A DNA stretch of 53,259 nt from Candidatus Berkelbacteria bacterium (lineage in GTDB: Bacteria > Patescibacteriota > UBA1384 > DTJR01). This document shows positions 1 through 53,259 of the stretch, in pieces. The first letter of the stretch is position 1. Each line of letters begins with the position of its first letter. The DNA lies in the NCBI GenBank assembly GCA_026397175.1, contig JAPLVK010000021.1, positions 1 through 53,259 of the forward strand. The letters are read 5' to 3'. A program made the translations under genes and the position numbers. A model generated the notes under the pieces. It did no database searches. It was not told the origin of the DNA and saw only the letters and a list, made by a program, of their open reading frames with translations.

Positions 1-420
1 TTGTAAAATGACTGTTTGGGTTGCATCGGGAAGATATTTAAAAACGGTGGCGGAAATCAAAACTCCTGTAATCGAAGAATAAAGCAAAATTTCAAGCGGT
101 GCCATAATTGACATATCGCGGCCTATTCCGATGTCGGCTTTTGCAGCCACCAACCCGACAACTACCAAAAATATGCCGATTTTGATGGCGGCAGGGGACG
201 CGCCAGACGAGATCCAAGTGTTAGCGATGGTTGTTTTGCCCTCGAAAAACAATTTTAATTTATCAGCCCAAACCGAAACAATGACGATACCCATATAACA
301 AGAAAGAAGGGCCGCCATAATTTTTTCTCGCTGCATCATAAAACCGTACAAAACGGTAATTGCAAGAAAAATCCCCAAAAACAAATCCCAAGTTGGAACG
401 GTCGGCGTTACATGTATAAT
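1..420 (-). CDS. Integral membrane protein, 3' end outside window
   Basis: An open minus-strand frame runs from the window edge to a stop at 430-432. Its translation is strongly hydrophobic: one segment near the start (DLFLGIFLAITVLYGF), a second (MAALLSCYMGIVIVSVWAD) and a third after a short polar loop (AAIKIGIFLVVVGLVAA), then an amphipathic stretch. This is the pattern of a small polytopic membrane protein. The first ATG (339) lies inside the first hydrophobic segment, so translation probably begins earlier at a non-ATG codon; the coordinate given is the last plausible one. I do not recognise the family. It lies downstream of the dnaK-dnaJ genes on the same strand but is separated from dnaJ by about 110 bp. 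Confidence 0.5.
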   Translation of the reverse strand, partial: MIHVTPTVPTWDLFLGIFLAITVLYGFMMQREKIMAALLSCYMGIVIVSVWADKLKLFFEGKTTIANTWISSGASPAAIKIGIFLVVVGLVAAKADIGIGRDMSIMAPLEILLYSSITGVLISATVFKYLPDATQTVILQ

Positions 421-530
421 AACCCCTTGTTACACCTTAATTTCAGCCCCTCCTTTGTGCAGTCCGCCACTGCGAACTAGGGCTGTTATATTGATTATAA
501 CAAAAAGTTATATAGAAAGTACAATTACTA

Positions 531-1169
531 CTATCTTTCCCACCAACTTCGCTTGTGTTTTTCTGAATCTCGGAGTTTTCCCCAGAGTTCTTTTTGTTCG
601 TTTGAAATATGTCGGGGCATTTTGATGCGGACAGATAAAATTAGATCGCCGCGGCCGTTATTGGTTTTTCGGCCTTTTCCTTTAAATCTAAATTGAGTGC
701 CGTCTTGAACACCTGATGGAATTTCAAAATCAATTTTGTCGCCCGAAATTTCAACTTGTAATTTATCGCCCAAAACCGCTTGAGCAGGGGATATTTCGAT
801 TTCGGCCTGAACAGTCGAAAATGCAGAAGAGAAGAAATCGCCGAAAATATCTCCGAGTCCACCGCCGCCAAAGTTAAATTCAAACCCTTCGTTGTTAGAC
901 CCACCCGATTGAAAATCGGAAAAGTCAAAACCGCCGAAGCCATTGCTTTGAGAACCGGAAAATTGTGGTCCGGCAGACCCAAACTGATCGTACTGTGCGC
1001 GTTTTTGCGGGTCGGATAAGGTCTGATATGCCTCGTTTATCTTCTTAAATTCTGCTTGATCTCCGCCACGATCGGGGTGATGCTCGAGGGCCGACTTTCT
1101 GTAGGCACGCTTAATTTCATCCGCCGAAGCTGATTTATCTACACCTAAAATTTGGTAAAAATCTTTCAT
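531..1169 (-). CDS. dnaJ: Minimal DnaJ-like J-domain co-chaperone
   Basis: This 212-residue protein should stimulate DnaK ATPase and hand over unfolded clients. The N-terminal J domain carries the HPD motif (EHHPDRGGD) and the conserved [14 protein letters not shown] helix. A Gly/Phe-rich linker follows (residues about 65-115), then a single beta-sandwich client domain with the FRFKGKGR and GRGDL signatures of C-terminal domain II. The cysteine-rich zinc finger and one substrate domain of full DnaJ (about 375 aa) are absent, so this is a shortened CbpA-type protein. The start is placed at [10 protein letters not shown] rather than 8 codons upstream, because J domains begin exactly here. It lies on the same strand as dnaK, after the lipoprotein gene. 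Confidence 0.88.
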
Positions 1170-1287
1170 AAAAATAATTAAGCAATTAGGCAATTAATCA
1201 ATTGGACAATAAGGAGCAGAATCCGAATTAATTGCTAAATTGTCAAATTGAATAATTGATTAATTACGGATTTGATTTTATCAAATC

Positions 1288-1315
1288 CGAAAAAGAATGT
1301 AAACCTCACTTTACA
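1288..1315 (-). terminator. Rho-independent terminator after lipoprotein gene
   Basis: On the minus strand, just after the lipoprotein stop, a 6-bp stem (TGTAAA / TTTACA, 6-nt loop) is followed by TTCTTTTT. A second AT-rich hairpin (CGGATTTGAT / ATCAAATCCG) lies next to it at 1267-1289. Confidence 0.6.
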
Positions 1316-1329
1316 TCTTAATAAATATT

Positions 1330-2064
1330 TTATTGAGTAACTGTGGTTGCAGAAGTGCTCGCAGTTGTGCTTGCGGAAGTGGACTCGGTTTGTTCGCTTA
1401 GCATATTCTGGCCTTCAAACCCGGCCATTGTTACGAGCCATTTTGTATCCCAAGTGGCAATTGTAGTTCGCCCGACTTGGGTTGCAGTTAAACTATTGGT
1501 TTTGCCGCTATCAAGAAGGGCCTGATAAGATGCCACAAAATCCGATGGTTGAGCGGGCGGAGTTGTCATACATTTAATCTGATCTTTATAATCCCGTCTC
1601 GCCGCGAAAAGTCGCTGTTTTTGATTATTTTTTAGAGCGTCAAAAGAGACCACCCAGTAATAATCCTTCGACAATTCATCTGCGTAAAAGAAAAATGATT
1701 CTTTGGGATAAGTTGTTACAAACGGTCCGACATACTCCGTGATGACGCCACAGTATTTGGCCTTATTTTGCAGCGAGGTATTTGCATCTTGAAGGGCAAC
1801 TTGATAATTTTTTTGAAAATTTACGGAAATTTGGCTGGCATCAGAAATTTTCATTGTCGGGCCAGTTGCCACATTGCCGGTGCCACCCGTTGGGGCTACG
1901 GAGGATGTGCCAGAAGTTGCGCTCTGCGAAATATCTGCCGGTGGTGAGACCTCGGAGACAGCGACATTTCCGGTGGTTGAAGTTGATTTTGGTGTACAGC
2001 CAACCAAAAATAGACCCGTTGAAGTAATTAACGCTAAAATTATAAGTTTGTTAAATTTTCCCAC
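1330..2064 (-). CDS. Secreted lipoprotein of unknown function
   Basis: A 244-residue protein with a lipoprotein signal peptide: a short basic N-terminus (MGKFNK), a hydrophobic core (LIILALITSTGLFL) and the lipobox LVGC, so Cys23 should be lipidated after cleavage. A Ser/Thr/Gly-rich spacer follows (to about residue 65), then a folded region with YCGVITEYVG and FYADELSKDYYWVVSFDAL, and a Ser/Thr tail. I do not recognise the family. It starts with GTG, with a TAAAAT sequence a few bases upstream, so the mRNA may be leaderless. It lies between dnaK and dnaJ, and terminators on both sides suggest separate transcription. Confidence 0.7.
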   Translation of the reverse strand: MGKFNKLIILALITSTGLFLVGCTPKSTSTTGNVAVSEVSPPADISQSATSGTSSVAPTGGTGNVATGPTMKISDASQISVNFQKNYQVALQDANTSLQNKAKYCGVITEYVGPFVTTYPKESFFFYADELSKDYYWVVSFDALKNNQKQRLFAARRDYKDQIKCMTTPPAQPSDFVASYQALLDSGKTNSLTATQVGRTTIATWDTKWLVTMAGFEGQNMLSEQTESTSASTTASTSATTVTQ

Positions 2065-2104
2065 AATTTCATTTTACCATGTTTCAAAATTGTCCGAAAC
2101 AAAA

Positions 2105-2126
2105 ACCCGAGAAGCGGCTCCCGGGT
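2105..2126 (-). terminator. dnaK Rho-independent terminator
   Basis: Read on the minus strand after the dnaK stop, a GC-rich stem (ACCCGGGAG pairing with CTCGGGT, one bulge) is followed by a run of five T and then GTTT. Confidence 0.75.
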
Positions 2127-2147
2127 CTTTGTTTTAATCGAATCAAT

Positions 2148-4067
2148 TTACTCTTTTTTGTCTTTCGACTCCTGCTCCGGCTCTTCTTTCGACTCTTCTT
2201 TCTCTTTGTCATCCTCCGGCTGCTTGTCGGCCTCTGGCCGATCTTCCTTTTTCTCATCTTTACCTGCGGCGCCGTATAATTCTTGCCCGACTTTTTGAAT
2301 GGTTTCAGAAAGCGTGTCAGCCGCAGCTTTTATCTTTTCGGTATCATCATTTTTAAGCGCCTCTTTGACGGCGTCGATTTTTTCGGTTACTTCTTTGCCG
2401 GTTTCTTGTTTGACTTTATCACCGGCATCCTTGAGCGCTTTTTCGCTCGAATAAACAAGTGTTTCGGCCATATTTCGCACTTCTACCGCTTCTTTTTTCT
2501 TTTTATCTTCCTCGGCGTGCGCCTCGGCGTCTTTGGTCATTTTTTCAACTTCCTCTTTGGAAAGCCCGCTTGATGCCGTGATGGTAATTTTTTGCTCTTT
2601 ACCGGTGGCTTTGTCCTTGGCTTTGACATTTAGAATTCCGTTCGCGTCAATGTCAAAAGTAACCTCGATTTGCGGAACGCCGCGTGGTGCCGGTGGAATT
2701 CCATCGAGAATAAATCGGCCGAGCGTTCGGTTGTCTTGGGCCATTTCGCGCTCACCTTGCAAAACATGAATCTCAACTTGTGGCTGATTGTCAGCGGCGG
2801 TCGAAAAAACCTGCGATTTAGACGATGGAATGGTCGTGTTTCGGTCAATTAGCCGAGTCATCACAGAGCCCAGCGTTTCAATTCCTAGTGATAACGGGGT
2901 AACATCAAGCAAAAGCAGATCTTTGACTTCGCCGGTTAGAACTCCGCCTTGAACTGCCGCGCCAAGCGCGACCGCTTCGTCGGGGTCAACGCCCTTTGAT
3001 GGTTCTCGTTCGAAAATCGCTTTTACTTTATCGGCAACTGCCGGCATTCTGGTCATTCCGCCGACTAAAATTACTTCTTTAATGTCTTTGGGTTCAACAC
3101 CGGCATCTTTCATCGCGTCCTTGCACGGCTTGACGGTTTTTTCGATTAAATCATCAACCAGAGAAAGCATTTTGGCGCGAGTCAATGGCATCACGAGATG
3201 TTTCGGTCCGGAGGCGTCGGCGGTAATAAACGGAAGATTTATTTCGGTCTCTTGTTTTGAGGATAATTCGGTTTTGGCTTTTTCTGCCGCTTCCTTAACT
3301 CTTTGCAGGGCCGAAGCATCGCTCGTTACATCAACGCCGCTTTCTTTTCTGAACTCTGTTACGATATAATCCATGATTTTCTGATCGAAGTCGTCTCCGC
3401 CGAGATGCGTGTCGCCGTTCGTGGCTTTGACCTCAAAAACATCGCCACCGACTTCTAAAATCGTGATGTCGAAAGTTCCACCTCCAAGGTCAAAAACGGC
3501 AACTTTTCCTTCGGCCTTTTTATCGAGTCCGTAGGCGAGGGCTGCCGCGGTTGGCTCGTTAACAATTCTTTTGACATCGAATCCGGCAATTTTTCCGGCG
3601 TCTTTGGTGGCCTGGCGTTGGGAGTCGTTAAAGTAGGCCGGCACGGTGATGACCGCTTCGTCCACTTTTTCTCCCAGGTAATCTTCGGCATCTTTCTTAA
3701 TTTTTTGCAAAATGAATGCGGAAATTTCCTGCGGCGTGTATTGCTTGTCGGCGATTTGCACCTCGACAGAATCGTTTTTGCCTTCTTTGATTTTATAAGA
3801 CATCAGTTTTGTGTCGCGCTTTACTTCTTCATCATCAAAGCGGCGGCCGATTAGTCGCTTTACCGAAAAAACGGTGTTTTCCGGATTGGTAACCGCTTGT
3901 CGTTTGGCGAGCTGGCCGACGAGGCGCTCGCCGGATTTGGTAACCGCAACCATGGACGGAACGAGTTTTCCGCCCTCGGCCGAGGGGATGAGTTTGGGTT
4001 TTCCACCCTCAATCACCGCCGCCGCCGAGTTGGTTGTCCCTAAGTCGATACCTATTACCTTACCCAT
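2148..4067 (-). CDS. dnaK: Hsp70 chaperone DnaK
   Basis: A 639-residue Hsp70, the ATP-dependent folding chaperone that works with DnaJ and GrpE. The nucleotide-binding domain opens with [13 protein letters not shown] (phosphate-1 loop), has the [13 protein letters not shown] phosphate-2 loop and the adenosine motif [13 protein letters not shown]. The interdomain linker is [15 protein letters not shown], followed by the substrate-binding beta domain and a helical lid. The C-terminus is a long acidic, lysine-rich tail ([20 protein letters not shown]...), longer than usual and without the classical EEVD-like end. A TTGACA/TAATTT promoter lies directly upstream. grpE is not adjacent; it lies near 9 kb. 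Confidence 0.98.
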
Positions 4068-4101
4068 AGAAGCTCCTTTTTAAATTGAATTGCTAATATC
4101 T

Positions 4102-4130
4102 AAATTATCAAAACAAAAATAAATTGTCAA
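4102..4130 (-). promoter_or_regulatory. dnaK promoter (sigma-70 type)
   Basis: On the minus strand, TTGACA (4130-4125), a 17-bp spacer and TAATTT (4107-4102) lie about 35 bp before the dnaK start. A GGAG ribosome site precedes the ATG. No CIRCE repeat is visible, so HrcA control is not supported. Confidence 0.75.
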
Positions 4131-4255
4131 GTGTACTTTACATTACGAAATTAGACAATCAGGTAAATAATTAGATTACTTCAGTTAATTCGATTAATTC
4201 GGTCAATTTATTTAAGTTTGTTTGGTAAATTTAGTCAATCCGGTTAACCCAAGAA

Positions 4256-4291
4256 TTTGCGCATTCTATCCGATCGGACAGAATGCGCAAA
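4256..4291. repeat. CGATCG-centred palindrome P1 (GTCCGATCGGAC family)
   Basis: Two 18-bp arms meet with no loop at CGATCG and match with one exception. The layout is TTTGCGCA, four variable bases, then the GTCCGATCGGAC core (here ATCCGATCGGAC) and the mirror image. It lies 21 bp beyond the stop of the Cas2/PaaX-fold gene. The same family occurs at 4985, 5819 and 12459. Confidence 0.9.
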
Positions 4292-4312
4292 AAAGAGAAT
4301 CAATCAGATTAG

Positions 4313-4924
4313 TCAGATTAGATTAAACTTTTCTTTTAGTGCCTCATTATTATCGATTTTTTCAGCAACGATGTAGTTAACATACTGTTCGATTTGGTAA
4401 ATTGAGGCGATGAAATTAATTTCATTTTCGCATTCATAAGGACTAGCCCAAACACTTTTTTGAAGCCGCAAAAATCCTATTTCTCGTAACTTATCTCGTA
4501 AAACTCGTCTGGCTAGCCGATACTTTTCTGGAACATCAAAAATTACAATTCGCCATTTTCCGTCCCAATCCTGTTGACAAATAGAGATCGTGTCAATATT
4601 GTATTCGATCAGTCGTTTTCGTCCTTTATTGGTAATTTTGAGATATTCTTTGCCATTTTTTTCGACAATTTCGATTAATCTATCTTTGAAAATTTTGTTA
4701 TTAAATTTATCTAAATCTTTTTCGGAAAAATTTCGACGAGATTTTCTAAATAATGGTTTGAGAGCTTGCCATGCATTGGGCGAGGTCATAGCCACTGCAA
4801 TTAAAGTTCCAACCGCTGCGTATTTGAGTGCAACAACGGCATACTCCTTAAAAATCTCCTTTTGATCTTCATTGAGCCGAATTGTGTAAATCCGCTTTTT
4901 CTTGATAATTTTGGTTCCAGGCAT
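4313..4924 (-). CDS. Cas2/PaaX-fold protein with N-terminal extension (copy 1)
   Basis: The C-terminal ~90 residues (WDGKWRIVIFDVPEKYR ... LREIGFLRLQKSVWASPY ... YVNYIVAEKID) have the ferredoxin-like layout of Cas2 and of the PaaX C-terminal domain. The first strand ends in FDVPE, and the middle carries the QKSVWASPY strand. Before it lie a basic N-terminus, a hydrophobic stretch (ALKYAAVGTLIAVAMTSP) and a winged-helix-like part (FKDRLIEIVEKNGKEYLKITNKGRKRL). It is therefore a regulator or nuclease of the PaaX/Cas2 superfamily; there is no CRISPR array or cas1 nearby. The start is ATG 4924; no Shine-Dalgarno is visible. Palindromes P1 and P2 lie on either side. A paralogue lies at 48.3 kb. 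Confidence 0.75.
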   Translation of the reverse strand: MPGTKIIKKKRIYTIRLNEDQKEIFKEYAVVALKYAAVGTLIAVAMTSPNAWQALKPLFRKSRRNFSEKDLDKFNNKIFKDRLIEIVEKNGKEYLKITNKGRKRLIEYNIDTISICQQDWDGKWRIVIFDVPEKYRLARRVLRDKLREIGFLRLQKSVWASPYECENEINFIASIYQIEQYVNYIVAEKIDNNEALKEKFNLI

Positions 4925-4984
4925 TTTTTTATTCAATTTTTATTACTGATATTATCGTCAATATTATTTTAATCCTTTATGGCA

Positions 4985-5022
4985 ATTTGCGCAAATTGTC
5001 CGATCGGACAATTTGCGCAAAT
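4985..5022. repeat. CGATCG-centred palindrome P2
   Basis: A perfect zero-loop palindrome with 19-bp arms. The outer arms ATTTGCGCAAAT are themselves palindromic and the core is TGTCCGATCGGACA. It lies 60 bp upstream of the start of Cas2/PaaX-fold copy 1 and just past the end of the surface-gene remnant. Confidence 0.92.
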
Positions 5023-5077
5023 AGTAGATAAAAAGCTTGGGAACAATCAATAGATTGGAAATAATCAATAGAAATAT

Positions 5078-5236
5078 TTACCCGCCAATGACGATAGTTT
5101 GGGCATCGGGCTTGTTCGGTATGCCCCCACACCAAATAACGCAAAGGCAAGTTCATAAAATTTATAAAATATCTGGTGTGGGGGTAAATGATAGTCGACG
5201 GAGTAAGAGTCGATGGTGGGGTGGGGACTCCAATAG
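5078..5236 (-). pseudogene. Remnant of a second copy of the surface gene at 5897-6961
   Basis: On the minus strand this stretch reads PTIDSYSVDYH, then an inserted segment, then PNKPDAQTIVIGG and a stop. The intact gene at 5897-6961 ends PTVDSYSVGYHTEVKPNKPVAQTAVIQ. Only the last ~30 residues survive and the two halves are in different frames because of the insertion at 5124-5184. In both the intact gene and this remnant, a nearly identical GTCCGATCGGAC palindrome follows some 40-60 bp after the stop. This points to a local duplication that included the palindrome. Confidence 0.7.
5124..5184. repeat. Small inverted-repeat insertion in the surface-gene remnant
   Basis: Arms CCCCCACACCA and TGGTGTGGGGG enclose about 39 bp of AT-rich DNA. 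The segment has no counterpart in the intact paralogue, where TEVK stands instead, so it looks like a short palindromic insertion. Confidence 0.65.
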
Positions 5237-5248
5237 GGAAGCAAGAGA

Positions 5249-5467
5249 TTATCCAGAAATATCGTCTTTTTTGAGTCCCGCTTCTCGTAGAATAGAAAGA
5301 AATGTTCCTTTGGGTAAACTTTTTAGATGAAAGGGTATAACTGCTCTTTTGCCTGTTTTTGGATTTCTAAATATACGATGGCTGCCGGTAGTGTGATCCA
5401 GCTCAAACCCAAATTTCTTTAATACCTTAATAAGTTCCTTGGGTGTGAGGACGGGCAATTTAGGCAT
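5249..5467 (-). CDS. hicA: HicA family mRNA interferase toxin
   Basis: A 72-residue protein with the HicA double-stranded-RNA-binding fold: LTPKELIKVLKKFGFELDHTTGSHRIFRNP, with the catalytic His in GSHRIF, then KSLPKGTFLSILREAGL. HicA cleaves mRNA when not held by HicB. The start is ATG 5467, eight codons inside the longest frame, because HicA proteins begin with PxLTPKEL. It overlaps the end of hicB by 8 bp. The order hicB-hicA is the reverse of the classical E. coli arrangement but common in other bacteria. Confidence 0.9.
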   Translation of the reverse strand: MPKLPVLTPKELIKVLKKFGFELDHTTGSHRIFRNPKTGKRAVIPFHLKSLPKGTFLSILREAGLKKDDISG

Positions 5468-5714
5468 AAGTTTTGCTTTTGGGAGTAGCAATTTCTAGGT
5501 CAACTGATGTAATAAAATTGGTATCATCGGTGGGAATTGGCTCTTTGTGCTTATTTAAACTGGCGACATAGCCATTGATAGCATCATAAGCGTTCTTTTT
5601 GGCTTGCTCTAAATTTTTTCCATAAGTAATACAGCCGGGCAAACTTGGCACCATTACTGTGTAACCACCTTCGGGCTCGGATCTAAAAATGAGGTTATAA
5701 TGTATTCTTTTCAT
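5460..5714 (-). CDS. hicB: HicB family antitoxin
   Basis: An 84-residue protein with the partial RNase H fold of HicB: YNLIFRSEPEGGYTVMVPSLPGCITYGKNLEQAKKNAYDAINGYVASL. The PSLPGCxTxGxxxxEAxxNaxeAI signature is clear. No C-terminal ribbon-helix-helix domain is obvious, so any DNA binding for autoregulation is uncertain. It is translationally coupled to hicA (8-bp overlap), forming a type II toxin-antitoxin module between palindromes P2 and P3. Confidence 0.9.
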   Translation of the reverse strand: MKRIHYNLIFRSEPEGGYTVMVPSLPGCITYGKNLEQAKKNAYDAINGYVASLNKHKEPIPTDDTNFITSVDLEIATPKSKTYA

Positions 5715-5754
5715 GGTCTGATATTATCAAACATACCCTAGTACTGTCAATTAT

Positions 5755-5807
5755 TGCGCCATTTTCGCCCCCGCCAGAGGCGGGCAGGGATCGGCGAAAA
5801 TGGCGCA
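5755..5807. repeat. Inverted repeat upstream of hicBA
   Basis: Arms TGCGCCATTTTCGCC and GGCGAAAATGGCGCA are perfect 15-bp complements. The loop contains a nested hairpin (CCCGCC / GGCGGG). It lies about 40 bp upstream of hicB and could be a terminator for neighbouring transcripts or a regulatory cruciform. Confidence 0.75.
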
Positions 5808-5818
5808 GAAAATATAAC

Positions 5819-5854
5819 TTTGCGCAAATTGTCCGATCGGACAATTTGCGCAAA
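5819..5854. repeat. CGATCG-centred palindrome P3
   Basis: A perfect zero-loop palindrome with 18-bp arms, nearly identical to P2 (same TGTCCGATCGGACA core and TTTGCGCAAA arms). It sits about 40 bp after the stop of the surface gene at 5897-6961. Confidence 0.92.
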
Positions 5855-5896
5855 TAGTTAGAGAAAATTCAATAAATAAAATAAAAACAGATTACG

Positions 5897-6961
5897 CTAC
5901 TGTATTACTGCTGTCTGAGCAACTGGCTTGTTCGGTTTGACTTCGGTGTGGTAGCCGACGGAGTAGGAATCAACGGTGGGGGTAGAAGCCCCATCGGTAT
6001 TAGAGAGTGTTGTCTCGACTTGCAAATACCGGTATTTCGTTTCGCCAGAGCGGGAAGTAACTAATCCCGAAATATCCAAAGCATTTCCCGATGTTGGGGT
6101 TTGAACTGCTGACCAAGGGTCAGTCCAATCGGTTCCATTTACCGATGACCTGAATCTATATGTTACAGCTGTAGTACCGGGTGTAACTGTTTGAGTCGGC
6201 GTAAATGTCTGCCATTGCCAGAAGTTGGCACCGCCGTCGATTTGAGTGGAGGCGGAGGTGTGGGTGGCGGAAACACCAGAGTAATCCGTTAATTCCCGTA
6301 TTGACATACCACTCATGTACCCCAAAGTATCTATGACGCGTATCTTGCTTATCTGCAAGTGAGGATCAGGAAGATATATATAAGAGTATGTCAAACCCAT
6401 GGTATCCAAATTTCCGTGGAGTGCATTACATTCAAACGGTGTTTCCGTACATGTTATGTGATCAGAAAATAAGTCCACCCAGTTGCCTCCGTCCCAATAT
6501 TGAGCAGAATATTTCCATTCAATGGATATATGAGGTACCCAAATCTCTAAATACAACGCAATCTTTGAAACTTCAGTAGTGGTGCTATAATCGTGTATTA
6601 CATATTTACCCGCATCGCCCGAATTAAGATTAAAAACTGTGCTTAAATCATTATCGTAGACATTAGTAAGGAGCCATAACGGTGGATTGTCTGCTTTATT
6701 TGATGACCATGTGCCGATATTGTTTATCGAATAAAAAGTTTTTGTATTTATTTTTATTGATCCTGGCGTTGAAGATGAATCAATATTTGTGACAGGTCCA
6801 GCCTCCCAATCCGCCTGTGAGGTTATTTCTTTATTCGTGCTAGCCGCTAAAATGTTTTTTGTGTTTTTATGTGTTGAATAGAAAACCGTTCCCAAACCAA
6901 TTATTAGGATCAGGAAAACTATAACAATTAAAACAAATTTTCTTTTGGCAAAAAAACGCAT
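5897..6961 (-). CDS. Membrane-anchored surface protein, discoidin-like
   Basis: A 354-residue protein with an N-terminal membrane anchor (KFVLIVIVFLILIIGLGTVFY) and an extracellular body. Residues about 95-225 (NVYDNDLSTVFNLNSGDAGKYVIHDY ... ISKIRVIDTLGY) resemble the F5/8-type C carbohydrate-binding beta sandwich. A later part (FWQWQTFTPTQTVTPGTTAVTYRFRSSVNGTDWTDPW) resembles a fibronectin-like module. Function is unknown; glycan binding is possible. A TATAAT-like -10 box lies at 6993-6998 on the minus strand. A broken copy of its 3' end is at 5078-5236. Confidence 0.75.
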   Translation of the reverse strand: MRFFAKRKFVLIVIVFLILIIGLGTVFYSTHKNTKNILAASTNKEITSQADWEAGPVTNIDSSSTPGSIKINTKTFYSINNIGTWSSNKADNPPLWLLTNVYDNDLSTVFNLNSGDAGKYVIHDYSTTTEVSKIALYLEIWVPHISIEWKYSAQYWDGGNWVDLFSDHITCTETPFECNALHGNLDTMGLTYSYIYLPDPHLQISKIRVIDTLGYMSGMSIRELTDYSGVSATHTSASTQIDGGANFWQWQTFTPTQTVTPGTTAVTYRFRSSVNGTDWTDPWSAVQTPTSGNALDISGLVTSRSGETKYRYLQVETTLSNTDGASTPTVDSYSVGYHTEVKPNKPVAQTAVIQ

Positions 6962-7022
6962 TAATTACACACTAATTTGTTTACCAGATTCTATTATACA
7001 GCTTTTTAAGGGCAACGAAAAA

Positions 7023-7098
7023 GGACTTCCTTCTTGGGTTTGAACCAAGTAATCTCCCGAGGGAGAAAAGCCCACATTAGATGCGAGCAAGGAAGTCC
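7023..7098 (-). terminator. Multi-branched RNA structure with T-tract after cassette gene
   Basis: Transcribed on the minus strand right after the stop of the 7116-7592 gene. A perfect 10-bp helix (GGACTTCCTT / AAGGAAGTCC) closes three hairpins, followed by five T. The last hairpin has a 5-bp stem and the seven-base loop TTCAAAC, like a tRNA T-arm, but no normal anticodon arm is present. It probably acts as a terminator. Confidence 0.55.
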
Positions 7099-7115
7099 AG
7101 AGATCCCTCGGTTAC

Positions 7116-7592
7116 TCAACCGAAGGTTATATTAATCCATACCGGCGTTCTGCCGATGTTTCTTATCACCGTCCCTTCTACTACATCCATCACGAATGTA
7201 GGATTTGCGCACTCCACCCGCCGCTTGCCCACGAGGACCAGCAACGGATAATTTTCGAACGGCTCCAACTTGATTGTCTTTGCGGAGACATGGAAGACAC
7301 AAACGCCTCCGCTAGCCAACCCGCCGTTTCTGACTGTCTCAGTCAAGTCAAGACGGTCGTGATAGTTGAGGGCAGCGTTGAAGTGGTAGGACTTGCGAGT
7401 GGTGGGATTGAAAACCCCGTGCTCACAGAACCCCTCACTCGTGTACTCCAACACACCACCCTTCCAAATCACCGCGGCGGAGTTTCCCTCTATTCTACGG
7501 GAAAACCCGTCTTCATAGATACCCTGCGGTTTGTTGTTGATCAGGGTCTCGGTGTCGTAGACCTCGATCTTCCTTCCCCTCGTGATCGCCAC
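7116..7592 (-). CDS. Hypothetical protein in G+C-richer cassette
   Basis: A 158-residue protein without signal peptide or membrane segment. It is rich in beta-type sequence (FSRRIEGNSAAVIWKGGVLEYTSEGF, FENYPLLVLVGKRRVECANPTFVMDVVEGTVIRNI). I do not recognise the family. It starts with GTG inside the 3' end of the upstream gene (52-bp overlap), so the two are one transcript and probably translationally coupled. Codon use is visibly G+C-richer than in neighbouring genes. Confidence 0.6.
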   Translation of the reverse strand: MAITRGRKIEVYDTETLINNKPQGIYEDGFSRRIEGNSAAVIWKGGVLEYTSEGFCEHGVFNPTTRKSYHFNAALNYHDRLDLTETVRNGGLASGGVCVFHVSAKTIKLEPFENYPLLVLVGKRRVECANPTFVMDVVEGTVIRNIGRTPVWINITFG

Positions 7593-8131
7593 AAAACGGC
7601 TATTCTTCTCGCCGTTTTGACCTTCCCAAAACCGCTGGGTCGGACCAGAGCTATCCAGTTGAGGGCACGCCCTCTCTTGGACAGCAGCCGAAGAACCCTA
7701 TGCGCATCCCATGCACTGATCACCACCTGCTCGACCTTGATGGCTGGTTTGGGGGTAGAGGGTGAGGGTGGCGGATTGGGGGTTGCTCCGGGAAGTTTCA
7801 GCCATCCGATCTCATAGCTTCCCGTAGACCCTCCATCCATTGCACTCTCGCCACCAACTCGCACCCACCCATCCTCCTTTTCCCACACCCGCTTCATCAT
7901 GGGTTTCCCGAAGGCAGTGAAGCAGACACTTTGTCCGACCGTCACATCATCCACCTTTTTGATGGGAATGACATGAACGACCGTTAGCCCCCTGAAGGTG
8001 TTGCCGTAGCTTCCCCCGTATGACGGATACCACCCAAAGGGGATACCCGCGAACGGTGAACACACTACTATCAATGTGCCCAGGATGATTTTCTTCGCCG
8101 TCCCGGGTTTTATGTCTGGATTGATCTTCAC
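7541..8131 (-). CDS. Membrane protein with weak S24/S26 peptidase-like segment
   Basis: The start is GTG 8131, preceded by AAGGAG at 8 bp; the longer frame upstream runs through a structured leader. The 196-residue product has one N-terminal membrane segment (KKIILGTLIVVCSPFAGIPFGW). The following part (VHVIPIKKVDDVTVGQSVCF ... MMKRVWEKEDGWVRVGGES ... GSYEIGWLKLPG) resembles the outer strands of S24/S26 signal-peptidase-like folds. The catalytic Ser motif is not visible, so activity is doubtful. The C-terminus is basic. Its function is unknown; it shares a promoter with the next gene. Confidence 0.55.
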   Translation of the reverse strand: MKINPDIKPGTAKKIILGTLIVVCSPFAGIPFGWYPSYGGSYGNTFRGLTVVHVIPIKKVDDVTVGQSVCFTAFGKPMMKRVWEKEDGWVRVGGESAMDGGSTGSYEIGWLKLPGATPNPPPSPSTPKPAIKVEQVVISAWDAHRVLRLLSKRGRALNWIALVRPSGFGKVKTARRIAVLWRSRGEGRSRSTTPRP

Positions 8132-8224
8132 AGTTTCACGCTCCTTCAAAGTGCGTTCGGTGATCCCGCCATACGGCGGGATAAAACGCCCCGGAGGGCG
8201 TGTTGTTCCAACCCGAATCGAAAT

Positions 8225-8253
8225 AATATACCACCTTGACACCTGTTTGTCAA
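8225..8253 (-). promoter_or_regulatory. Consensus promoter of the 7116-8131 cassette
   Basis: On the minus strand, TTGACA (8253-8248), a 17-bp spacer and TATATT (8230-8225). The leader down to GTG 8131 contains two hairpins (ACGCCC/GGGCGT type, and ATCCCGCC/GGCGGGAT). Confidence 0.8.
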
Positions 8254-8397
8254 TGCGATAAAATCAGTTTAATCATGAGGGAGAAACGAACGCTTGACTA
8301 GGTGTCATGTCGCAACGCCTCCCACTCGAGAAGAATTATATCAGAAAATCGCAAACATATCTGGTATTTCAAAGTTAATAAGTATAGCAAAAGTACT

Positions 8398-8613
8398 ATG
8401 AGCCCACAAATAGAAAAACAAATTCTGGAAAAGCTTGAGCGGATTGAAGATCTGCTTGTTAAGTTTGTGCCTTATCAATCGGATCTTGGCGAGGAAGAAG
8501 TACTTAAAATTGTAAGCGAAGGTCGTGAAACGCATAAGGCAGATAAGACCCGCGATTTCGACAAATTTATTTTAAAAGAATATCCCCATTTGGTCTTAAA
8601 AAAAGCTAAATGA
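8398..8613 (+). CDS. Antitoxin partner of RelE-type toxin
   Basis: A 71-residue acidic/basic helical protein (MSPQIEKQILEKLERIEDLLVKF ... EEVLKIVSEGRETHKADKTRDFDKFI). It overlaps the toxin gene by ATGA, the usual toxin-antitoxin arrangement. The sequence does not match a named antitoxin family that I can recognise; its identity rests on context and size. The start is the ATG before SPQIEK; the in-frame start 32 codons earlier would add unrelated sequence. No clear ribosome site is present. Confidence 0.65.
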   Translation: MSPQIEKQILEKLERIEDLLVKFVPYQSDLGEEEVLKIVSEGRETHKADKTRDFDKFILKEYPHLVLKKAK

Positions 8614-8876
8614 AAATTCGGTCTATTAAGGTAACGCCAAGATTTGAAAAGTCCTTTTCGAAATTGCCAGTAGAAATTCAGAAGGCAACAATTATAAAGA
8701 AAAAGGCATTCGTCAGAGATCCTTTTGCGCCAGATCTTAAGACCCATAAATTATCCGGAAAGCTAAAAGGGCTGTGGTCTTTTTCTGTCTCGTACTCCTA
8801 CAGAATTTTGCTTGAATTTGATAGGGACGACAGAGTTCTCTTTCACGATATTGGCGATCACAGGGTTTATCGCTAG
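8610..8876 (+). CDS. RelE/ParE superfamily toxin
   Basis: An 88-residue protein with the RelE/YafQ layout: IKVTPRFEKSFSKLPVEIQKATIIKKKAF, then LKTHKLSGKLKGLWSFSVSYSYRILLEFDRDDRVLFHDIGDHRVYR. The KLSGKLKGLWSFSVSYSYRILLEF strand pair and the C-terminal DIGDHRVYR are typical of ribosome-dependent mRNA interferases. It begins within the last codon of the antitoxin gene. Confidence 0.88.
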   Translation: MKIRSIKVTPRFEKSFSKLPVEIQKATIIKKKAFVRDPFAPDLKTHKLSGKLKGLWSFSVSYSYRILLEFDRDDRVLFHDIGDHRVYR

Positions 8877-8883
8877 ATTATTA

Positions 8884-9357
8884 CTACTCTGCTACGACGA
8901 CGCGGGCGGGGCGGATGAGAGAGTCGGCGATTTTGTAGCCGGGGCGGGCGAGGCGGATGATGGAGTGCGATTTGATTGATTTATGTTTTTTGTCGGTCGC
9001 GGCCGTTACGACTTCAACGGCCTCGTGGAATGCTGGATCGAATGAATCGCCGATTTTCGGCTCGATTTTCTCGATACCAAGTTCGCGCAGTGTCTCGTCA
9101 ATTTGCTTGGCGACAATTTCGACTCCCTGAATCCAGGAATTTTCCTTGAGGTCTTGCGGGACATGAAGTAATGTTAAATGTAAATTATCCAAAACCGGCA
9201 ATATTTTTTCAAATGTTTCAGTGCGCGCCGACTCACTCCAGCGCTCCTTATCAGCCGAAACTCTTTTCTGAAAATTATCAAAATCGGCTTGGCAGCGTTG
9301 CCAGCCCAGCTTTAGTTCGTCGTTTTGTTTTTGCAGTTCGTGAAGTTTTTTGTTCAT
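8884..9357 (-). CDS. grpE: Nucleotide exchange factor GrpE
   Basis: A 157-residue GrpE, which releases ADP from DnaK. It has the N-terminal coiled coil (LHELQKQNDELKLGWQRCQADFDNFQKRVSADKERW) and the beta domain with FDPAFHEAVEVV and the C-terminal GYKIADSLIRPARVVVAE. It lacks the long disordered N-terminus of larger GrpE proteins. It is alone on the minus strand, 4.8 kb from dnaK. Confidence 0.96.
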   Translation of the reverse strand: MNKKLHELQKQNDELKLGWQRCQADFDNFQKRVSADKERWSESARTETFEKILPVLDNLHLTLLHVPQDLKENSWIQGVEIVAKQIDETLRELGIEKIEPKIGDSFDPAFHEAVEVVTAATDKKHKSIKSHSIIRLARPGYKIADSLIRPARVVVAE

Positions 9358-9472
9358 TTGTAAACCGAGACGATTTTACTTTAAAATAATGGGTTTGTCT
9401 AGGCGGGCTTTGCCGGAAAGTAGATTTCTCCACTCGAGTACTCGGTCGAAATGACAAAAGAATCCAAACCAG

Positions 9473-10063
9473 TTATTGTGTTGGATCGCCCGGGACCGGA
9501 GGAGAAAGAATGGAACTGTTAGTTGAAGTTGACGAGGAAGTCGCTGTCTCGGTTGCCGTTTCGGTCTCGCTCGGCTGCGCAGTTGTGTAAGTGCTCGGTA
9601 CAGTCAAATTCGGATCGGGCGTAATAATTTGCTGCGTTGCCGGCGGAGATCCCAAATCAAGTACAAATTTGCCGACATCATTAACTTGATCGTTTTTCAA
9701 GGTAACTTCCGTCGCAGTCAGATCAAAATTTCCCAAATTTGAATCAATTGTCAAATCGTAAGCACCGGCCGGAATTTTTCTGATATACCAGTCAACCGTA
9801 TTTAGCCCCGGGACCGCGAAAGAAAACGATCTATCTTTAAAAAAATATTTTTTGCCGCCACTAACCGGTGTAAAAACCGCTTTGACCGGCACGCTTTGAA
9901 CTTGAGGAACGGTGATTTGCAAGGAAAAATGTGCGGTCGAATACCCGGGCACAATCGTGTCGGCTTGAATTTTTTGCTGATATGCCAGCGCGCCAATTCC
10001 CAAAACGCCAATCGCCAAAAGCGCCGCTACAGTTACATTTGCAATTTTTTTTGAACCGATCAT
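9473..10063 (-). CDS. Secreted or membrane-anchored protein, unknown function
   Basis: A 196-residue protein starting MIGSKKIANVTVAALLAIGVLGIGALAYQQ, a signal anchor. The body (HFSLQITVPQVQSVPVKAVFTPVSGGKKYFFKDRSFSF...) is beta-rich and the C-terminus is a Ser/Thr/Glu-rich low-complexity tail. The start at 10063 is preferred over one 16 codons upstream because it begins directly before the anchor. It is divergent from comEC with only 35 bp between starts. Confidence 0.6.
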   Translation of the reverse strand: MIGSKKIANVTVAALLAIGVLGIGALAYQQKIQADTIVPGYSTAHFSLQITVPQVQSVPVKAVFTPVSGGKKYFFKDRSFSFAVPGLNTVDWYIRKIPAGAYDLTIDSNLGNFDLTATEVTLKNDQVNDVGKFVLDLGSPPATQQIITPDPNLTVPSTYTTAQPSETETATETATSSSTSTNSSILSPPVPGDPTQ

Positions 10064-10098
10064 TTTGAAAAAATATTTTGCTGCTAATATAATGCTAG

Positions 10099-11583
10099 AT
10101 GAAAAAAACATTTATGTCAAAAAATGGTCTTTTGAGCGGGGCAACTTTGTATTTTTTCGCTTCGCCGACTTTTTTGATTTTACTTTTTATTTTTGGCGTT
10201 GTCATCGGCTCGCAAATTTTCTCTTCCTATATATATTTATGGATTTTGGCGGCGATATCTGTAATTACAATTTTTGCCCTTTTTCTCAAAAAAATAAAAT
10301 TGGGCATTTGTTTGATTATTTTGTCGTTTGGATTATTTTATTTTGCTTTTTTTCAGTGGGCAACGATAGCGCCAGTTCAAACCGGTTGCCAGGCCGCTAA
10401 AATTTCGTCAAATCCCAAACAAAGCGGCGGATCTCTGCAATTTTCGGCTCAATTTGAAAAAGGCGGCGTGGCAGTTATCAACACAAACGAAGCGATTGAT
10501 TTCGGATACGGAGATAAATTGAAAATTTGTGTTGATAAATTTGCGACAAATTCCGATAATTCCTATCGCCATTATCTTTTGAGCCAATATAAAACGGATA
10601 CGGTTGTTTTAAATCCGAAAATCGAAAAAACCGAAACAGGCCGCGGATTTTTGCGTGCTCTTTACAATTTTGCCGCCTCCGTTGCCTTAAAAATCCGTGA
10701 GCTAAATCCGGGCACAGAGGGGATTTTGGCCAAAGGACTTTTGCTGGGCGGCTCCCAGGGATTTTCCGATCAGTTTAAGCAAAATTTGAAATTAACCGGC
10801 ACGACGCACTTGGTGGCGGTTTCGGGCTACAATGTTTCGATTTTAACCATCACCATTTTTGGTTTTATAAGAAAATATTTTTCGCGCCGGCTGGCGTTTA
10901 TTCTCTCGAGTACCATGCTGGTTATTTTTTGCCTGATGACCGGCGCGACTTCCTCGGTTTTGCGCGCTTCGATAATGGGGGCGATGTTTTTGATATCAAA
11001 AGCCGTCGGCCGGCGCGTCAGCATTTTTCATTTTTTGGTCTTGGCGGCATTTTTGATGATTATTTTAAATCCGTTTGTTATTTGGGATTTGGGTTTTCAG
11101 CTTTCCTTTGCCGCCACCGCCGGGCTTGTTTTTTTGTCAACTCCGCTCGGGAATTTTTTGTCTTCAAAAACCCAAATCCCCGCAATCAAAGAGGGCTTTT
11201 TGATTTTGTCCGAAACCGTTTCGGCGCAGATTTTTGCGCTGCCGATTTTGCTCGGTGGTTTTGGTATGGTCTCATTGATTTCACCGATCACAAATCTTTT
11301 GATTTTGCCGCTTGTCCCAACCTCAATGGGACTGATTGCCGCTTCGTACTTTGTCTCGTTAATTTCCAGATATCTCGGGATTTTTGTGGCCGCAATCTCG
11401 AACATTTTGCTTGAATATTTTGTTTTTGTCATCAACTTTTTCGCCAAATTCAAAATCGCCGCCGCTTCTGTAAATATTACCTCGGCTTGGTGGTCGGTTC
11501 TGCTATATTTATTGATTGTATTTTTGACTGCATATTTCAGGAGAAAAATTAAAATTAAAATTGATGAAAGACCGGGGTTTTAG
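10099..11583 (+). CDS. comEC: ComEC/Rec2 competence channel, membrane part
   Basis: A 494-residue membrane protein corresponding to the N-terminal two thirds of ComEC, the inner-membrane channel for single-stranded DNA during transformation. Two membrane segments precede an OB-like extracytoplasmic region. The Competence domain has the signature GLLLGG.QGFS...LKLTGTTHLVAVSGYNVSILT, followed by about eight hydrophobic segments. In most bacteria this is fused to a metallo-beta-lactamase domain; here that domain is a separate ORF overlapping by 23 bp. A TAATAT-like -10 box lies upstream in the short divergent intergenic region. Confidence 0.93.
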   Translation: MKKTFMSKNGLLSGATLYFFASPTFLILLFIFGVVIGSQIFSSYIYLWILAAISVITIFALFLKKIKLGICLIILSFGLFYFAFFQWATIAPVQTGCQAAKISSNPKQSGGSLQFSAQFEKGGVAVINTNEAIDFGYGDKLKICVDKFATNSDNSYRHYLLSQYKTDTVVLNPKIEKTETGRGFLRALYNFAASVALKIRELNPGTEGILAKGLLLGGSQGFSDQFKQNLKLTGTTHLVAVSGYNVSILTITIFGFIRKYFSRRLAFILSSTMLVIFCLMTGATSSVLRASIMGAMFLISKAVGRRVSIFHFLVLAAFLMIILNPFVIWDLGFQLSFAATAGLVFLSTPLGNFLSSKTQIPAIKEGFLILSETVSAQIFALPILLGGFGMVSLISPITNLLILPLVPTSMGLIAASYFVSLISRYLGIFVAAISNILLEYFVFVINFFAKFKIAAASVNITSAWWSVLLYLLIVFLTAYFRRKIKIKIDERPGF

Positions 11584-12442
11584 CAAATTTTTGAACACGA
11601 TTTTGTTTGTTGCAATTGTTTTTGCGGTTTTTATTTGGAGTGCGGTAAATCGCAACATTTCCGCCAGTCCAACTAATTTTGAGGTACAGGTTTCGTTTTT
11701 AGATGTCGGCCAGGCGGACGCGGAGCTAATCAATTTGCCAAATTCGGTCCAGATTTTAACCGATGGCGGGCGAGACAGTTCTGTCTTGGGGCCATTAAGC
11801 AAAAAGATGCCGCGTTTTGATCGCAAAATCGAATATGTGTTTTTGTCGCAGCCCGATTCCGATCATATCGGCGGCATGAGTTTTGTTTTGGACTCGTATT
11901 CCGTTGGCGAGATTTTTGAGACAAATGCCAAGAGTGAATCAAAGACATTCGAGAAATTAAAAAACAAAATCAAGGAAAAAAATATCAAAGAAACAGTGGT
12001 TCAAAAGGGTCAGAAAATTGATTTTTCGCCAAATGCCAGCGGGTTAATTTTGAATCCGGACGAAAATCAGATCGGATCTTTGAGCTCAAACGACTCCTCG
12101 ATTGTGATGAAACTCGATTATAAAGGCGCAACCGCTTTGTTTACGGGCGATGCGGAAATTGAGGCGCAAGACAAAATTATGGCAAATTTTACGCGCGAGC
12201 AAATTCAAAGTGAGATTTTGAAAGTGGCCCACCACGGTTCGGGCGGGGCGCTGAATAAGAATTTTTTAAACGAGGTCAAGCCGAAATATGCTGTCGTATC
12301 GGTCGGGAAAAATAATAGTTACGGACATCCCAGCAAGACGGTTCTGCAGGCGCTTGGTGAAATCAATGCCGAAATTTTACGAACGGACGAAATTGGAACA
12401 ATTGATTTTGTTTCAAATGGGGGGAGTTGGACTAAAAAATAG
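11561..12442 (+). CDS. ComEC metallo-beta-lactamase part as separate ORF
   Basis: A 293-residue protein with an N-terminal membrane segment (FLNTILFVAIVFAVFIWSAV) and a metallo-beta-lactamase fold: VSFLDVGQADAELI, LSQPDSDHIGG, TALFTGDAE, KVAHHGSGGA and NSYGHPS. This is the C-terminal part of ComEC, proposed to degrade the non-transported DNA strand. The first His of the HxDxDH motif is Gln here, so metal site 1 may be weakened. The start overlaps the channel gene by 23 bp, suggesting coupled translation. There are two polypeptides rather than one frameshifted gene, since the second has its own membrane anchor. Confidence 0.9.
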   Translation: MMKDRGFSKFLNTILFVAIVFAVFIWSAVNRNISASPTNFEVQVSFLDVGQADAELINLPNSVQILTDGGRDSSVLGPLSKKMPRFDRKIEYVFLSQPDSDHIGGMSFVLDSYSVGEIFETNAKSESKTFEKLKNKIKEKNIKETVVQKGQKIDFSPNASGLILNPDENQIGSLSSNDSSIVMKLDYKGATALFTGDAEIEAQDKIMANFTREQIQSEILKVAHHGSGGALNKNFLNEVKPKYAVVSVGKNNSYGHPSKTVLQALGEINAEILRTDEIGTIDFVSNGGSWTKK

Positions 12443-12458
12443 GATTAGCTTGTGATTG

Positions 12459-12494
12459 TTTGCGCATTTTGTCCGATCGGACAAAATGCGCAAA
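12459..12494. repeat. CGATCG-centred palindrome P4 (GTCCGATCGGAC family)
   Basis: A perfect zero-loop palindrome with 18-bp arms: TTTGCGCA, TTTT, GTCCGATCGGAC, AAAA, TGCGCAAA. The four variable bases differ from P1, P2 and P3 but are mirrored on both sides. It lies 17 bp after the second comEC ORF, 7.5 kb from the Cas2/PaaX-fold gene with the same family. Confidence 0.92.
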
Positions 12495-12562
12495 TAATAT
12501 TGAGGTTTGATGTTGATTGGGGGGCTGACTAATGGATGTAACTGTGTGAAATTTAAGGTTCA

Positions 12563-12598
12563 TTTGCCACTTTTATACGATCGTATCAAAGTGGCAAA
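12563..12598. repeat. CGATCG-centred palindrome P5
   Basis: 18-bp arms with one mismatch, zero loop: TTTGCCACTTT, then ATACGATCGTAT, then the mirror. It shares the CGATCG centre but not the arms of the P1-P4 family. The 12443-12778 stretch has no gene: it holds P4, P5 and the terminator of the next minus-strand gene. Confidence 0.85.
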
Positions 12599-12683
12599 AG
12601 GTAATAAGTATAAAAGTTGGTGCTTGGGTCTTAAATTGCTGGTGAGTAAAAAGTAATGAGTATAGAATCCATAAAATGATTTT

Positions 12684-12724
12684 TAAAAGAAAAAAGCCCG
12701 TGTGATTTTCGGTCTCACACGGGC
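12684..12724 (-). terminator. Rho-independent terminator of the 12779-13189 gene
   Basis: On the minus strand, GCCCGTGTGA pairs with TCACACGGGC around a 9-nt loop, followed by TTTTTTCTTTT. Confidence 0.9.
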
Positions 12725-12778
12725 CTCTCGGAGGAGGAAGCCCCATCTTGTCAGGAGGGCTTCCACTTGGGGGGGCGC

Positions 12779-13189
12779 TCAATAGCGCGGCCCGTTATTG
12801 TAGCGCTGCCAGGCATTCTGGGCGTTTTGCTGCGCCTGCAGCGCGTTTTGCAGCGCGCCGAGTTGGTCAATCTGCGGCTGCAGATTGCCACCGTAGCCAT
12901 TGCCACCGTAGTTGTTGTACCCGTAACCACCGTTGTAGTAGGGCTGCTGCGGGTAGCAAACGGGTGGCGGACAGGGCTGCATTGGCTGCCAGCCCGATTG
13001 CCACGGTTGGCCGTAGGGCTGGTAGCAGGGCGGCGGCGGCGGGTAGCAGGGTTGCTGCCATACTGGGCCGAAGCGCGGCCCGAATCCGAAGTTGATGCTC
13101 ACGCGGGGCCCACCGCGATAGGCCGCCGCCATGCTGGCCACCAGGGCCAGCAACACAAAAATCAGTACGACCATGCGGAGCGCTTTCAT
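12779..13189 (-). CDS. Secreted Gly/Pro/Tyr/Gln-rich low-complexity protein
   Basis: A 136-residue product with a clean signal peptide (MKALRMVVLIFVLLALVASMAAA) and a mature part made of low-complexity sequence: a Phe/Gly patch, a Pro-Cys-Tyr-Gln stretch with several PCYPP/PCPPP motifs, a Tyr-Gly-Asn stretch and a Gln/Asn/Ala-rich end. The cysteines could crosslink it outside the cell. I do not recognise a family. The start is ATG 13189, with AAAGGAG about 11 bp upstream; the longer frame would place that ribosome site inside the gene. It is G+C-richer than its neighbours and has its own consensus promoter and terminator. Confidence 0.7.
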   Translation of the reverse strand: MKALRMVVLIFVLLALVASMAAAYRGGPRVSINFGFGPRFGPVWQQPCYPPPPPCYQPYGQPWQSGWQPMQPCPPPVCYPQQPYYNGGYGYNNYGGNGYGGNLQPQIDQLGALQNALQAQQNAQNAWQRYNNGPRY

Positions 13190-13246
13190 GTCGCGCTCAT
13201 CTCCTTTCAAAGAGCGTCAATCTCCTGTAACTTCCAGGTTCGAGAA

Positions 13247-13275
13247 AGTATAACACCTTCTCGAGACAAAGTCAA
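13247..13275 (-). promoter_or_regulatory. Promoter of the 12779-13189 gene
   Basis: On the minus strand, TTGACT (13275-13270), a 17-bp spacer and TATACT (13252-13247). Confidence 0.8.
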
Positions 13276-13325
13276 GATCTACTATGTATGACGAGGTCGA
13301 GGATTGAGCAGAAGGTGATATCTGG

Positions 13326-13354
13326 TTGTCAACCTGCGGCTTTCTAGTTATAAT
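13326..13354 (+). promoter_or_regulatory. Promoter upstream of yebC
   Basis: TTGTCA (13326-13331), a 17-bp spacer and TATAAT (13349-13354), about 115 bp before the yebC start. Confidence 0.75.
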
Positions 13355-13391
13355 CTAGGCCGATGGGAAGCGAAATGCAAGAGGAACAGAG

Positions 13392-13432
13392 TTTATAAAG
13401 TTCGTAAAGTTGAAAGTTCGTAAAGTAGGAAT
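13392..13432 (+). repeat. Short-unit intergenic repeat (AAGTTCGTAAAG type)
   Basis: Three adjacent copies of an 11-12-bp unit (GTTTATAAAG, TTCGTAAAG, AAGTTCGTAAAG). The same units recur at 29.9, 30.9 and 35.1 kb, always between genes. Confidence 0.75.
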
Positions 13433-13468
13433 TGAATTATGAATGAATGCACAAGGGAGTAACCTAAT

Positions 13469-14179
13469 ATGTCCGGACACTCAAAGTGGGCGACGACCAA
13501 ACATCAGAAGGCGGTAGTGGACGCGAGACGAAGCAATTTATTTACAAAACTCGCGAATGTAATTTTGGTGGCTGCAAGGTCTGGCGGTGATGCCGAGATG
13601 AATTATTCGCTTCGCCTCGCGATCGAAAAAGCGAAAGCCGCCAATATGCCACACGCCAATATCGAGCGGGCTATTAAACGCGGAACCGGCGAGCTAGGTG
13701 GAGCGCAACTCGAAAATATTACTTACGAAATTTATGGGCCGAGCGGTTCGGCAATTTTGGCGGAGGTGTTGACGGACAACAAAAATCGCACTTCGGCCGA
13801 GGTTAAATCGGTCTTAAATAAGTTCGGCGGAAAGATCGCGGGAAGCGGATCGGTCAGCTACCACTTCGACCGTCGAGGTATCATCGCGGCGAAGTCAAAT
13901 TTGAGTGCCGATGAAGCAGAACTTTTAATTATTGACTCCGGCGCCGATGATTACGAAAAGACCGAAAACGGATATTTGATATCTACTGGTAGCAAAAATC
14001 TCAAAGATATCTGCGAAAACCTCAAATCAAATAATTTTGAAATTTTATCACAAGAGCTGGCTCTCGAACCGAAAGAAACGATCAATCTGGACGAAGATGA
14101 CTCCGCAAAAGTCATCAAACTTCTGGAGGCACTCGACGAACTCGACGATGTAACGGAAGTGAATTCAAATCTTGGGTAG
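13469..14179 (+). CDS. yebC: YebC/PmpR family protein
   Basis: A 236-residue member of the YebC/TACO1 family, found in nearly all bacteria and linked to transcription control and to translation of difficult (polyproline) sequences. The N-terminal signature MSGHSKWATTKHQKAVVDARRSNLFTKL and the AKAANMPHANIERAIKRGTGEL motif are intact. The last nine codons (VTEVNSNLG and stop) are duplicated 788 bp downstream beyond a transposase gene, with different synonymous codons, so the 3' end was rebuilt by an insertion event. The ribosome site is AGGGAG 11 bp before ATG. Confidence 0.95.
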   Translation: MSGHSKWATTKHQKAVVDARRSNLFTKLANVILVAARSGGDAEMNYSLRLAIEKAKAANMPHANIERAIKRGTGELGGAQLENITYEIYGPSGSAILAEVLTDNKNRTSAEVKSVLNKFGGKIAGSGSVSYHFDRRGIIAAKSNLSADEAELLIIDSGADDYEKTENGYLISTGSKNLKDICENLKSNNFEILSQELALEPKETINLDEDDSAKVIKLLEALDELDDVTEVNSNLG

Positions 14180-14185
14180 AATATA

Positions 14186-14915
14186 GGGGACGGTTCTCTT
14201 TTGACCTGAAGTTTCGGCTTTTTACTATGCATGCTATAATTATTTTATGCCAAGATTGCCTCGCCACCTTTTGTCTCAAAGTTTCTACCATATTATGACC
14301 CGTGGCAACAATAAAAATGTTGTTTTTAAAACGGCCGCTGATTTCGATTACTACCTGGAACTTATATCAAGATACAAAGAGCAGCACCCTTTTGATCTCT
14401 ATCATTACTGTTTAATGCCTAACCATACACATTTTTTAATTAAGACCAGAAACGGTGCCGATTTCTCGATTTTTATGAAAAAATTGAATCTGGCTTATTT
14501 TCACCATTTTAAAAAATTTTATGGCTGGGTAGGACATTTTTGGCAAGATCGTTTTAAAAGCCAGGCCGTCGGTAAAGATAACTACTTTGTTCAGTGTGGC
14601 AAATATATTGAGCTTAACCCGGTACGAAAAGGGCTCATCTATAAGCCGGAAGAATGGCAATATTCTAGTTATAAATATTATGCCGAGGGGCGAAGCGATG
14701 ATTTGATAACGGCTGACTTTCTCTATGAAGATTTGGGCGGCAATTCGCAAGGTCGGCAGAAGAAATATTCCGACTTACTGATTGATGATATTGTTGGTGA
14801 GTCCTATCGAAAAATGGTTTGGGGAAGCGATCATCAGCGATATAACGAAAGACAGAAGGTGAATCGAATCGAAAGGAAAAAGCCGAATGAACAGGAGAAA
14901 AAGAGAACCGTCCCC
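14186..14915 (+). mobile_element. RAYT transposase element with 17-bp terminal inverted repeats
   Basis: GGGGACGGTTCTCTTTT at 14186-14202 is the exact reverse complement of 14899-14915. The second arm overlaps the last codons of the transposase. A 10-bp tandem duplication (TCCCCTAGGT, twice) follows at 14911-14930. The element sits directly behind the yebC stop. Confidence 0.8.
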
Positions 14916-14918
14916 TAG
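14247..14918 (+). CDS. REP-associated tyrosine transposase (Y1, IS200-like)
   Basis: A 223-residue single-strand transposase of the RAYT/TnpA-REP family. The HUH motif is in YHYCLMPNHTHFLIKT and the catalytic Tyr lies in CGKYIELNPVRKGL. The N-terminus MPRLPRHLLSQSFYHIMTRGNN is typical. Such enzymes cut hairpin-tipped single-stranded DNA and are usually domesticated single-copy genes that spread REP palindromes. The very basic tail (RQKVNRIERKKPNEQEKKRTVP) is partly encoded by the terminal inverted repeat, so the gene evolved with the element ends. Confidence 0.93.
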   Translation: MPRLPRHLLSQSFYHIMTRGNNKNVVFKTAADFDYYLELISRYKEQHPFDLYHYCLMPNHTHFLIKTRNGADFSIFMKKLNLAYFHHFKKFYGWVGHFWQDRFKSQAVGKDNYFVQCGKYIELNPVRKGLIYKPEEWQYSSYKYYAEGRSDDLITADFLYEDLGGNSQGRQKKYSDLLIDDIVGESYRKMVWGSDHQRYNERQKVNRIERKKPNEQEKKRTVP

Positions 14919-14937
14919 GTTCCCCTAGGTAAGCCGT

Positions 14938-14967
14938 GTAACGGAAGTGAATAGTAATCTGGGGTAG
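14938..14967 (+). repeat. Second copy of the yebC 3' coding tail
   Basis: This 30-bp stretch encodes VTEVNSNLG plus TAG, the same as 14150-14179 at the true end of yebC. Nucleotides differ at synonymous positions (TCA against AGT for Ser, CTT against CTG for Leu). It has no start and is out of use, which suggests it is the displaced original end of yebC. Confidence 0.85.
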
Positions 14968-15091
14968 CGTATAAAGTATAACGAATAGTGTATAACCACT
15001 GTCTATAACTAATTAACTGAAAAATCAGATTCAGAATTCTACTTAATTATTAATCGTTGTGGCTATGCTTTATGCACTATTTGCTATACGC
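14967..15091. repeat. Imperfect long palindrome (GTATA-unit type)
   Basis: The left arm (14967-14999, GCGTATAAAGTATAACG...) and the right arm (15059-15091) are imperfect complements built from short GTATA/ATAGTG units. About 60 bp of AT-rich DNA lies between them. Confidence 0.6.
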
Positions 15092-15102
15092 TGAATAAGA
15101 TA

Positions 15103-15130
15103 TTGACTTTTGGTAGGGAACAGTTATAAT
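15103..15130 (+). promoter_or_regulatory. Promoter of the retroelement target gene
   Basis: TTGACT (15103-15108), a 16-bp spacer and a perfect TATAAT (15125-15130). The transcript would start near 15137 and has a leader of about 180 nt. Confidence 0.8.
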
Positions 15131-15169
15131 TTGATCTTAATCTGCATCTTGACAACATTTTTGAATTAA

Positions 15170-15310
15170 GTCCTTTGGGCCTAATTGTTTAGCTGAAAAT
15201 ACAGGTAAATAGCTAAGCCCGAAGGACAAAGAGTCCACAAAACCGCGTTAGCGGTTGGGCAAAGAGAAGGCGAAATCTCTCCGTCATCTGACGGTAAAGT
15301 CGCCGGAGGA
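15170..15310 (+). promoter_or_regulatory. Highly structured 5' leader of the target gene
   Basis: Visible helices: GTCCTTTGGGC (15170-15180) with GCCCGAAGGAC (15217-15227), enclosing TAGCT/AGCTA; AACCGC/GCGGTT (15241-15256); CCGTCA/TGACGG (15281-15294). GGCGA (15269-15273) can pair with TCGCC (15300-15304), directly before the GGAGGA ribosome site, or its region can pair as GAGA/TCTC instead. This could be a translational switch. I could not match it to a known riboswitch. Confidence 0.5.
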
Positions 15311-15318
15311 TATGTCTG

Positions 15319-16146
15319 ATGTTAAAGATGGGTCCTGCTTTGCGTGCATTTGGCAATACCGGACAGGCAAATGATGTGGATCTGGCATTAGGCAGATGCT
15401 TGGTGACACCAGCGATGTTGCAGCGGGTTGTCACCGATCCGACTCATTGCGCGGCAGTTGCCGCAGCTATGCGTGGCGAGCAACCCTCATCGGCTCGTTT
15501 CGATGACATTTTGGTCCGCGAGGGTAATGTCACACAGATCATCTGCGATTACGCCGAGGTGGAGTATCCTGGCAACGACATTGTCGAGAAGGCATTGCGG
15601 ATGGTTCAAGCCAAGCGCGGCGTTGTTACCATCCACGACCGTTTTGCCCCTAAGATCGCTCTGCCGCAGCTATTCAACTTTTTCTACCGTTACAACAAAG
15701 TGGCAGAGGAAGAGGGCAGAATTCCAGTCAAACTCTGGCAGACGGCTGGCCAGGAAAACTGGCGTGGATGGGATGCGGAGTTTTTGCCGACCGAGACCGG
15801 CGTCATCAACTGCGACTTCTCGCAGGTAATGCGCGCTACCGACATAACCGGTCGGCCATTTTTGCTCGACATGGACCAACAGATGACATGGGCCAAAGAG
15901 CAGGGTGGCGATGGTATTACGAGTGTAGAGCAGATTACCTTGCTTTTCATCCACTCGATTATCGAGTTTGGTCGGCCACTCTGGGGTGGCGGAACTGTCC
16001 GTTGCTGCAATTCGTGCGGCTCTGGTGACTCGCTCGATGTCTACTGGGACGCCGACGGTGGCTTCGGTGTCGGCGACTGGAGTTGCAGCGATCAGGACTG
16101 GAACATCGGTGCCGTGCCCCGGAAGTGTCTGGTACTTGGTGCTTGA
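15319..16146 (+). CDS. Retroelement variable target protein (C-type-lectin-like end)
   Basis: A 275-residue protein whose last ~45 residues are encoded by the variable repeat. The C-terminal region (RPLWGGGTVRCCNSCGSGDSLDV ... DWNIGAVPRK) has the Trp/Gly pattern of the C-type-lectin/formylglycine-enzyme fold used by retroelement targets. The N-terminal 200 residues are of unknown family. No signal peptide or membrane segment is seen, so the protein may be cytosolic or exported by an unrecognised route. GGAGG lies 9 bp before ATG 15319. The gene is G+C-richer than its surroundings and has its own promoter, structured leader and terminator. Confidence 0.88.
   Translation: MLKMGPALRAFGNTGQANDVDLALGRCLVTPAMLQRVVTDPTHCAAVAAAMRGEQPSSARFDDILVREGNVTQIICDYAEVEYPGNDIVEKALRMVQAKRGVVTIHDRFAPKIALPQLFNFFYRYNKVAEEEGRIPVKLWQTAGQENWRGWDAEFLPTETGVINCDFSQVMRATDITGRPFLLDMDQQMTWAKEQGGDGITSVEQITLLFIHSIIEFGRPLWGGGTVRCCNSCGSGDSLDVYWDADGGFGVGDWSCSDQDWNIGAVPRKCLVLGA
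16010..16126 (+). other. Variable repeat (VR) of the diversity-generating retroelement
   Basis: 117 bp aligned without gaps to the template repeat at 16504-16620. There are 13 differences, every one at a template adenine (12 A-to-G, 1 A-to-T); the 87 non-adenine positions are identical. The last 28 bp are unchanged and G+C-rich, as expected for the initiation-of-mutagenic-homology end. It encodes residues 231-270 of the target. Confidence 0.98.
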
Positions 16147-16147
16147 T

Positions 16148-16182
16148 CCCGCCTTATCTGCCGACAGGCAGACGAAGGCGGG
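16148..16182 (+). other. Hairpin just downstream of VR
   Basis: The outer stem CCCGCCTT/AAGGCGGG and the inner stem TCTGCC/GGCAGA are separated by a small asymmetric bulge and capped by the tetraloop GACA. It begins 21 bp after VR. A GC-rich hairpin with a GRNA loop downstream of VR is known to promote retrohoming in the Bordetella phage system; GACA fits GRNA. Confidence 0.7.
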
Positions 16183-16194
16183 GTTGTTCCTTTT

Positions 16195-16244
16195 GGGATG
16201 TTGGGTTTTGGCTTTAAGCCCCCAGCATCCCATTTTTCTTTTTA
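16195..16244 (+). terminator. Rho-independent terminator of the target gene
   Basis: GGGATGTTGGG pairs with CCCAGCATCCC (one wobble), with a nested GGCT/AGCC hairpin, followed by TTTTTCTTTTT. Confidence 0.9.
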
Positions 16245-16503
16245 CTCACAATAATGTAAGATTTGATTTGAAATAGTAAAGAGTTTTGGTTTACGAATCA
16301 AAACCGCTGTTTCCTCCGGCTCTTTGAGACGGAACCCCGATGCTCTACGGAAATCGGGGGAGTTCAAAATAAGAGTGGGGAACTTCTTGTTTGCTGCTGG
16401 TCGAGATTTCGCAATTTGCTCAATTGTGGCAATGCGGATACTCGCGAATAAATTCAATCCCGAGAGAAATTAAGGGGTGGCGTAAAAGATGGCGGCGGAC
16501 AAT
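16245..16503. other. Region between target terminator and TR
   Basis: No convincing gene. A hairpin (CCCCGAT / ATCGGGG) lies near 16334-16361. The final part (GGGGTGGCG at 16475-16483) also occurs upstream of VR at the matching place in the target gene, so relatedness to the target extends slightly beyond the formal TR. No consensus promoter for TR RNA is obvious. Confidence 0.4.
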
Positions 16504-16620
16504 ATTCGTACGGCTCTGGTAACTCGCTCGATGTCAACTGGAACGCCGACAATGGCTTCAATGTCAACAACTGGAATTGCAGCGATCAGAACTGGAACAT
16601 CGGTGCCGTGCCCCGGAAGT
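16504..16620 (+). other. Template repeat (TR) of the diversity-generating retroelement
   Basis: The 117-bp invariant template. Read in the VR frame it is rich in AAC/AAT codons (GSGNSLDVNWNADNGFNVNN...), which allows adenine mutagenesis to change Asn to many residues without creating stops. It contains 30 adenines, 13 of which differ in VR. It lies 345 bp upstream of the RT start, on the same strand as target and RT. Confidence 0.97.
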
Positions 16621-16628
16621 CCCCCTTC

Positions 16629-16967
16629 TTATTTGATCGAGCGAATCCAACCGCCGAGCATTTTTCCGATTTCTTGGAGAATTTCTTGAAGATGCAAGTA
16701 CTTTTTTGTTGGAATTGCTTTAATTTCTTCGGCTAGTCGGATTAGAAGTTTCAATAAGTCCAATTTAATTGACGCTTTTTCTAAATACAGAAGTTTTTTA
16801 TCCTTGTTGCTGCCGGCGCCAATTAAAAGTTCGATCATTTCCAAATTTGTTTGTTCAATTTTTTGTCCAAGAGAATATTTATCCTTTTTCGGCATTTTTT
16901 CGATCACCAAATAAACTTCTCGATACAAATCATAAACACTTTGAATAATTGGAATTTCATTTTGCAT
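16629..16967 (-). CDS. avd: Avd-like four-helix accessory protein, inverted
   Basis: A 112-residue helical protein of the Avd/S23 four-helix-bundle family: IIQSVYDLYREVYLVIEKMPKKDKYSLGQKIEQTNLEMIELLIGA, then YLEKASIKLDLLKLLIRLAEEIKAI and LQEILQEIGKMLGGWIRSIK. Avd forms a pentamer that binds RT and TR RNA. The start is ATG 16967 with AAGGAAGG 8 bp upstream; the longer frame would run into RT. It is coded antisense between TR and RT, converging on TR, and its ATG shares the CATG palindrome with the RT ATG. Confidence 0.92.
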   Translation of the reverse strand: MQNEIPIIQSVYDLYREVYLVIEKMPKKDKYSLGQKIEQTNLEMIELLIGAGSNKDKKLLYLEKASIKLDLLKLLIRLAEEIKAIPTKKYLHLQEILQEIGKMLGGWIRSIK

Positions 16968-17985
16968 GGAAGACACCTTCCTTGAAATTATTAGTTTAGA
17001 AAATTTGCTTTTGGCTTGGCGTGAATTTCGTCGAGGGAAACGAAACAAACCCGATGTTCAGATTTTCGAGCGAAATTTAGAAGATAACCTATTTGCTTTG
17101 CATCAGGAGCTAGAAGAAAAAACATATCGGCATGGAGATTATACCTCATTTTATATCAGGGATCCGAAACTGCGCTTGATTCATAAAGCAACTGTTCGCG
17201 ACCGGGTCTTGCATCACGCGGTTTACAGGGTTCTTTATCCGATTTTTGATAAGTCGTTTATTTACGATTCATATTCTTGTCGCTTAAAGAAAGGAACGCA
17301 CAAAGCGGTTGATCGGCTGGAGTCATTTGCCAAAAAAGTCAGCAAGGATTATTCTGACAAATGTTTTATTTTGAAATGTGATGTTAGAAAATTTTTTGCC
17401 AGTGTTAATCACGAAGTGCTGTATCTGCTGCTTGGAAATAAAATTCAAGACAAAAATGTAATTTGGCTGCTTCGCGAAATCATTGGAAGTTTTGCTACTA
17501 ACTCGAGAGTCCTTCGACTCTGCTCGGGATTTACGAGAGAGAGCTTTTGGCCCGCGGCCAAAGGTTTGCCGATTGGCAATTTAACCAGCCAGCTTTTTGC
17601 TAATATTTACCTAAATCAATTTGATCAGTTTATTAAAAATCATTTACGGCTTAAATTTTATGCGAGATACACCGATGATTTTGTGATCGTGTCAAACGAT
17701 ATCGAATTTTTAGTTGATCTGATCCCGAAAATCGCGGAGTTTTTATCGGATAATTTAAAAATGGAATTACATCCAAATAAAATCTGTATTCGCAAATTTC
17801 GGCAAGGAATTGATTTTTTGGGTTATGTAATTTTGCCGCACTACCGAATTCTGCGAACAAAGACAAAAGAGAGGATGTTGAAAAATCTTAATAAACAGAA
17901 TCTTGCTTCATATCTTGGACTTTTGAGTCATTGTTCGGCGTTTAAGCTGAAACAGGAAATTGTAGAACTGGCAAAAAATCGGTAG
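16966..17985 (+). CDS. Diversity-generating retroelement reverse transcriptase
   Basis: A 339-residue RT. Motifs in order: LIHKATVRDRVLHHAVYRVLYPIFDKSFIYDSYSCRLKKGTHKA (motifs 1-2), CFILKCDVRKFFASVNH (motif 3, catalytic Asp), GLPIGNLTSQLFANIYLNQFD (motif 4, with the IGxxxSQ signature of retroelement RTs replacing QGxxxSP), YARYTDDFVIV (catalytic DD), LHPNKICIRKFRQGIDFLGYVI (motifs 6-7). It copies TR RNA with adenine-specific errors into VR. No Shine-Dalgarno is visible before ATG 16966, because that DNA is the 5' end of inverted avd. The gene ends 10 bp before ruvC. Confidence 0.97.
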   Translation: MEDTFLEIISLENLLLAWREFRRGKRNKPDVQIFERNLEDNLFALHQELEEKTYRHGDYTSFYIRDPKLRLIHKATVRDRVLHHAVYRVLYPIFDKSFIYDSYSCRLKKGTHKAVDRLESFAKKVSKDYSDKCFILKCDVRKFFASVNHEVLYLLLGNKIQDKNVIWLLREIIGSFATNSRVLRLCSGFTRESFWPAAKGLPIGNLTSQLFANIYLNQFDQFIKNHLRLKFYARYTDDFVIVSNDIEFLVDLIPKIAEFLSDNLKMELHPNKICIRKFRQGIDFLGYVILPHYRILRTKTKERMLKNLNKQNLASYLGLLSHCSAFKLKQEIVELAKNR

Positions 17986-17995
17986 AATCGAAGCG

Positions 17996-19000
17996 ATGGA
18001 AAATCAAAGAACAATTTTGGGAATTGACCCCGGGACGGGCAGATTGGGATGGGCGATTGTAGATCGCCAGCCGTCAGTCGTCGGCCGTACGCCGGAAAAC
18101 CGTGCGGCAAACGGCAAACCGCAAACGGTTTTAGTCGATTGTGGATTGATTGAAACGCCGGCCAAAACGCCACTTTCAGACCGATTAGAGTTGATTTTTA
18201 ACGAATTGCAAAAAATCATCAAAAAATATTCTCCTGACGAGATGGCGATTGAAGAGATATTTTTTGTAAAAAATGTTAAAACCGGAATTTCGGTCGCGCA
18301 CGCTCGAGGGGTGGCGATGCTTACCGCAAAAATTGCAAAAATGGAAATTTTTGAATACAAGCCAAACGAAATTAAACTCGGCATTTCGGGCTACGGGCAT
18401 GCGACCAAGGAGCAGATGGCGAAGATGGTTAAACTTCAACTCAAGTCGTGCGATGTTCGTCAAGATGATGTGGTAGACGCGATAGCTGTTGGCCTATACC
18501 ATCTTCAGGTGTATAAGCGCCCGAATGCGCTCGAATCGCATCCCGAATTATCACCCGAAAAAGAATGGAAACACCCAAATGCACCCGAAAGTAAAGTACT
18601 TTATCCTAAATTGAGTTATGAGATAGTGGGGGCTCTTTATAATTGTCACAACCATCTCGGCGGAGGATTGCAAGAGCGTTATTATCAGTCATTGGTTCGG
18701 GAAGAACTCAAGAAAAAAGGTTTAAAATTTGACGAGCAGAAAAAGCTCGCAATTAGAGGGCTACCATCTTATATGGGTAGATTCTTTCCCGATTTTATTA
18801 TTGGGGATAAAATTGTCCTTGAACTGAAAGTTGGAAGCAGAGTTAAGAAAAAAGATGTTGATCAGGTCATGGCTTACTTAAGGCAATCAGGGAAAGAGCT
18901 TGCAATAATTGCTCTTTTCCGACAAAATGAAGTTGTTACGAGACGATTGCTTTTGGGTTATTCGGGCGTGACTGATTCGGGCGAAAATTTGGGAAAATAA
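17996..19000 (+). CDS. ruvC: RuvC resolvase fused to a GxxExxY nuclease-fold domain
   Basis: A 334-residue fusion. Residues 1-175 are RuvC, the Holliday-junction endonuclease: GIDPGTGRLGWAIVD (Asp), MAIEEIFFVKN (Glu), HARGVAML and DDVVDAIAVGLYHL (Asp pair). An insertion of about 20 residues (around 24-44) breaks the first beta hairpin. A low-complexity linker (about 177-202, with repeated NAxESHP-like units) leads to residues 205-325, a complete GxxExxY protein: LSYEIVGALYNCHNHLGGGLQERYYQ and FFPDFIIGDKIVLELKVG (PD-ExK-like). Freestanding GxxExxY proteins are about 125 aa, so an entire gene has been joined to ruvC in frame. The DNA on both sides carries related repeats. Confidence 0.92.
   Translation: MENQRTILGIDPGTGRLGWAIVDRQPSVVGRTPENRAANGKPQTVLVDCGLIETPAKTPLSDRLELIFNELQKIIKKYSPDEMAIEEIFFVKNVKTGISVAHARGVAMLTAKIAKMEIFEYKPNEIKLGISGYGHATKEQMAKMVKLQLKSCDVRQDDVVDAIAVGLYHLQVYKRPNALESHPELSPEKEWKHPNAPESKVLYPKLSYEIVGALYNCHNHLGGGLQERYYQSLVREELKKKGLKFDEQKKLAIRGLPSYMGRFFPDFIIGDKIVLELKVGSRVKKKDVDQVMAYLRQSGKELAIIALFRQNEVVTRRLLLGYSGVTDSGENLGK
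18065..18128. repeat. In-frame palindromic insertion in the RuvC N-terminal region
   Basis: G+C-rich DNA made of short units (GCCGTCA, GTCGTCG, GCCGTACG on one side; CCGTGCGGC, GCAAACG, GCAAACCG on the other) with imperfect dyad symmetry around GGAAAACC. It encodes about 20 residues absent from ordinary RuvC and keeps the frame. Confidence 0.55.
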
Positions 19001-19020
19001 TTTGAGTGTAATTAGGGAGT
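18519..19020. mobile_element. GxxExxY insertion unit with degenerate inverted ends
   Basis: The left end (18519-18590) holds repeated CCCGAAT/CTCGAAT/ACCCGAA units in one direction. The right end (18959-19020) holds ATTCGGGCG, ATTCGGGCG, ATTTGGG and TTAGGGAGT units in the other. The solitary element at 24797-24895 has the same unit order. The unit covers the GxxExxY domain and ends at the galT ribosome site. Confidence 0.5.
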
Positions 19021-19024
19021 AACT

Positions 19025-20026
19025 GTGCCACAATTACGACAGAACATAATTACCGGTGAGTGGGTGGTTTTTGCGCCGGAGCGCGCGAAGCGACCAACCG
19101 ATTATATTTCGATTTCAACCGAGAGAAAGCAAAAAAAATCGGATTGTCCTTTTTGTATTGATTCCACCAAAAGTGAATATCCAAAACAAATCGAGGGACT
19201 TGAGAAAAAACACACTTTTGTTTTAAAAAACAAATTTCCGGCGTTTGTGGAGGATCCGGATTTGGAATCGGCGAAGTTATATAAAATAGAAGACGAATTT
19301 TACAATATGAAAATCGCGCTTGGCGGCCACGATGTGGTGGTTATAAAAGATCACGATCAGGAATTACCCGATTTTACGCCAGCCGTTTGGACTGATTTAA
19401 TCGAGACATTCAAGCAAAGATATAATTATTTCGACAAGATTGAAAATGTCGAATATGTGATGCCGATCTATAACCACGGCCCGCAAGCGGCCGCCTCGAT
19501 AGAACATCCGCACGCCCAGGTTTTTGCCTCTTCCGTTGTGCCAAATATCGTTTCGCGGGAACTTTCACACACCGCCAAATATTTTACCGAGCACAAATCA
19601 TGCGCTTTTTGCGATATGATCTCGCATGAAAAAGAGCAGAACACCAGATTGATTTTTGAAAATGATGATTTTGTCGCTTTGGCATTTTACGCCGCCAGAT
19701 TTCCGTTTGAGGTTTGGGTTTTACCCAAAAAACACCAATCGCATTTTAGGGATTTAACGGAGCAGACGACCGCGGCATTATCTGAAATGATGATTAAAAT
19801 TTTTGGGCGACTCAACGAAACCTTAAATGATCCTCCGCTCAACTTCTTTATTCACTCGGCCCCGGTTAATAAAGAAAAAAATGAAGAACTACCCAATTAT
19901 CATTGGCATATCGAAATTGCCCCGCGACTTTCGATTTATGGCGGCTACGAACTTGGGGCGGGTATGGTAATTGATATTATCACCCCGGAGCAGGCGGCGG
20001 AATATTTACGGATAGGAAAGAGATAA
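19025..20026 (+). CDS. galT: Galactose-1-phosphate uridylyltransferase
   Basis: A 333-residue GalT (HIT superfamily), converting UDP-glucose and galactose 1-phosphate to glucose 1-phosphate and UDP-galactose. Visible: MPQLRQNIITGEWVVFAPERAKRP, the metal-binding CPFC pair, the active-site HPHAQ (SIEHPHAQVFAS) and a second CAFC. The C-terminal half contains FPFEVWVLPKKHQSHF and NYHWHIEIAPRL. The start is GTG with AGGGAG 8 bp upstream, part of the repeat that ends the ruvC fusion. It opens the sugar-metabolism block. Confidence 0.93.
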   Translation: MPQLRQNIITGEWVVFAPERAKRPTDYISISTERKQKKSDCPFCIDSTKSEYPKQIEGLEKKHTFVLKNKFPAFVEDPDLESAKLYKIEDEFYNMKIALGGHDVVVIKDHDQELPDFTPAVWTDLIETFKQRYNYFDKIENVEYVMPIYNHGPQAAASIEHPHAQVFASSVVPNIVSRELSHTAKYFTEHKSCAFCDMISHEKEQNTRLIFENDDFVALAFYAARFPFEVWVLPKKHQSHFRDLTEQTTAALSEMMIKIFGRLNETLNDPPLNFFIHSAPVNKEKNEELPNYHWHIEIAPRLSIYGGYELGAGMVIDIITPEQAAEYLRIGKR

Positions 20027-20084
20027 AAGCGATTGCATTTTTGCTAAATATCAGATAAACTAGGCCAAATTAAGCTTAAAATGT

Positions 20085-21359
20085 ATGAAAGTATTATTGG
20101 TAATGCAGTTTCCGCTTTCAGGAGCGGGGACAGGGACTTTTGTCAGCAAGCTTTCGGAAAAGCTCAACGAGCTTGAGGATATTGAGGTTGTGGTCGCTGC
20201 ACCGGATATTAAAGGCCCAAAGGGCGTTAAATTTTTTCCTATAAAACCGCCATTTAAAGCTGTTTTTGTTAGCCATCCGCAATATCCGAATGCAAAACGA
20301 TTTTCCGAGTTGAGCAGCAAGAAAATAACCGAATATTATTTATCGTATTTCCGGCAGTTGATTGAAATTGTTGAAGAGTATAAACCTGATGTTATCCATA
20401 TACACCATGCTTTTATGCTATCATGGATTGCTAATTATATCCGATCGCTTTACGGAATCGGCTATCTTGTTACGAGTCACGGAACCTGTGTCTATGCTGC
20501 ATCTCTTGATTTGAGGTTTAAGTCCTTGACCTCGCAGGCCTTACAGAAAGCCGTGGAAGTAACAGCTGTTTCTCATCATACCAAAAAGTGGCTTTGTAAG
20601 GTTTTTGGAGCAAAATTCCGTAATAAAGTGAAAGTAATTACAGGAGGAATTGACCTTGAGGCGTATAGTCGAGACCAGATAAGCTATGCTAGCATTGAAA
20701 AGAAATACAATCTAAAAGGAAAAGATGTGGTGATGTTTATTGGTCGCCTAACTAAAGAAAAAGGCGTTGAGTACTTGATTGATGCTGCCAAAAATATCGA
20801 TGCGGAGATTATTGTAATTGGTGACGGAAGCCATCGTAAATATCTTGAAAACTACACACGGCTAAAGGGAGCTAAAAATATCCGCTTTCTCGGCTACATT
20901 AAGCCCGATGAGACCCGTCAGTTTTACAAGAGGGCAAATGTGGTTGTGGTCCCGTCCGTTTGGGACGAACCGCTTGGATTGGTGATTCTTGAGGCGATGG
21001 CGATGGAAACCCCGGTTGTGGCTTCAAATAAAGGTGGTATTCCGCTTGCGGTCAAAGATGGTTATAATGGATTTTTAGTTAGGCCAAGAAGTGCCAAAGC
21101 CATCTCGGAGACCGTTAACAGGATTCTCAAAGACGAGATACTGGCGAGGAAATTGGGACAAAACGCTAGAAAATTTGTTGAAGAAAGATTCGGTTGGAAA
21201 AAAGCAATTGTTCCGAAATTTGTCGCTCTTTACAAAAAAGTGTCGCAAGCAACTAACTATATGCGAGATGAACGCTTGAGGGTTCAATTTGAGCGCGAAG
21301 AGCTGGAACGAGAAAAGCGCGAGCTGGCCGAAAAAATCGGACATACTTGGGGAAGATAA
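20085..21359 (+). CDS. Glycosyltransferase family 4
   Basis: A 424-residue GT-B glycosyltransferase. The N-terminal half starts with MKVLLVMQFPLSGAGTGTFVSKL and has DVIHIHHAFMLSWIANYI. The C-terminal Rossmann half has VVMFIGRLTKEKGVEYLIDA and the nucleotide-sugar E-x7-E motif (DEPLGLVILEAMAMETPVVAS). The last ~35 residues are a charged coiled coil (DERLRVQFEREELEREKRELAEK), longer than typical. The donor and acceptor cannot be told from sequence. It is followed closely by a GT2 gene. Confidence 0.9.
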   Translation: MKVLLVMQFPLSGAGTGTFVSKLSEKLNELEDIEVVVAAPDIKGPKGVKFFPIKPPFKAVFVSHPQYPNAKRFSELSSKKITEYYLSYFRQLIEIVEEYKPDVIHIHHAFMLSWIANYIRSLYGIGYLVTSHGTCVYAASLDLRFKSLTSQALQKAVEVTAVSHHTKKWLCKVFGAKFRNKVKVITGGIDLEAYSRDQISYASIEKKYNLKGKDVVMFIGRLTKEKGVEYLIDAAKNIDAEIIVIGDGSHRKYLENYTRLKGAKNIRFLGYIKPDETRQFYKRANVVVVPSVWDEPLGLVILEAMAMETPVVASNKGGIPLAVKDGYNGFLVRPRSAKAISETVNRILKDEILARKLGQNARKFVEERFGWKKAIVPKFVALYKKVSQATNYMRDERLRVQFEREELEREKRELAEKIGHTWGR

Positions 21360-21378
21360 TAGAACTTAAGGAGATGTT

Positions 21379-22362
21379 ATGAAAGAAGTATCAATTATTA
21401 TACCAGCTTTCAAGAGGGTCGGTCAGACCCTTAAAACGCTAGATTTACTTTTTCTGTCGAATGGATTAGACGAGGAATTTATGGTGGAAATTATCGTTTC
21501 CGATGATAGTCTCGACAACAAACTCAAAGATGCGATTCAAAAGAAGTTTGGCGATAAGATTGTTTATTCCCAGCCCAACAAGAAAGGGATTGCTTCTAGC
21601 AAGAATAACGGAGCAAAAATTGCCCGCTTTCCCATTCTTATTTTTTGCGATTCTGATATGGAGGTTGAAAAAGACACAGTTTTAAATACAATCACGGCAT
21701 TAGAAAAGCACAAAACCGCGGGAGCTATCGGCGGGCAGGTGATTTGGAGAACGGGTCCGAAGGATGGAGAACATGATCGGCCGAGAAAAGAAGACAGAAT
21801 GATCACGGTTGATAAAACGACCTATACCGAAGCAATTTATTCTCGTTACATCGCTACATACAGGGATGTTTTCCTCGAGGTTGGCGGATATGATGAAGTG
21901 GTATTCAATATGAGAGGTGAGGGTTCTGATCTTTCGGTTAGATATTGGCGTGCCGGTTATCCGTTAGTATTTGACGAATCTCTCATCGTTCACCATGTTC
22001 ACGAGGTAGAAGGCGGAATTATTCGAGGCGTTGCTCATCCCGAATGGGGAATTGCCAAAGATCTTCTTATTTTGAGTTATAAGTACGATATTTCCGACGA
22101 TAAATACAAGAATTTTGTTGGTACGGTTATAGCGAACTTTGAAAAATTTGGTCCAGAGGGTTATTATCGAATTGTCGAAGGAATAGGTAAAAACTTGGAT
22201 TTTATCTGTAAAGTGAAGCCGATTATCGACGATAACAAAGCGAAGATGAAGGCGCAATATGACTTCAAATTTCTGGAGATTTTTTCAGATAAAAATTTGT
22301 TCGAGAGGTGCCTGAAGGCGGCTGACAAAAAGCTACAAAATTCGCGCAAAAATATTTTTTAA
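21379..22362 (+). CDS. Glycosyltransferase family 2
   Basis: A 327-residue GT-A enzyme: VSIIIPAFKRVGQTLKTLDLL, EIIVSDDSLDN, KGIASSKNNGAKIARFPILIFCDSDMEVE (DxD-type metal site), then VGGYDEVVFNMRGEGSDLSVRYWRAGY. AAGGAG lies before ATG. It is probably co-transcribed with the neighbouring family 4 enzymes to build a surface polysaccharide; sugar specificity is unknown. Confidence 0.9.
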   Translation: MKEVSIIIPAFKRVGQTLKTLDLLFLSNGLDEEFMVEIIVSDDSLDNKLKDAIQKKFGDKIVYSQPNKKGIASSKNNGAKIARFPILIFCDSDMEVEKDTVLNTITALEKHKTAGAIGGQVIWRTGPKDGEHDRPRKEDRMITVDKTTYTEAIYSRYIATYRDVFLEVGGYDEVVFNMRGEGSDLSVRYWRAGYPLVFDESLIVHHVHEVEGGIIRGVAHPEWGIAKDLLILSYKYDISDDKYKNFVGTVIANFEKFGPEGYYRIVEGIGKNLDFICKVKPIIDDNKAKMKAQYDFKFLEIFSDKNLFERCLKAADKKLQNSRKNIF

Positions 22363-22385
22363 GATATTTAAAACATAGGAGAACA

Positions 22386-23522
22386 ATGGATAAGAAAAAA
22401 TTAAAAATCGCGATCGTTTCAACAATTCACAACCCTATAACATTTTCTTTTTCGGGAGGCATTGAAGTTTTCAATTACAATTTATCAGCTGAACTTAGCA
22501 AGAAAAAAAGAGGCCATGAAGTTATTCTGTTTGCTTCGGGTGATTCGAAGGTTAAATCCAAACTATACCCTGCTTGTCCGAAGGCATTATTCGGAGGCGA
22601 CTTCAATCCGAATGATTCTCAAAGTATGAGAAAGGCAATCTACTACGAAAACCACTACTATATTAAAACAATGCAATATATCGCAAGGAACAATTTTGAC
22701 ATTATTCATCACAGCCATACAGCTTTTCTACCTATCTATCTTGGATATTTGTTTAAAATTCCCCAGATTATGACCACTCATATGACGGCCAATACTAATA
22801 TAACACTTAACCAAGACATCAACGAACTGCTACCGGATAAATCAGGGATCAATTTAGTTGCAATTTCAAAAAAGCAGGAAAGTATTCTCGGTGATCTTTC
22901 GTTTTATGCCAAGGTCTACAATGGGATTGAAATAGAAAGTTTTACTTTTACAGAAAAACCAAGTGATTATTTCTCGTGGTTAGGCAGGATAGCTCCCAAC
23001 AAAGGCACTAAAGAAGCAATCGAGTTGGCACTCGACGCTAAAGTCAAACTTAAGCTTGGAGGCACAACCGGGGTCGGAAAAACCGTGATTGAATATTTTG
23101 CAAGTATTAAGAAACATTTTAGCAATCCATTAATCTCATATCTTGGTCAGGTTGACGCCGATGAACGCAATACGCTCCTTGGTAAGTCGAGAGCATTTCT
23201 GTTCCCGATTAAATGGGAAGAGCCGTTTGGGTTGGTGATGATTGAGGCGATGGCTTGCGGAACTCCCGTTATTGCATATAAACTAGGTGCCGTTCCGGAA
23301 GTTATAAAAGATGGAGCAACCGGCTTCATCTGTAAGCCAGGTGATAAAGCGGGCTTTCTAAAAGCTATTAAAAAAATCGAGGAGATGCCGGAAGGCGAAT
23401 ATCTTCAAATGCGTCGCAATTGCCGTAAGCATGTCGAAGAAAATTTTACGGTTGAAAAAATGGTTGATGGATATGAAGAGGTCTATAAGAAAGTGATTGC
23501 GGATTTTTCTAAAAAGAACTAA
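22386..23522 (+). CDS. Glycosyltransferase family 4
   Basis: A 378-residue GT-B enzyme: KIAIVSTIHNPITFSFSGGIEVFNYNLSAEL, FDIIHHSHTAFLPIYLGYLFKIPQIMTTH, FSWLGRIAPNKGTKEAIELA and WEEPFGLVMIEAMACGTPVIAYKLGAVPEVI with the E-x7-E motif. It differs enough from the 20085 gene to suggest another step of the same pathway. A palindromic repeat follows the stop. Confidence 0.9.
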   Translation: MDKKKLKIAIVSTIHNPITFSFSGGIEVFNYNLSAELSKKKRGHEVILFASGDSKVKSKLYPACPKALFGGDFNPNDSQSMRKAIYYENHYYIKTMQYIARNNFDIIHHSHTAFLPIYLGYLFKIPQIMTTHMTANTNITLNQDINELLPDKSGINLVAISKKQESILGDLSFYAKVYNGIEIESFTFTEKPSDYFSWLGRIAPNKGTKEAIELALDAKVKLKLGGTTGVGKTVIEYFASIKKHFSNPLISYLGQVDADERNTLLGKSRAFLFPIKWEEPFGLVMIEAMACGTPVIAYKLGAVPEVIKDGATGFICKPGDKAGFLKAIKKIEEMPEGEYLQMRRNCRKHVEENFTVEKMVDGYEEVYKKVIADFSKKN

Positions 23523-23582
23523 AGAAAGCAAAATACACTGATTTGGGTTGCTAAATGGGTGGTTTTTATGGTAGGATTGGAT

Positions 23583-23673
23583 CACGCTAATCAAGCGAAT
23601 TCTATGCGAATCTCACGCGAATGAAATGCATTTATTAGCGCGAGATTAGCGACCCATTAGCGTGATTAGCGTG
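23583..23673. repeat. 91-bp imperfect palindrome (CGCTAAT-unit type)
   Basis: Arms of about 45 bp meet at ATGCAT. The left arm is built of CACGCTAATCA, GCGAAT, CGAATCTCACGCGAAT; the right arm contains the inverted units ATTAGCG, GAGATTAGCG, ATTAGCGTG twice. It sits between the glycosyltransferase gene and manC. Confidence 0.8.
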
Positions 23674-23697
23674 AAAAATAATTTTGTGAGGAAAAAA

Positions 23698-24795
23698 ATG
23701 AGCAACTATGCCGTTATTATGGCTGGGGGAACGGGGACACGACTTTGGCCGATGTCAAGGACTGCCAAACCAAAACAGTTCCACAAATTGGTTTCAGACA
23801 AAACCCTGATTCAGGAAACATACGATCGGGTTAAAAAGGCGATTCCGGCTGACAATATTTTTATTTCGACCAACACGAAATACGGAGAAGAGATAAAACG
23901 CCAATTACCGGATGTGCAAAGTGAAAATTTTATCATCGAGCCGGCTAAGAAAAACACCGCTCCGGCACTTTTGTATTTGGCCGCCGAAATTTATCGCAAA
24001 GACAAAGATGCAGTTATCGCAACTTTGGCCTCCGATCATGTGGTCCAAAATGTTGATGTGTTTTCAAATTCCCTAAAAACAGCGTTTAAGACGGCCGAAA
24101 AATATCCGGATCATCTTATTTTGGTTGGTATCAATCCGACCCGTCCCGATACCGGATTGGGGTATATCAAAATGGGTTCGGTCAGAACGGAAATTGATAA
24201 AGAAAGAATTTTCGAAGTTGATAAATTTTTGGAAAAACCGGATTTAAAAATGGCCGAAAAATATCTGCAGTCGTGGGAATATTTATGGAATGCGGCCTAT
24301 TATTTCTTTTCGGTCAAGCAACTTCTCGGCTGGTTTAAGGAGTTCGTTCCGAAAACATATAAGACAATTATGGAAATTGACAAACTTAAGGTGCAAGGTG
24401 GCAACGGGGCGACTCAAACCAAAATCAAAGAACTTTTTCAAAAAGTTGAAGACGAACAGTTTGAGACCGCTGTAATTGAAAAACTTGATCCCAAAAAAGT
24501 TCTGGTTATTCCGGCTGATTTGGGTTGGAGCGACATTGGAAATTGGGGAACGCTCCACGATGTATTAAGCGAAAATTATTCTTCCAGCATGATTTCAAAA
24601 GGACATCATCTCGATGTGGGCAGTGAAGGATGTTTGGTTTATGGCGGCGATAAAATGATCGCGACCATCGGATTAAAGGATGTTATTATTATTGACACAC
24701 CGGACGCGATTTTGGTGGCAAACAAGAATAAATCACAAGATGTTAAAAAACTTCTGGATAAATTCAAAGAAGAAGGAAAGCATTTATATCTATGA
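23698..24795 (+). CDS. manC: Mannose-1-phosphate guanylyltransferase
   Basis: A 365-residue enzyme making GDP-mannose from mannose 1-phosphate and GTP. It has the nucleotidyltransferase signature MAGGTGTRLWPMSRTAKPKQF, FIIEPAKKNTAPAL, ASDHVV, FLEKPD and DLGWSDIGNWGTL. It lacks the isomerase domain of bifunctional ManC/GMP enzymes (about 470 aa), so mannose-6-phosphate isomerase must be elsewhere. The start is ATG 23698, after GAGGAAAAAA; the longer frame begins inside the upstream repeat. It is paired with manB. Confidence 0.95.
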   Translation: MSNYAVIMAGGTGTRLWPMSRTAKPKQFHKLVSDKTLIQETYDRVKKAIPADNIFISTNTKYGEEIKRQLPDVQSENFIIEPAKKNTAPALLYLAAEIYRKDKDAVIATLASDHVVQNVDVFSNSLKTAFKTAEKYPDHLILVGINPTRPDTGLGYIKMGSVRTEIDKERIFEVDKFLEKPDLKMAEKYLQSWEYLWNAAYYFFSVKQLLGWFKEFVPKTYKTIMEIDKLKVQGGNGATQTKIKELFQKVEDEQFETAVIEKLDPKKVLVIPADLGWSDIGNWGTLHDVLSENYSSSMISKGHHLDVGSEGCLVYGGDKMIATIGLKDVIIIDTPDAILVANKNKSQDVKKLLDKFKEEGKHLYL

Positions 24796-24796
24796 A

Positions 24797-24895
24797 ACTC
24801 CCGAATGACACCCTAATTTATGACCCGAATATGCACTCGAATACCTTGAACTATTCGGGCGATAATTCGGGTAAGATTTGGGTGTATTGGGGAGT
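24797..24895. repeat. About 100-bp imperfect palindrome (CCCGAAT-unit type)
   Basis: The left arm 24797-24843 and the right arm 24852-24895 are imperfect complements of about 45 bp built of CTCCCGAAT, ACACCCTAAT, ACCCGAATAT and CTCGAATA units, with an 8-bp loop. The same unit order brackets the GxxExxY domain at 18.5-19.0 kb, so this looks like its non-autonomous form. Confidence 0.75.
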
Positions 24896-24910
24896 AAACC
24901 GGAGACTTCA

Positions 24911-26242
24911 ATGATTGATGAAAAAATTTTTAAGTCCTACGATGTCCGAGGTATTTATCCAACACAAATAAACGGTGAGGCGGCGTTTAAAATCGGCCAG
25001 GCCTTCGCCGATTATATCGGATCAGACATTGTGGTCGGTCGCGATATGAGAACATCGTCCGATGAGATATTTGAAAATTTTGCTAAAGGGGTCAACTCGC
25101 TTGGATTTAATGTAGTTGAACTTGGACTTTGCACGACCCCGATGTTGAATTTTGCCGTTGCAAGCCGGAATTTTAAGGGCGGTGCGATGATAACGGCGAG
25201 TCATAATCCTGCCGAATATAATGGAATCAAATTGATCGGCGAAAAAGCGGTGCAGTTAAGCAAAAACAAAGGAATTACCGAAATCAAAGAGTTGACTCTA
25301 AATAAAAAATTCGAGACATCAAACAAGCCGGGTGCTATCCAGGAACTCGATATTCTTGGTGATTATGTCAATTGGCTGGCATCAAAAATCGGCGAAGTTA
25401 AAAAATTTAAAATAGTGGTTGATTGCGGAAACGGAGTCGCCGGGATTTCGGCAAAACCGGTTTTTGAGAAACTAGGCCTTGATGTGGAAGAGCTATATTA
25501 TGAGCCGGACGGAACTTTTCCAAACCATGCCGCCAATCCAGCGGAAGATGAAAATCTGAAAGATGCCGAAGAAAAAGTTAAGCAAACCAAGGCCGATTTG
25601 GGAATTGTTTTTGATGGCGACGGCGACAGAGCGTTTTTTATTGACGAGTTTGGGAAAACACACAATGTGGGATTTTTGCTTGCGGCAATTGCGGAACATG
25701 AACTTAAAAACAAACCGGGCGAAAAAATTTATTACGATTTGAGATTTTCCAAAGGAGTTGTGGATACGATTAAAAAGGCCGGCGGAATTCCAATCAGAAC
25801 CAAAGTCGGCAATCCGTTTTACAAAGAACATCTTATTTTGGAAGGTGGTTTGATGGCAGCCGAGTATTCCGGCCATTTTATGTACAAAGAGCATTACGGT
25901 CTTGACGACGGACTTTTTTCGGCTTTAAAAGTTATGTATTGGCTGACCAAAACAGGCAAAACATACTCTGAATTTCTTGCGCCTTATGAAAAAAACCGTT
26001 TTGTTACGGGTGAAATCAATGTTAAAACAGAAGAATCGGGCAAAATCATCAACAAACTCAAAGAAAAATATAAAGATGGCAAGTTTGATGAATTAGACGG
26101 AATTACGGTGGAATATCCCGATTGGTGGTTTAATCTGCGATCTTCAAACACCGAGCCGGTTGTGCGGCTGAATATCGAAGCGGACAATTTCGAACTTCTT
26201 AGCGAGAAAAAAGAAGAATTACTCGATATAATCAATGGATAA
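24911..26242 (+). CDS. manB: Phosphomannomutase/phosphoglucomutase
   Basis: A 443-residue alpha-D-phosphohexomutase providing mannose 1-phosphate for ManC. Four domains with FKSYDVRGIYP, the phosphoserine loop MITASHNPAEYNG, the metal loop VFDGDGDRAFFID, the sugar-binding loop AAEYSGHFMYKEH and the phosphate-binding loop RSSNTEPVVRLNIEA. The start is ATG 24911, with GGAG 6 bp upstream. It overlaps the next gene by 8 bp. Confidence 0.95.
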   Translation: MIDEKIFKSYDVRGIYPTQINGEAAFKIGQAFADYIGSDIVVGRDMRTSSDEIFENFAKGVNSLGFNVVELGLCTTPMLNFAVASRNFKGGAMITASHNPAEYNGIKLIGEKAVQLSKNKGITEIKELTLNKKFETSNKPGAIQELDILGDYVNWLASKIGEVKKFKIVVDCGNGVAGISAKPVFEKLGLDVEELYYEPDGTFPNHAANPAEDENLKDAEEKVKQTKADLGIVFDGDGDRAFFIDEFGKTHNVGFLLAAIAEHELKNKPGEKIYYDLRFSKGVVDTIKKAGGIPIRTKVGNPFYKEHLILEGGLMAAEYSGHFMYKEHYGLDDGLFSALKVMYWLTKTGKTYSEFLAPYEKNRFVTGEINVKTEESGKIINKLKEKYKDGKFDELDGITVEYPDWWFNLRSSNTEPVVRLNIEADNFELLSEKKEELLDIING

Positions 26243-26855
26243 TCAAACGGCAAAAATCAAGGTTTTTGTTGATTTAGACGATACTCTACTTGATACAGCC
26301 GCGATGAAACGCGACATATTTCAAAAAGTTGTTGATATGGGCGTGAGTGAAGATGTTGTTCGAGCAAAATATGAGGATGCGCGCAAAGAACATGGCGGCG
26401 ATTATTTAAAGCCGTTCGCCGAGTCATTTGCAATTTATGGTGTTGACAGCGAGCATCTTTATCTTGATCTTCAGCAAATAGCAACGGAAAGTGGGGAATA
26501 CTTGCTTGAAAATCGTTTGCTTTGGCTTGATCAATTTCAAGACAGCAAACACGAATTAATATTGCTAACTTACGGTAATCCGGATGTGCAAGAGCGAAAA
26601 GTGCAGGGTTCGCATTTGGAAAACATTTTTGAGGGTAAAGTTGTTTATGTAAAAGGGGATAAGGTTGCCGAGATCAGAAATATGATCGAGCCGGGTGAAA
26701 AATTTATATTTGTTGATGACAAACGGGAAATTATTGATAGTATAATAAAGGAGTATCCCGAGCAAGTCGAGGTCTGGCAGGCGGGAGAAAAAGAAAAAGA
26801 TCCCGAGGCATATTACAGCCCGTTAGATCTTGAACGGGAGGGAAGAAATTATTAA
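26235..26855 (+). CDS. HAD superfamily hydrolase
   Basis: A 206-residue haloacid-dehalogenase-type phosphatase: motif I DLDDTLLDT, motif II in LLTYGNPD (Thr), motif III Lys near KGDKVAEI and motif IV FVDDKRE. A helical cap lies between motifs I and II. The substrate is unknown; the 8-bp overlap with manB points to a sugar phosphate or nucleotide in the same pathway. Confidence 0.88.
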   Translation: MDNQTAKIKVFVDLDDTLLDTAAMKRDIFQKVVDMGVSEDVVRAKYEDARKEHGGDYLKPFAESFAIYGVDSEHLYLDLQQIATESGEYLLENRLLWLDQFQDSKHELILLTYGNPDVQERKVQGSHLENIFEGKVVYVKGDKVAEIRNMIEPGEKFIFVDDKREIIDSIIKEYPEQVEVWQAGEKEKDPEAYYSPLDLEREGRNY

Positions 26856-26867
26856 AAGGAGACAACT

Positions 26868-27794
26868 ATGAGCAAAATTTTAGTTACGGGGGGAGCTGGA
26901 TTTATTGGATCAAATTTTTCAAATATGATGGCCGAGAAAGGTTATGATGTGACAGCTTTTGACGATTTGTCGTTTGGAGTTAAAGAAAATTTAAATGATA
27001 AAGTAAAGTTTGTCCAAGGCGATGTCAATAAAGCAGAAGATCTAGAAAAATGCGGCGATGATTTCGACTACATTTTGCATTTGGCGGCTTCTTCTTCGGC
27101 GCCAATGTTTGCAAAAGACATGTATTGGGCATATCAAAATAATGTTGCCGGGCACATCCGCGTTATGGAATTTGCCAAAAAAGTGGGGGCTAAAAAATTG
27201 CTTTTTGCTTCAACTTCGTCAATTTATGGCAATAATAAGACGCCTTTGACCGAAGATCAAGAAGTTACGCCGCCGAATCATTATTCGGTTACAAAATTTA
27301 CTCAAGAAGGCGCGTCGCGGGTCTTCAACAAAGCCGAGGGTCTTGAAATCATCGCGTTTCGATTTATGTCAATTTACGGCTTGCACGAAGATCACAAGAA
27401 GAATTTTGCCAATCTTGTGTCGCAGTTTATTTGGGGGATGGCCAAGGATGAAACACCGGTTTTGTATGGTGATGGAACGCAAGAGCGCGATTTTACTAAT
27501 GTTAAAGATGTCTGTCAGGGAATAGAAAAAGCGATGGAAACCGAGAAAAAATATGGATTTACGGTCTTTAATATCGGTACTCACACCGCGATTAATCTTC
27601 TGGATTTGGTCAAATTGATTAATAAAGTGATGGGCAAAAATATCGAGCCAAAACTTATTGAAAATCCGGTCAAAGAGGGCTATGTAAAATCCCAACTCGC
27701 CGACATCACTAAAGTCACCACCGAACTTGGTTATGAACCAACAGTTGGACTAGAAGAGGGAATAAAAGAGATAGTTGAGAATCTGAAAAAATAA
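26868..27794 (+). CDS. NAD-dependent nucleotide-sugar epimerase/dehydratase
   Basis: A 308-residue extended short-chain dehydrogenase: ILVTGGAGFIGSNF (NAD binding), LHLAASSSAP, the catalytic Ser in FASTSSIYGN and YSVTK (Tyr-x3-Lys), then FRFMSIYG and YGDGTQERDFTNVKDV. It is closest in layout to UDP-glucose 4-epimerase-like enzymes; with galT nearby a galactose role is plausible, but substrate cannot be fixed. AAAGGAG precedes ATG. It is the last gene of the sugar block. Confidence 0.9.
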   Translation: MSKILVTGGAGFIGSNFSNMMAEKGYDVTAFDDLSFGVKENLNDKVKFVQGDVNKAEDLEKCGDDFDYILHLAASSSAPMFAKDMYWAYQNNVAGHIRVMEFAKKVGAKKLLFASTSSIYGNNKTPLTEDQEVTPPNHYSVTKFTQEGASRVFNKAEGLEIIAFRFMSIYGLHEDHKKNFANLVSQFIWGMAKDETPVLYGDGTQERDFTNVKDVCQGIEKAMETEKKYGFTVFNIGTHTAINLLDLVKLINKVMGKNIEPKLIENPVKEGYVKSQLADITKVTTELGYEPTVGLEEGIKEIVENLKK

Positions 27795-27822
27795 TTTTAT
27801 AGATTCGTGTGGTCATTGCGAT

Positions 27823-27849
27823 CCCGCACTTTTTTTCGAAAAGTGCGGG
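27823..27849 (+). terminator. Hairpin at end of sugar gene block
   Basis: CCCGCACTTTT and AAAAGTGCGGG form an 11-bp stem with a 5-nt loop, embedded in the wider repeat GTCATTGCG ... GAAGCAATCTC, a type of dispersed repeat seen in many bacterial genomes. The gene-free stretch 27795-28262 consists almost entirely of inverted repeats. Confidence 0.6.
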
Positions 27850-27929
27850 AGAAGCAATCTCTTTATTTTAATTCTGTCATCTCGAGAGAAGCAAAGCGAA
27901 GTTGAGAGATCTAAAATGTTACAATTTAC

Positions 27930-27961
27930 TGTACAAATTTCTCGATCGAGAAATTTGTACA
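27930..27961. repeat. CGATCG-centred palindrome P6 (CTCGATCGAG family)
   Basis: A perfect zero-loop palindrome with 16-bp arms: TGTACAAATTT, CTCGATCGAG, AAATTTGTACA. Its core and ends match the palindromes around the second Cas2/PaaX-fold gene 20 kb away. Confidence 0.92.
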
Positions 27962-28029
27962 TGGGAATGAATCTGTTAGATTCCGATGATTACAAAATCA
28001 AGATGAACAGATGTATACGAGGGGATAGA

Positions 28030-28080
28030 TGCGAGGGTCCGTCCCTCGCACATAGTTCCTGCGAGGGACGGACCCTCGCA
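28030..28080. repeat. Perfect 21-bp inverted repeat, G+C-rich
   Basis: 28030-28050 and 28060-28080 are exact reverse complements separated by 9 bp. Each arm begins TGCGAGGG and ends CCTCGCA, so each is itself partly palindromic. Confidence 0.9.
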
Positions 28081-28107
28081 ATGAATTAAGGGTTAGTTGG
28101 CAATTAT

Positions 28108-28149
28108 TTTAATATACAATTTTTCCGTACAGAAAAATTGTATATTAAA
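28108..28149. repeat. AT-rich palindrome P7 centred on GTAC
   Basis: 21-bp arms with one mismatch and no loop: TTTAATATACAATTTTTC, CGTACA, and the mirror. Same architecture as P1-P6 but without the CGATCG centre. Confidence 0.85.
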
Positions 28150-28198
28150 TTGAATCCGTAAAATAAATATTTTTTAAATTTCAGTTTTCTAGAAGGTT

Positions 28199-28244
28199 TT
28201 AAAATGAAAAGGCGTCCAGCTGTGTTAACACGGCTGGACGCCTT
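28199..28244 (-). terminator. Rho-independent terminator of the 28263-29790 operon
   Basis: On the minus strand, AAGGCGTCCAGC pairs with GCTGGACGCCTT (extended by GTG/CAC around TTAA), followed by TTTTCATTTT. Confidence 0.88.
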
Positions 28245-28262
28245 GGTTTTGGGTCGAAGTAG

Positions 28263-28790
28263 CTAGGCGGGGTTAGGCGGTTGGCTGACGGCCGTTCGGG
28301 CTTTTTCCCTCTCGGCTTGGCACTCGGCGATGATCTCGGTAAGGTTGATGGCTTCCTTGATTTGCGTCGGATAGCGAGGCGTCAGTAGCTCGCTTCCCGC
28401 GACCCCTTCTTCGGTCCAAATCGCTGTTTCGGCTGAAGTTGAGTAGAAATTGCCAGAACCGTATTCTCGAACATAGAACGCTATCCACAGTTCCGGCTCG
28501 TCGAGCGAGACCTCCACTTCCCTGATGCCAGATGATGCGACCAGTGGTCCGCCCAGAAATTCTTGCCAGCTTTTCGCGTCGACATAGAAGACGAACCGCG
28601 CGCCGTGGCTGCTGCAGAGAAAATTGTTGACTTTTCGGCTAAGCGCTGCCTGCATGTCGTTAACCCCGGGACATTGCGCGAGAAACCGCACGGTGCTGTG
28701 CCCCGAAGGAGTCCCAACTCCGCACTGCGCGCAATATCCTCCCCCATTTGCGTAAAATTCCCACGCATGGCCTTCTGTTGTTTTGCCCAT
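28263..28790 (-). CDS. Hypothetical protein, third gene of G+C-richer operon
   Basis: A 175-residue soluble protein of unknown family. Near the N-terminus is a Gly/Cys patch (YANGGGYCAQCGVG) that could bind a metal; the C-terminal part is helical and charged (IKEAINLTEIIAECQAEREKARTAV). No signal peptide. AAGGAG lies 14 bp before the chosen ATG. It is last in a three-gene minus-strand operon and is followed by a strong terminator. Confidence 0.6.
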   Translation of the reverse strand: MGKTTEGHAWEFYANGGGYCAQCGVGTPSGHSTVRFLAQCPGVNDMQAALSRKVNNFLCSSHGARFVFYVDAKSWQEFLGGPLVASSGIREVEVSLDEPELWIAFYVREYGSGNFYSTSAETAIWTEEGVAGSELLTPRYPTQIKEAINLTEIIAECQAEREKARTAVSQPPNPA

Positions 28791-28846
28791 TTTGCTGTTT
28801 TCATCTCCTTGTAGTCAATCTGAAATGTTGCGGCGAGAGAAACGGG

Positions 28847-29131
28847 TTATCTGCTGCGGAGCAGTGCATCCTGACGGGCCTTCTCCTCGAGCTGCTCGAG
28901 GTTAGCAAGTTGAGCGCACAAGTAGATGCCCTGTGCTGGGTTGACGGGCTGGACTAAAGTGTCAGCGTCCATCTTTTTCTCGACGGAGCCGCCGAGTCGC
29001 GCTACGGTCACCTGATCATCGTCCTTCTCGGTGATTTTGTAGATCACGGCATTTCCGCTACCGTCAGGGGCGATACAAACGCACAACTTACCAACGGCAA
29101 TTGTCTTGAGTTTGACTTCGAGCTGTGCCAT
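28847..29131 (-). CDS. Small hypothetical protein, second gene of operon
   Basis: A 94-residue soluble protein: a beta-rich first half (MAQLEVKLKTIAVGKLCVCIAPDGSGNAVIYKITEKDDDQVTVARLGG) and a helical charged end (LANLEQLEEKARQDALLRSR). GAAAGGCAGG precedes ATG. I do not recognise the family. It has the same G+C-richer codon use as its neighbours. Confidence 0.6.
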   Translation of the reverse strand: MAQLEVKLKTIAVGKLCVCIAPDGSGNAVIYKITEKDDDQVTVARLGGSVEKKMDADTLVQPVNPAQGIYLCAQLANLEQLEEKARQDALLRSR

Positions 29132-29160
29132 GGTGCCTGCCTTTCAAGGTTCTTGTGTTG

Positions 29161-29790
29161 TTATGAATCGAGCGGTTCGGAGCGGGGCCACCAGTTTTCA
29201 TCACTGGCGGTTGCATAGACGACACAACTGTTGGTTTGCAGCTCTATATCGAGCTCTAAACCGATGTATGGTGAGTCCCAAGAACAGACTTCACCAAGGC
29301 AGAGCTCGGTTGTGTTAGGGTCGTACTGGTGCAAGTACCACACCGGCGCACCGATCAAAAGGGCTTCCGGCGGCCAGTAACCATCGTGCTCGCTCTGGTA
29401 CTGGAGTAGCAGATGCTTATCGAAGTTCGCCACGGCCTCGAGCGACGAAGGTAGTGTTTTGTATCTATCTACCATTTCCAAATATTCCATGATCGGAATC
29501 CCGGCATTGGCTATGGCCTCATCCAAAGCCGCGGCAACGCGTAGGGTCGTCTGATCTGTGCCCGGAGCGAGCCGCTTGATGGCTTCGAGCATGAGCGGCG
29601 ACATCAGATTCCACTGCTCCCATTGGGCGTATATGTGCGCTTGGAAGCAGAGTGCGACATCTTCACTGAAGGCATGCTTCAACCAGGCGAGAAAGATGTC
29701 CGGACTTCTGCCCAACACCTGTTCTGACCGCAGCTTGAATCGCTGCCACATTGCCCTCTTGACTTTGATCGCCGGACCGAACTTAAGCAT
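29161..29790 (-). CDS. Hypothetical protein, first gene of operon
   Basis: A 209-residue soluble protein of unknown family. The N-terminal two thirds are helical (MWQRFKLRSEQVLGRSPDIFLAWLKHAF, LMLEAIKRLAPGTDQTTLRVAAALDEAI), the end is beta-rich with many Trp/Tyr (VVYATASDENWWPRSEP). GAGGAGG lies 9 bp before ATG. A -10 box TACAAT with 17-bp spacing to TTGCTT lies upstream, and the leader has an 8-bp hairpin (TTCTTCGA/TCGAAGAA). Confidence 0.6.
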   Translation of the reverse strand: MLKFGPAIKVKRAMWQRFKLRSEQVLGRSPDIFLAWLKHAFSEDVALCFQAHIYAQWEQWNLMSPLMLEAIKRLAPGTDQTTLRVAAALDEAIANAGIPIMEYLEMVDRYKTLPSSLEAVANFDKHLLLQYQSEHDGYWPPEALLIGAPVWYLHQYDPNTTELCLGEVCSWDSPYIGLELDIELQTNSCVVYATASDENWWPRSEPLDS

Positions 29791-29853
29791 GACTTTGCGC
29801 CTCCTCTTTTCTTTATGTCAAGGTTCTGTTCTTCGAAAAATCTCGAAGAAAAA

Positions 29854-29882
29854 ATTGTATCAAACCTGATGTCTAAAAGCAA
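29854..29882 (-). promoter_or_regulatory. Promoter of the 28263-29790 operon
   Basis: On the minus strand, TTGCTT (29882-29877), a 17-bp spacer and TACAAT (29859-29854). Confidence 0.6.
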
Positions 29883-29892
29883 CAGGAATGAC

Positions 29893-30034
29893 AAGTTCGT
29901 AAAGTTTATAAAGTAAAAAGTTCATAAAGTGAAATACCAAGCCCCATTTCCTCCTCACTTTACGAACTTTAAAAACTTTACCTGCCCGCAATGCTAAAGT
30001 ACAGCTTTTGCAGGTGGGTGAACTTTATAAACTT
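29893..30034. repeat. Short-unit repeat arranged as a palindrome
   Basis: Units of AAGTTCGTAAAG/TTTATAAAGT run forward at 29893-29931 and inverted at 29956-29981 and 30018-30034. A hairpin CCTGC ... GCAGG lies in the middle. Same units as at 13.4, 30.9 and 35.1 kb. Confidence 0.75.
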
Positions 30035-30077
30035 ATTGTCCTTTACAAATCTCTAAAATAAGGTTTATATTAAGGAT

Positions 30078-30938
30078 ATGAAAAAGAACCTGATTGTTGG
30101 AGCGAGTTTAGGGCTTTCCGGAATCGAAGCAGTTATCTGCGACGATCAGTTTAATGAACTAGAAAAACAATCAAAACCGTTCCCGGGCCGGCTCGGCAAA
30201 GAATCAATCGTGGCCAAATTCGCCAAAGTGATTACATCGCTGACTGATTTTCACATGTGCTACGCGGTTGGCGTGGCACTACCGGCGGTTTTTGATAATT
30301 CCGACAAAAAAATTGTTTCATGTTCGATTAAAGAATTGGAGGGTGCAAATTTTTATCAGCTACTATCCAAAAGAATTGACAAGCCGATTTATGTTTTAAG
30401 AAGAAATTATTGTTCGCTTTTGGCCGAGCAGGCCTTCGGCGCGGCCAAAAATGTCCAAAACGCGGTTTTGGTTGAAATTGGGCGAGACATCGCCGCTTCG
30501 TTTTTATTTTCTGGCAAAATTTATCGTGGCTCAAACAATGCCGCGGGGCAAATTGATAAAATAATTGTTGATATAACCAGAGAGAAAAGAAACAAGGCGG
30601 GGGAGTTTGGCGCGCTGGTTTCGGGCGAAGGATTAGAGGCCTTGACCGGAAAATCAATTTATCAAATTTTAAAAGAAAGCCCGCAAAGCGAACTTGTGAA
30701 TAAACAAATTTTGCGCGACTTAAAAGAGAGTTTGATTACGGGACTTTATAATGTGAAATTATTATTTGATCCGGAAATTTTTATTATCAATGGCGATATC
30801 TTAGAAAATTTTCATTTGTTTAAAGCGTCGTTTGCCGATTTGAAAGTACCGATTATCAAAAGCGAGTTAGGCAAAACCGCGCCGGCTTTAGGAGCGGCCG
30901 TGGCGGCGTATAATCAAAGCAGAAGGAAAAGTTCATAA
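30078..30938 (+). CDS. ROK-family protein, probably degenerate
   Basis: A 286-residue protein with the ASKHA/ROK layout: NLIVGASLGLSGIEAVICDD (phosphate-1 region), VGVALPAVFDN, AVLVEIGRDIAASFLFSGKIYRGSNNAAGQI and PALGAAVAAYNQ at the end. The catalytic Asp of the usual END/ND motif is replaced (RRNYCSLLAEQAFG) and the zinc-binding cysteine cluster is missing. It may be a non-catalytic sugar sensor or an altered kinase. It precedes ruvA, from which it is separated by short-unit repeats. Confidence 0.65.
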   Translation: MKKNLIVGASLGLSGIEAVICDDQFNELEKQSKPFPGRLGKESIVAKFAKVITSLTDFHMCYAVGVALPAVFDNSDKKIVSCSIKELEGANFYQLLSKRIDKPIYVLRRNYCSLLAEQAFGAAKNVQNAVLVEIGRDIAASFLFSGKIYRGSNNAAGQIDKIIVDITREKRNKAGEFGALVSGEGLEALTGKSIYQILKESPQSELVNKQILRDLKESLITGLYNVKLLFDPEIFIINGDILENFHLFKASFADLKVPIIKSELGKTAPALGAAVAAYNQSRRKSS

Positions 30939-30970
30939 AGTAGAAAGTTCGTAAAGTTTATAAAGTAAAA
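30924..30970 (+). repeat. Short-unit intergenic repeat (AAGTTCGTAAAG type)
   Basis: Four consecutive units (AAGTTCATAAAGT, AGAAAGTTCGTAAAG, TTTATAAAGT) between the ROK-like gene and ruvA; the first unit overlaps the end of the ROK-like gene. Confidence 0.75.
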
Positions 30971-30982
30971 AGACAGAGAAAA

Positions 30983-31543
30983 ATGATCGGATACATCAAA
31001 GGAAAAATTGTGCATCGGGGGCAAAATTACGCGATTGTGAGTTGCGGAGATGTTGGCTATAAAATTTATTTGGACGAAAAAGTGCGAGCAAAAAAAGAAG
31101 TGGAATTATTTATTTATCATCAAATTCGCGAGGATGCGAGTGATTTGTATGGATTTGAAAAAGCGGCCGATTTGGAAATTTTCGAAATGCTACTTTGCGT
31201 TTCTGGCGTTGGGCCAAAAGTGGCGATGCTTCTGGTCAATGGGCTAGGCCGCGACAAAATAATTTCAGCAATTTCAAAATCAGACACCACTATATTTCGA
31301 TCGGTCCCGGGCATTGGTGCAAAAGTTGCCGCTAAAATTATCGTCGAGTTAAAAAGCAAAATTTCGAAAGGGGATTTTGGCGACGCATTTTTGCAAGACG
31401 AAGACGAAACCATCGAAGCGCTGGTTTCCTTGGGTCTTAAAAAACAAGAAATTATGCCGTTCATGCGCGAAATTCCAGACAGCGTAATTTCGGTTCAAGA
31501 CAAAGTAAAATACATTTTAAAAAACGCCGGCAAGAGAAAATAA
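30983..31543 (+). CDS. ruvA: Holliday junction DNA helicase subunit RuvA
   Basis: A 186-residue RuvA: the N-terminal OB fold (MIGYIKGKIVHRGQNYAIVSCGDVGYKIYL), two helix-hairpin-helix motifs (LLCVSGVGPKVAMLLVNGLG and FRSVPGIGAKVAAKIIVELK) and the C-terminal domain III that contacts RuvB (TIEALVSLGLKKQEIMPFM). ruvC lies 12 kb upstream and ruvB is not in the window. It is followed by recG after 23 bp. Confidence 0.95.
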   Translation: MIGYIKGKIVHRGQNYAIVSCGDVGYKIYLDEKVRAKKEVELFIYHQIREDASDLYGFEKAADLEIFEMLLCVSGVGPKVAMLLVNGLGRDKIISAISKSDTTIFRSVPGIGAKVAAKIIVELKSKISKGDFGDAFLQDEDETIEALVSLGLKKQEIMPFMREIPDSVISVQDKVKYILKNAGKRK

Positions 31544-31566
31544 AAATTTTGTACTAATCAATAATA

Positions 31567-33633
31567 ATGAAAAACATTAATGTTTCCGACTCAATTTTAA
31601 AAATTCCATTTGTTGGCCCAAAACAGGCCGAGGCCTTTGCGCGGCTCAACATTAAAACGGTCGAGGACTTATTATCAAACTTGCCCCGCGATATTGTTGA
31701 TTTAACAAAGACAATCGAAATTCAAAATTTGCGTCTCAAAATTAATGCTAAAGTTGCTATTTTGGCCAAAGTCAAAAGCACTTCAATTTTAAAAACGCCC
31801 AAAAGGCGAATGTGGATCGTTAATGCACTTTTGTCCGATAAGTCGGGATCGGTCGAGGCGATTTGGTTTAACCAGCCGTACATGCGAGAGACCCTGAAAC
31901 AGGGGAGTGAGTTCATTTTTTTCGGGACGGTTTCGTTTAATCAGACGGGTCGCAAAATAATTTTAAATAATCCGGAAATTTTTCCGAAATCCCAAATTTA
32001 TCCGATTTACGCGCAGACCGAAGGGCTGACCAGCAAGCAAATTTTGCGTGTCGTAAAATCGGCGCTAGAGACGGGATACAAAATCGAAGAATTTTTGGAC
32101 GATAACATTTTGCAAAAATACTCACTTTTAAACATGCAAGCGGCGACGAAAAGTTTGCACTTCCCCACCACGAAAGAAAATTTTCAAAAAGCCAAAGAAA
32201 GATTTATTTTTAATAATTTGCTTAATTTAATTTTGGCGAATTTATTTTTAAAAAACAAAAATAAAAACGAAAAATCATACAAAATTAAAGTTGACCAAAA
32301 GTTTGTCGAGAACTTTGTAAAATCACTCCCCTTCAAATTGACCAAAGATCAAAATAAAGTTGTTGCGGAGATTTTAAGCGACTTTCAAAAACCAAGTCCG
32401 ATGAATCGTCTTGTGCAAGGTGATGTCGGTTCGGGCAAAACCATTGTTGCTCTAATCGCCTCTTTGGTTGCAATTCAAAATAATTATCAAGTAGCGTGGA
32501 TGGCGCCGACCGAAATTTTGGCCAATCAACATTTTGAAACAATCAATAAATTTTTGAAATTGATTAAATCGAAAATTAAAGTCGGACTTATAACTTCGGC
32601 GACAAAGAAAAAATCCCAGCCAGATGGTCGGCCTCTGGCCGAGACCGCTGGTCTGCTAATCGGTACTCACGCTCTTATTCAAAAAGATGTCAAATTTAAA
32701 GCCCTGGCGCTTGTGATTGTGGACGAGCAACACCGTTTTGGCGTCAATCAGCGCGACGAACTTTTGCAATCAACCGCGGCTACGAACCAAAAAATAATTC
32801 CCCACTTTCTCTCTTTATCGGCCACTCCAATTCCCCGCTCGCTGGCCCATGTCATTTTTGGAAATTGCGATTTATCAATCATCGAAACCAAACCGATAGG
32901 CCGAAAACAGGTAAAGACCTATTTAATCCCCGAGCCAAAAAGAAATGATGCGTATAGATTTATTGACGAAAGAATCAAAGTGGGGGAACAGGCATTTATT
33001 ATTTGTCCGCTGATTGAAAATAATCAAGACGAACAAAATTTGATTCAAGAGAGTGTAAAAGCGGTTACGAAAGAAATTAATAATTTACAAAAAACAGCGC
33101 TGGCAAAAAGAAAAATATCAATGATTCACGGAAAGTTAAAATCAAAAGAAAAAGAAGAAATTATGGCTAAAATGCAAAATAAAAAAATTGATGTTTTGGT
33201 TTCGACCTCCGTGGTTGAGGTTGGCGTTGATGTTAAAGACGCCACGATTATGATGATCGAAGACGCCGAAAATTTTGGGCTTTCGCAGCTCCATCAATTT
33301 CGCGGACGAGTCGGCCGCAGCGATTTGCAATCGTATTGTTTTTTGTTTTGTAGAAATTTAGAAAATGAAAAAACCAAAGCGCGACTGAAAGCGTTTGTCC
33401 GGTCTTTTGATGGCTTCAAACTGGCCGAAATGGATTTAAAACAAAGAGGCCCGGGTGCGCTATTTTCTTTTGAACAATCCGGTTTTAAAGGAATCAATCC
33501 ATTTTGGTTTGAAAACTCAAAAGTTCTCGCGGCTTCTTCTCTGGCGGCCAATGAATTAATAGATGATTTGGACCACAATGATTTTTTAAAAACAAAAGTT
33601 CTAAAATTACTCGAAACGGACCATACGGAATAG
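31567..33633 (+). CDS. recG: ATP-dependent DNA helicase RecG
   Basis: A 688-residue RecG, which remodels stalled replication forks. The N-terminal wedge OB domain (VAILAKVKSTSILKTPKRRMWIVNALLSDKSGSVEAIWFNQPYM), the helicase core with Walker A GDVGSGKT, the DEQH box (VIVDEQHRFGV), GTHALIQ, SATPIPRSLA, SVVEVGVDV and QFRGRVGRSD. The segment between the helicase strands at about 352-366 (KKSQPDGRPLAETAG) replaces the usual hydrophilic helix and is encoded by G+C-rich, partly palindromic DNA. It forms a likely operon with ruvA. Confidence 0.96.
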   Translation: MKNINVSDSILKIPFVGPKQAEAFARLNIKTVEDLLSNLPRDIVDLTKTIEIQNLRLKINAKVAILAKVKSTSILKTPKRRMWIVNALLSDKSGSVEAIWFNQPYMRETLKQGSEFIFFGTVSFNQTGRKIILNNPEIFPKSQIYPIYAQTEGLTSKQILRVVKSALETGYKIEEFLDDNILQKYSLLNMQAATKSLHFPTTKENFQKAKERFIFNNLLNLILANLFLKNKNKNEKSYKIKVDQKFVENFVKSLPFKLTKDQNKVVAEILSDFQKPSPMNRLVQGDVGSGKTIVALIASLVAIQNNYQVAWMAPTEILANQHFETINKFLKLIKSKIKVGLITSATKKKSQPDGRPLAETAGLLIGTHALIQKDVKFKALALVIVDEQHRFGVNQRDELLQSTAATNQKIIPHFLSLSATPIPRSLAHVIFGNCDLSIIETKPIGRKQVKTYLIPEPKRNDAYRFIDERIKVGEQAFIICPLIENNQDEQNLIQESVKAVTKEINNLQKTALAKRKISMIHGKLKSKEKEEIMAKMQNKKIDVLVSTSVVEVGVDVKDATIMMIEDAENFGLSQLHQFRGRVGRSDLQSYCFLFCRNLENEKTKARLKAFVRSFDGFKLAEMDLKQRGPGALFSFEQSGFKGINPFWFENSKVLAASSLAANELIDDLDHNDFLKTKVLKLLETDHTE
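32618..32656. repeat. Partly palindromic segment inside recG
   Basis: CCAG and GGTCGGCC are mirrored by GGCCGAGACC and CTGG around TCT. The segment is G+C-richer than the rest of recG and keeps the frame. Confidence 0.35.
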
Positions 33634-33639
33634 AAAATA

Positions 33640-33690
33640 ATTAAACGATTAGACAATTAAACAATTGCTCAATTGAATAATTAATAATTG
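33640..33690 (+). repeat. AATTG-unit intergenic repeat after recG
   Basis: Repeated ATTAAACGATTAGACAATTA / CAATTG / AATAATT units. Comparable AT-rich unit clusters lie at 1180-1265 and 4140-4210. Confidence 0.5.
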
Positions 33691-33703
33691 TTTTTTGCGG
33701 GGA

Positions 33704-33732
33704 TTGACATCAGATCTAATAACTGGTTTAAT
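33704..33732 (+). promoter_or_regulatory. Promoter of the 33805-34350 gene
   Basis: TTGACA (33704-33709), a 17-bp spacer and TTTAAT (33727-33732). Confidence 0.75.
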
Positions 33733-33804
33733 TATTTCTCATGCGGTTAAGCTTTAGCTCCCGTATGCAGTTACTTGACTATCAGTCAAAAGGAAGTGAT
33801 AGAA

Positions 33805-34350
33805 TTGGCAAATGACGCCGAAGTTCATCTGAAAGGTTGGTTGTCTATAGCCAACCGCATTCATCCATTTTGTACGGAATATCTCCGGAGGATACAGGAC
33901 TTTGTGGCCCACGGTTGTCCATCTTTGGACACTATCCCCGATCCGTACACCTTCCCGAGTGAAGATGAGCTTATAGCACGGCTTGGATGTCTTGGCACAG
34001 GTGTGGCTAATTATTTCCCATTTGTGGCCAAACAGTTTGGTGGAAAGACAATCGATGTGGTTGGGGGTTCAAAGGTTTTGGCTGGTATCCATGTGGATTA
34101 TGCCAAATCGAACGACCTTGATCCACTACTGGATGATGTGCTTGGACTGCTTACAATTCCGATTGTGCTTGTGGTCATTGATGATTCAAAATACCGTAAT
34201 GGTGTTTTGAAGCTGGTTTCGTCCTTCCAACGGCGTGGCTGTCAGATTGCGAATCAGGCCATCGAGGCAGTCGGTGCTATGGCCGATCATGGGGTCCGTC
34301 ATACTGCTAAGTATCAACGCCACCGCAAAAGAGACCCCGAAAAGAGATGA
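33805..34350 (+). CDS. Hypothetical protein in G+C-richer cassette
   Basis: A soluble protein of about 181 residues, mostly helical in the first half (HLKGWLSIANRIHPFCTEYLRRIQDF), with a hydrophobic stretch (LLDDVLGLLTIPIVLVVIDDSKY) and a basic C-terminus (HRKRDPEKR). I do not recognise the family. The start is uncertain: AAGGA (33790-33794) fits TTG 33805 with 10-bp spacing, but GTG 33796 and TTG 33775 are in frame. It has its own promoter, and a candidate small RNA promoter follows the stop. Confidence 0.55.
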   Translation: MANDAEVHLKGWLSIANRIHPFCTEYLRRIQDFVAHGCPSLDTIPDPYTFPSEDELIARLGCLGTGVANYFPFVAKQFGGKTIDVVGGSKVLAGIHVDYAKSNDLDPLLDDVLGLLTIPIVLVVIDDSKYRNGVLKLVSSFQRRGCQIANQAIEAVGAMADHGVRHTAKYQRHRKRDPEKR

Positions 34351-34364
34351 TCACCAAACCATCC

Positions 34365-34392
34365 TTGACAGCTTTACTTTTCCCGCTATAAT
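34365..34392 (+). promoter_or_regulatory. Consensus promoter of a candidate small RNA
   Basis: Perfect TTGACA (34365-34370), a 16-bp spacer and perfect TATAAT (34387-34392), starting 14 bp after a stop codon. Confidence 0.85.
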
Positions 34393-34398
34393 CTCTTT

Positions 34399-34512
34399 TA
34401 GTTTGCCGATAACCCAAGCCAACTTGAGACCTTACGGAGCTCGATGGCATGCTTGGGCGGCAAACTCTCTAGGGGCCTTGAAAGCAGTGCTTTCTCGGCC
34501 CCTCTTGCTTTT
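34399..34512 (+). ncRNA. Candidate structured small RNA with intrinsic terminator
   Basis: Transcription from the promoter above would give an RNA of about 110 nt. A long-range helix TTTGCCG/CGGCAAA encloses CCCAAGC/GCTTGGG, and the 3' end is a hairpin (AGGGGCC, GAAAGC / GCTTTC, GGCCCCT) followed by CTTGCTTTT. No long ORF lies inside. It does not show the SRP, tmRNA or RNase P signatures. It could instead be the leader or terminator between the flanking genes. Confidence 0.6.
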
Positions 34513-34540
34513 AAAAATGGTTATGTGCATAATTTAGATA

Positions 34541-35065
34541 ATGGACAAGAAGGATAAGAAAGACAAGAACTCGCAAAAATCGGAAGTGATTAAATATGTT
34601 TTGCTGTCTGTTGTCGCTGCCGCAATTTTAGTCGGCAGTTTTTTTCTTTTTTGGCAAATTCAAAAACAAAACAAGCCGGTAGCAGATCCTTACGCCACGG
34701 CGGATAAAATGCAATCCGAAGTCAGCTCTTTAAACAAAAAAATTGATGATTTAAACAAAGCGCTCGAGGACGCGAAAAAAGAAAATGTCGAAACAAATGT
34801 AACAACCTCAACTAAGTCGGGCAGTTCGGGCAGCGTGGCCGGCGCGTCAACAGATAGCTTAAATGAAACTTCGGGGCTTGTTAATATCAACAGCGCGTCA
34901 TTGACGCAGCTCGACACTCTCCCCGGCATCGGCGCGGCTTACTCGCAAAGAATTGTTGATTATCGCGACGCAAACGGTGGATTCAAATCGACCGAAGAGC
35001 TCAAGAACATCAAAGGAATCGGCGATAAGACATTCGACAAACTCAAGGATCTGGTGACGATATAG
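34541..35065 (+). CDS. comEA: ComEA-like DNA-binding competence protein
   Basis: A 174-residue protein with a cytoplasmic basic start, one membrane segment (YVLLSVVAAAILVGSFFLFW), a coiled-coil and Ser/Thr linker, and a C-terminal double helix-hairpin-helix domain: LVNINSASLTQLDTLPGIGAAYSQRIVDYRDANGGFKSTEELKNIKGIGDKTFDKLKDLV. ComEA receptors bind double-stranded DNA at the membrane and pass it to ComEC, encoded at 10-12 kb. Confidence 0.93.
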   Translation: MDKKDKKDKNSQKSEVIKYVLLSVVAAAILVGSFFLFWQIQKQNKPVADPYATADKMQSEVSSLNKKIDDLNKALEDAKKENVETNVTTSTKSGSSGSVAGASTDSLNETSGLVNINSASLTQLDTLPGIGAAYSQRIVDYRDANGGFKSTEELKNIKGIGDKTFDKLKDLVTI

Positions 35066-35145
35066 TAAGTTTATAAAGTTAAAAAGTTCATCCCACTTCA
35101 CTCAAAGAGCTACGAGGGACAGGCAAAGTTTATAAAGCAAAATTA
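35066..35145 (+). repeat. Short-unit intergenic repeat (AAGTTTATAAAG type)
   Basis: Units AGTTTATAAAGTTA, AAAAGTTCAT and AAAGTTTATAAAG flank a short inverted stretch after comEA. The gene-free stretch 35066-35370 also holds a terminator and the ribosome site of the giant gene. Confidence 0.6.
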
Positions 35146-35207
35146 GAGATTTATAAATCCAATTTTTCTTGATTTAGACCAGATAAACTGATATGACTCT
35201 AGACAAG

Positions 35208-35231
35208 GAGGCGTTTACGCCTCTGTTTTTA
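35208..35231 (+). terminator. Rho-independent terminator before the giant surface gene
   Basis: GAGGCG/CGCCTC with a 4-nt loop, followed by TGTTTTTA. It separates comEA from the downstream gene. Confidence 0.75.
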
Positions 35232-35370
35232 TACTTAACTCTTCACGACCATTGATAAGATAGTGTCCTCTGTTTTTTACAATTAAATTTTGGTAAAATT
35301 TAGCTAATGAAAACAGAATAGAAACCCTTTTTCCGGTTTTCAGAATTTTTTGTGTTTATTAAGGAGGAAA

Positions 35371-38300
35371 TTGAGGGGAATTTTTAAAAAGTTTCGACGA
35401 ATGGGCTCTCGGTTGAGACTCTCGTCCGGTATTCATAGAACCGGAAAGAGGTTAACTGTGTCGTCTAGGGCAACAATTTTTTCATTATTGTCGGTTGTCC
35501 TAATTTTTGCATCTACCACGGCTCTTGTGTTTGTTTTTCAGCAGAAACCAGCCATGGCAACAACCAGCTGGGTGGTGAGCGGAGCGGGAAACAACGATTA
35601 TAACGGCACTTACACCGAGAGCGGGACTTACGGATCGAACAACAAAGCAGCATACACGAATGGGGCGAAATGGCTGTTTAACGATCGAGAAGATATGACG
35701 GGCCAAGATCTTTGGTGTCTCGATTCAAGCAAGTACAATGTTATGGAAACTGGCAAAGGTGATTGTGCTTATGCCTCGTACAGTACGGATCTGCCTGGCT
35801 CTTGGTTTAATGCTAACTCTTCAGAACCTGCTCCGACTGTCAGTGCACCTGCCTCCGGTATCACCATCTCCGGCACTTGTAAGCAATACGATGAAGCGAC
35901 TAATTGTGCCGATTCGGAGACGGTAAAAGTCGCGGTTAACGGCACACTTCAAGCCCAAACAGGAGCAACCTCAAGTGGTGCATGGAGTATCGCCGGTGTT
36001 ACCGCTTCAAGCTCTGGTGATGTCATTACTGTCTTTGTTGACGTCGCCGCCGATGCCAATGAAGCCAATGCTGTAACTAAATATGATGGAACTGGTGATA
36101 TTACTGATATCAATTTATTTGAACGCCACTTATCAATCGGCTCTGCCGATAATCAAACAATTACCAATGCTAATCTATCTCAATACGATAATTCCGTATC
36201 AAGCGACGAAGACATTTTCTTTGAAGTTGACGCCAATAACGATCTAACCATTCCAGCCACCAGCACCCAAACTGCTACTGATCAAATAATCATTATCAAA
36301 GCTTCTAATACTTACCAACCCGATTCATCTTCGTCAGGCAATGTTACAACACCAAACCTCGCTATCCCAACTTCCGCCACTTTAACCGCTGATGGTAATA
36401 CTATTACCTTAACTGCCAGCGGGACTCCGTTTGTTAAAACCGGAACATTTACAGCCGGAACCTCAACCTTCAAATATACAGGAGCTGGAAACACAACGGT
36501 TGCGGCTGCGACTTATAATAATTTAGAGACAAGCCCGTCGGGTTCAGCGTCGTTACCATCTTCAGTCAGCGTGACAGGTGCTGGAACCTCCGCTTATAAC
36601 GGTGTTTATGCTCCCAATGGCACTTACGGCGGTGTCACGGCTTATAACTATAGTAGCTATTGGATATATGCCCCGGGCTCTTATTGGTATATGAGTCAGA
36701 CTCTCGGTGGCACAGGTGGAGACGTTGCCTACTATAGCAACGCCAATTGTGAAAATCCTTGGACGCTGACTTGGAATGTGAATACCGGAGACAACCCAGC
36801 ACCAACTGTCGCAGAAACATCTTCTGCTTCGACTTACACCTTCGCTTCAGGCACAACAAATGTTAATGGCGCTTACACCAATGGTGATGGAACTCACGCA
36901 GTTAATACAACTGCCGATACTAACGATCCAACACTAAATATTGATGGTGCTTATACTAATTCTGCTTCTACTACCTTTGTTGCTTCTGCTTCAGCCGCCT
37001 TCTCAGTTGCTTCAGACTATACAAACAATGGTATTTTTACCGACTCTGCCGGCACCCTAACTCTCGATGGTCAAGGATTGCAAACTATTACTGCCAATGG
37101 CACCGATGCCAGTCATGATTTCAAAAATCTAACAATTACAAATGCTTCTGCCGCTGGTGTCTCTTTTGCCGATTCAGCAACCGTAACAGGAACCTTTACC
37201 GACACAACCGCATCAAGCAAAGTTACTTTTCATTCAACATCTACCTATGCTTTTAATGCCATATCAATAAACGGTCAAGCTATTGGAACACGAGTCACTC
37301 TGACTTCTTCAACTGGCGCTTCCGCATGGAATCTTAATGTTACCGAAGCGTCTCCGGTTGCTTCAAATGTTTCGGTTAAGGATTCTAATGCCAACAAAGA
37401 CATTAACGCAACTACCGGTGGTTACGATGCAACAGGAAATACTCATTGGTTGTTTCCTGCTACCGCCCCGACTGTTTCTTCTATTGATCCAACTTCCGGT
37501 TCGATTGCCGGCGGGACAAGTGTAACTATTACTGGAACAAATTTTGTAGCAGGTTATTCAGACGGAACTGGTGGAACAATTACTCATGATGGGCTTTACA
37601 CGGTTCACACATTTACTACAAGTGGTACTTTCATCGCGCCTGCCAATATTAGTGCTGAAGTTCTGGTAGTCGCCGGCGGCGGCGGTGGTGGTGGTTCAAG
37701 GGGCGCAGGCGGCGGTGCAGGTGGCTTAATCTACAATGCTTCTTATGCTATTACAGCGGGTAATAAAACTGTAACTGTTGGTAATGGCGGCGATGGCGGT
37801 GCAGACAGCGGAGCGCACGGAGGTAGTGGAGAAAATTCTGTATTTAATGACCAAACTGCTATCGGTGGTGGTTATGGCGCTGGCGCTGCTTCTACTTCAG
37901 GGGATAACGGAGGATCTGGCGGCGGTGCGGTTGCCGGTGGAAGTATAGGAACAGGGAGTCAAGGTTCGGATGGTGGAACGGGTGCCGGACCAAGTCATTA
38001 TGGCGGCGGTGGCGGAGGAGGTTCCGGTGGAGTTGGTGCTGATGGTTCTTCGTCCGGATCTGCCGAAGCGGCTGGAGGTATAGGAATAGCAAAAACAATT
38101 TCTGGCTCTTCTGTAACTTATGCCGCCGGCGGCGCTGGAGGACATAATGACATCAGAGACCAAGTAGGAGCTACTGGTGGAGCAAATACTGGAAATGGTG
38201 GCGGTGGCGGACAAAATTTAACAGTGGCGGGTGCCGGCGGTGCCGGCGGTTCGGGAATTATCATTGTGAGATATCTGACACCAAGCCCAAATAATGTTAC

Positions 38301-41300
38301 TTTTGGTGGTGTTGCGGCGACAAATATCATAGTTGTTAATTCAACAACTATAACTGCGACTACTCCGGCACATGCTGCTGGAGCAGTTGATGTGGTAGTA
38401 ACAAATCCGGATACCACCACGGGAACGCTAGCGGGTGGCTATACATACGAAGTGTCCGGTATCACCATCTCCGGCAGTTGCAAACAATCAAATGGTTCAA
38501 GTAATTGCGCTGATTCCGAGACGGTCAAAGTTGCGGTCAATGGTGTCTTGCAAGCCCAAACCGGCACAACTTCTTCCGGTAGTTGGAGCATCTCTGGCGT
38601 GACCACGCCAAGCAGTGGAAATATAATCGTTGTCTATATTGATGGTGTGGCGGCGGCAAACAAATCAACTGCCGTTGGCAAATATGACGGAAGCGGAGAC
38701 ATTAGCGGACTGACGCTTACCGAGGGATCGGTTACGCTTGGCTCCGGTGACAACCAATCAATTTCAAACTCCGATTATGGTTCATACGATTCAACTGACG
38801 ATTCCGATATTTTGTTCACTCTTTCCGGGACGACACTTTCGGTCCTCGGTAATTACAAAATTCTCTCATCAAACACTTACGCGCCGGATGGCAACACAAG
38901 CGTTTCCGGCAACTGGGTAAACGCCGGAACATTTACAAAAGGCAGTTCGACAATCACCTTTAATGGAACTGCCGCTCAATCGATCACTTCCGCCAGTTCG
39001 GCTTTTAATAACATCACTGTTTCAAATACCGCAGGCGAAGTTTCGCAAGCCGATGCGATGACAATTTCTGGAACGCTGACAACTAATTCCAGCACTATTT
39101 ATGACATAAACGGGCAGGATATTTCGCTCGTGACATTAACCAATAACGGAACATTTCGCTTGCAAGGCGGGGAAACAAATTTCACAATTACCAATAAAGA
39201 CACAACGCACGGAACGATTGAATATGACGGCGCCGGTACTTATACATCATTAAAATACGGCAACACTTACCAAAACCTGACGATTTCCGGCGCCGGGTCA
39301 TTTACCGAAGGCGCGAATACTACGGCCAACGGAAACTTTTCAATTTCCGCCGGATCGTATTCGACTGGAGCAAGCGGATACACATTAAATTGTGCCGGAC
39401 TTGCGATTTCCGGTGGAACTTTCACAATTCCAAATGCCAGCTTCGCGACTAAAGTGACGGCGACATCCTTTAATCAAACCGGTGGTGTGTTCTCGATTGG
39501 TGATTATGCTTACATTGACATCAACGGCGCATTTACCAAAACCACCGGAACAACAACTACCGGATCGCAATCCCGCTTCTACATTTCTGGCGACATTTCG
39601 ATCGCGGGAGCAAGTTTCGGTGGAAGTTCGACAAAAATTTATATGGACGGCAATACAAACTCGGCAATTATAACTGCGCCTACCGCAATTGCCGGAACGC
39701 TGGATTTCAATAAGGGTGCCACCTATACCGCGACGCTAAATACCGGCGTAACTATTGGCTCGATACTTGTTGAGGGCGGTCTTATCAACACCAATTCGCA
39801 AACAATTACCATGAATGTTGATTCCGGCACAATAAATGCCGCTGGCGCGACGATCAATAATTTAAAAATTTCCGCCAATCCGGTTTATGTCACATCAAAT
39901 GTCACGATTGACCAAACGCTTGTTGTCGACACTAGCAAATCGCTTTCTATTAATAGCGCTGCCGCAACGGTAACATTTGCTGATACGGCACGGCTGACAT
40001 TAAATGGTAATTTGGCGACGGTAAATACTACAGTTGGCACCTATCTATTCCAAGACGATGCCGCAACTTATATCCCGACTTCCGGCGGATCAATTTCGGG
40101 CAAAATAAAGCTTCAAGTGGTAACAAAAAATATCACCGTTCCGGCCCGAACATATCTCGGACGAGTTGAAATCAACAATGCCGGCGCGACAGATCGTACG
40201 GCGACACTCGGTTCTGCCGGCTCGCAGACGATTATAATCGGCGGAAGTATTTACGACAGCAGTTATGGCTCCGGACTTTTTGTTTCAGCCGACGGAAATG
40301 GAAATATGGCGGTTGACGGCTCGGCGAACAATCCGACCATGAATGTCACAACTTATGACGCAACCACCACAAACGGCGATATGGATTTCACCGGAACCGG
40401 TGCTGGAACGGAATCGATAACTGCCGGAAGCGGAAACTGGACCGTCAAGGGCGATATTGATCTAACCGCCGGAACTTTAACTGCCGGAAGCGGAACATTT
40501 ACCCTAAACGGAACCGGTGCAAATCAAACGCAGACAATCACTTCGGCCAGCCAATCGTTTAACAATTTAACTATTACCAATAATGCAACCGGCGGAATTA
40601 TTTTCGCCGATTCGGCAACGGTTGCCGGCACATTCACCGCTGCAACAGCTTCAACAAAACTGACTTTCCACGCCGGCTCGATTTATACTTTGGCGGCAAT
40701 CAACATCAATGGCCAAGCGTCTGGCACTAAAGTCGTAATGATTTCTTCATCAAACGGAAGCGCCTATCACTTTAATGTTGCCGCCGCGACGCCGACGGTA
40801 AGTTATTCAAACATTCGAGACGCCGATGCTTCCGGTGGCAGTTTGATTAACGCCTACAATGGCACGAACACAAATTCGACTGGAAACACCAATATTGTTT
40901 TCTCCGTTCCGGATGCCCCGACAATTGGGACGCCGACTCGCGGAAATGGGCAGGTATCAGTAACATTTACTCCGCCGGCATACGATGGCGGCGGGACAAT
41001 CACTGGCTATACCGTTACCTCAACTCCGGGAAGCAAAACCGGTACCGGGGCGGGAAGTCCGATTGTTGTAAGTGGTTTGACCAACGGGACGACCTATACT
41101 TTTACCGTCCATGCGACCAATGTTGCCGGTAATTCTTCTGAATCGTCGCCATCAAGCGAAGCAACGCCGGCAACTGTTCCCGGTGTGCCAACTGTTATTG
41201 TTGCCACTGCCGGCAACGCCCAAGCAACTATTTCATTTTCTGCTCCTGATACCGGTGGCTCGCCAATTACCGGCTACACCGCGACATCAACGCCGGGCGG

Positions 41301-44300
41301 TCTCACCGGCTCTAACATCACGAGTCCAATTACCGTTACTGGACTGACGAATGGCGTGGAATATACATTTAAGGTCTATGCCACCAATACCATTGGGAAT
41401 GGCAGCGAATCCAGCGCTTCAAATGCGGTGACACCGTCTTTGACTTTCAATATTTCCGGTTCTTGCAAACAATATGACGAATCAACCAACTGTGCTGATT
41501 CGGAAACGGTCAAGGTAGCAATAAATAGTAGTTTGCAAGCCCAAACCGGCACGACTTCATCCGGTGTTTGGACAATTTCCGGCGTCACAGCACCCAGCAC
41601 CGGCGACATCATTACGGTTTTTGCCGACGGCGCGACTGATGAACACGAAGCCAATGCTGTTGCTAAATATGACGGCTCGGGCGACACCAGCGGCATCGCG
41701 CTTTACGAGCGGCACCTGACAATCGGCTCGGCTGATAATCAGACCCTAACCAACGCCAATTTATCGCAATATGATAGCACGGTCTCCTCTGACGAAGACA
41801 TTTTCTTTGATGTTGACGGCTCAAATAATCTGACCATTCCTTACACCGGTACCAGCAGTTACTCCGATCAAAAATTGTTAGTCCTAGCAAATAATATCTA
41901 TCAACCTAGCGCTTCCGGGTCGGTAATATCAACTATCCCAAATTTGATAATTCCAACTTTAGCGACTTTAACTGCCAACGCGAATACAATTAATTTAACC
42001 GCCTCGACTTCACCGTTTTCCGTCGTCGGCACTTTTTCCGAAGGAACATCAACGATAAAATATACTGGATCTTCGGCAACTAATATCTCGGCAATTACTT
42101 ATTACAATTTATATCTCGACCATGCCGGTACCACTTTCACCGCTGCTGGTTCAATGACGGTCTCTGGAGTTTTGACCATTTATACTGGAACTTTTGATGC
42201 CGCCGATAAATCTATTATCTTATCAGGGTCTGGCACGCCGTTTGTTAAAACCGGAACCTTCACTCCTTCAACTTCGACCATTTTTTATGCCGGATCATCA
42301 GCCACAAATATTACCGGGACGGCTTATTACAATTTATATTTAAACCACGCCGGTACAACCTTTACCGCCGCTAATAATTTAACGGCGACAAATGTTCTGA
42401 CAGTTAATGCCGGCACTTTTGATGCAGCCACGAAGATCATTTCACTTACCGGTTCCGGTACGCCATTTGTTGTCACCGGAACATTCACGCCCTCAACTTC
42501 AACAATCAAATATTTAGCCCAGGACTCCACCAATGTTGCGCCAACGAATTACTATGATTTGGAGACATCGTCGGCTTCGGCCAGCTTCACCTATACCTTA
42601 AATAGCGGAACGCTAGCGGTTGCCCATGACTGGGTCGTTGGTAATGGGAATGAAGTGACGATCAACGCTAACACCAACGACCCAACGCTAACGGTTGGCA
42701 ATGATTTTACCATCAACGACTCCGCCATCTTTGTTGCTTCAAGTTCCGCCACATTCTCAATTGCCGGAAATTATGCTAACTCCGGAACTTTCACTCACTC
42801 GTCCGGCACGGTAACATTCAACAAGTCATCCGGCACGCAAACCGTTGACTCCGGCGGTACCGGAACCGGTCGCAACTTTAATAATCTAGTCAAGTCCGGT
42901 GTATCCACTTTGCAGTTAGCGTCGAACTCATTGCGAACCGTTGGAACTTTAGCTATCGGCGCAGACGCGACAGTCAATTTGAACAATTTGAATTTGACTG
43001 CAGTGACACTTGCAAATGACGGCACGCTAAAACTGTCCGGCAGCGAGACGGTTGCGATCACTTCGATGGATACCGATTCGGGAACGGTTGATTACACCGG
43101 CGCCGGCAATTACTTGTCGTTGGCGGCTGGCAATAGTTACTATGTATTAAAATTCTCCGGTTCCGGCTCTTGGAAGGCCGGCGCCGATCTAACTGCCGGC
43201 TCAATAAACATCGCTGCTGGCACATTTAATGCCGCTGATAAAACCATCACGATCTCTGGTTCCGGAACACCATTTACAATTACTGGTACATTTGTGCCGT
43301 CAACCTCGACAATTTCCTACACAGGAGCTGCCGACACCAATATCGTTCCGACAACCTACTATAATTTGCGTTTTGCCCCGTCGAGTGGCCCGCCGACTTA
43401 TTCGTTTTCCGGAAATACAACGGTTACCGGAGCGCTTTCTGACACGACTGCTGATTCAAAAGTAACTTTTCATGCCGGCTCGACTTACACGATTGCCAAC
43501 ATAAATCTTGCCGGAACTTCCGGTCATGCTGTTTTACTTCGCTCATCAACTTCTGGAAGCCAGTGGATATTTAATGTCGGTCAAGTCAACCCGACGGCAA
43601 CTTATGTCGATGTTAAAGACAGCAACGCCAGCGGTGGCAGTTTAATTGACGCTTCAACTGGCGGACTAAACTCCGGCAATAACAACAATTGGAAATTTGC
43701 TGTTGCTTCCGTTGCAATTAATCCAACATCGGTCACACTTTATCCTGCCGGGACAGCTCAATTTTCAGCTTATGCATTTGATTCAAATAGTGAGGAAATT
43801 TCCGGCGCATCGTTTACATGGGTGGTTTCATCCGGTGGATCAATCAGCAATGCCGGACTTTTGACTGCCGGCTCAACCCCCGGTACTTATTCTAACAAAA
43901 TTTCTGCCACGACTTCGGGAGTTGTTGGTTATACTTCGTTTATTATTCAAGCACAACCTCCCGAACCAACACCAACTCCAACTCCGACTCCAGCTCCAGC
44001 TTCAACTTCGACTCCAACATTCGAAGAAACAAGCAGTGATGAGGGTACGGGTAATTCTTCTGAAACAAACAACAGTCATTCAACTGCCGACAAGTCCGCA
44101 CCGATATCGGTAATTTCCGCACCATCAAAAATTACTATTGGAGAAACAGCCCAAATCAACGCGGCTGGATCTTCGGATAATGTTGGCATTGTTTCTTATA
44201 GTTGGAATTTTGGCGACTCAAATACTGGAAGCGGATTGCAAGTTAGTCATAAATACAGCCAAATCGGTCGGTATAATATTACACTGACGGTCTTAGATGC

Positions 44301-44802
44301 CGCCGGAAACCAAGCTATGTCATCGTCATTAATTGATGTTGTACCGCCGCCGCCAGAGCTGACAAAAATCACAACCAACGGAACACAGATTATTATTGAG
44401 GGCAAGGCCTGTCCACTTTGCGAAGTTATTATTACAATTTATTCTGATCCCTACACCATTAAAACAACTGCGGATAGCAACGGGTCATTCAAGGCGACAT
44501 TTGACTACAAGGAGGCCAACCTAGCTCCGGGTGAACACAAAATTGTTTTAGTTGCCCAGGAAGAAGTGGAAGGAAATCTCTCGATCGGCAATAACTCCGG
44601 GAAAATTGCCGTTGCAAGTGACGAAAAAAAATATGATGCAATTATTAATGTTTCCGATAACGGAAAGCTTGATGTCAAAGTTAAACAACTAGAAAGAAGT
44701 AATTTGATCTACAGAGTAATTGCTGGAGTTGTAACCGCAGTTCTTCTAATCATTGTCTTAATGTACTTGCGCAAGAGAAAATCTAAGCGCATGCCGATCT
44801 AG
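35371..44802 (+). CDS. Giant repeat-rich surface protein
   Basis: About 3,143 residues, the largest gene in the window. An N-terminal signal anchor (ATIFSLLSVVLIFASTTALVFVF) and a C-terminal membrane segment plus basic tail (LIYRVIAGVVTAVLLIIVLMYLRKRKSKR) tether it to the cell envelope. Approximate order: WVVSGAGNNDYNG modules; three copies of a SGxCKQ...NCADSETVKVAVN module (residues ~163, ~1030, ~2025); IPT/TIG (~700); a very glycine-rich domain (~768-967); many filamentous Ser/Thr/Gly beta repeats; two fibronectin type III domains (~1848-2020); a Ig-like domain; a PT-rich linker; a PKD domain (~2911-2994). Probably an adhesin or host-contact protein. The start is taken as TTG 35371 just after AAGGAGG; ATG 35401 is the alternative. 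Confidence 0.9.
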   Translation: MRGIFKKFRRMGSRLRLSSGIHRTGKRLTVSSRATIFSLLSVVLIFASTTALVFVFQQKPAMATTSWVVSGAGNNDYNGTYTESGTYGSNNKAAYTNGAKWLFNDREDMTGQDLWCLDSSKYNVMETGKGDCAYASYSTDLPGSWFNANSSEPAPTVSAPASGITISGTCKQYDEATNCADSETVKVAVNGTLQAQTGATSSGAWSIAGVTASSSGDVITVFVDVAADANEANAVTKYDGTGDITDINLFERHLSIGSADNQTITNANLSQYDNSVSSDEDIFFEVDANNDLTIPATSTQTATDQIIIIKASNTYQPDSSSSGNVTTPNLAIPTSATLTADGNTITLTASGTPFVKTGTFTAGTSTFKYTGAGNTTVAAATYNNLETSPSGSASLPSSVSVTGAGTSAYNGVYAPNGTYGGVTAYNYSSYWIYAPGSYWYMSQTLGGTGGDVAYYSNANCENPWTLTWNVNTGDNPAPTVAETSSASTYTFASGTTNVNGAYTNGDGTHAVNTTADTNDPTLNIDGAYTNSASTTFVASASAAFSVASDYTNNGIFTDSAGTLTLDGQGLQTITANGTDASHDFKNLTITNASAAGVSFADSATVTGTFTDTTASSKVTFHSTSTYAFNAISINGQAIGTRVTLTSSTGASAWNLNVTEASPVASNVSVKDSNANKDINATTGGYDATGNTHWLFPATAPTVSSIDPTSGSIAGGTSVTITGTNFVAGYSDGTGGTITHDGLYTVHTFTTSGTFIAPANISAEVLVVAGGGGGGGSRGAGGGAGGLIYNASYAITAGNKTVTVGNGGDGGADSGAHGGSGENSVFNDQTAIGGGYGAGAASTSGDNGGSGGGAVAGGSIGTGSQGSDGGTGAGPSHYGGGGGGGSGGVGADGSSSGSAEAAGGIGIAKTISGSSVTYAAGGAGGHNDIRDQVGATGGANTGNGGGGGQNLTVAGAGGAGGSGIIIVRYLTPSPNNVTFGGVAATNIIVVNSTTITATTPAHAAGAVDVVVTNPDTTTGTLAGGYTYEVSGITISGSCKQSNGSSNCADSETVKVAVNGVLQAQTGTTSSGSWSISGVTTPSSGNIIVVYIDGVAAANKSTAVGKYDGSGDISGLTLTEGSVTLGSGDNQSISNSDYGSYDSTDDSDILFTLSGTTLSVLGNYKILSSNTYAPDGNTSVSGNWVNAGTFTKGSSTITFNGTAAQSITSASSAFNNITVSNTAGEVSQADAMTISGTLTTNSSTIYDINGQDISLVTLTNNGTFRLQGGETNFTITNKDTTHGTIEYDGAGTYTSLKYGNTYQNLTISGAGSFTEGANTTANGNFSISAGSYSTGASGYTLNCAGLAISGGTFTIPNASFATKVTATSFNQTGGVFSIGDYAYIDINGAFTKTTGTTTTGSQSRFYISGDISIAGASFGGSSTKIYMDGNTNSAIITAPTAIAGTLDFNKGATYTATLNTGVTIGSILVEGGLINTNSQTITMNVDSGTINAAGATINNLKISANPVYVTSNVTIDQTLVVDTSKSLSINSAAATVTFADTARLTLNGNLATVNTTVGTYLFQDDAATYIPTSGGSISGKIKLQVVTKNITVPARTYLGRVEINNAGATDRTATLGSAGSQTIIIGGSIYDSSYGSGLFVSADGNGNMAVDGSANNPTMNVTTYDATTTNGDMDFTGTGAGTESITAGSGNWTVKGDIDLTAGTLTAGSGTFTLNGTGANQTQTITSASQSFNNLTITNNATGGIIFADSATVAGTFTAATASTKLTFHAGSIYTLAAININGQASGTKVVMISSSNGSAYHFNVAAATPTVSYSNIRDADASGGSLINAYNGTNTNSTGNTNIVFSVPDAPTIGTPTRGNGQVSVTFTPPAYDGGGTITGYTVTSTPGSKTGTGAGSPIVVSGLTNGTTYTFTVHATNVAGNSSESSPSSEATPATVPGVPTVIVATAGNAQATISFSAPDTGGSPITGYTATSTPGGLTGSNITSPITVTGLTNGVEYTFKVYATNTIGNGSESSASNAVTPSLTFNISGSCKQYDESTNCADSETVKVAINSSLQAQTGTTSSGVWTISGVTAPSTGDIITVFADGATDEHEANAVAKYDGSGDTSGIALYERHLTIGSADNQTLTNANLSQYDSTVSSDEDIFFDVDGSNNLTIPYTGTSSYSDQKLLVLANNIYQPSASGSVISTIPNLIIPTLATLTANANTINLTASTSPFSVVGTFSEGTSTIKYTGSSATNISAITYYNLYLDHAGTTFTAAGSMTVSGVLTIYTGTFDAADKSIILSGSGTPFVKTGTFTPSTSTIFYAGSSATNITGTAYYNLYLNHAGTTFTAANNLTATNVLTVNAGTFDAATKIISLTGSGTPFVVTGTFTPSTSTIKYLAQDSTNVAPTNYYDLETSSASASFTYTLNSGTLAVAHDWVVGNGNEVTINANTNDPTLTVGNDFTINDSAIFVASSSATFSIAGNYANSGTFTHSSGTVTFNKSSGTQTVDSGGTGTGRNFNNLVKSGVSTLQLASNSLRTVGTLAIGADATVNLNNLNLTAVTLANDGTLKLSGSETVAITSMDTDSGTVDYTGAGNYLSLAAGNSYYVLKFSGSGSWKAGADLTAGSINIAAGTFNAADKTITISGSGTPFTITGTFVPSTSTISYTGAADTNIVPTTYYNLRFAPSSGPPTYSFSGNTTVTGALSDTTADSKVTFHAGSTYTIANINLAGTSGHAVLLRSSTSGSQWIFNVGQVNPTATYVDVKDSNASGGSLIDASTGGLNSGNNNNWKFAVASVAINPTSVTLYPAGTAQFSAYAFDSNSEEISGASFTWVVSSGGSISNAGLLTAGSTPGTYSNKISATTSGVVGYTSFIIQAQPPEPTPTPTPTPAPASTSTPTFEETSSDEGTGNSSETNNSHSTADKSAPISVISAPSKITIGETAQINAAGSSDNVGIVSYSWNFGDSNTGSGLQVSHKYSQIGRYNITLTVLDAAGNQAMSSSLIDVVPPPPELTKITTNGTQIIIEGKACPLCEVIITIYSDPYTIKTTADSNGSFKATFDYKEANLAPGEHKIVLVAQEEVEGNLSIGNNSGKIAVASDEKKYDAIINVSDNGKLDVKVKQLERSNLIYRVIAGVVTAVLLIIVLMYLRKRKSKRMPI

Positions 44803-44831
44803 GTGACAGCGATACATAAATTTAAAGGGAA

Positions 44832-45389
44832 ATGAAAAAAATTACATTTATCTCTGGCAATAAAAATAAGGTTGAACGGGTTAGGGAATATCTACGGGGC
44901 ATCGAGGTGAGTCATAAAGATCTCGAGATTAACGAAATTCAATCGCTTGATTTAGAAAAAGTGGTGGAGCACAAAGCGCGACAGGCCTTTGAAATTGTCA
45001 AATCCCCTGTTTTAGTCGAAGATGTTTCGCTTGTCTATAGCGCATTTGGAAATCTCCCTGGACCGTTAATCAAATGGTTTCTTGCTGAACTTGGCAATGC
45101 CGGACTTTGCCGAATTTTGAATCATTATACAAAGGACAAAAATCGTGAGGCGGTTGCGGAGGTAAGCTTCGGATTTTTTGACGGCAAAAACTTTAAGTCA
45201 TTCGGTGCGCAAGTTAATGGTCGCATCGCTCCATATCCAAAAGGCGAAAATGGCTTTGGCTGGGATCCGATTTTTATTCCGGAGGGCTCCGATAAAACTC
45301 TCGGTGAAACCGGATCAGGGGAAAAAGAAAAACTGTTTAGAGCCAAAGCCCTGCAGGACTTCGCGAGATTTTATCTGGACAAATCCTAA
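44832..45389 (+). CDS. rdgB: Non-canonical purine NTP pyrophosphatase (RdgB/HAM1)
   Basis: A 185-residue house-cleaning enzyme that hydrolyses dITP/XTP to monophosphates. It has the SGNKNKVERVREYL phosphate loop, the catalytic region VLVEDVSLVYSAFGNLPGPLIKWFL and GFGWDPIFIPEGSDKTLGE. The short length and the ISGNKNK start resemble the archaeal/eukaryotic HAM1 branch more than E. coli RdgB. The tRNA-Leu promoter overlaps its 3' end. Confidence 0.92.
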   Translation: MKKITFISGNKNKVERVREYLRGIEVSHKDLEINEIQSLDLEKVVEHKARQAFEIVKSPVLVEDVSLVYSAFGNLPGPLIKWFLAELGNAGLCRILNHYTKDKNREAVAEVSFGFFDGKNFKSFGAQVNGRIAPYPKGENGFGWDPIFIPEGSDKTLGETGSGEKEKLFRAKALQDFARFYLDKS

Positions 45390-45404
45390 GATCTAATCTA
45401 TAAT
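45376..45404 (+). promoter_or_regulatory. Promoter of tRNA-Leu
   Basis: TGGACA (45376-45381), a 17-bp spacer and a perfect TATAAT (45399-45404), ten bases before the tRNA. Confidence 0.75.
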
Positions 45405-45413
45405 TTCCTAAGT

Positions 45414-45500
45414 GCCCGAGTGGTGAAATTGGTATACACGCTAGGTTTAGGACCTAGTGAGCGTAAGCTTGTGTCGGTTCGAATCCGACCTCGGGCACCA
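45414..45500 (+). tRNA. tRNA-Leu (anticodon UAG), CCA encoded
   Basis: The acceptor stem GCCCGAG/CTCGGGC is perfect; the anticodon arm is CTAGG-TTTAGGA-CCTAG (anticodon TAG); there is a long class II variable arm (TGAGCGTAAGCTTGT); the T arm is GTCGG-TTCGAAT-CCGAC. The 3' end ACCA is encoded. Confidence 0.98.
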
Positions 45501-45597
45501 AATTTGCTCAAGACCACCCCTTTTGTTAAAATGAATTCATGAAAACGGCATTAAAATCGGAAAAGCTAGATATTGAAGTTGATGCTTTAAAATAAGT

Positions 45598-46392
45598 ATG
45601 AGAAAAAACATAAATCCTTGGACACAATTGAGCATTGAGTACGCCAGCCAGCGGAGTTATTTGGACGATCTATTTCAGGTATATCCAACAATTCCCGAAG
45701 GGATACGCGAACCTAACGGTGAACTCTGGAAGGGTGTAGAAAAGGCGTTTGCGAAGCGCGACAATGTTGCGCTTATGGAAAACCTTTTGAAACTCGATTT
45801 GTTTCCGATTAAAGATTCCTATGTCGCCTATCTGAAACGAGACAAAACTGCGTTAGAGCGAAATCCGGCAACATCTGCTCGACTATCCGGACGCTTGTAT
45901 GAAATGGGGCTTGATACGATTTTTGCTCGTTGTGCTGAACCGAAGGAAACAAACCGACAAATTGGGCCTCTTTTTAAACGCTGGCTTAATAAGAAAGCAT
46001 TGGGAGTTCAGCCAGTAAAACTCGATGAATTTTTGAAAGCGAAAGGAAACGCTGTCTTGGACGCCAGTGATGCGGAAATGATGGCTTTTGCTCGCAAGCA
46101 CCTGAACTACAAACACAATAAGGGATTGGACTTTATCGGTCGCTTTAACGGAAAATATGTTATCGGTGAGGCAAAATTTCTAACCGACTTTGGCGGACAC
46201 CAAAACGCACAATTCAACGATGCTATTGCAACAGTAAAAGCAAAAGGTGTGGAAGCGATAACTGTCGCAATTCTTGATGGTGTTCTCTATATTGAGGGTA
46301 AAAACAAAATGTATAAAGATATTACAGGCAAGCTCAAAAAAGAAAATATTATGAGTGCACTTGTTCTGCGCGAATTTCTCTATCAAATATAA
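45598..46392 (+). CDS. Type II restriction endonuclease
   Basis: A 264-residue protein that directly precedes a DNA methyltransferase gene (5-bp gap). A PD-(D/E)xK core is visible: Asp178 in GLDFIGRFNGKYVIGEAKFLTDFGG and Glu191-Ala-Lys193, followed by HQNAQFNDAI. The N-terminal half is helical. It may belong to the Tsp45I-like group, but I cannot confirm this or the recognition site. A tiny ORF of 18 codons (45539-45595) before it may be a remnant or leader. Confidence 0.85.
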   Translation: MRKNINPWTQLSIEYASQRSYLDDLFQVYPTIPEGIREPNGELWKGVEKAFAKRDNVALMENLLKLDLFPIKDSYVAYLKRDKTALERNPATSARLSGRLYEMGLDTIFARCAEPKETNRQIGPLFKRWLNKKALGVQPVKLDEFLKAKGNAVLDASDAEMMAFARKHLNYKHNKGLDFIGRFNGKYVIGEAKFLTDFGGHQNAQFNDAIATVKAKGVEAITVAILDGVLYIEGKNKMYKDITGKLKKENIMSALVLREFLYQI

Positions 46393-46397
46393 ATATT

Positions 46398-47567
46398 ATG
46401 TTTATAACTTATGACAATAAAAAACCCGAGAAAGATATTCTCGAAACCTCGAGAATCGAGTTAAATACAATCTCCGGCAAAGGGGCAAAAAATAAGCTCA
46501 TACACGCTAACAATCTTTCCACACTAAAAACTCTACTCGATGATTATGCGGGTAAAGTTGATTTGATTTATATTGATCCTCCTTTTGCAACAAACGAACA
46601 TTTCAAAATCAGCGAGGATCGGGCAAATACAATTAGTAGTAATGGTAACACAATCGCATACAGTGACATTTTAGTTGGAGCAGAATTTTTGGAATTTTTG
46701 CGCGAACGACTGATTTTTTTACGCGAACTTTTATCGAAGCGTGGCTCAATTTATCTTCATATTGACTACAAAATCGGACATTATGTAAAACTTATAATGG
46801 ACGAAGTTTTCGGGCGAGATATGTTCCGAAACGACATCGCTCGCATCAAGTGCAATCCAAAAAATTTTCAACGAAAGGCATATGGAAACATCAAGGACTT
46901 GATACTTTTTTATACTAAATCAGAGAATCCGACTTGGAATGAACCAAAAGTTCCATTTTCGGAAGAAGACGAAGAACGCTTATTTAAGAAAATTGATAAA
47001 GATGGGCGACAATATACAACAATCCCACTCCACGCACCTGGAGAAACTTCAAACGGCAATACTGGCAAAGAATGGCGCGGAGTAAAACCACCCAGGGGTC
47101 GCCATTGGCGAAGCGATCCGACTGCTTTGGAAGAGCTAGACAAACAGGGACTTATTGAGTGGTCGGCGAATGGAGTGCCACGCAAAAAAATCTTTCTTGA
47201 CGAAAGAGACGGAAAGAAAATGCAGGACATTTGGGAGTTCAAAGATCCTCAATATCCGAAATATCCAACGGAAAAAAGTTTGGACTTGTTGAAATTTATC
47301 GTGGAAGCTTCATCGAACGAGGGCAGTTTAGTACTCGATTGTTTTTGCGGTTCCGGCACAACGCTTGTTGCGGCACAATCACTCAATCGCAATTGGATAG
47401 GAATTGATAAATCAGAACACGCAATAAAAGTTGCGGGGAGAAGACTGCTTGCAATGCCGGCAAATCTTTTTTCGACAGTGAATTTTGAGTTTCTCTCAGA
47501 AATTACTAATCCCGAAAGTCAAGTTGAAAAATATACAGCAAAAACTTCCGTAGCATATAAAAGCTAA
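46398..47567 (+). CDS. Beta-class DNA methyltransferase (type II modification)
   Basis: A 389-residue amino-methyltransferase in beta order: catalytic motif IV DPPF (YIDPPFATNEHF, about residue 60) precedes the target-recognition insert, and the AdoMet-binding motif I (LDCFCGSGTTLVAAQSL, about residue 313) is near the C-terminus with NWIGIDKSEHA (motif II). DPPF allows N6-adenine or N4-cytosine methylation. It protects host DNA from the endonuclease upstream. Confidence 0.94.
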   Translation: MFITYDNKKPEKDILETSRIELNTISGKGAKNKLIHANNLSTLKTLLDDYAGKVDLIYIDPPFATNEHFKISEDRANTISSNGNTIAYSDILVGAEFLEFLRERLIFLRELLSKRGSIYLHIDYKIGHYVKLIMDEVFGRDMFRNDIARIKCNPKNFQRKAYGNIKDLILFYTKSENPTWNEPKVPFSEEDEERLFKKIDKDGRQYTTIPLHAPGETSNGNTGKEWRGVKPPRGRHWRSDPTALEELDKQGLIEWSANGVPRKKIFLDERDGKKMQDIWEFKDPQYPKYPTEKSLDLLKFIVEASSNEGSLVLDCFCGSGTTLVAAQSLNRNWIGIDKSEHAIKVAGRRLLAMPANLFSTVNFEFLSEITNPESQVEKYTAKTSVAYKS

Positions 47568-47589
47568 ACTTTTCCGCTAGAATAACATT

Positions 47590-48114
47590 ATGAGCGAAAA
47601 AACACCGATTCGTCCCTCCGAACAAGACATCAGGGTTTTTAGGCAAAGCCGATCACGGCTTTACACCGACCTTCTTTTTGTTGTCTTCGCATTTTTAGGA
47701 ATCGGAATTTTGTTTTCTTTATCCACACTTGTCCAGCCGTATATATGGTTTGTAATTTTGATTTTAGTTGTTTTGACCGCATTGGTCGGGTTCGGCGCTT
47801 TTCTAAATTGGTATTCCACTGTCTATAAAATTACAACTATCAGAATCGAATATAAATCCGGTATTATTTCCAAGGTCGAAGAAGAAATCTGCCTTGAAGA
47901 TATCCAGACCGTTGACGCCATCCAAAATTTTATCGGCCGATTTTTGGGTCATGGAGATATAAAAGTGGAAGCGGCGGGGCAGAATATCATCATTTTGAAA
48001 AATGTTCGCCACGCGCATAAAATTGCCCACGAAATCACTAATTTATCAATAAAATACAACAAAAATTCTAAGCCGGTTAACCAAGAAGACACCACTCCGT
48101 TTATGCAGGTCTGA
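47590..48114 (+). CDS. Membrane protein with bacterial PH domain
   Basis: A 174-residue protein with two membrane segments (LLFVVFAFLGIGILFSLSTL and YIWFVILILVVLTALVGFGAFL) followed by a YdbS-like PH domain: YKITTIRIEYKSGIISKVEEEICLEDIQTVDAIQNFIGRFLGHGDIKVEAAGQNIIILKNV. Function unknown; such proteins are common in membrane stress or anchoring roles. The tail is polar. Confidence 0.85.
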   Translation: MSEKTPIRPSEQDIRVFRQSRSRLYTDLLFVVFAFLGIGILFSLSTLVQPYIWFVILILVVLTALVGFGAFLNWYSTVYKITTIRIEYKSGIISKVEEEICLEDIQTVDAIQNFIGRFLGHGDIKVEAAGQNIIILKNVRHAHKIAHEITNLSIKYNKNSKPVNQEDTTPFMQV

Positions 48115-48191
48115 CAGAACTTTCGGGAAAATATCCTAAAACAATCAGCCAGACCTACTCAAAGATTTTCAAAAAATAATAGTCCTGTTCT

Positions 48192-48227
48192 AACCACCTG
48201 CCAAAATCTAACCATCTGCCAAAATCT
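48192..48227 (+). repeat. 18-bp tandem repeat, two copies
   Basis: AACCACCTGCCAAAATCT followed by AACCATCTGCCAAAATCT, with a third partial copy (GCCAAG). It lies between the PH-domain gene and the Cas2/PaaX-fold gene. Confidence 0.85.
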
Positions 48228-48247
48228 GCCAAGCATCCCAATCCAAA

Positions 48248-48279
48248 TGTACAAAAACCTCGATCGAGAAAATAGTACA
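48248..48279. repeat. CGATCG-centred palindrome P8 (CTCGATCGAG family)
   Basis: TGTAC, AAAAAC, CTCGATCGAG, AAAATA, GTACA. The core and ends are palindromic, the six-base spacers are not. It ends 2 bp from the stop codon of the Cas2/PaaX-fold gene and matches P9 at 31 of 32 bases in the same orientation. Confidence 0.9.
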
Positions 48280-48281
48280 CG

Positions 48282-48827
48282 CTATAAGTTAAATCTTTCT
48301 TTTAACTTTGTATCGTCATCTGTTATGTCGCTTTTGGCATTAAAAAAAGAAACATATTTTTCAATGCCAAGCTCTCTCCTTAGCTGATCCAGGGCCTTAA
48401 AATCAGCATAGGGCGAAATAAAAACACTATTTTGAATTCCGACAAAGCCCTTTCGCTTTAGAATCGACCTGAAAATATCCCTTTGCTTTCTTTTTGATTC
48501 CGGAATATCATAACTGATAATTTTCCAATTTCCATCCCATCCGTTACTCGACCAATCGTTCTGTTCAATCTTAATTCTATTAATTTTATTTATAGCTTTT
48601 GGTGTAATTAGAAACTGGTCGTCATTAATTTGGCGAATGTAACCATGCCGACGCAAGCCATAAAAAGCTGATTGATATTGTTCGCTTTTCAGATGCATAT
48701 TTTTTCCGAGTCGACTGGCTGATCCGGCGCTAAATAAAAAGGCCTCCGTATAATCCGCTGTGGTTTCGAGTATCTCGCCAGTAATTTCTAAAAGCAATCT
48801 AGTAGCATTTGATATTTTCTTTTTCAT
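48282..48827 (-). CDS. Cas2/PaaX-fold protein (copy 2)
   Basis: A 181-residue protein. The N-terminal half is a winged helix (TRLLLEITGEILETTADYTEAFLFSAG ... SEQYQSAFYGLRRHGYIRQINDDQFLITPKAINKINRI). The C-terminal half has the Cas2/PaaX ferredoxin-like fold: WDGNWKIISYDIPESKRKQRDIFRSILKRKGFVGIQNSVFISPY ... YVSFFNAKSDI. The layout matches copy 1 at 4.3 kb (WDGxW, F/YDIPE, QNSVxxSPY). There is no CRISPR array or cas1. The start is ATG 48827. Palindromes P8 and P9 lie 2 bp from its stop and 8 bp from its start; TACAAT at the inner edge of P9 may serve as -10 box, which would make P9 an operator. Confidence 0.78.
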   Translation of the reverse strand: MKKKISNATRLLLEITGEILETTADYTEAFLFSAGSASRLGKNMHLKSEQYQSAFYGLRRHGYIRQINDDQFLITPKAINKINRIKIEQNDWSSNGWDGNWKIISYDIPESKRKQRDIFRSILKRKGFVGIQNSVFISPYADFKALDQLRRELGIEKYVSFFNAKSDITDDDTKLKERFNL

Positions 48828-48835
48828 ATTTATAT

Positions 48836-48867
48836 TGTACAAAAATCTCGATCGAGAAAATAGTACA
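48836..48867. repeat. CGATCG-centred palindrome P9 (CTCGATCGAG family)
   Basis: TGTAC, AAAAAT, CTCGATCGAG, AAAATA, GTACA: one base different from P8. It overlaps the likely promoter of the Cas2/PaaX-fold gene. Confidence 0.9.
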
Positions 48868-48994
48868 TTCTTTAAAGAGTGGAAAATGCTGATTTACTAA
48901 GGATTACTATCGTTTTGCTCTTGCGTGACGGCTTTGAGGCGATTGAAATTTATACATTTAAAGCATATTATTTATATATACCAAGGAGGATTCA

Positions 48995-51900
48995 ATCACT
49001 TTTTCTCGTCTTAAAAATTATCTAAGCAGATTCAGCAAACGATCTCTTTTTAATTTTGCCGCATTATTTGTTTTAGTCCTTGTCTCCGGAGCTGTTGTTC
49101 TCGCTCAAACGGGGCATTTCAAAATTTTAGCTGATGTTATAGTTCCGAAAGCGGCTTTAGACAACGGAAGTTTACAAGTTTATGTCAAAGATAAAGATAC
49201 TCTTCAACCAGCGTCGGGATTCCTTTCTGTTGAGCTATGGCAAGACAATACTTATATTACGAGATTTGCGGCTATTGGTACAGAAACAAGCACCATTGCC
49301 TATTTCGGAGGCCTTTCAATCGGAAAAACTTACTATGTAAAATTGGAATCACCACCGCAAACCCCGGCATGCATCGGACAAAGTGTAGCCATTACCGATG
49401 GTCTGCCGACTAAAACAGAACTTATATCACCTTGCCAAACAACCAAAGATACTGCAACGCCAGTCCCGGGTTCTACCGCTACTGCCACCCCTAACACTGG
49501 AACTTCCACGCCCGGTCCGACTGCAATTCCCCGTACAATACCGGATGATGGTTTTACCGTTGAAGGTTTGGTTATTGACTCTACGACTAGCAGCCCATTA
49601 CCCAATGTTTCAGTTAGCGTTCGTTCAAGTGGCGGGCCGACTTCTTCATTTACAACCGGAGCTGATGGCAAGTATTCAGTCCTAGTCAAAGGTAACTCGG
49701 ACCAATCGAATGCCTACTTTATAACCTTCAGCAAGCCAAACTATAAAACTGGTTATCCAAATGACCAAACCACGCTCAATTCACTTGTGAATACAACGCA
49801 ATTTTCTGCTGGGGCAAAATATACATCATTACAAATCAGTATGTCAAAAGACACATCGGGCCTTGCAGTCACCGGCTCTGTTACCGATCAAAACAATGCC
49901 TTGCTTTCTGGAGTCAATCTCAATATCACTTCTTGCCAAAGCTCGGGTGGAGGACCATGGACCGGTGAATCATCTGCTTCAGCTAATACAGACCCTGATA
50001 TCAAGGCCATAAATCCAAATGCTAACTATCTCATCCCTAAGATTCAGAAACCAACCGAGACCGAGCATCAGTGTCTTCACATCACTGCCACCAAACCCGG
50101 TTATACTATCCAAACATACAACAATCAACCTGACTCGGGCGGCTATACGATTTATCTAGTAGGTTCCTCTCAAATTTATAATGTCAACATAAAATTGAAG
50201 GACGACAATACGATAACGAATACAACTACCAAGAAAATTCCTCTTGTAGTCGATTACAGACATGGCGAGGATCGCATTCCTGGAGCAAAAATAACGATTA
50301 GTTGTACTCCGAATGGTAGTTCGACTCTGACTACAGAGCAATGTGCCTGCAAAAAATTAAACCCATCTTTACCAAAAACTATTACTACAGGCCAAACATT
50401 TGTGTTTGATGGGGATACTGCAAACGCCAGGTTTGATAATTTGTACAATATTAAGATAGATAATTCACCTTTTTTAAATTATTACATTTCAGCAACTCCA
50501 CCAAGTGGTTATTTCTTCGATCTCAACCAAAACGGCAAGGTTGATACGGGAGAAGATAAGCTTAAAGATTTTGAAATTGGCAAGGAATATGTTTTAACTG
50601 CGACTGACGAAACAGAATACTATTCCCTGTCAAACTTGAAACCTTTGCGTTTGGCAAAAATACCTAAGATTTCCGGCAATTTTACAGTTTACGGTAAAAT
50701 TGTAGATAGCAACAATAAAGAGAAATTTGTCCCAGATTGCAAAATTAAACTTATTGCATTAAATGAAAACGGCGATGGAGTAGACCAACTTAGCACAACT
50801 TCCAGCCCACAACTAACTTGGCCCACAAATGTTAGCCAAGAGTCAAAAATCGCCAATTATTATATCGAAAATATACCCCTTACCGAAGGTACTTATTATG
50901 AGCTTAAAGCTACATGTGCCGAGCGAAATCCGTCTTTTCAAAACGGAGAACCTTCAACAGGGTCATTTCAATTTTCTTGGTCCGATGTAATAAATTCAGA
51001 AAAGTTTCATATTAAAATTTTATCAGCACCGAATCTCTACGCATCGAGCAATCAACCTGTTGAAAATCTTAAAATTAAATATTTTGATAATAGTAACGGA
51101 AAAGAAATAAATTTCAAAACCGAAAAAATTACTTCCGCAAAGGTCTCTTGTACTCGCATCGATCCTTACCAATACGACGAAAACTGTATGCTATCGTATA
51201 GTATCGATCCTAACGATCCCTCTATTATTGTCTATCATATTAAAAAATTAATTTCTTGGCAAAGCCGTGTAGCGGTAAAGGTTAAAGCCGAACATTACTA
51301 CGAAACAAATGGGCTTTCGACAAAGTCAACAGAAGAATTGCAAACAGATTATTTAACCCTTTTCCAAGAAAATAAAATTATTTGCAATATTTATAATAAT
51401 GTGAAATTTTGTACCAGTAGTTTTATTGCTGATAAAACATTTTCTATCGAAAATATTGCGAATTTAAAAAGATATGCATTGGTTATTAATAATCTTTCTT
51501 CATACATAGGTCTCGACTCATCGAAGTATCCGATTATATATATCGATATCTCAGTTTTTGAATCTATATGGTCCGGCGGCTATCCTAGAGATGGAGCATT
51601 TTATAAGCCGCAACATTTCGGTTCTTTACCAGAGATGGTGCAAGAATTACATCCTTCTTCTGTGATATTTTTAGCATTAGAACGGGTTAATCGTGATATT
51701 GGTGTCTTAGTCCATGAATTTGGTCATTTGGCAGATTATGAATCCATAACAGGTTTGAAAATAGACAAAGATTTTCATAAGGCGTTTTTGGCTGCCAAAG
51801 GATTAATGGAAGATGGCAAGACGCCCATAACTGGTTCTGATGGCCGAGATGTAAGAAGCTGCAGCTCGATTTTTTATAACTATGGTTGTTTTTCTAGTTA

Positions 51901-52969
51901 TTCTCAAACTACTGATTATGAGCAATGGGCAGAATTCTTTATGTGGTGGGTATTGCATAACGACGAGGTTACAAATGCCGTAAATGACCCCACTATGAAA
52001 TTGCCAGAAAACGCGCATTGCTATAATACTTTGATGTATATGATTAATCTTCTGAATCAGAAATTTCCCAATATGAAACACTTTAGTACAAAATCGTTGG
52101 CAGATACTCCTGCCGTTTCATCGGATCAGATAGTTACTGCTGCCACAGGCGATGATACAGAATTTTTGAAGATTATGGCTGAAGCCGGATATACGCCAGC
52201 CAGCAGCCCATCGACTGAAACTGTTGCACCACTTTCTGAAATGAATTTGACCCCACAACAGATTGCCCATGGTGACTTTGTGAAAGACAATTATGACAAG
52301 TTGCCAACCAAACAAAAAGTATCAATTCAGCTAAATATCCAGGAAACGAAAGTAAAGAATCTATTTACCCAAAGCTTACCTGCAACGGAAATCAAAAAAG
52401 CCATTGCAGCTATAAATAAACAAGCGGAGGTATGGCTAGGCAAGATCGGGATTCATATTAGCTCAACTAAGATATCCGGCATTTTGCAAGATCAAAACGG
52501 ACCTGCCGCAGGATTTTTGGTCAAGCTTGGAGACAAATATTCACAAACTGACAATAAAGGAAAGTTTTCATTTAGCAAGGTTCAATCTGGATTACTAAAG
52601 TTTGAGGTTTCCGACCCAAAGATTAACAAAACCTTTAAATTAGATGCTTCTGCAAGCATTTATATTACAGACAATGATCAGATAAAAGATGCAAACATTA
52701 TCATTTTCAGAGATCTCTATATGATGAAAGGCCAAATATATTCTTCAAACAAACCATTGGTCAAGGGCAAAATAATTGTTGATGGCAACCAAACGATAAA
52801 TCTTGATGCAAGCGGCAAGTTTAATTTCAATCTTAAAGAGGGCCAGCACTCACTTGCTATCAAGGACTCAAAAGGCAAAACCCTCAAAGTTACAAACTCC
52901 GGGAAGTACGGCGATCTTAACAAGCTCCCGGTCACAAAAAATATCGATAGCTTGATTTGGGTAAAATAG
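48995..52969 (+). CDS. Large secreted zinc metalloprotease with carboxypeptidase-regulatory repeats
   Basis: The frame extends 116 codons above the first TTG (49343) and encodes a clear signal peptide (KRSLFNFAALFVLVLVSGAVVLAQ). AAGGAGG at 48983-48989 precedes ATC 48995 at 5 bp, so translation probably begins at ATC, giving 1,324 residues. Several CarboxypepD_reg-like beta domains follow (FTVEGLVIDSTTSSPLPNVSVSV, LAVTGSVTDQNNALLSGVNL, FTVYGKIVDSNNKEKFVPD). The protease domain has the zincin motif VLVHEFGHLADYE (His907, Glu908, His911) and a likely third ligand Glu980 in YEQWAEFFMWW, plus Cys pairs. A last CarboxypepD_reg domain (SGILQDQNGPAAGFLVKLGDK) ends the protein. No C-terminal anchor is seen. 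It may process surface or host proteins. Confidence 0.85.
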   Translation: MTFSRLKNYLSRFSKRSLFNFAALFVLVLVSGAVVLAQTGHFKILADVIVPKAALDNGSLQVYVKDKDTLQPASGFLSVELWQDNTYITRFAAIGTETSTIAYFGGLSIGKTYYVKLESPPQTPACIGQSVAITDGLPTKTELISPCQTTKDTATPVPGSTATATPNTGTSTPGPTAIPRTIPDDGFTVEGLVIDSTTSSPLPNVSVSVRSSGGPTSSFTTGADGKYSVLVKGNSDQSNAYFITFSKPNYKTGYPNDQTTLNSLVNTTQFSAGAKYTSLQISMSKDTSGLAVTGSVTDQNNALLSGVNLNITSCQSSGGGPWTGESSASANTDPDIKAINPNANYLIPKIQKPTETEHQCLHITATKPGYTIQTYNNQPDSGGYTIYLVGSSQIYNVNIKLKDDNTITNTTTKKIPLVVDYRHGEDRIPGAKITISCTPNGSSTLTTEQCACKKLNPSLPKTITTGQTFVFDGDTANARFDNLYNIKIDNSPFLNYYISATPPSGYFFDLNQNGKVDTGEDKLKDFEIGKEYVLTATDETEYYSLSNLKPLRLAKIPKISGNFTVYGKIVDSNNKEKFVPDCKIKLIALNENGDGVDQLSTTSSPQLTWPTNVSQESKIANYYIENIPLTEGTYYELKATCAERNPSFQNGEPSTGSFQFSWSDVINSEKFHIKILSAPNLYASSNQPVENLKIKYFDNSNGKEINFKTEKITSAKVSCTRIDPYQYDENCMLSYSIDPNDPSIIVYHIKKLISWQSRVAVKVKAEHYYETNGLSTKSTEELQTDYLTLFQENKIICNIYNNVKFCTSSFIADKTFSIENIANLKRYALVINNLSSYIGLDSSKYPIIYIDISVFESIWSGGYPRDGAFYKPQHFGSLPEMVQELHPSSVIFLALERVNRDIGVLVHEFGHLADYESITGLKIDKDFHKAFLAAKGLMEDGKTPITGSDGRDVRSCSSIFYNYGCFSSYSQTTDYEQWAEFFMWWVLHNDEVTNAVNDPTMKLPENAHCYNTLMYMINLLNQKFPNMKHFSTKSLADTPAVSSDQIVTAATGDDTEFLKIMAEAGYTPASSPSTETVAPLSEMNLTPQQIAHGDFVKDNYDKLPTKQKVSIQLNIQETKVKNLFTQSLPATEIKKAIAAINKQAEVWLGKIGIHISSTKISGILQDQNGPAAGFLVKLGDKYSQTDNKGKFSFSKVQSGLLKFEVSDPKINKTFKLDASASIYITDNDQIKDANIIIFRDLYMMKGQIYSSNKPLVKGKIIVDGNQTINLDASGKFNFNLKEGQHSLAIKDSKGKTLKVTNSGKYGDLNKLPVTKNIDSLIWVK

Positions 52970-52972
52970 ACA

Positions 52973-53259
52973 CTAACGATGAGATCTTTTTTTCTTTCGC
53001 TCGACGGCTTTAAGTCGGGCAACATTTCGTTCTAAAATTCCGGAGGCGTCGGCTAAAGATATTTCGCCGACTTTTTCTTCCATAATATTTTTTGCTTGTT
53101 TTTGCGCTTCGATCGCTCTTTGCTCGTCTATTGATTCGGCAAATTCAGCGGTTTGGGTGAAGCCCTTTGCCTTTTGATCGGTGATTTTAATAAAACCGCT
53201 TCCGACCGCCAAGATCTTTTCTTCGTCTTTTGTTTTAATCCGCATTATTCCTGGCGAAA
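52973..53259 (-). CDS. atpC: ATP synthase epsilon subunit, 5' end outside window
   Basis: The minus-strand frame continues to the window edge (SPGIMRIK at the edge), so the internal ATG at 53245 is not the true start. The visible 95 residues match the end of the F1 epsilon subunit: MRIKTKDEEKILAVGSGFIKITDQKAKGFTQTAEFAESID (last strands of the beta sandwich), then the helical hairpin EQRAIEAQKQAKNIMEEKV ... ASGILERNVARLKAVERKKKR. The rest of the atp operon should lie beyond the window on the same strand. It converges with the protease gene with 3 bp between stops. Confidence 0.8.
   Translation of the reverse strand, partial: SPGIMRIKTKDEEKILAVGSGFIKITDQKAKGFTQTAEFAESIDEQRAIEAQKQAKNIMEEKVGEISLADASGILERNVARLKAVERKKKRSHR

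Follow-up and report, generated by a model that had tools for sequence, protein, structure and literature searches.

A stretch of 53,259 nucleotides from a Candidatus Berkelbacteria bacterium (contig JAPLVK010000021.1; the whole stretch is called the window here) contains a short gene tightly bracketed by two palindromes, P8 and P9 (Table 1). The question raised by this locus is what a Cas2-fold protein does between two copies of such a site. The original prediction named two possibilities, a gene plus recognition-site unit of the RAYT/REP type and a regulator with dispersed operators. The analysis supports this choice of readings, with a bracketed autoregulator as the rival of the first. To our knowledge, no bacterial gene other than the HUH partners of REP palindromes has been well described as paired with dispersed palindromes of its own. 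Patescibacteria genomes are about 1 Mb in size and selfish DNA is expected to be rare in them. From the sequences we favor a REP/RAYT-like unit, selfish or domesticated, in which a Cas2-fold protein takes the place of the HUH transposase, with a probability of roughly 0.55.

Table 1. Genes and palindromic sites in the window (window coordinates).
Feature	Position	Strand	Remarks
Second unit, downstream palindrome	4256..4291		TTTGCGCA...CCGATCGG...TGCGCAAA
Second unit, gene (L005)	4313..4936	-	207 aa, paralog of the 181-aa protein
Second unit, upstream palindrome	4985..5022		
Second unit, third palindrome copy	5819..5854		past the HicBA toxin-antitoxin pair
Solitary palindrome, family of second unit	12455..12498		13 bp past an ORF stop codon
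Solitary palindrome	12563..12598		core ACGATCGT, possibly L007-like; doublet with 12455
P6, solitary perfect palindrome	27930..27961		ends and core as in P8/P9
Solitary palindrome, other family	28108..28149		core CCGTACAG; doublet with P6; related site at C3:114808
P8, downstream dyad	48248..48279		36-bp frame 48246-48281; core CTCGATCGAG, ends TGTAC/GTACA
Cas2/PaaX_M-fold gene	48282..48827	-	winged helix ~7-75, Cas2-like ferredoxin domain ~100-166, Asp107
P9, upstream dyad	48836..48867		36-bp frame 48834-48869; centre 25 bp before start codon

The bracketed gene is an intact ORF of 181 aa. Pfam assigns PaaX_M (4e-22) and CRISPR_Cas2 (1e-7) to the protein, and the AlphaFold2 model (pLDDT 90, with an alignment of 67 relatives as input) places a Cas2-like ferredoxin domain after a winged helix. 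The top Foldseek match is E. coli PaaX (PDB 8a39, 4e-6); further PaaX-like proteins and numerous Cas2 structures follow. The protein shares with the PaaX repressors the winged helix and the PaaX_M central Cas2-like domain. Because the PaaX C-terminal domain is absent and the TIGR02277 score (29) is far below the cut-off (265), the protein was not classified as a PaaX regulator. A second difference is the retained Cas2 Asp. Asp107 is at the Cas2 catalytic position, where 119 of 121 short homologs carry Asp and the bacterial full-length PaaX-like proteins carry Ser (6/6); an archaeal full-length group retains Asp and lacks palindromes. The ferredoxin-like domain, a (Y/F)D motif, an Arg and a Q-S-V-F motif are common to the protein, CRISPR Cas2 and VapD, while the winged-helix fusion sets it apart from them. 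The host genome has no Cas1, nor do 8 of the 9 other genomes tested, and by this lack of Cas1 the protein is not a CRISPR Cas2. Domain profiles detected PaaX_M in all 67 aligned relatives and Cas2 also in 49, and the remaining matches, with few members each, were to winged-helix or regulator domains and DUF4364. None of the 67 members matched an HUH motif or catalytic Tyr, and no His or Tyr is conserved. The Cas2-fold protein probably acts as a dimer. It had been suggested that a Cas2-fold protein in such a role without CRISPR is not described; we found no earlier description of such a system in the open-access literature (subscription literature and preprints were outside the scope).

P8 lies 2 bp from the stop codon and P9 8 bp from the start codon, as originally noted; P9 is likely the operator/promoter copy. 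The two sites differ at one of 32 bases. They are imperfect palindromes, with arm pairing of only 11/16 and 12/16 in P8 and P9, because a 5-bp mid-arm stretch is largely unpaired. Since they carry the identical asymmetry in the middle, they are direct repeats here, as had been claimed. This cannot be taken as a rule: across the matched pairs of homologs 16 are direct, 5 inverted and 77 symmetric, and excision between fixed direct repeats was rejected as a general explanation because inverted pairs occur. P6 was correctly described as a solitary site with the same core and ends, and its arms pair perfectly, but it is not the sole one. The host genome (1.01 Mb) was examined by stretches and by pattern searches, with backward patterns as controls. 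The pattern GTAC-N6-CTCGATCGAG-N6-GTAC has six sites in the whole genome versus none for the control pattern, and four of them are solitary (C20:27931, C20:67152, C21:13663 and C9:3258). The 30-bp site at C21:13663 is identical to P6. These two solitary palindromes (window 27930-28010 and L249 near position 1000) also have a similar 45-bp right flank (AATGAATCTGTTAGATTC...), which suggests a longer repeated unit.

The window gene is not alone in its genome. Eight homologs were found in the host, with paralogs 21 to 56% identical. Seven are short and each has flanking palindromes of the same kind, making seven units; the eighth is a full-length PaaX of 235 aa with no flanking palindromes. The protein of the second unit in the window (L005) shows 24% identity to the 181-aa protein overall and 32% over residues 69-181. 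The pattern of its sites occurs 11 times in the host genome (nine solitary) and that of a third gene five times (three solitary), compared to zero for both backward controls. Solitary copies are intergenic, and a copy of one family is often joined in a doublet by one of another family 50 to 190 bp away. In the second unit (window 4256-5854) the HicBA toxin-antitoxin pair is found between the second and third palindrome copies in a cargo-like position. Elsewhere in the window, positions 45598-47567 encode a Tsp45I-type restriction enzyme and an adjoining DNA methylase, just past the PH-domain neighbor gene.

Homologs are present in 118 of 380 sampled Patescibacteria genomes, often five to nine in each. 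A collection scan added 550 further relatives, of which the best 80 are mostly patescibacterial. For each short homolog the best pair of dyads with one site per side was scored against pairs taken from different loci. At a threshold of at least 24/36 identical positions (99th percentile of the null, 23/36), a matched 36-bp dyad pair was found at 98 of 115 short homologs, almost all of them patescibacterial, and each short homolog has its private site sequence. With a strict palindrome criterion required on both sides, 22 of 95 short homologs scored positive, as against 0 of the 332 neighboring ORFs used as controls; palindromes were thus not equally frequent beside unrelated genes. None of 13 full-length PaaX homologs was positive by the same criterion, a further difference from the PaaX repressors. 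The expectation that homologs would be flanked by CGATCG-centred palindromes therefore held for the flanking and failed for the core. The centre is better written as C-N4-G (n = 196: CGGCCG 56, CGATCG 47, CGACCG 19, CTATAG 18, CGATAG 12 and CATATG 10), with CGATCG in only about a quarter of the sites.

Each site is a 36-bp dyad, with pairing of 0.65 to 0.98 at arm positions 1-18 that drops to background by about position 20. Beyond arm position ~19 there is no common sequence, hence no tetranucleotide foot of the GTAG type. Outward growth of the palindromes into the flanks, hinted at by L101, L016 and C20:115505, was rejected as a general process because pairing past position 19 is near background overall. 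Within a unit the core and the outer positions 12-18 are near-identical and positions 6-11 are variable. Where both arms had changed between copies, 77% of the cells were paired as compared to 29% after shuffling (5000 shuffles, maximum 40%), and the effect was equal by side (upstream 63/81, downstream 62/81). Between related units of different species, 30 of 48 double-changed cells were paired in both. Among solitary copies all 87 variable middle positions were paired, in eight distinct middles, with a chance level of about 0.3 per position. Double changes that keep pairing argue that self-complementarity, beyond the sequence alone, is kept or regenerated. The sites also follow the proteins: the more alike the proteins of two units, the more alike their site cores (0/500 permutations), and at protein identity above 60% the outer site parts are 0.80 identical versus a baseline of 0.35.

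The units come and go at single intergenic loci of related species. At the kef-cysS locus of one genus, the unit occurs in three species, with palindromes that differ from one species to the next; no gene accompanies the single palindrome of G363, and two further species have neither. The G399 unit at this locus groups in the tree with the G297 unit at another locus and not with the other two (modest support). Downstream (3') of queA, units are found in G155 and G325, from two genera, with proteins 31% identical and different palindromes, and no unit in G177 and G398, from two other genera. The empty sites envisaged in the original prediction thus exist, both with one palindrome (G363) and with none (G212, G172, G177 and G398). 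Several units are syntenic between species and so vertically inherited, e.g., L178/L180 with compensated site changes. Some relatives with 64 to 72% identity sit in unrelated surroundings, among them L014/L023 with near-identical sites. The present, absent and one-palindrome loci, together with different units at one spot, indicate that units persist, get lost and arrive again in the same intergenic positions. No genome contained near-identical copies of a gene, and no clean insertion flanked by a target-site duplication was seen, so no recent transposition was caught. At the empty and one-palindrome loci the flanks are too diverged to define the ends. The ligA-gatC locus was rejected as a clean empty site: although two relatives lack the unit, the insertion exceeds it in length and the flanks are too diverged.

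The closest known arrangement is the REPtron, in which TnpA-REP/RAYT, an HUH-Tyr enzyme, is encoded by a short gene between family-specific REP palindromes with a GTAG foot, with extragenic copies and some doublets (PMC8266576, PMC6006769, PMC3733652). The units described here likewise have one short gene with palindromes of its own family on both sides and further extragenic copies, some as doublets. Mostly one diverged gene copy per family, co-evolution of protein and palindrome, and a patchy distribution are also common to both. They differ in the Cas2/PaaX fold, the lack of an HUH motif or catalytic Tyr and the lack of the GTAG foot; the palindromes here are 36 bp with 18-bp arms, there are 5 to 11 sites per family and not hundreds, and it is the unit as a whole that comes and goes at loci. 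With IS200/IS605 elements the units share a compact single-gene layout with a hairpin at each end and no need for long terminal inverted repeats. In contrast to those elements, the units lack a Y1 transposase and identical copies, neither a guide sequence nor a target is shown, and the hairpins are long near-perfect palindromes.

In the REP/RAYT-like model, the Cas2-fold protein would recognize its own 36-bp palindrome, one copy of which is located on each side of its gene. The upstream palindrome overlaps the promoter, and so the protein would very likely limit its own expression. Its probable substrate is the palindrome folded into a hairpin or cruciform, which it would nick. Repair or strand switching after the nick would then copy one arm onto the other, keeping the arms identical, and palindromes, occasionally the whole unit of ~670 bp, would spread into intergenic sites. 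What we observe at the level of sequence is the matched pairs, the family-specific dispersed copies, the arm covariation, presence and absence at loci, and retention of the Asp; from these we infer binding, autoregulation, cleavage or other nuclease activity, and transposition or seeding. The unit looks like a minimal selfish DNA element of a kind not described before. The full version of the model, a new class of prokaryotic selfish element whose Cas2-fold protein, with no help from Cas1 or from an HUH, DDE or recombinase domain, cuts palindromes in their hairpin or cruciform form, spreading and proofreading them by arm copying, is put forward more tentatively, at somewhat less than even odds. 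Several points count against the REP-like model: no recent transposition was caught, several units are inherited vertically, the middles of P8 and P9 in the window are poorly paired, the promoter location of the upstream copy is also expected of a plain repressor, and lone palindromes could be scars of recombination between the two flanking repeats.

The strongest rival, itself rather unlikely, is such a repressor, a mini-PaaX that only binds DNA. The upstream palindrome would be its operator, the downstream copy would allow two dimers to loop the gene, the lone palindromes would be operators scattered over the genome or traces of genes since lost, and the spread would be due to ordinary horizontal transfer. 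The winged helix and the PaaX-like fold are in its favor. So are the upstream copies, in which sense -35/-10 pairs were found in 16% versus 2% of shuffled sequences at a score of at least 10 (downstream copies, 1%), and whose centres lie preferentially around positions -19, -29 and -48 relative to the start codon. The promoter enrichment and the clustered positions indicate that the upstream copy is probably also an operator, and the promoter overlap supports self-repression as a reading of the sequence. Self-repression leaves the downstream copy, the dispersed copies and the arm covariation unaccounted for. A dimer that binds duplex DNA gives no reason for paired variable positions or for perfectly paired solitary sites. 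The Cas2 Asp, kept here and not in the full-length bacterial PaaX, and the different units at one spot are also left unexplained.

Control at the RNA level was considered improbable. A Cas2/VapD-like RNase would cleave the 3' mRNA hairpin formed by the downstream palindrome and so limit its own message. Ribonucleases are known in the literature among Cas2-fold proteins and the hairpin potential at the 3' end is strong, but the promoter-overlapping upstream copies and the solitary copies are under the same pairing constraint. A defense or addiction nuclease that recognizes palindromic hairpins in invading or replicating DNA, with the flanking palindromes as self-markers, appears slightly less probable still. 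The restriction-modification pair and HicBA are in the neighborhood and PADLOC Cas2 profiles give matches; against this, no consistent defense neighborhood was seen, the gene is absent from phage records, and several diverged copies per genome have private sites each. An origin from phages or plasmids was rejected, with no phage match and with plasmid matches that include an annotated full-length Streptomyces PaaX, and so was an RNA family, with an Rfam match only to a tRNA. Ordinary terminators or chance repeats beside an ordinary regulator can be dismissed: the sites are intergenic and a T-rich stretch follows 12 of 98 downstream sites, but they are AT-rich (37% GC) and mostly free of T-runs, and chance is ruled out by the matched family-specific pairs on both sides, the negative control ORFs, the matched-pair null and the control patterns.

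Across Patescibacteria, a REP-like layout has thus arisen around an unrelated protein with a nuclease-like Cas2-fold domain. Should the protein act on the palindromes, the Cas2 fold would be linked to mobile DNA without Cas1, and one 180-aa protein and one 36-bp site would make a minimal testable system, possibly a model for a Cas2-type nuclease serving mobile DNA outside CRISPR. It would also account for genes that profile searches label merely as Cas2 or PaaX.

Several other repeats were seen at the loci examined. In the host genome, L123 (C20:115505-115624) is a 120-bp perfect palindrome with 60-bp arms and no mismatches. It is centred on a CCGATCGG site and takes in the adjoining terminator-like sequence; a fold-back duplication is one possible origin, an assembly artefact another. 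L262 and L263 (C24:26790-26916 and C26:20761-20886) carry the same palindrome doublet with equal spacing (~90 bp between centres) and unrelated linkers; both palindromes have the outer TTTGCGCA and their cores differ. A reverse transcriptase-like ORF, recognized by eye, is found at C3:88347-89492 (L128), with a solitary L006-family palindrome next to it. Two units of G399 have upstream regions (L172:1183-1427 and L196:1898-2032) that are alike over ~130 bp (93-100% identity) and have hairpin potential. In G155 and G325, runs of CTA repeats upstream of similar genes (L209:1790-1840 and 11740-11810; L220) separate a TTGACT -35 from the -10 and may make the promoter phase-variable. Short REP-like repeats (GATTGCTTCGTC...CGCAATGAC and GGATTCCCGCC...GCGGGAATGACA) occur at L209:2480-2520 and 12818-12850 and at many places in G325 and G177, and they differ from the 36-bp dyad sites.
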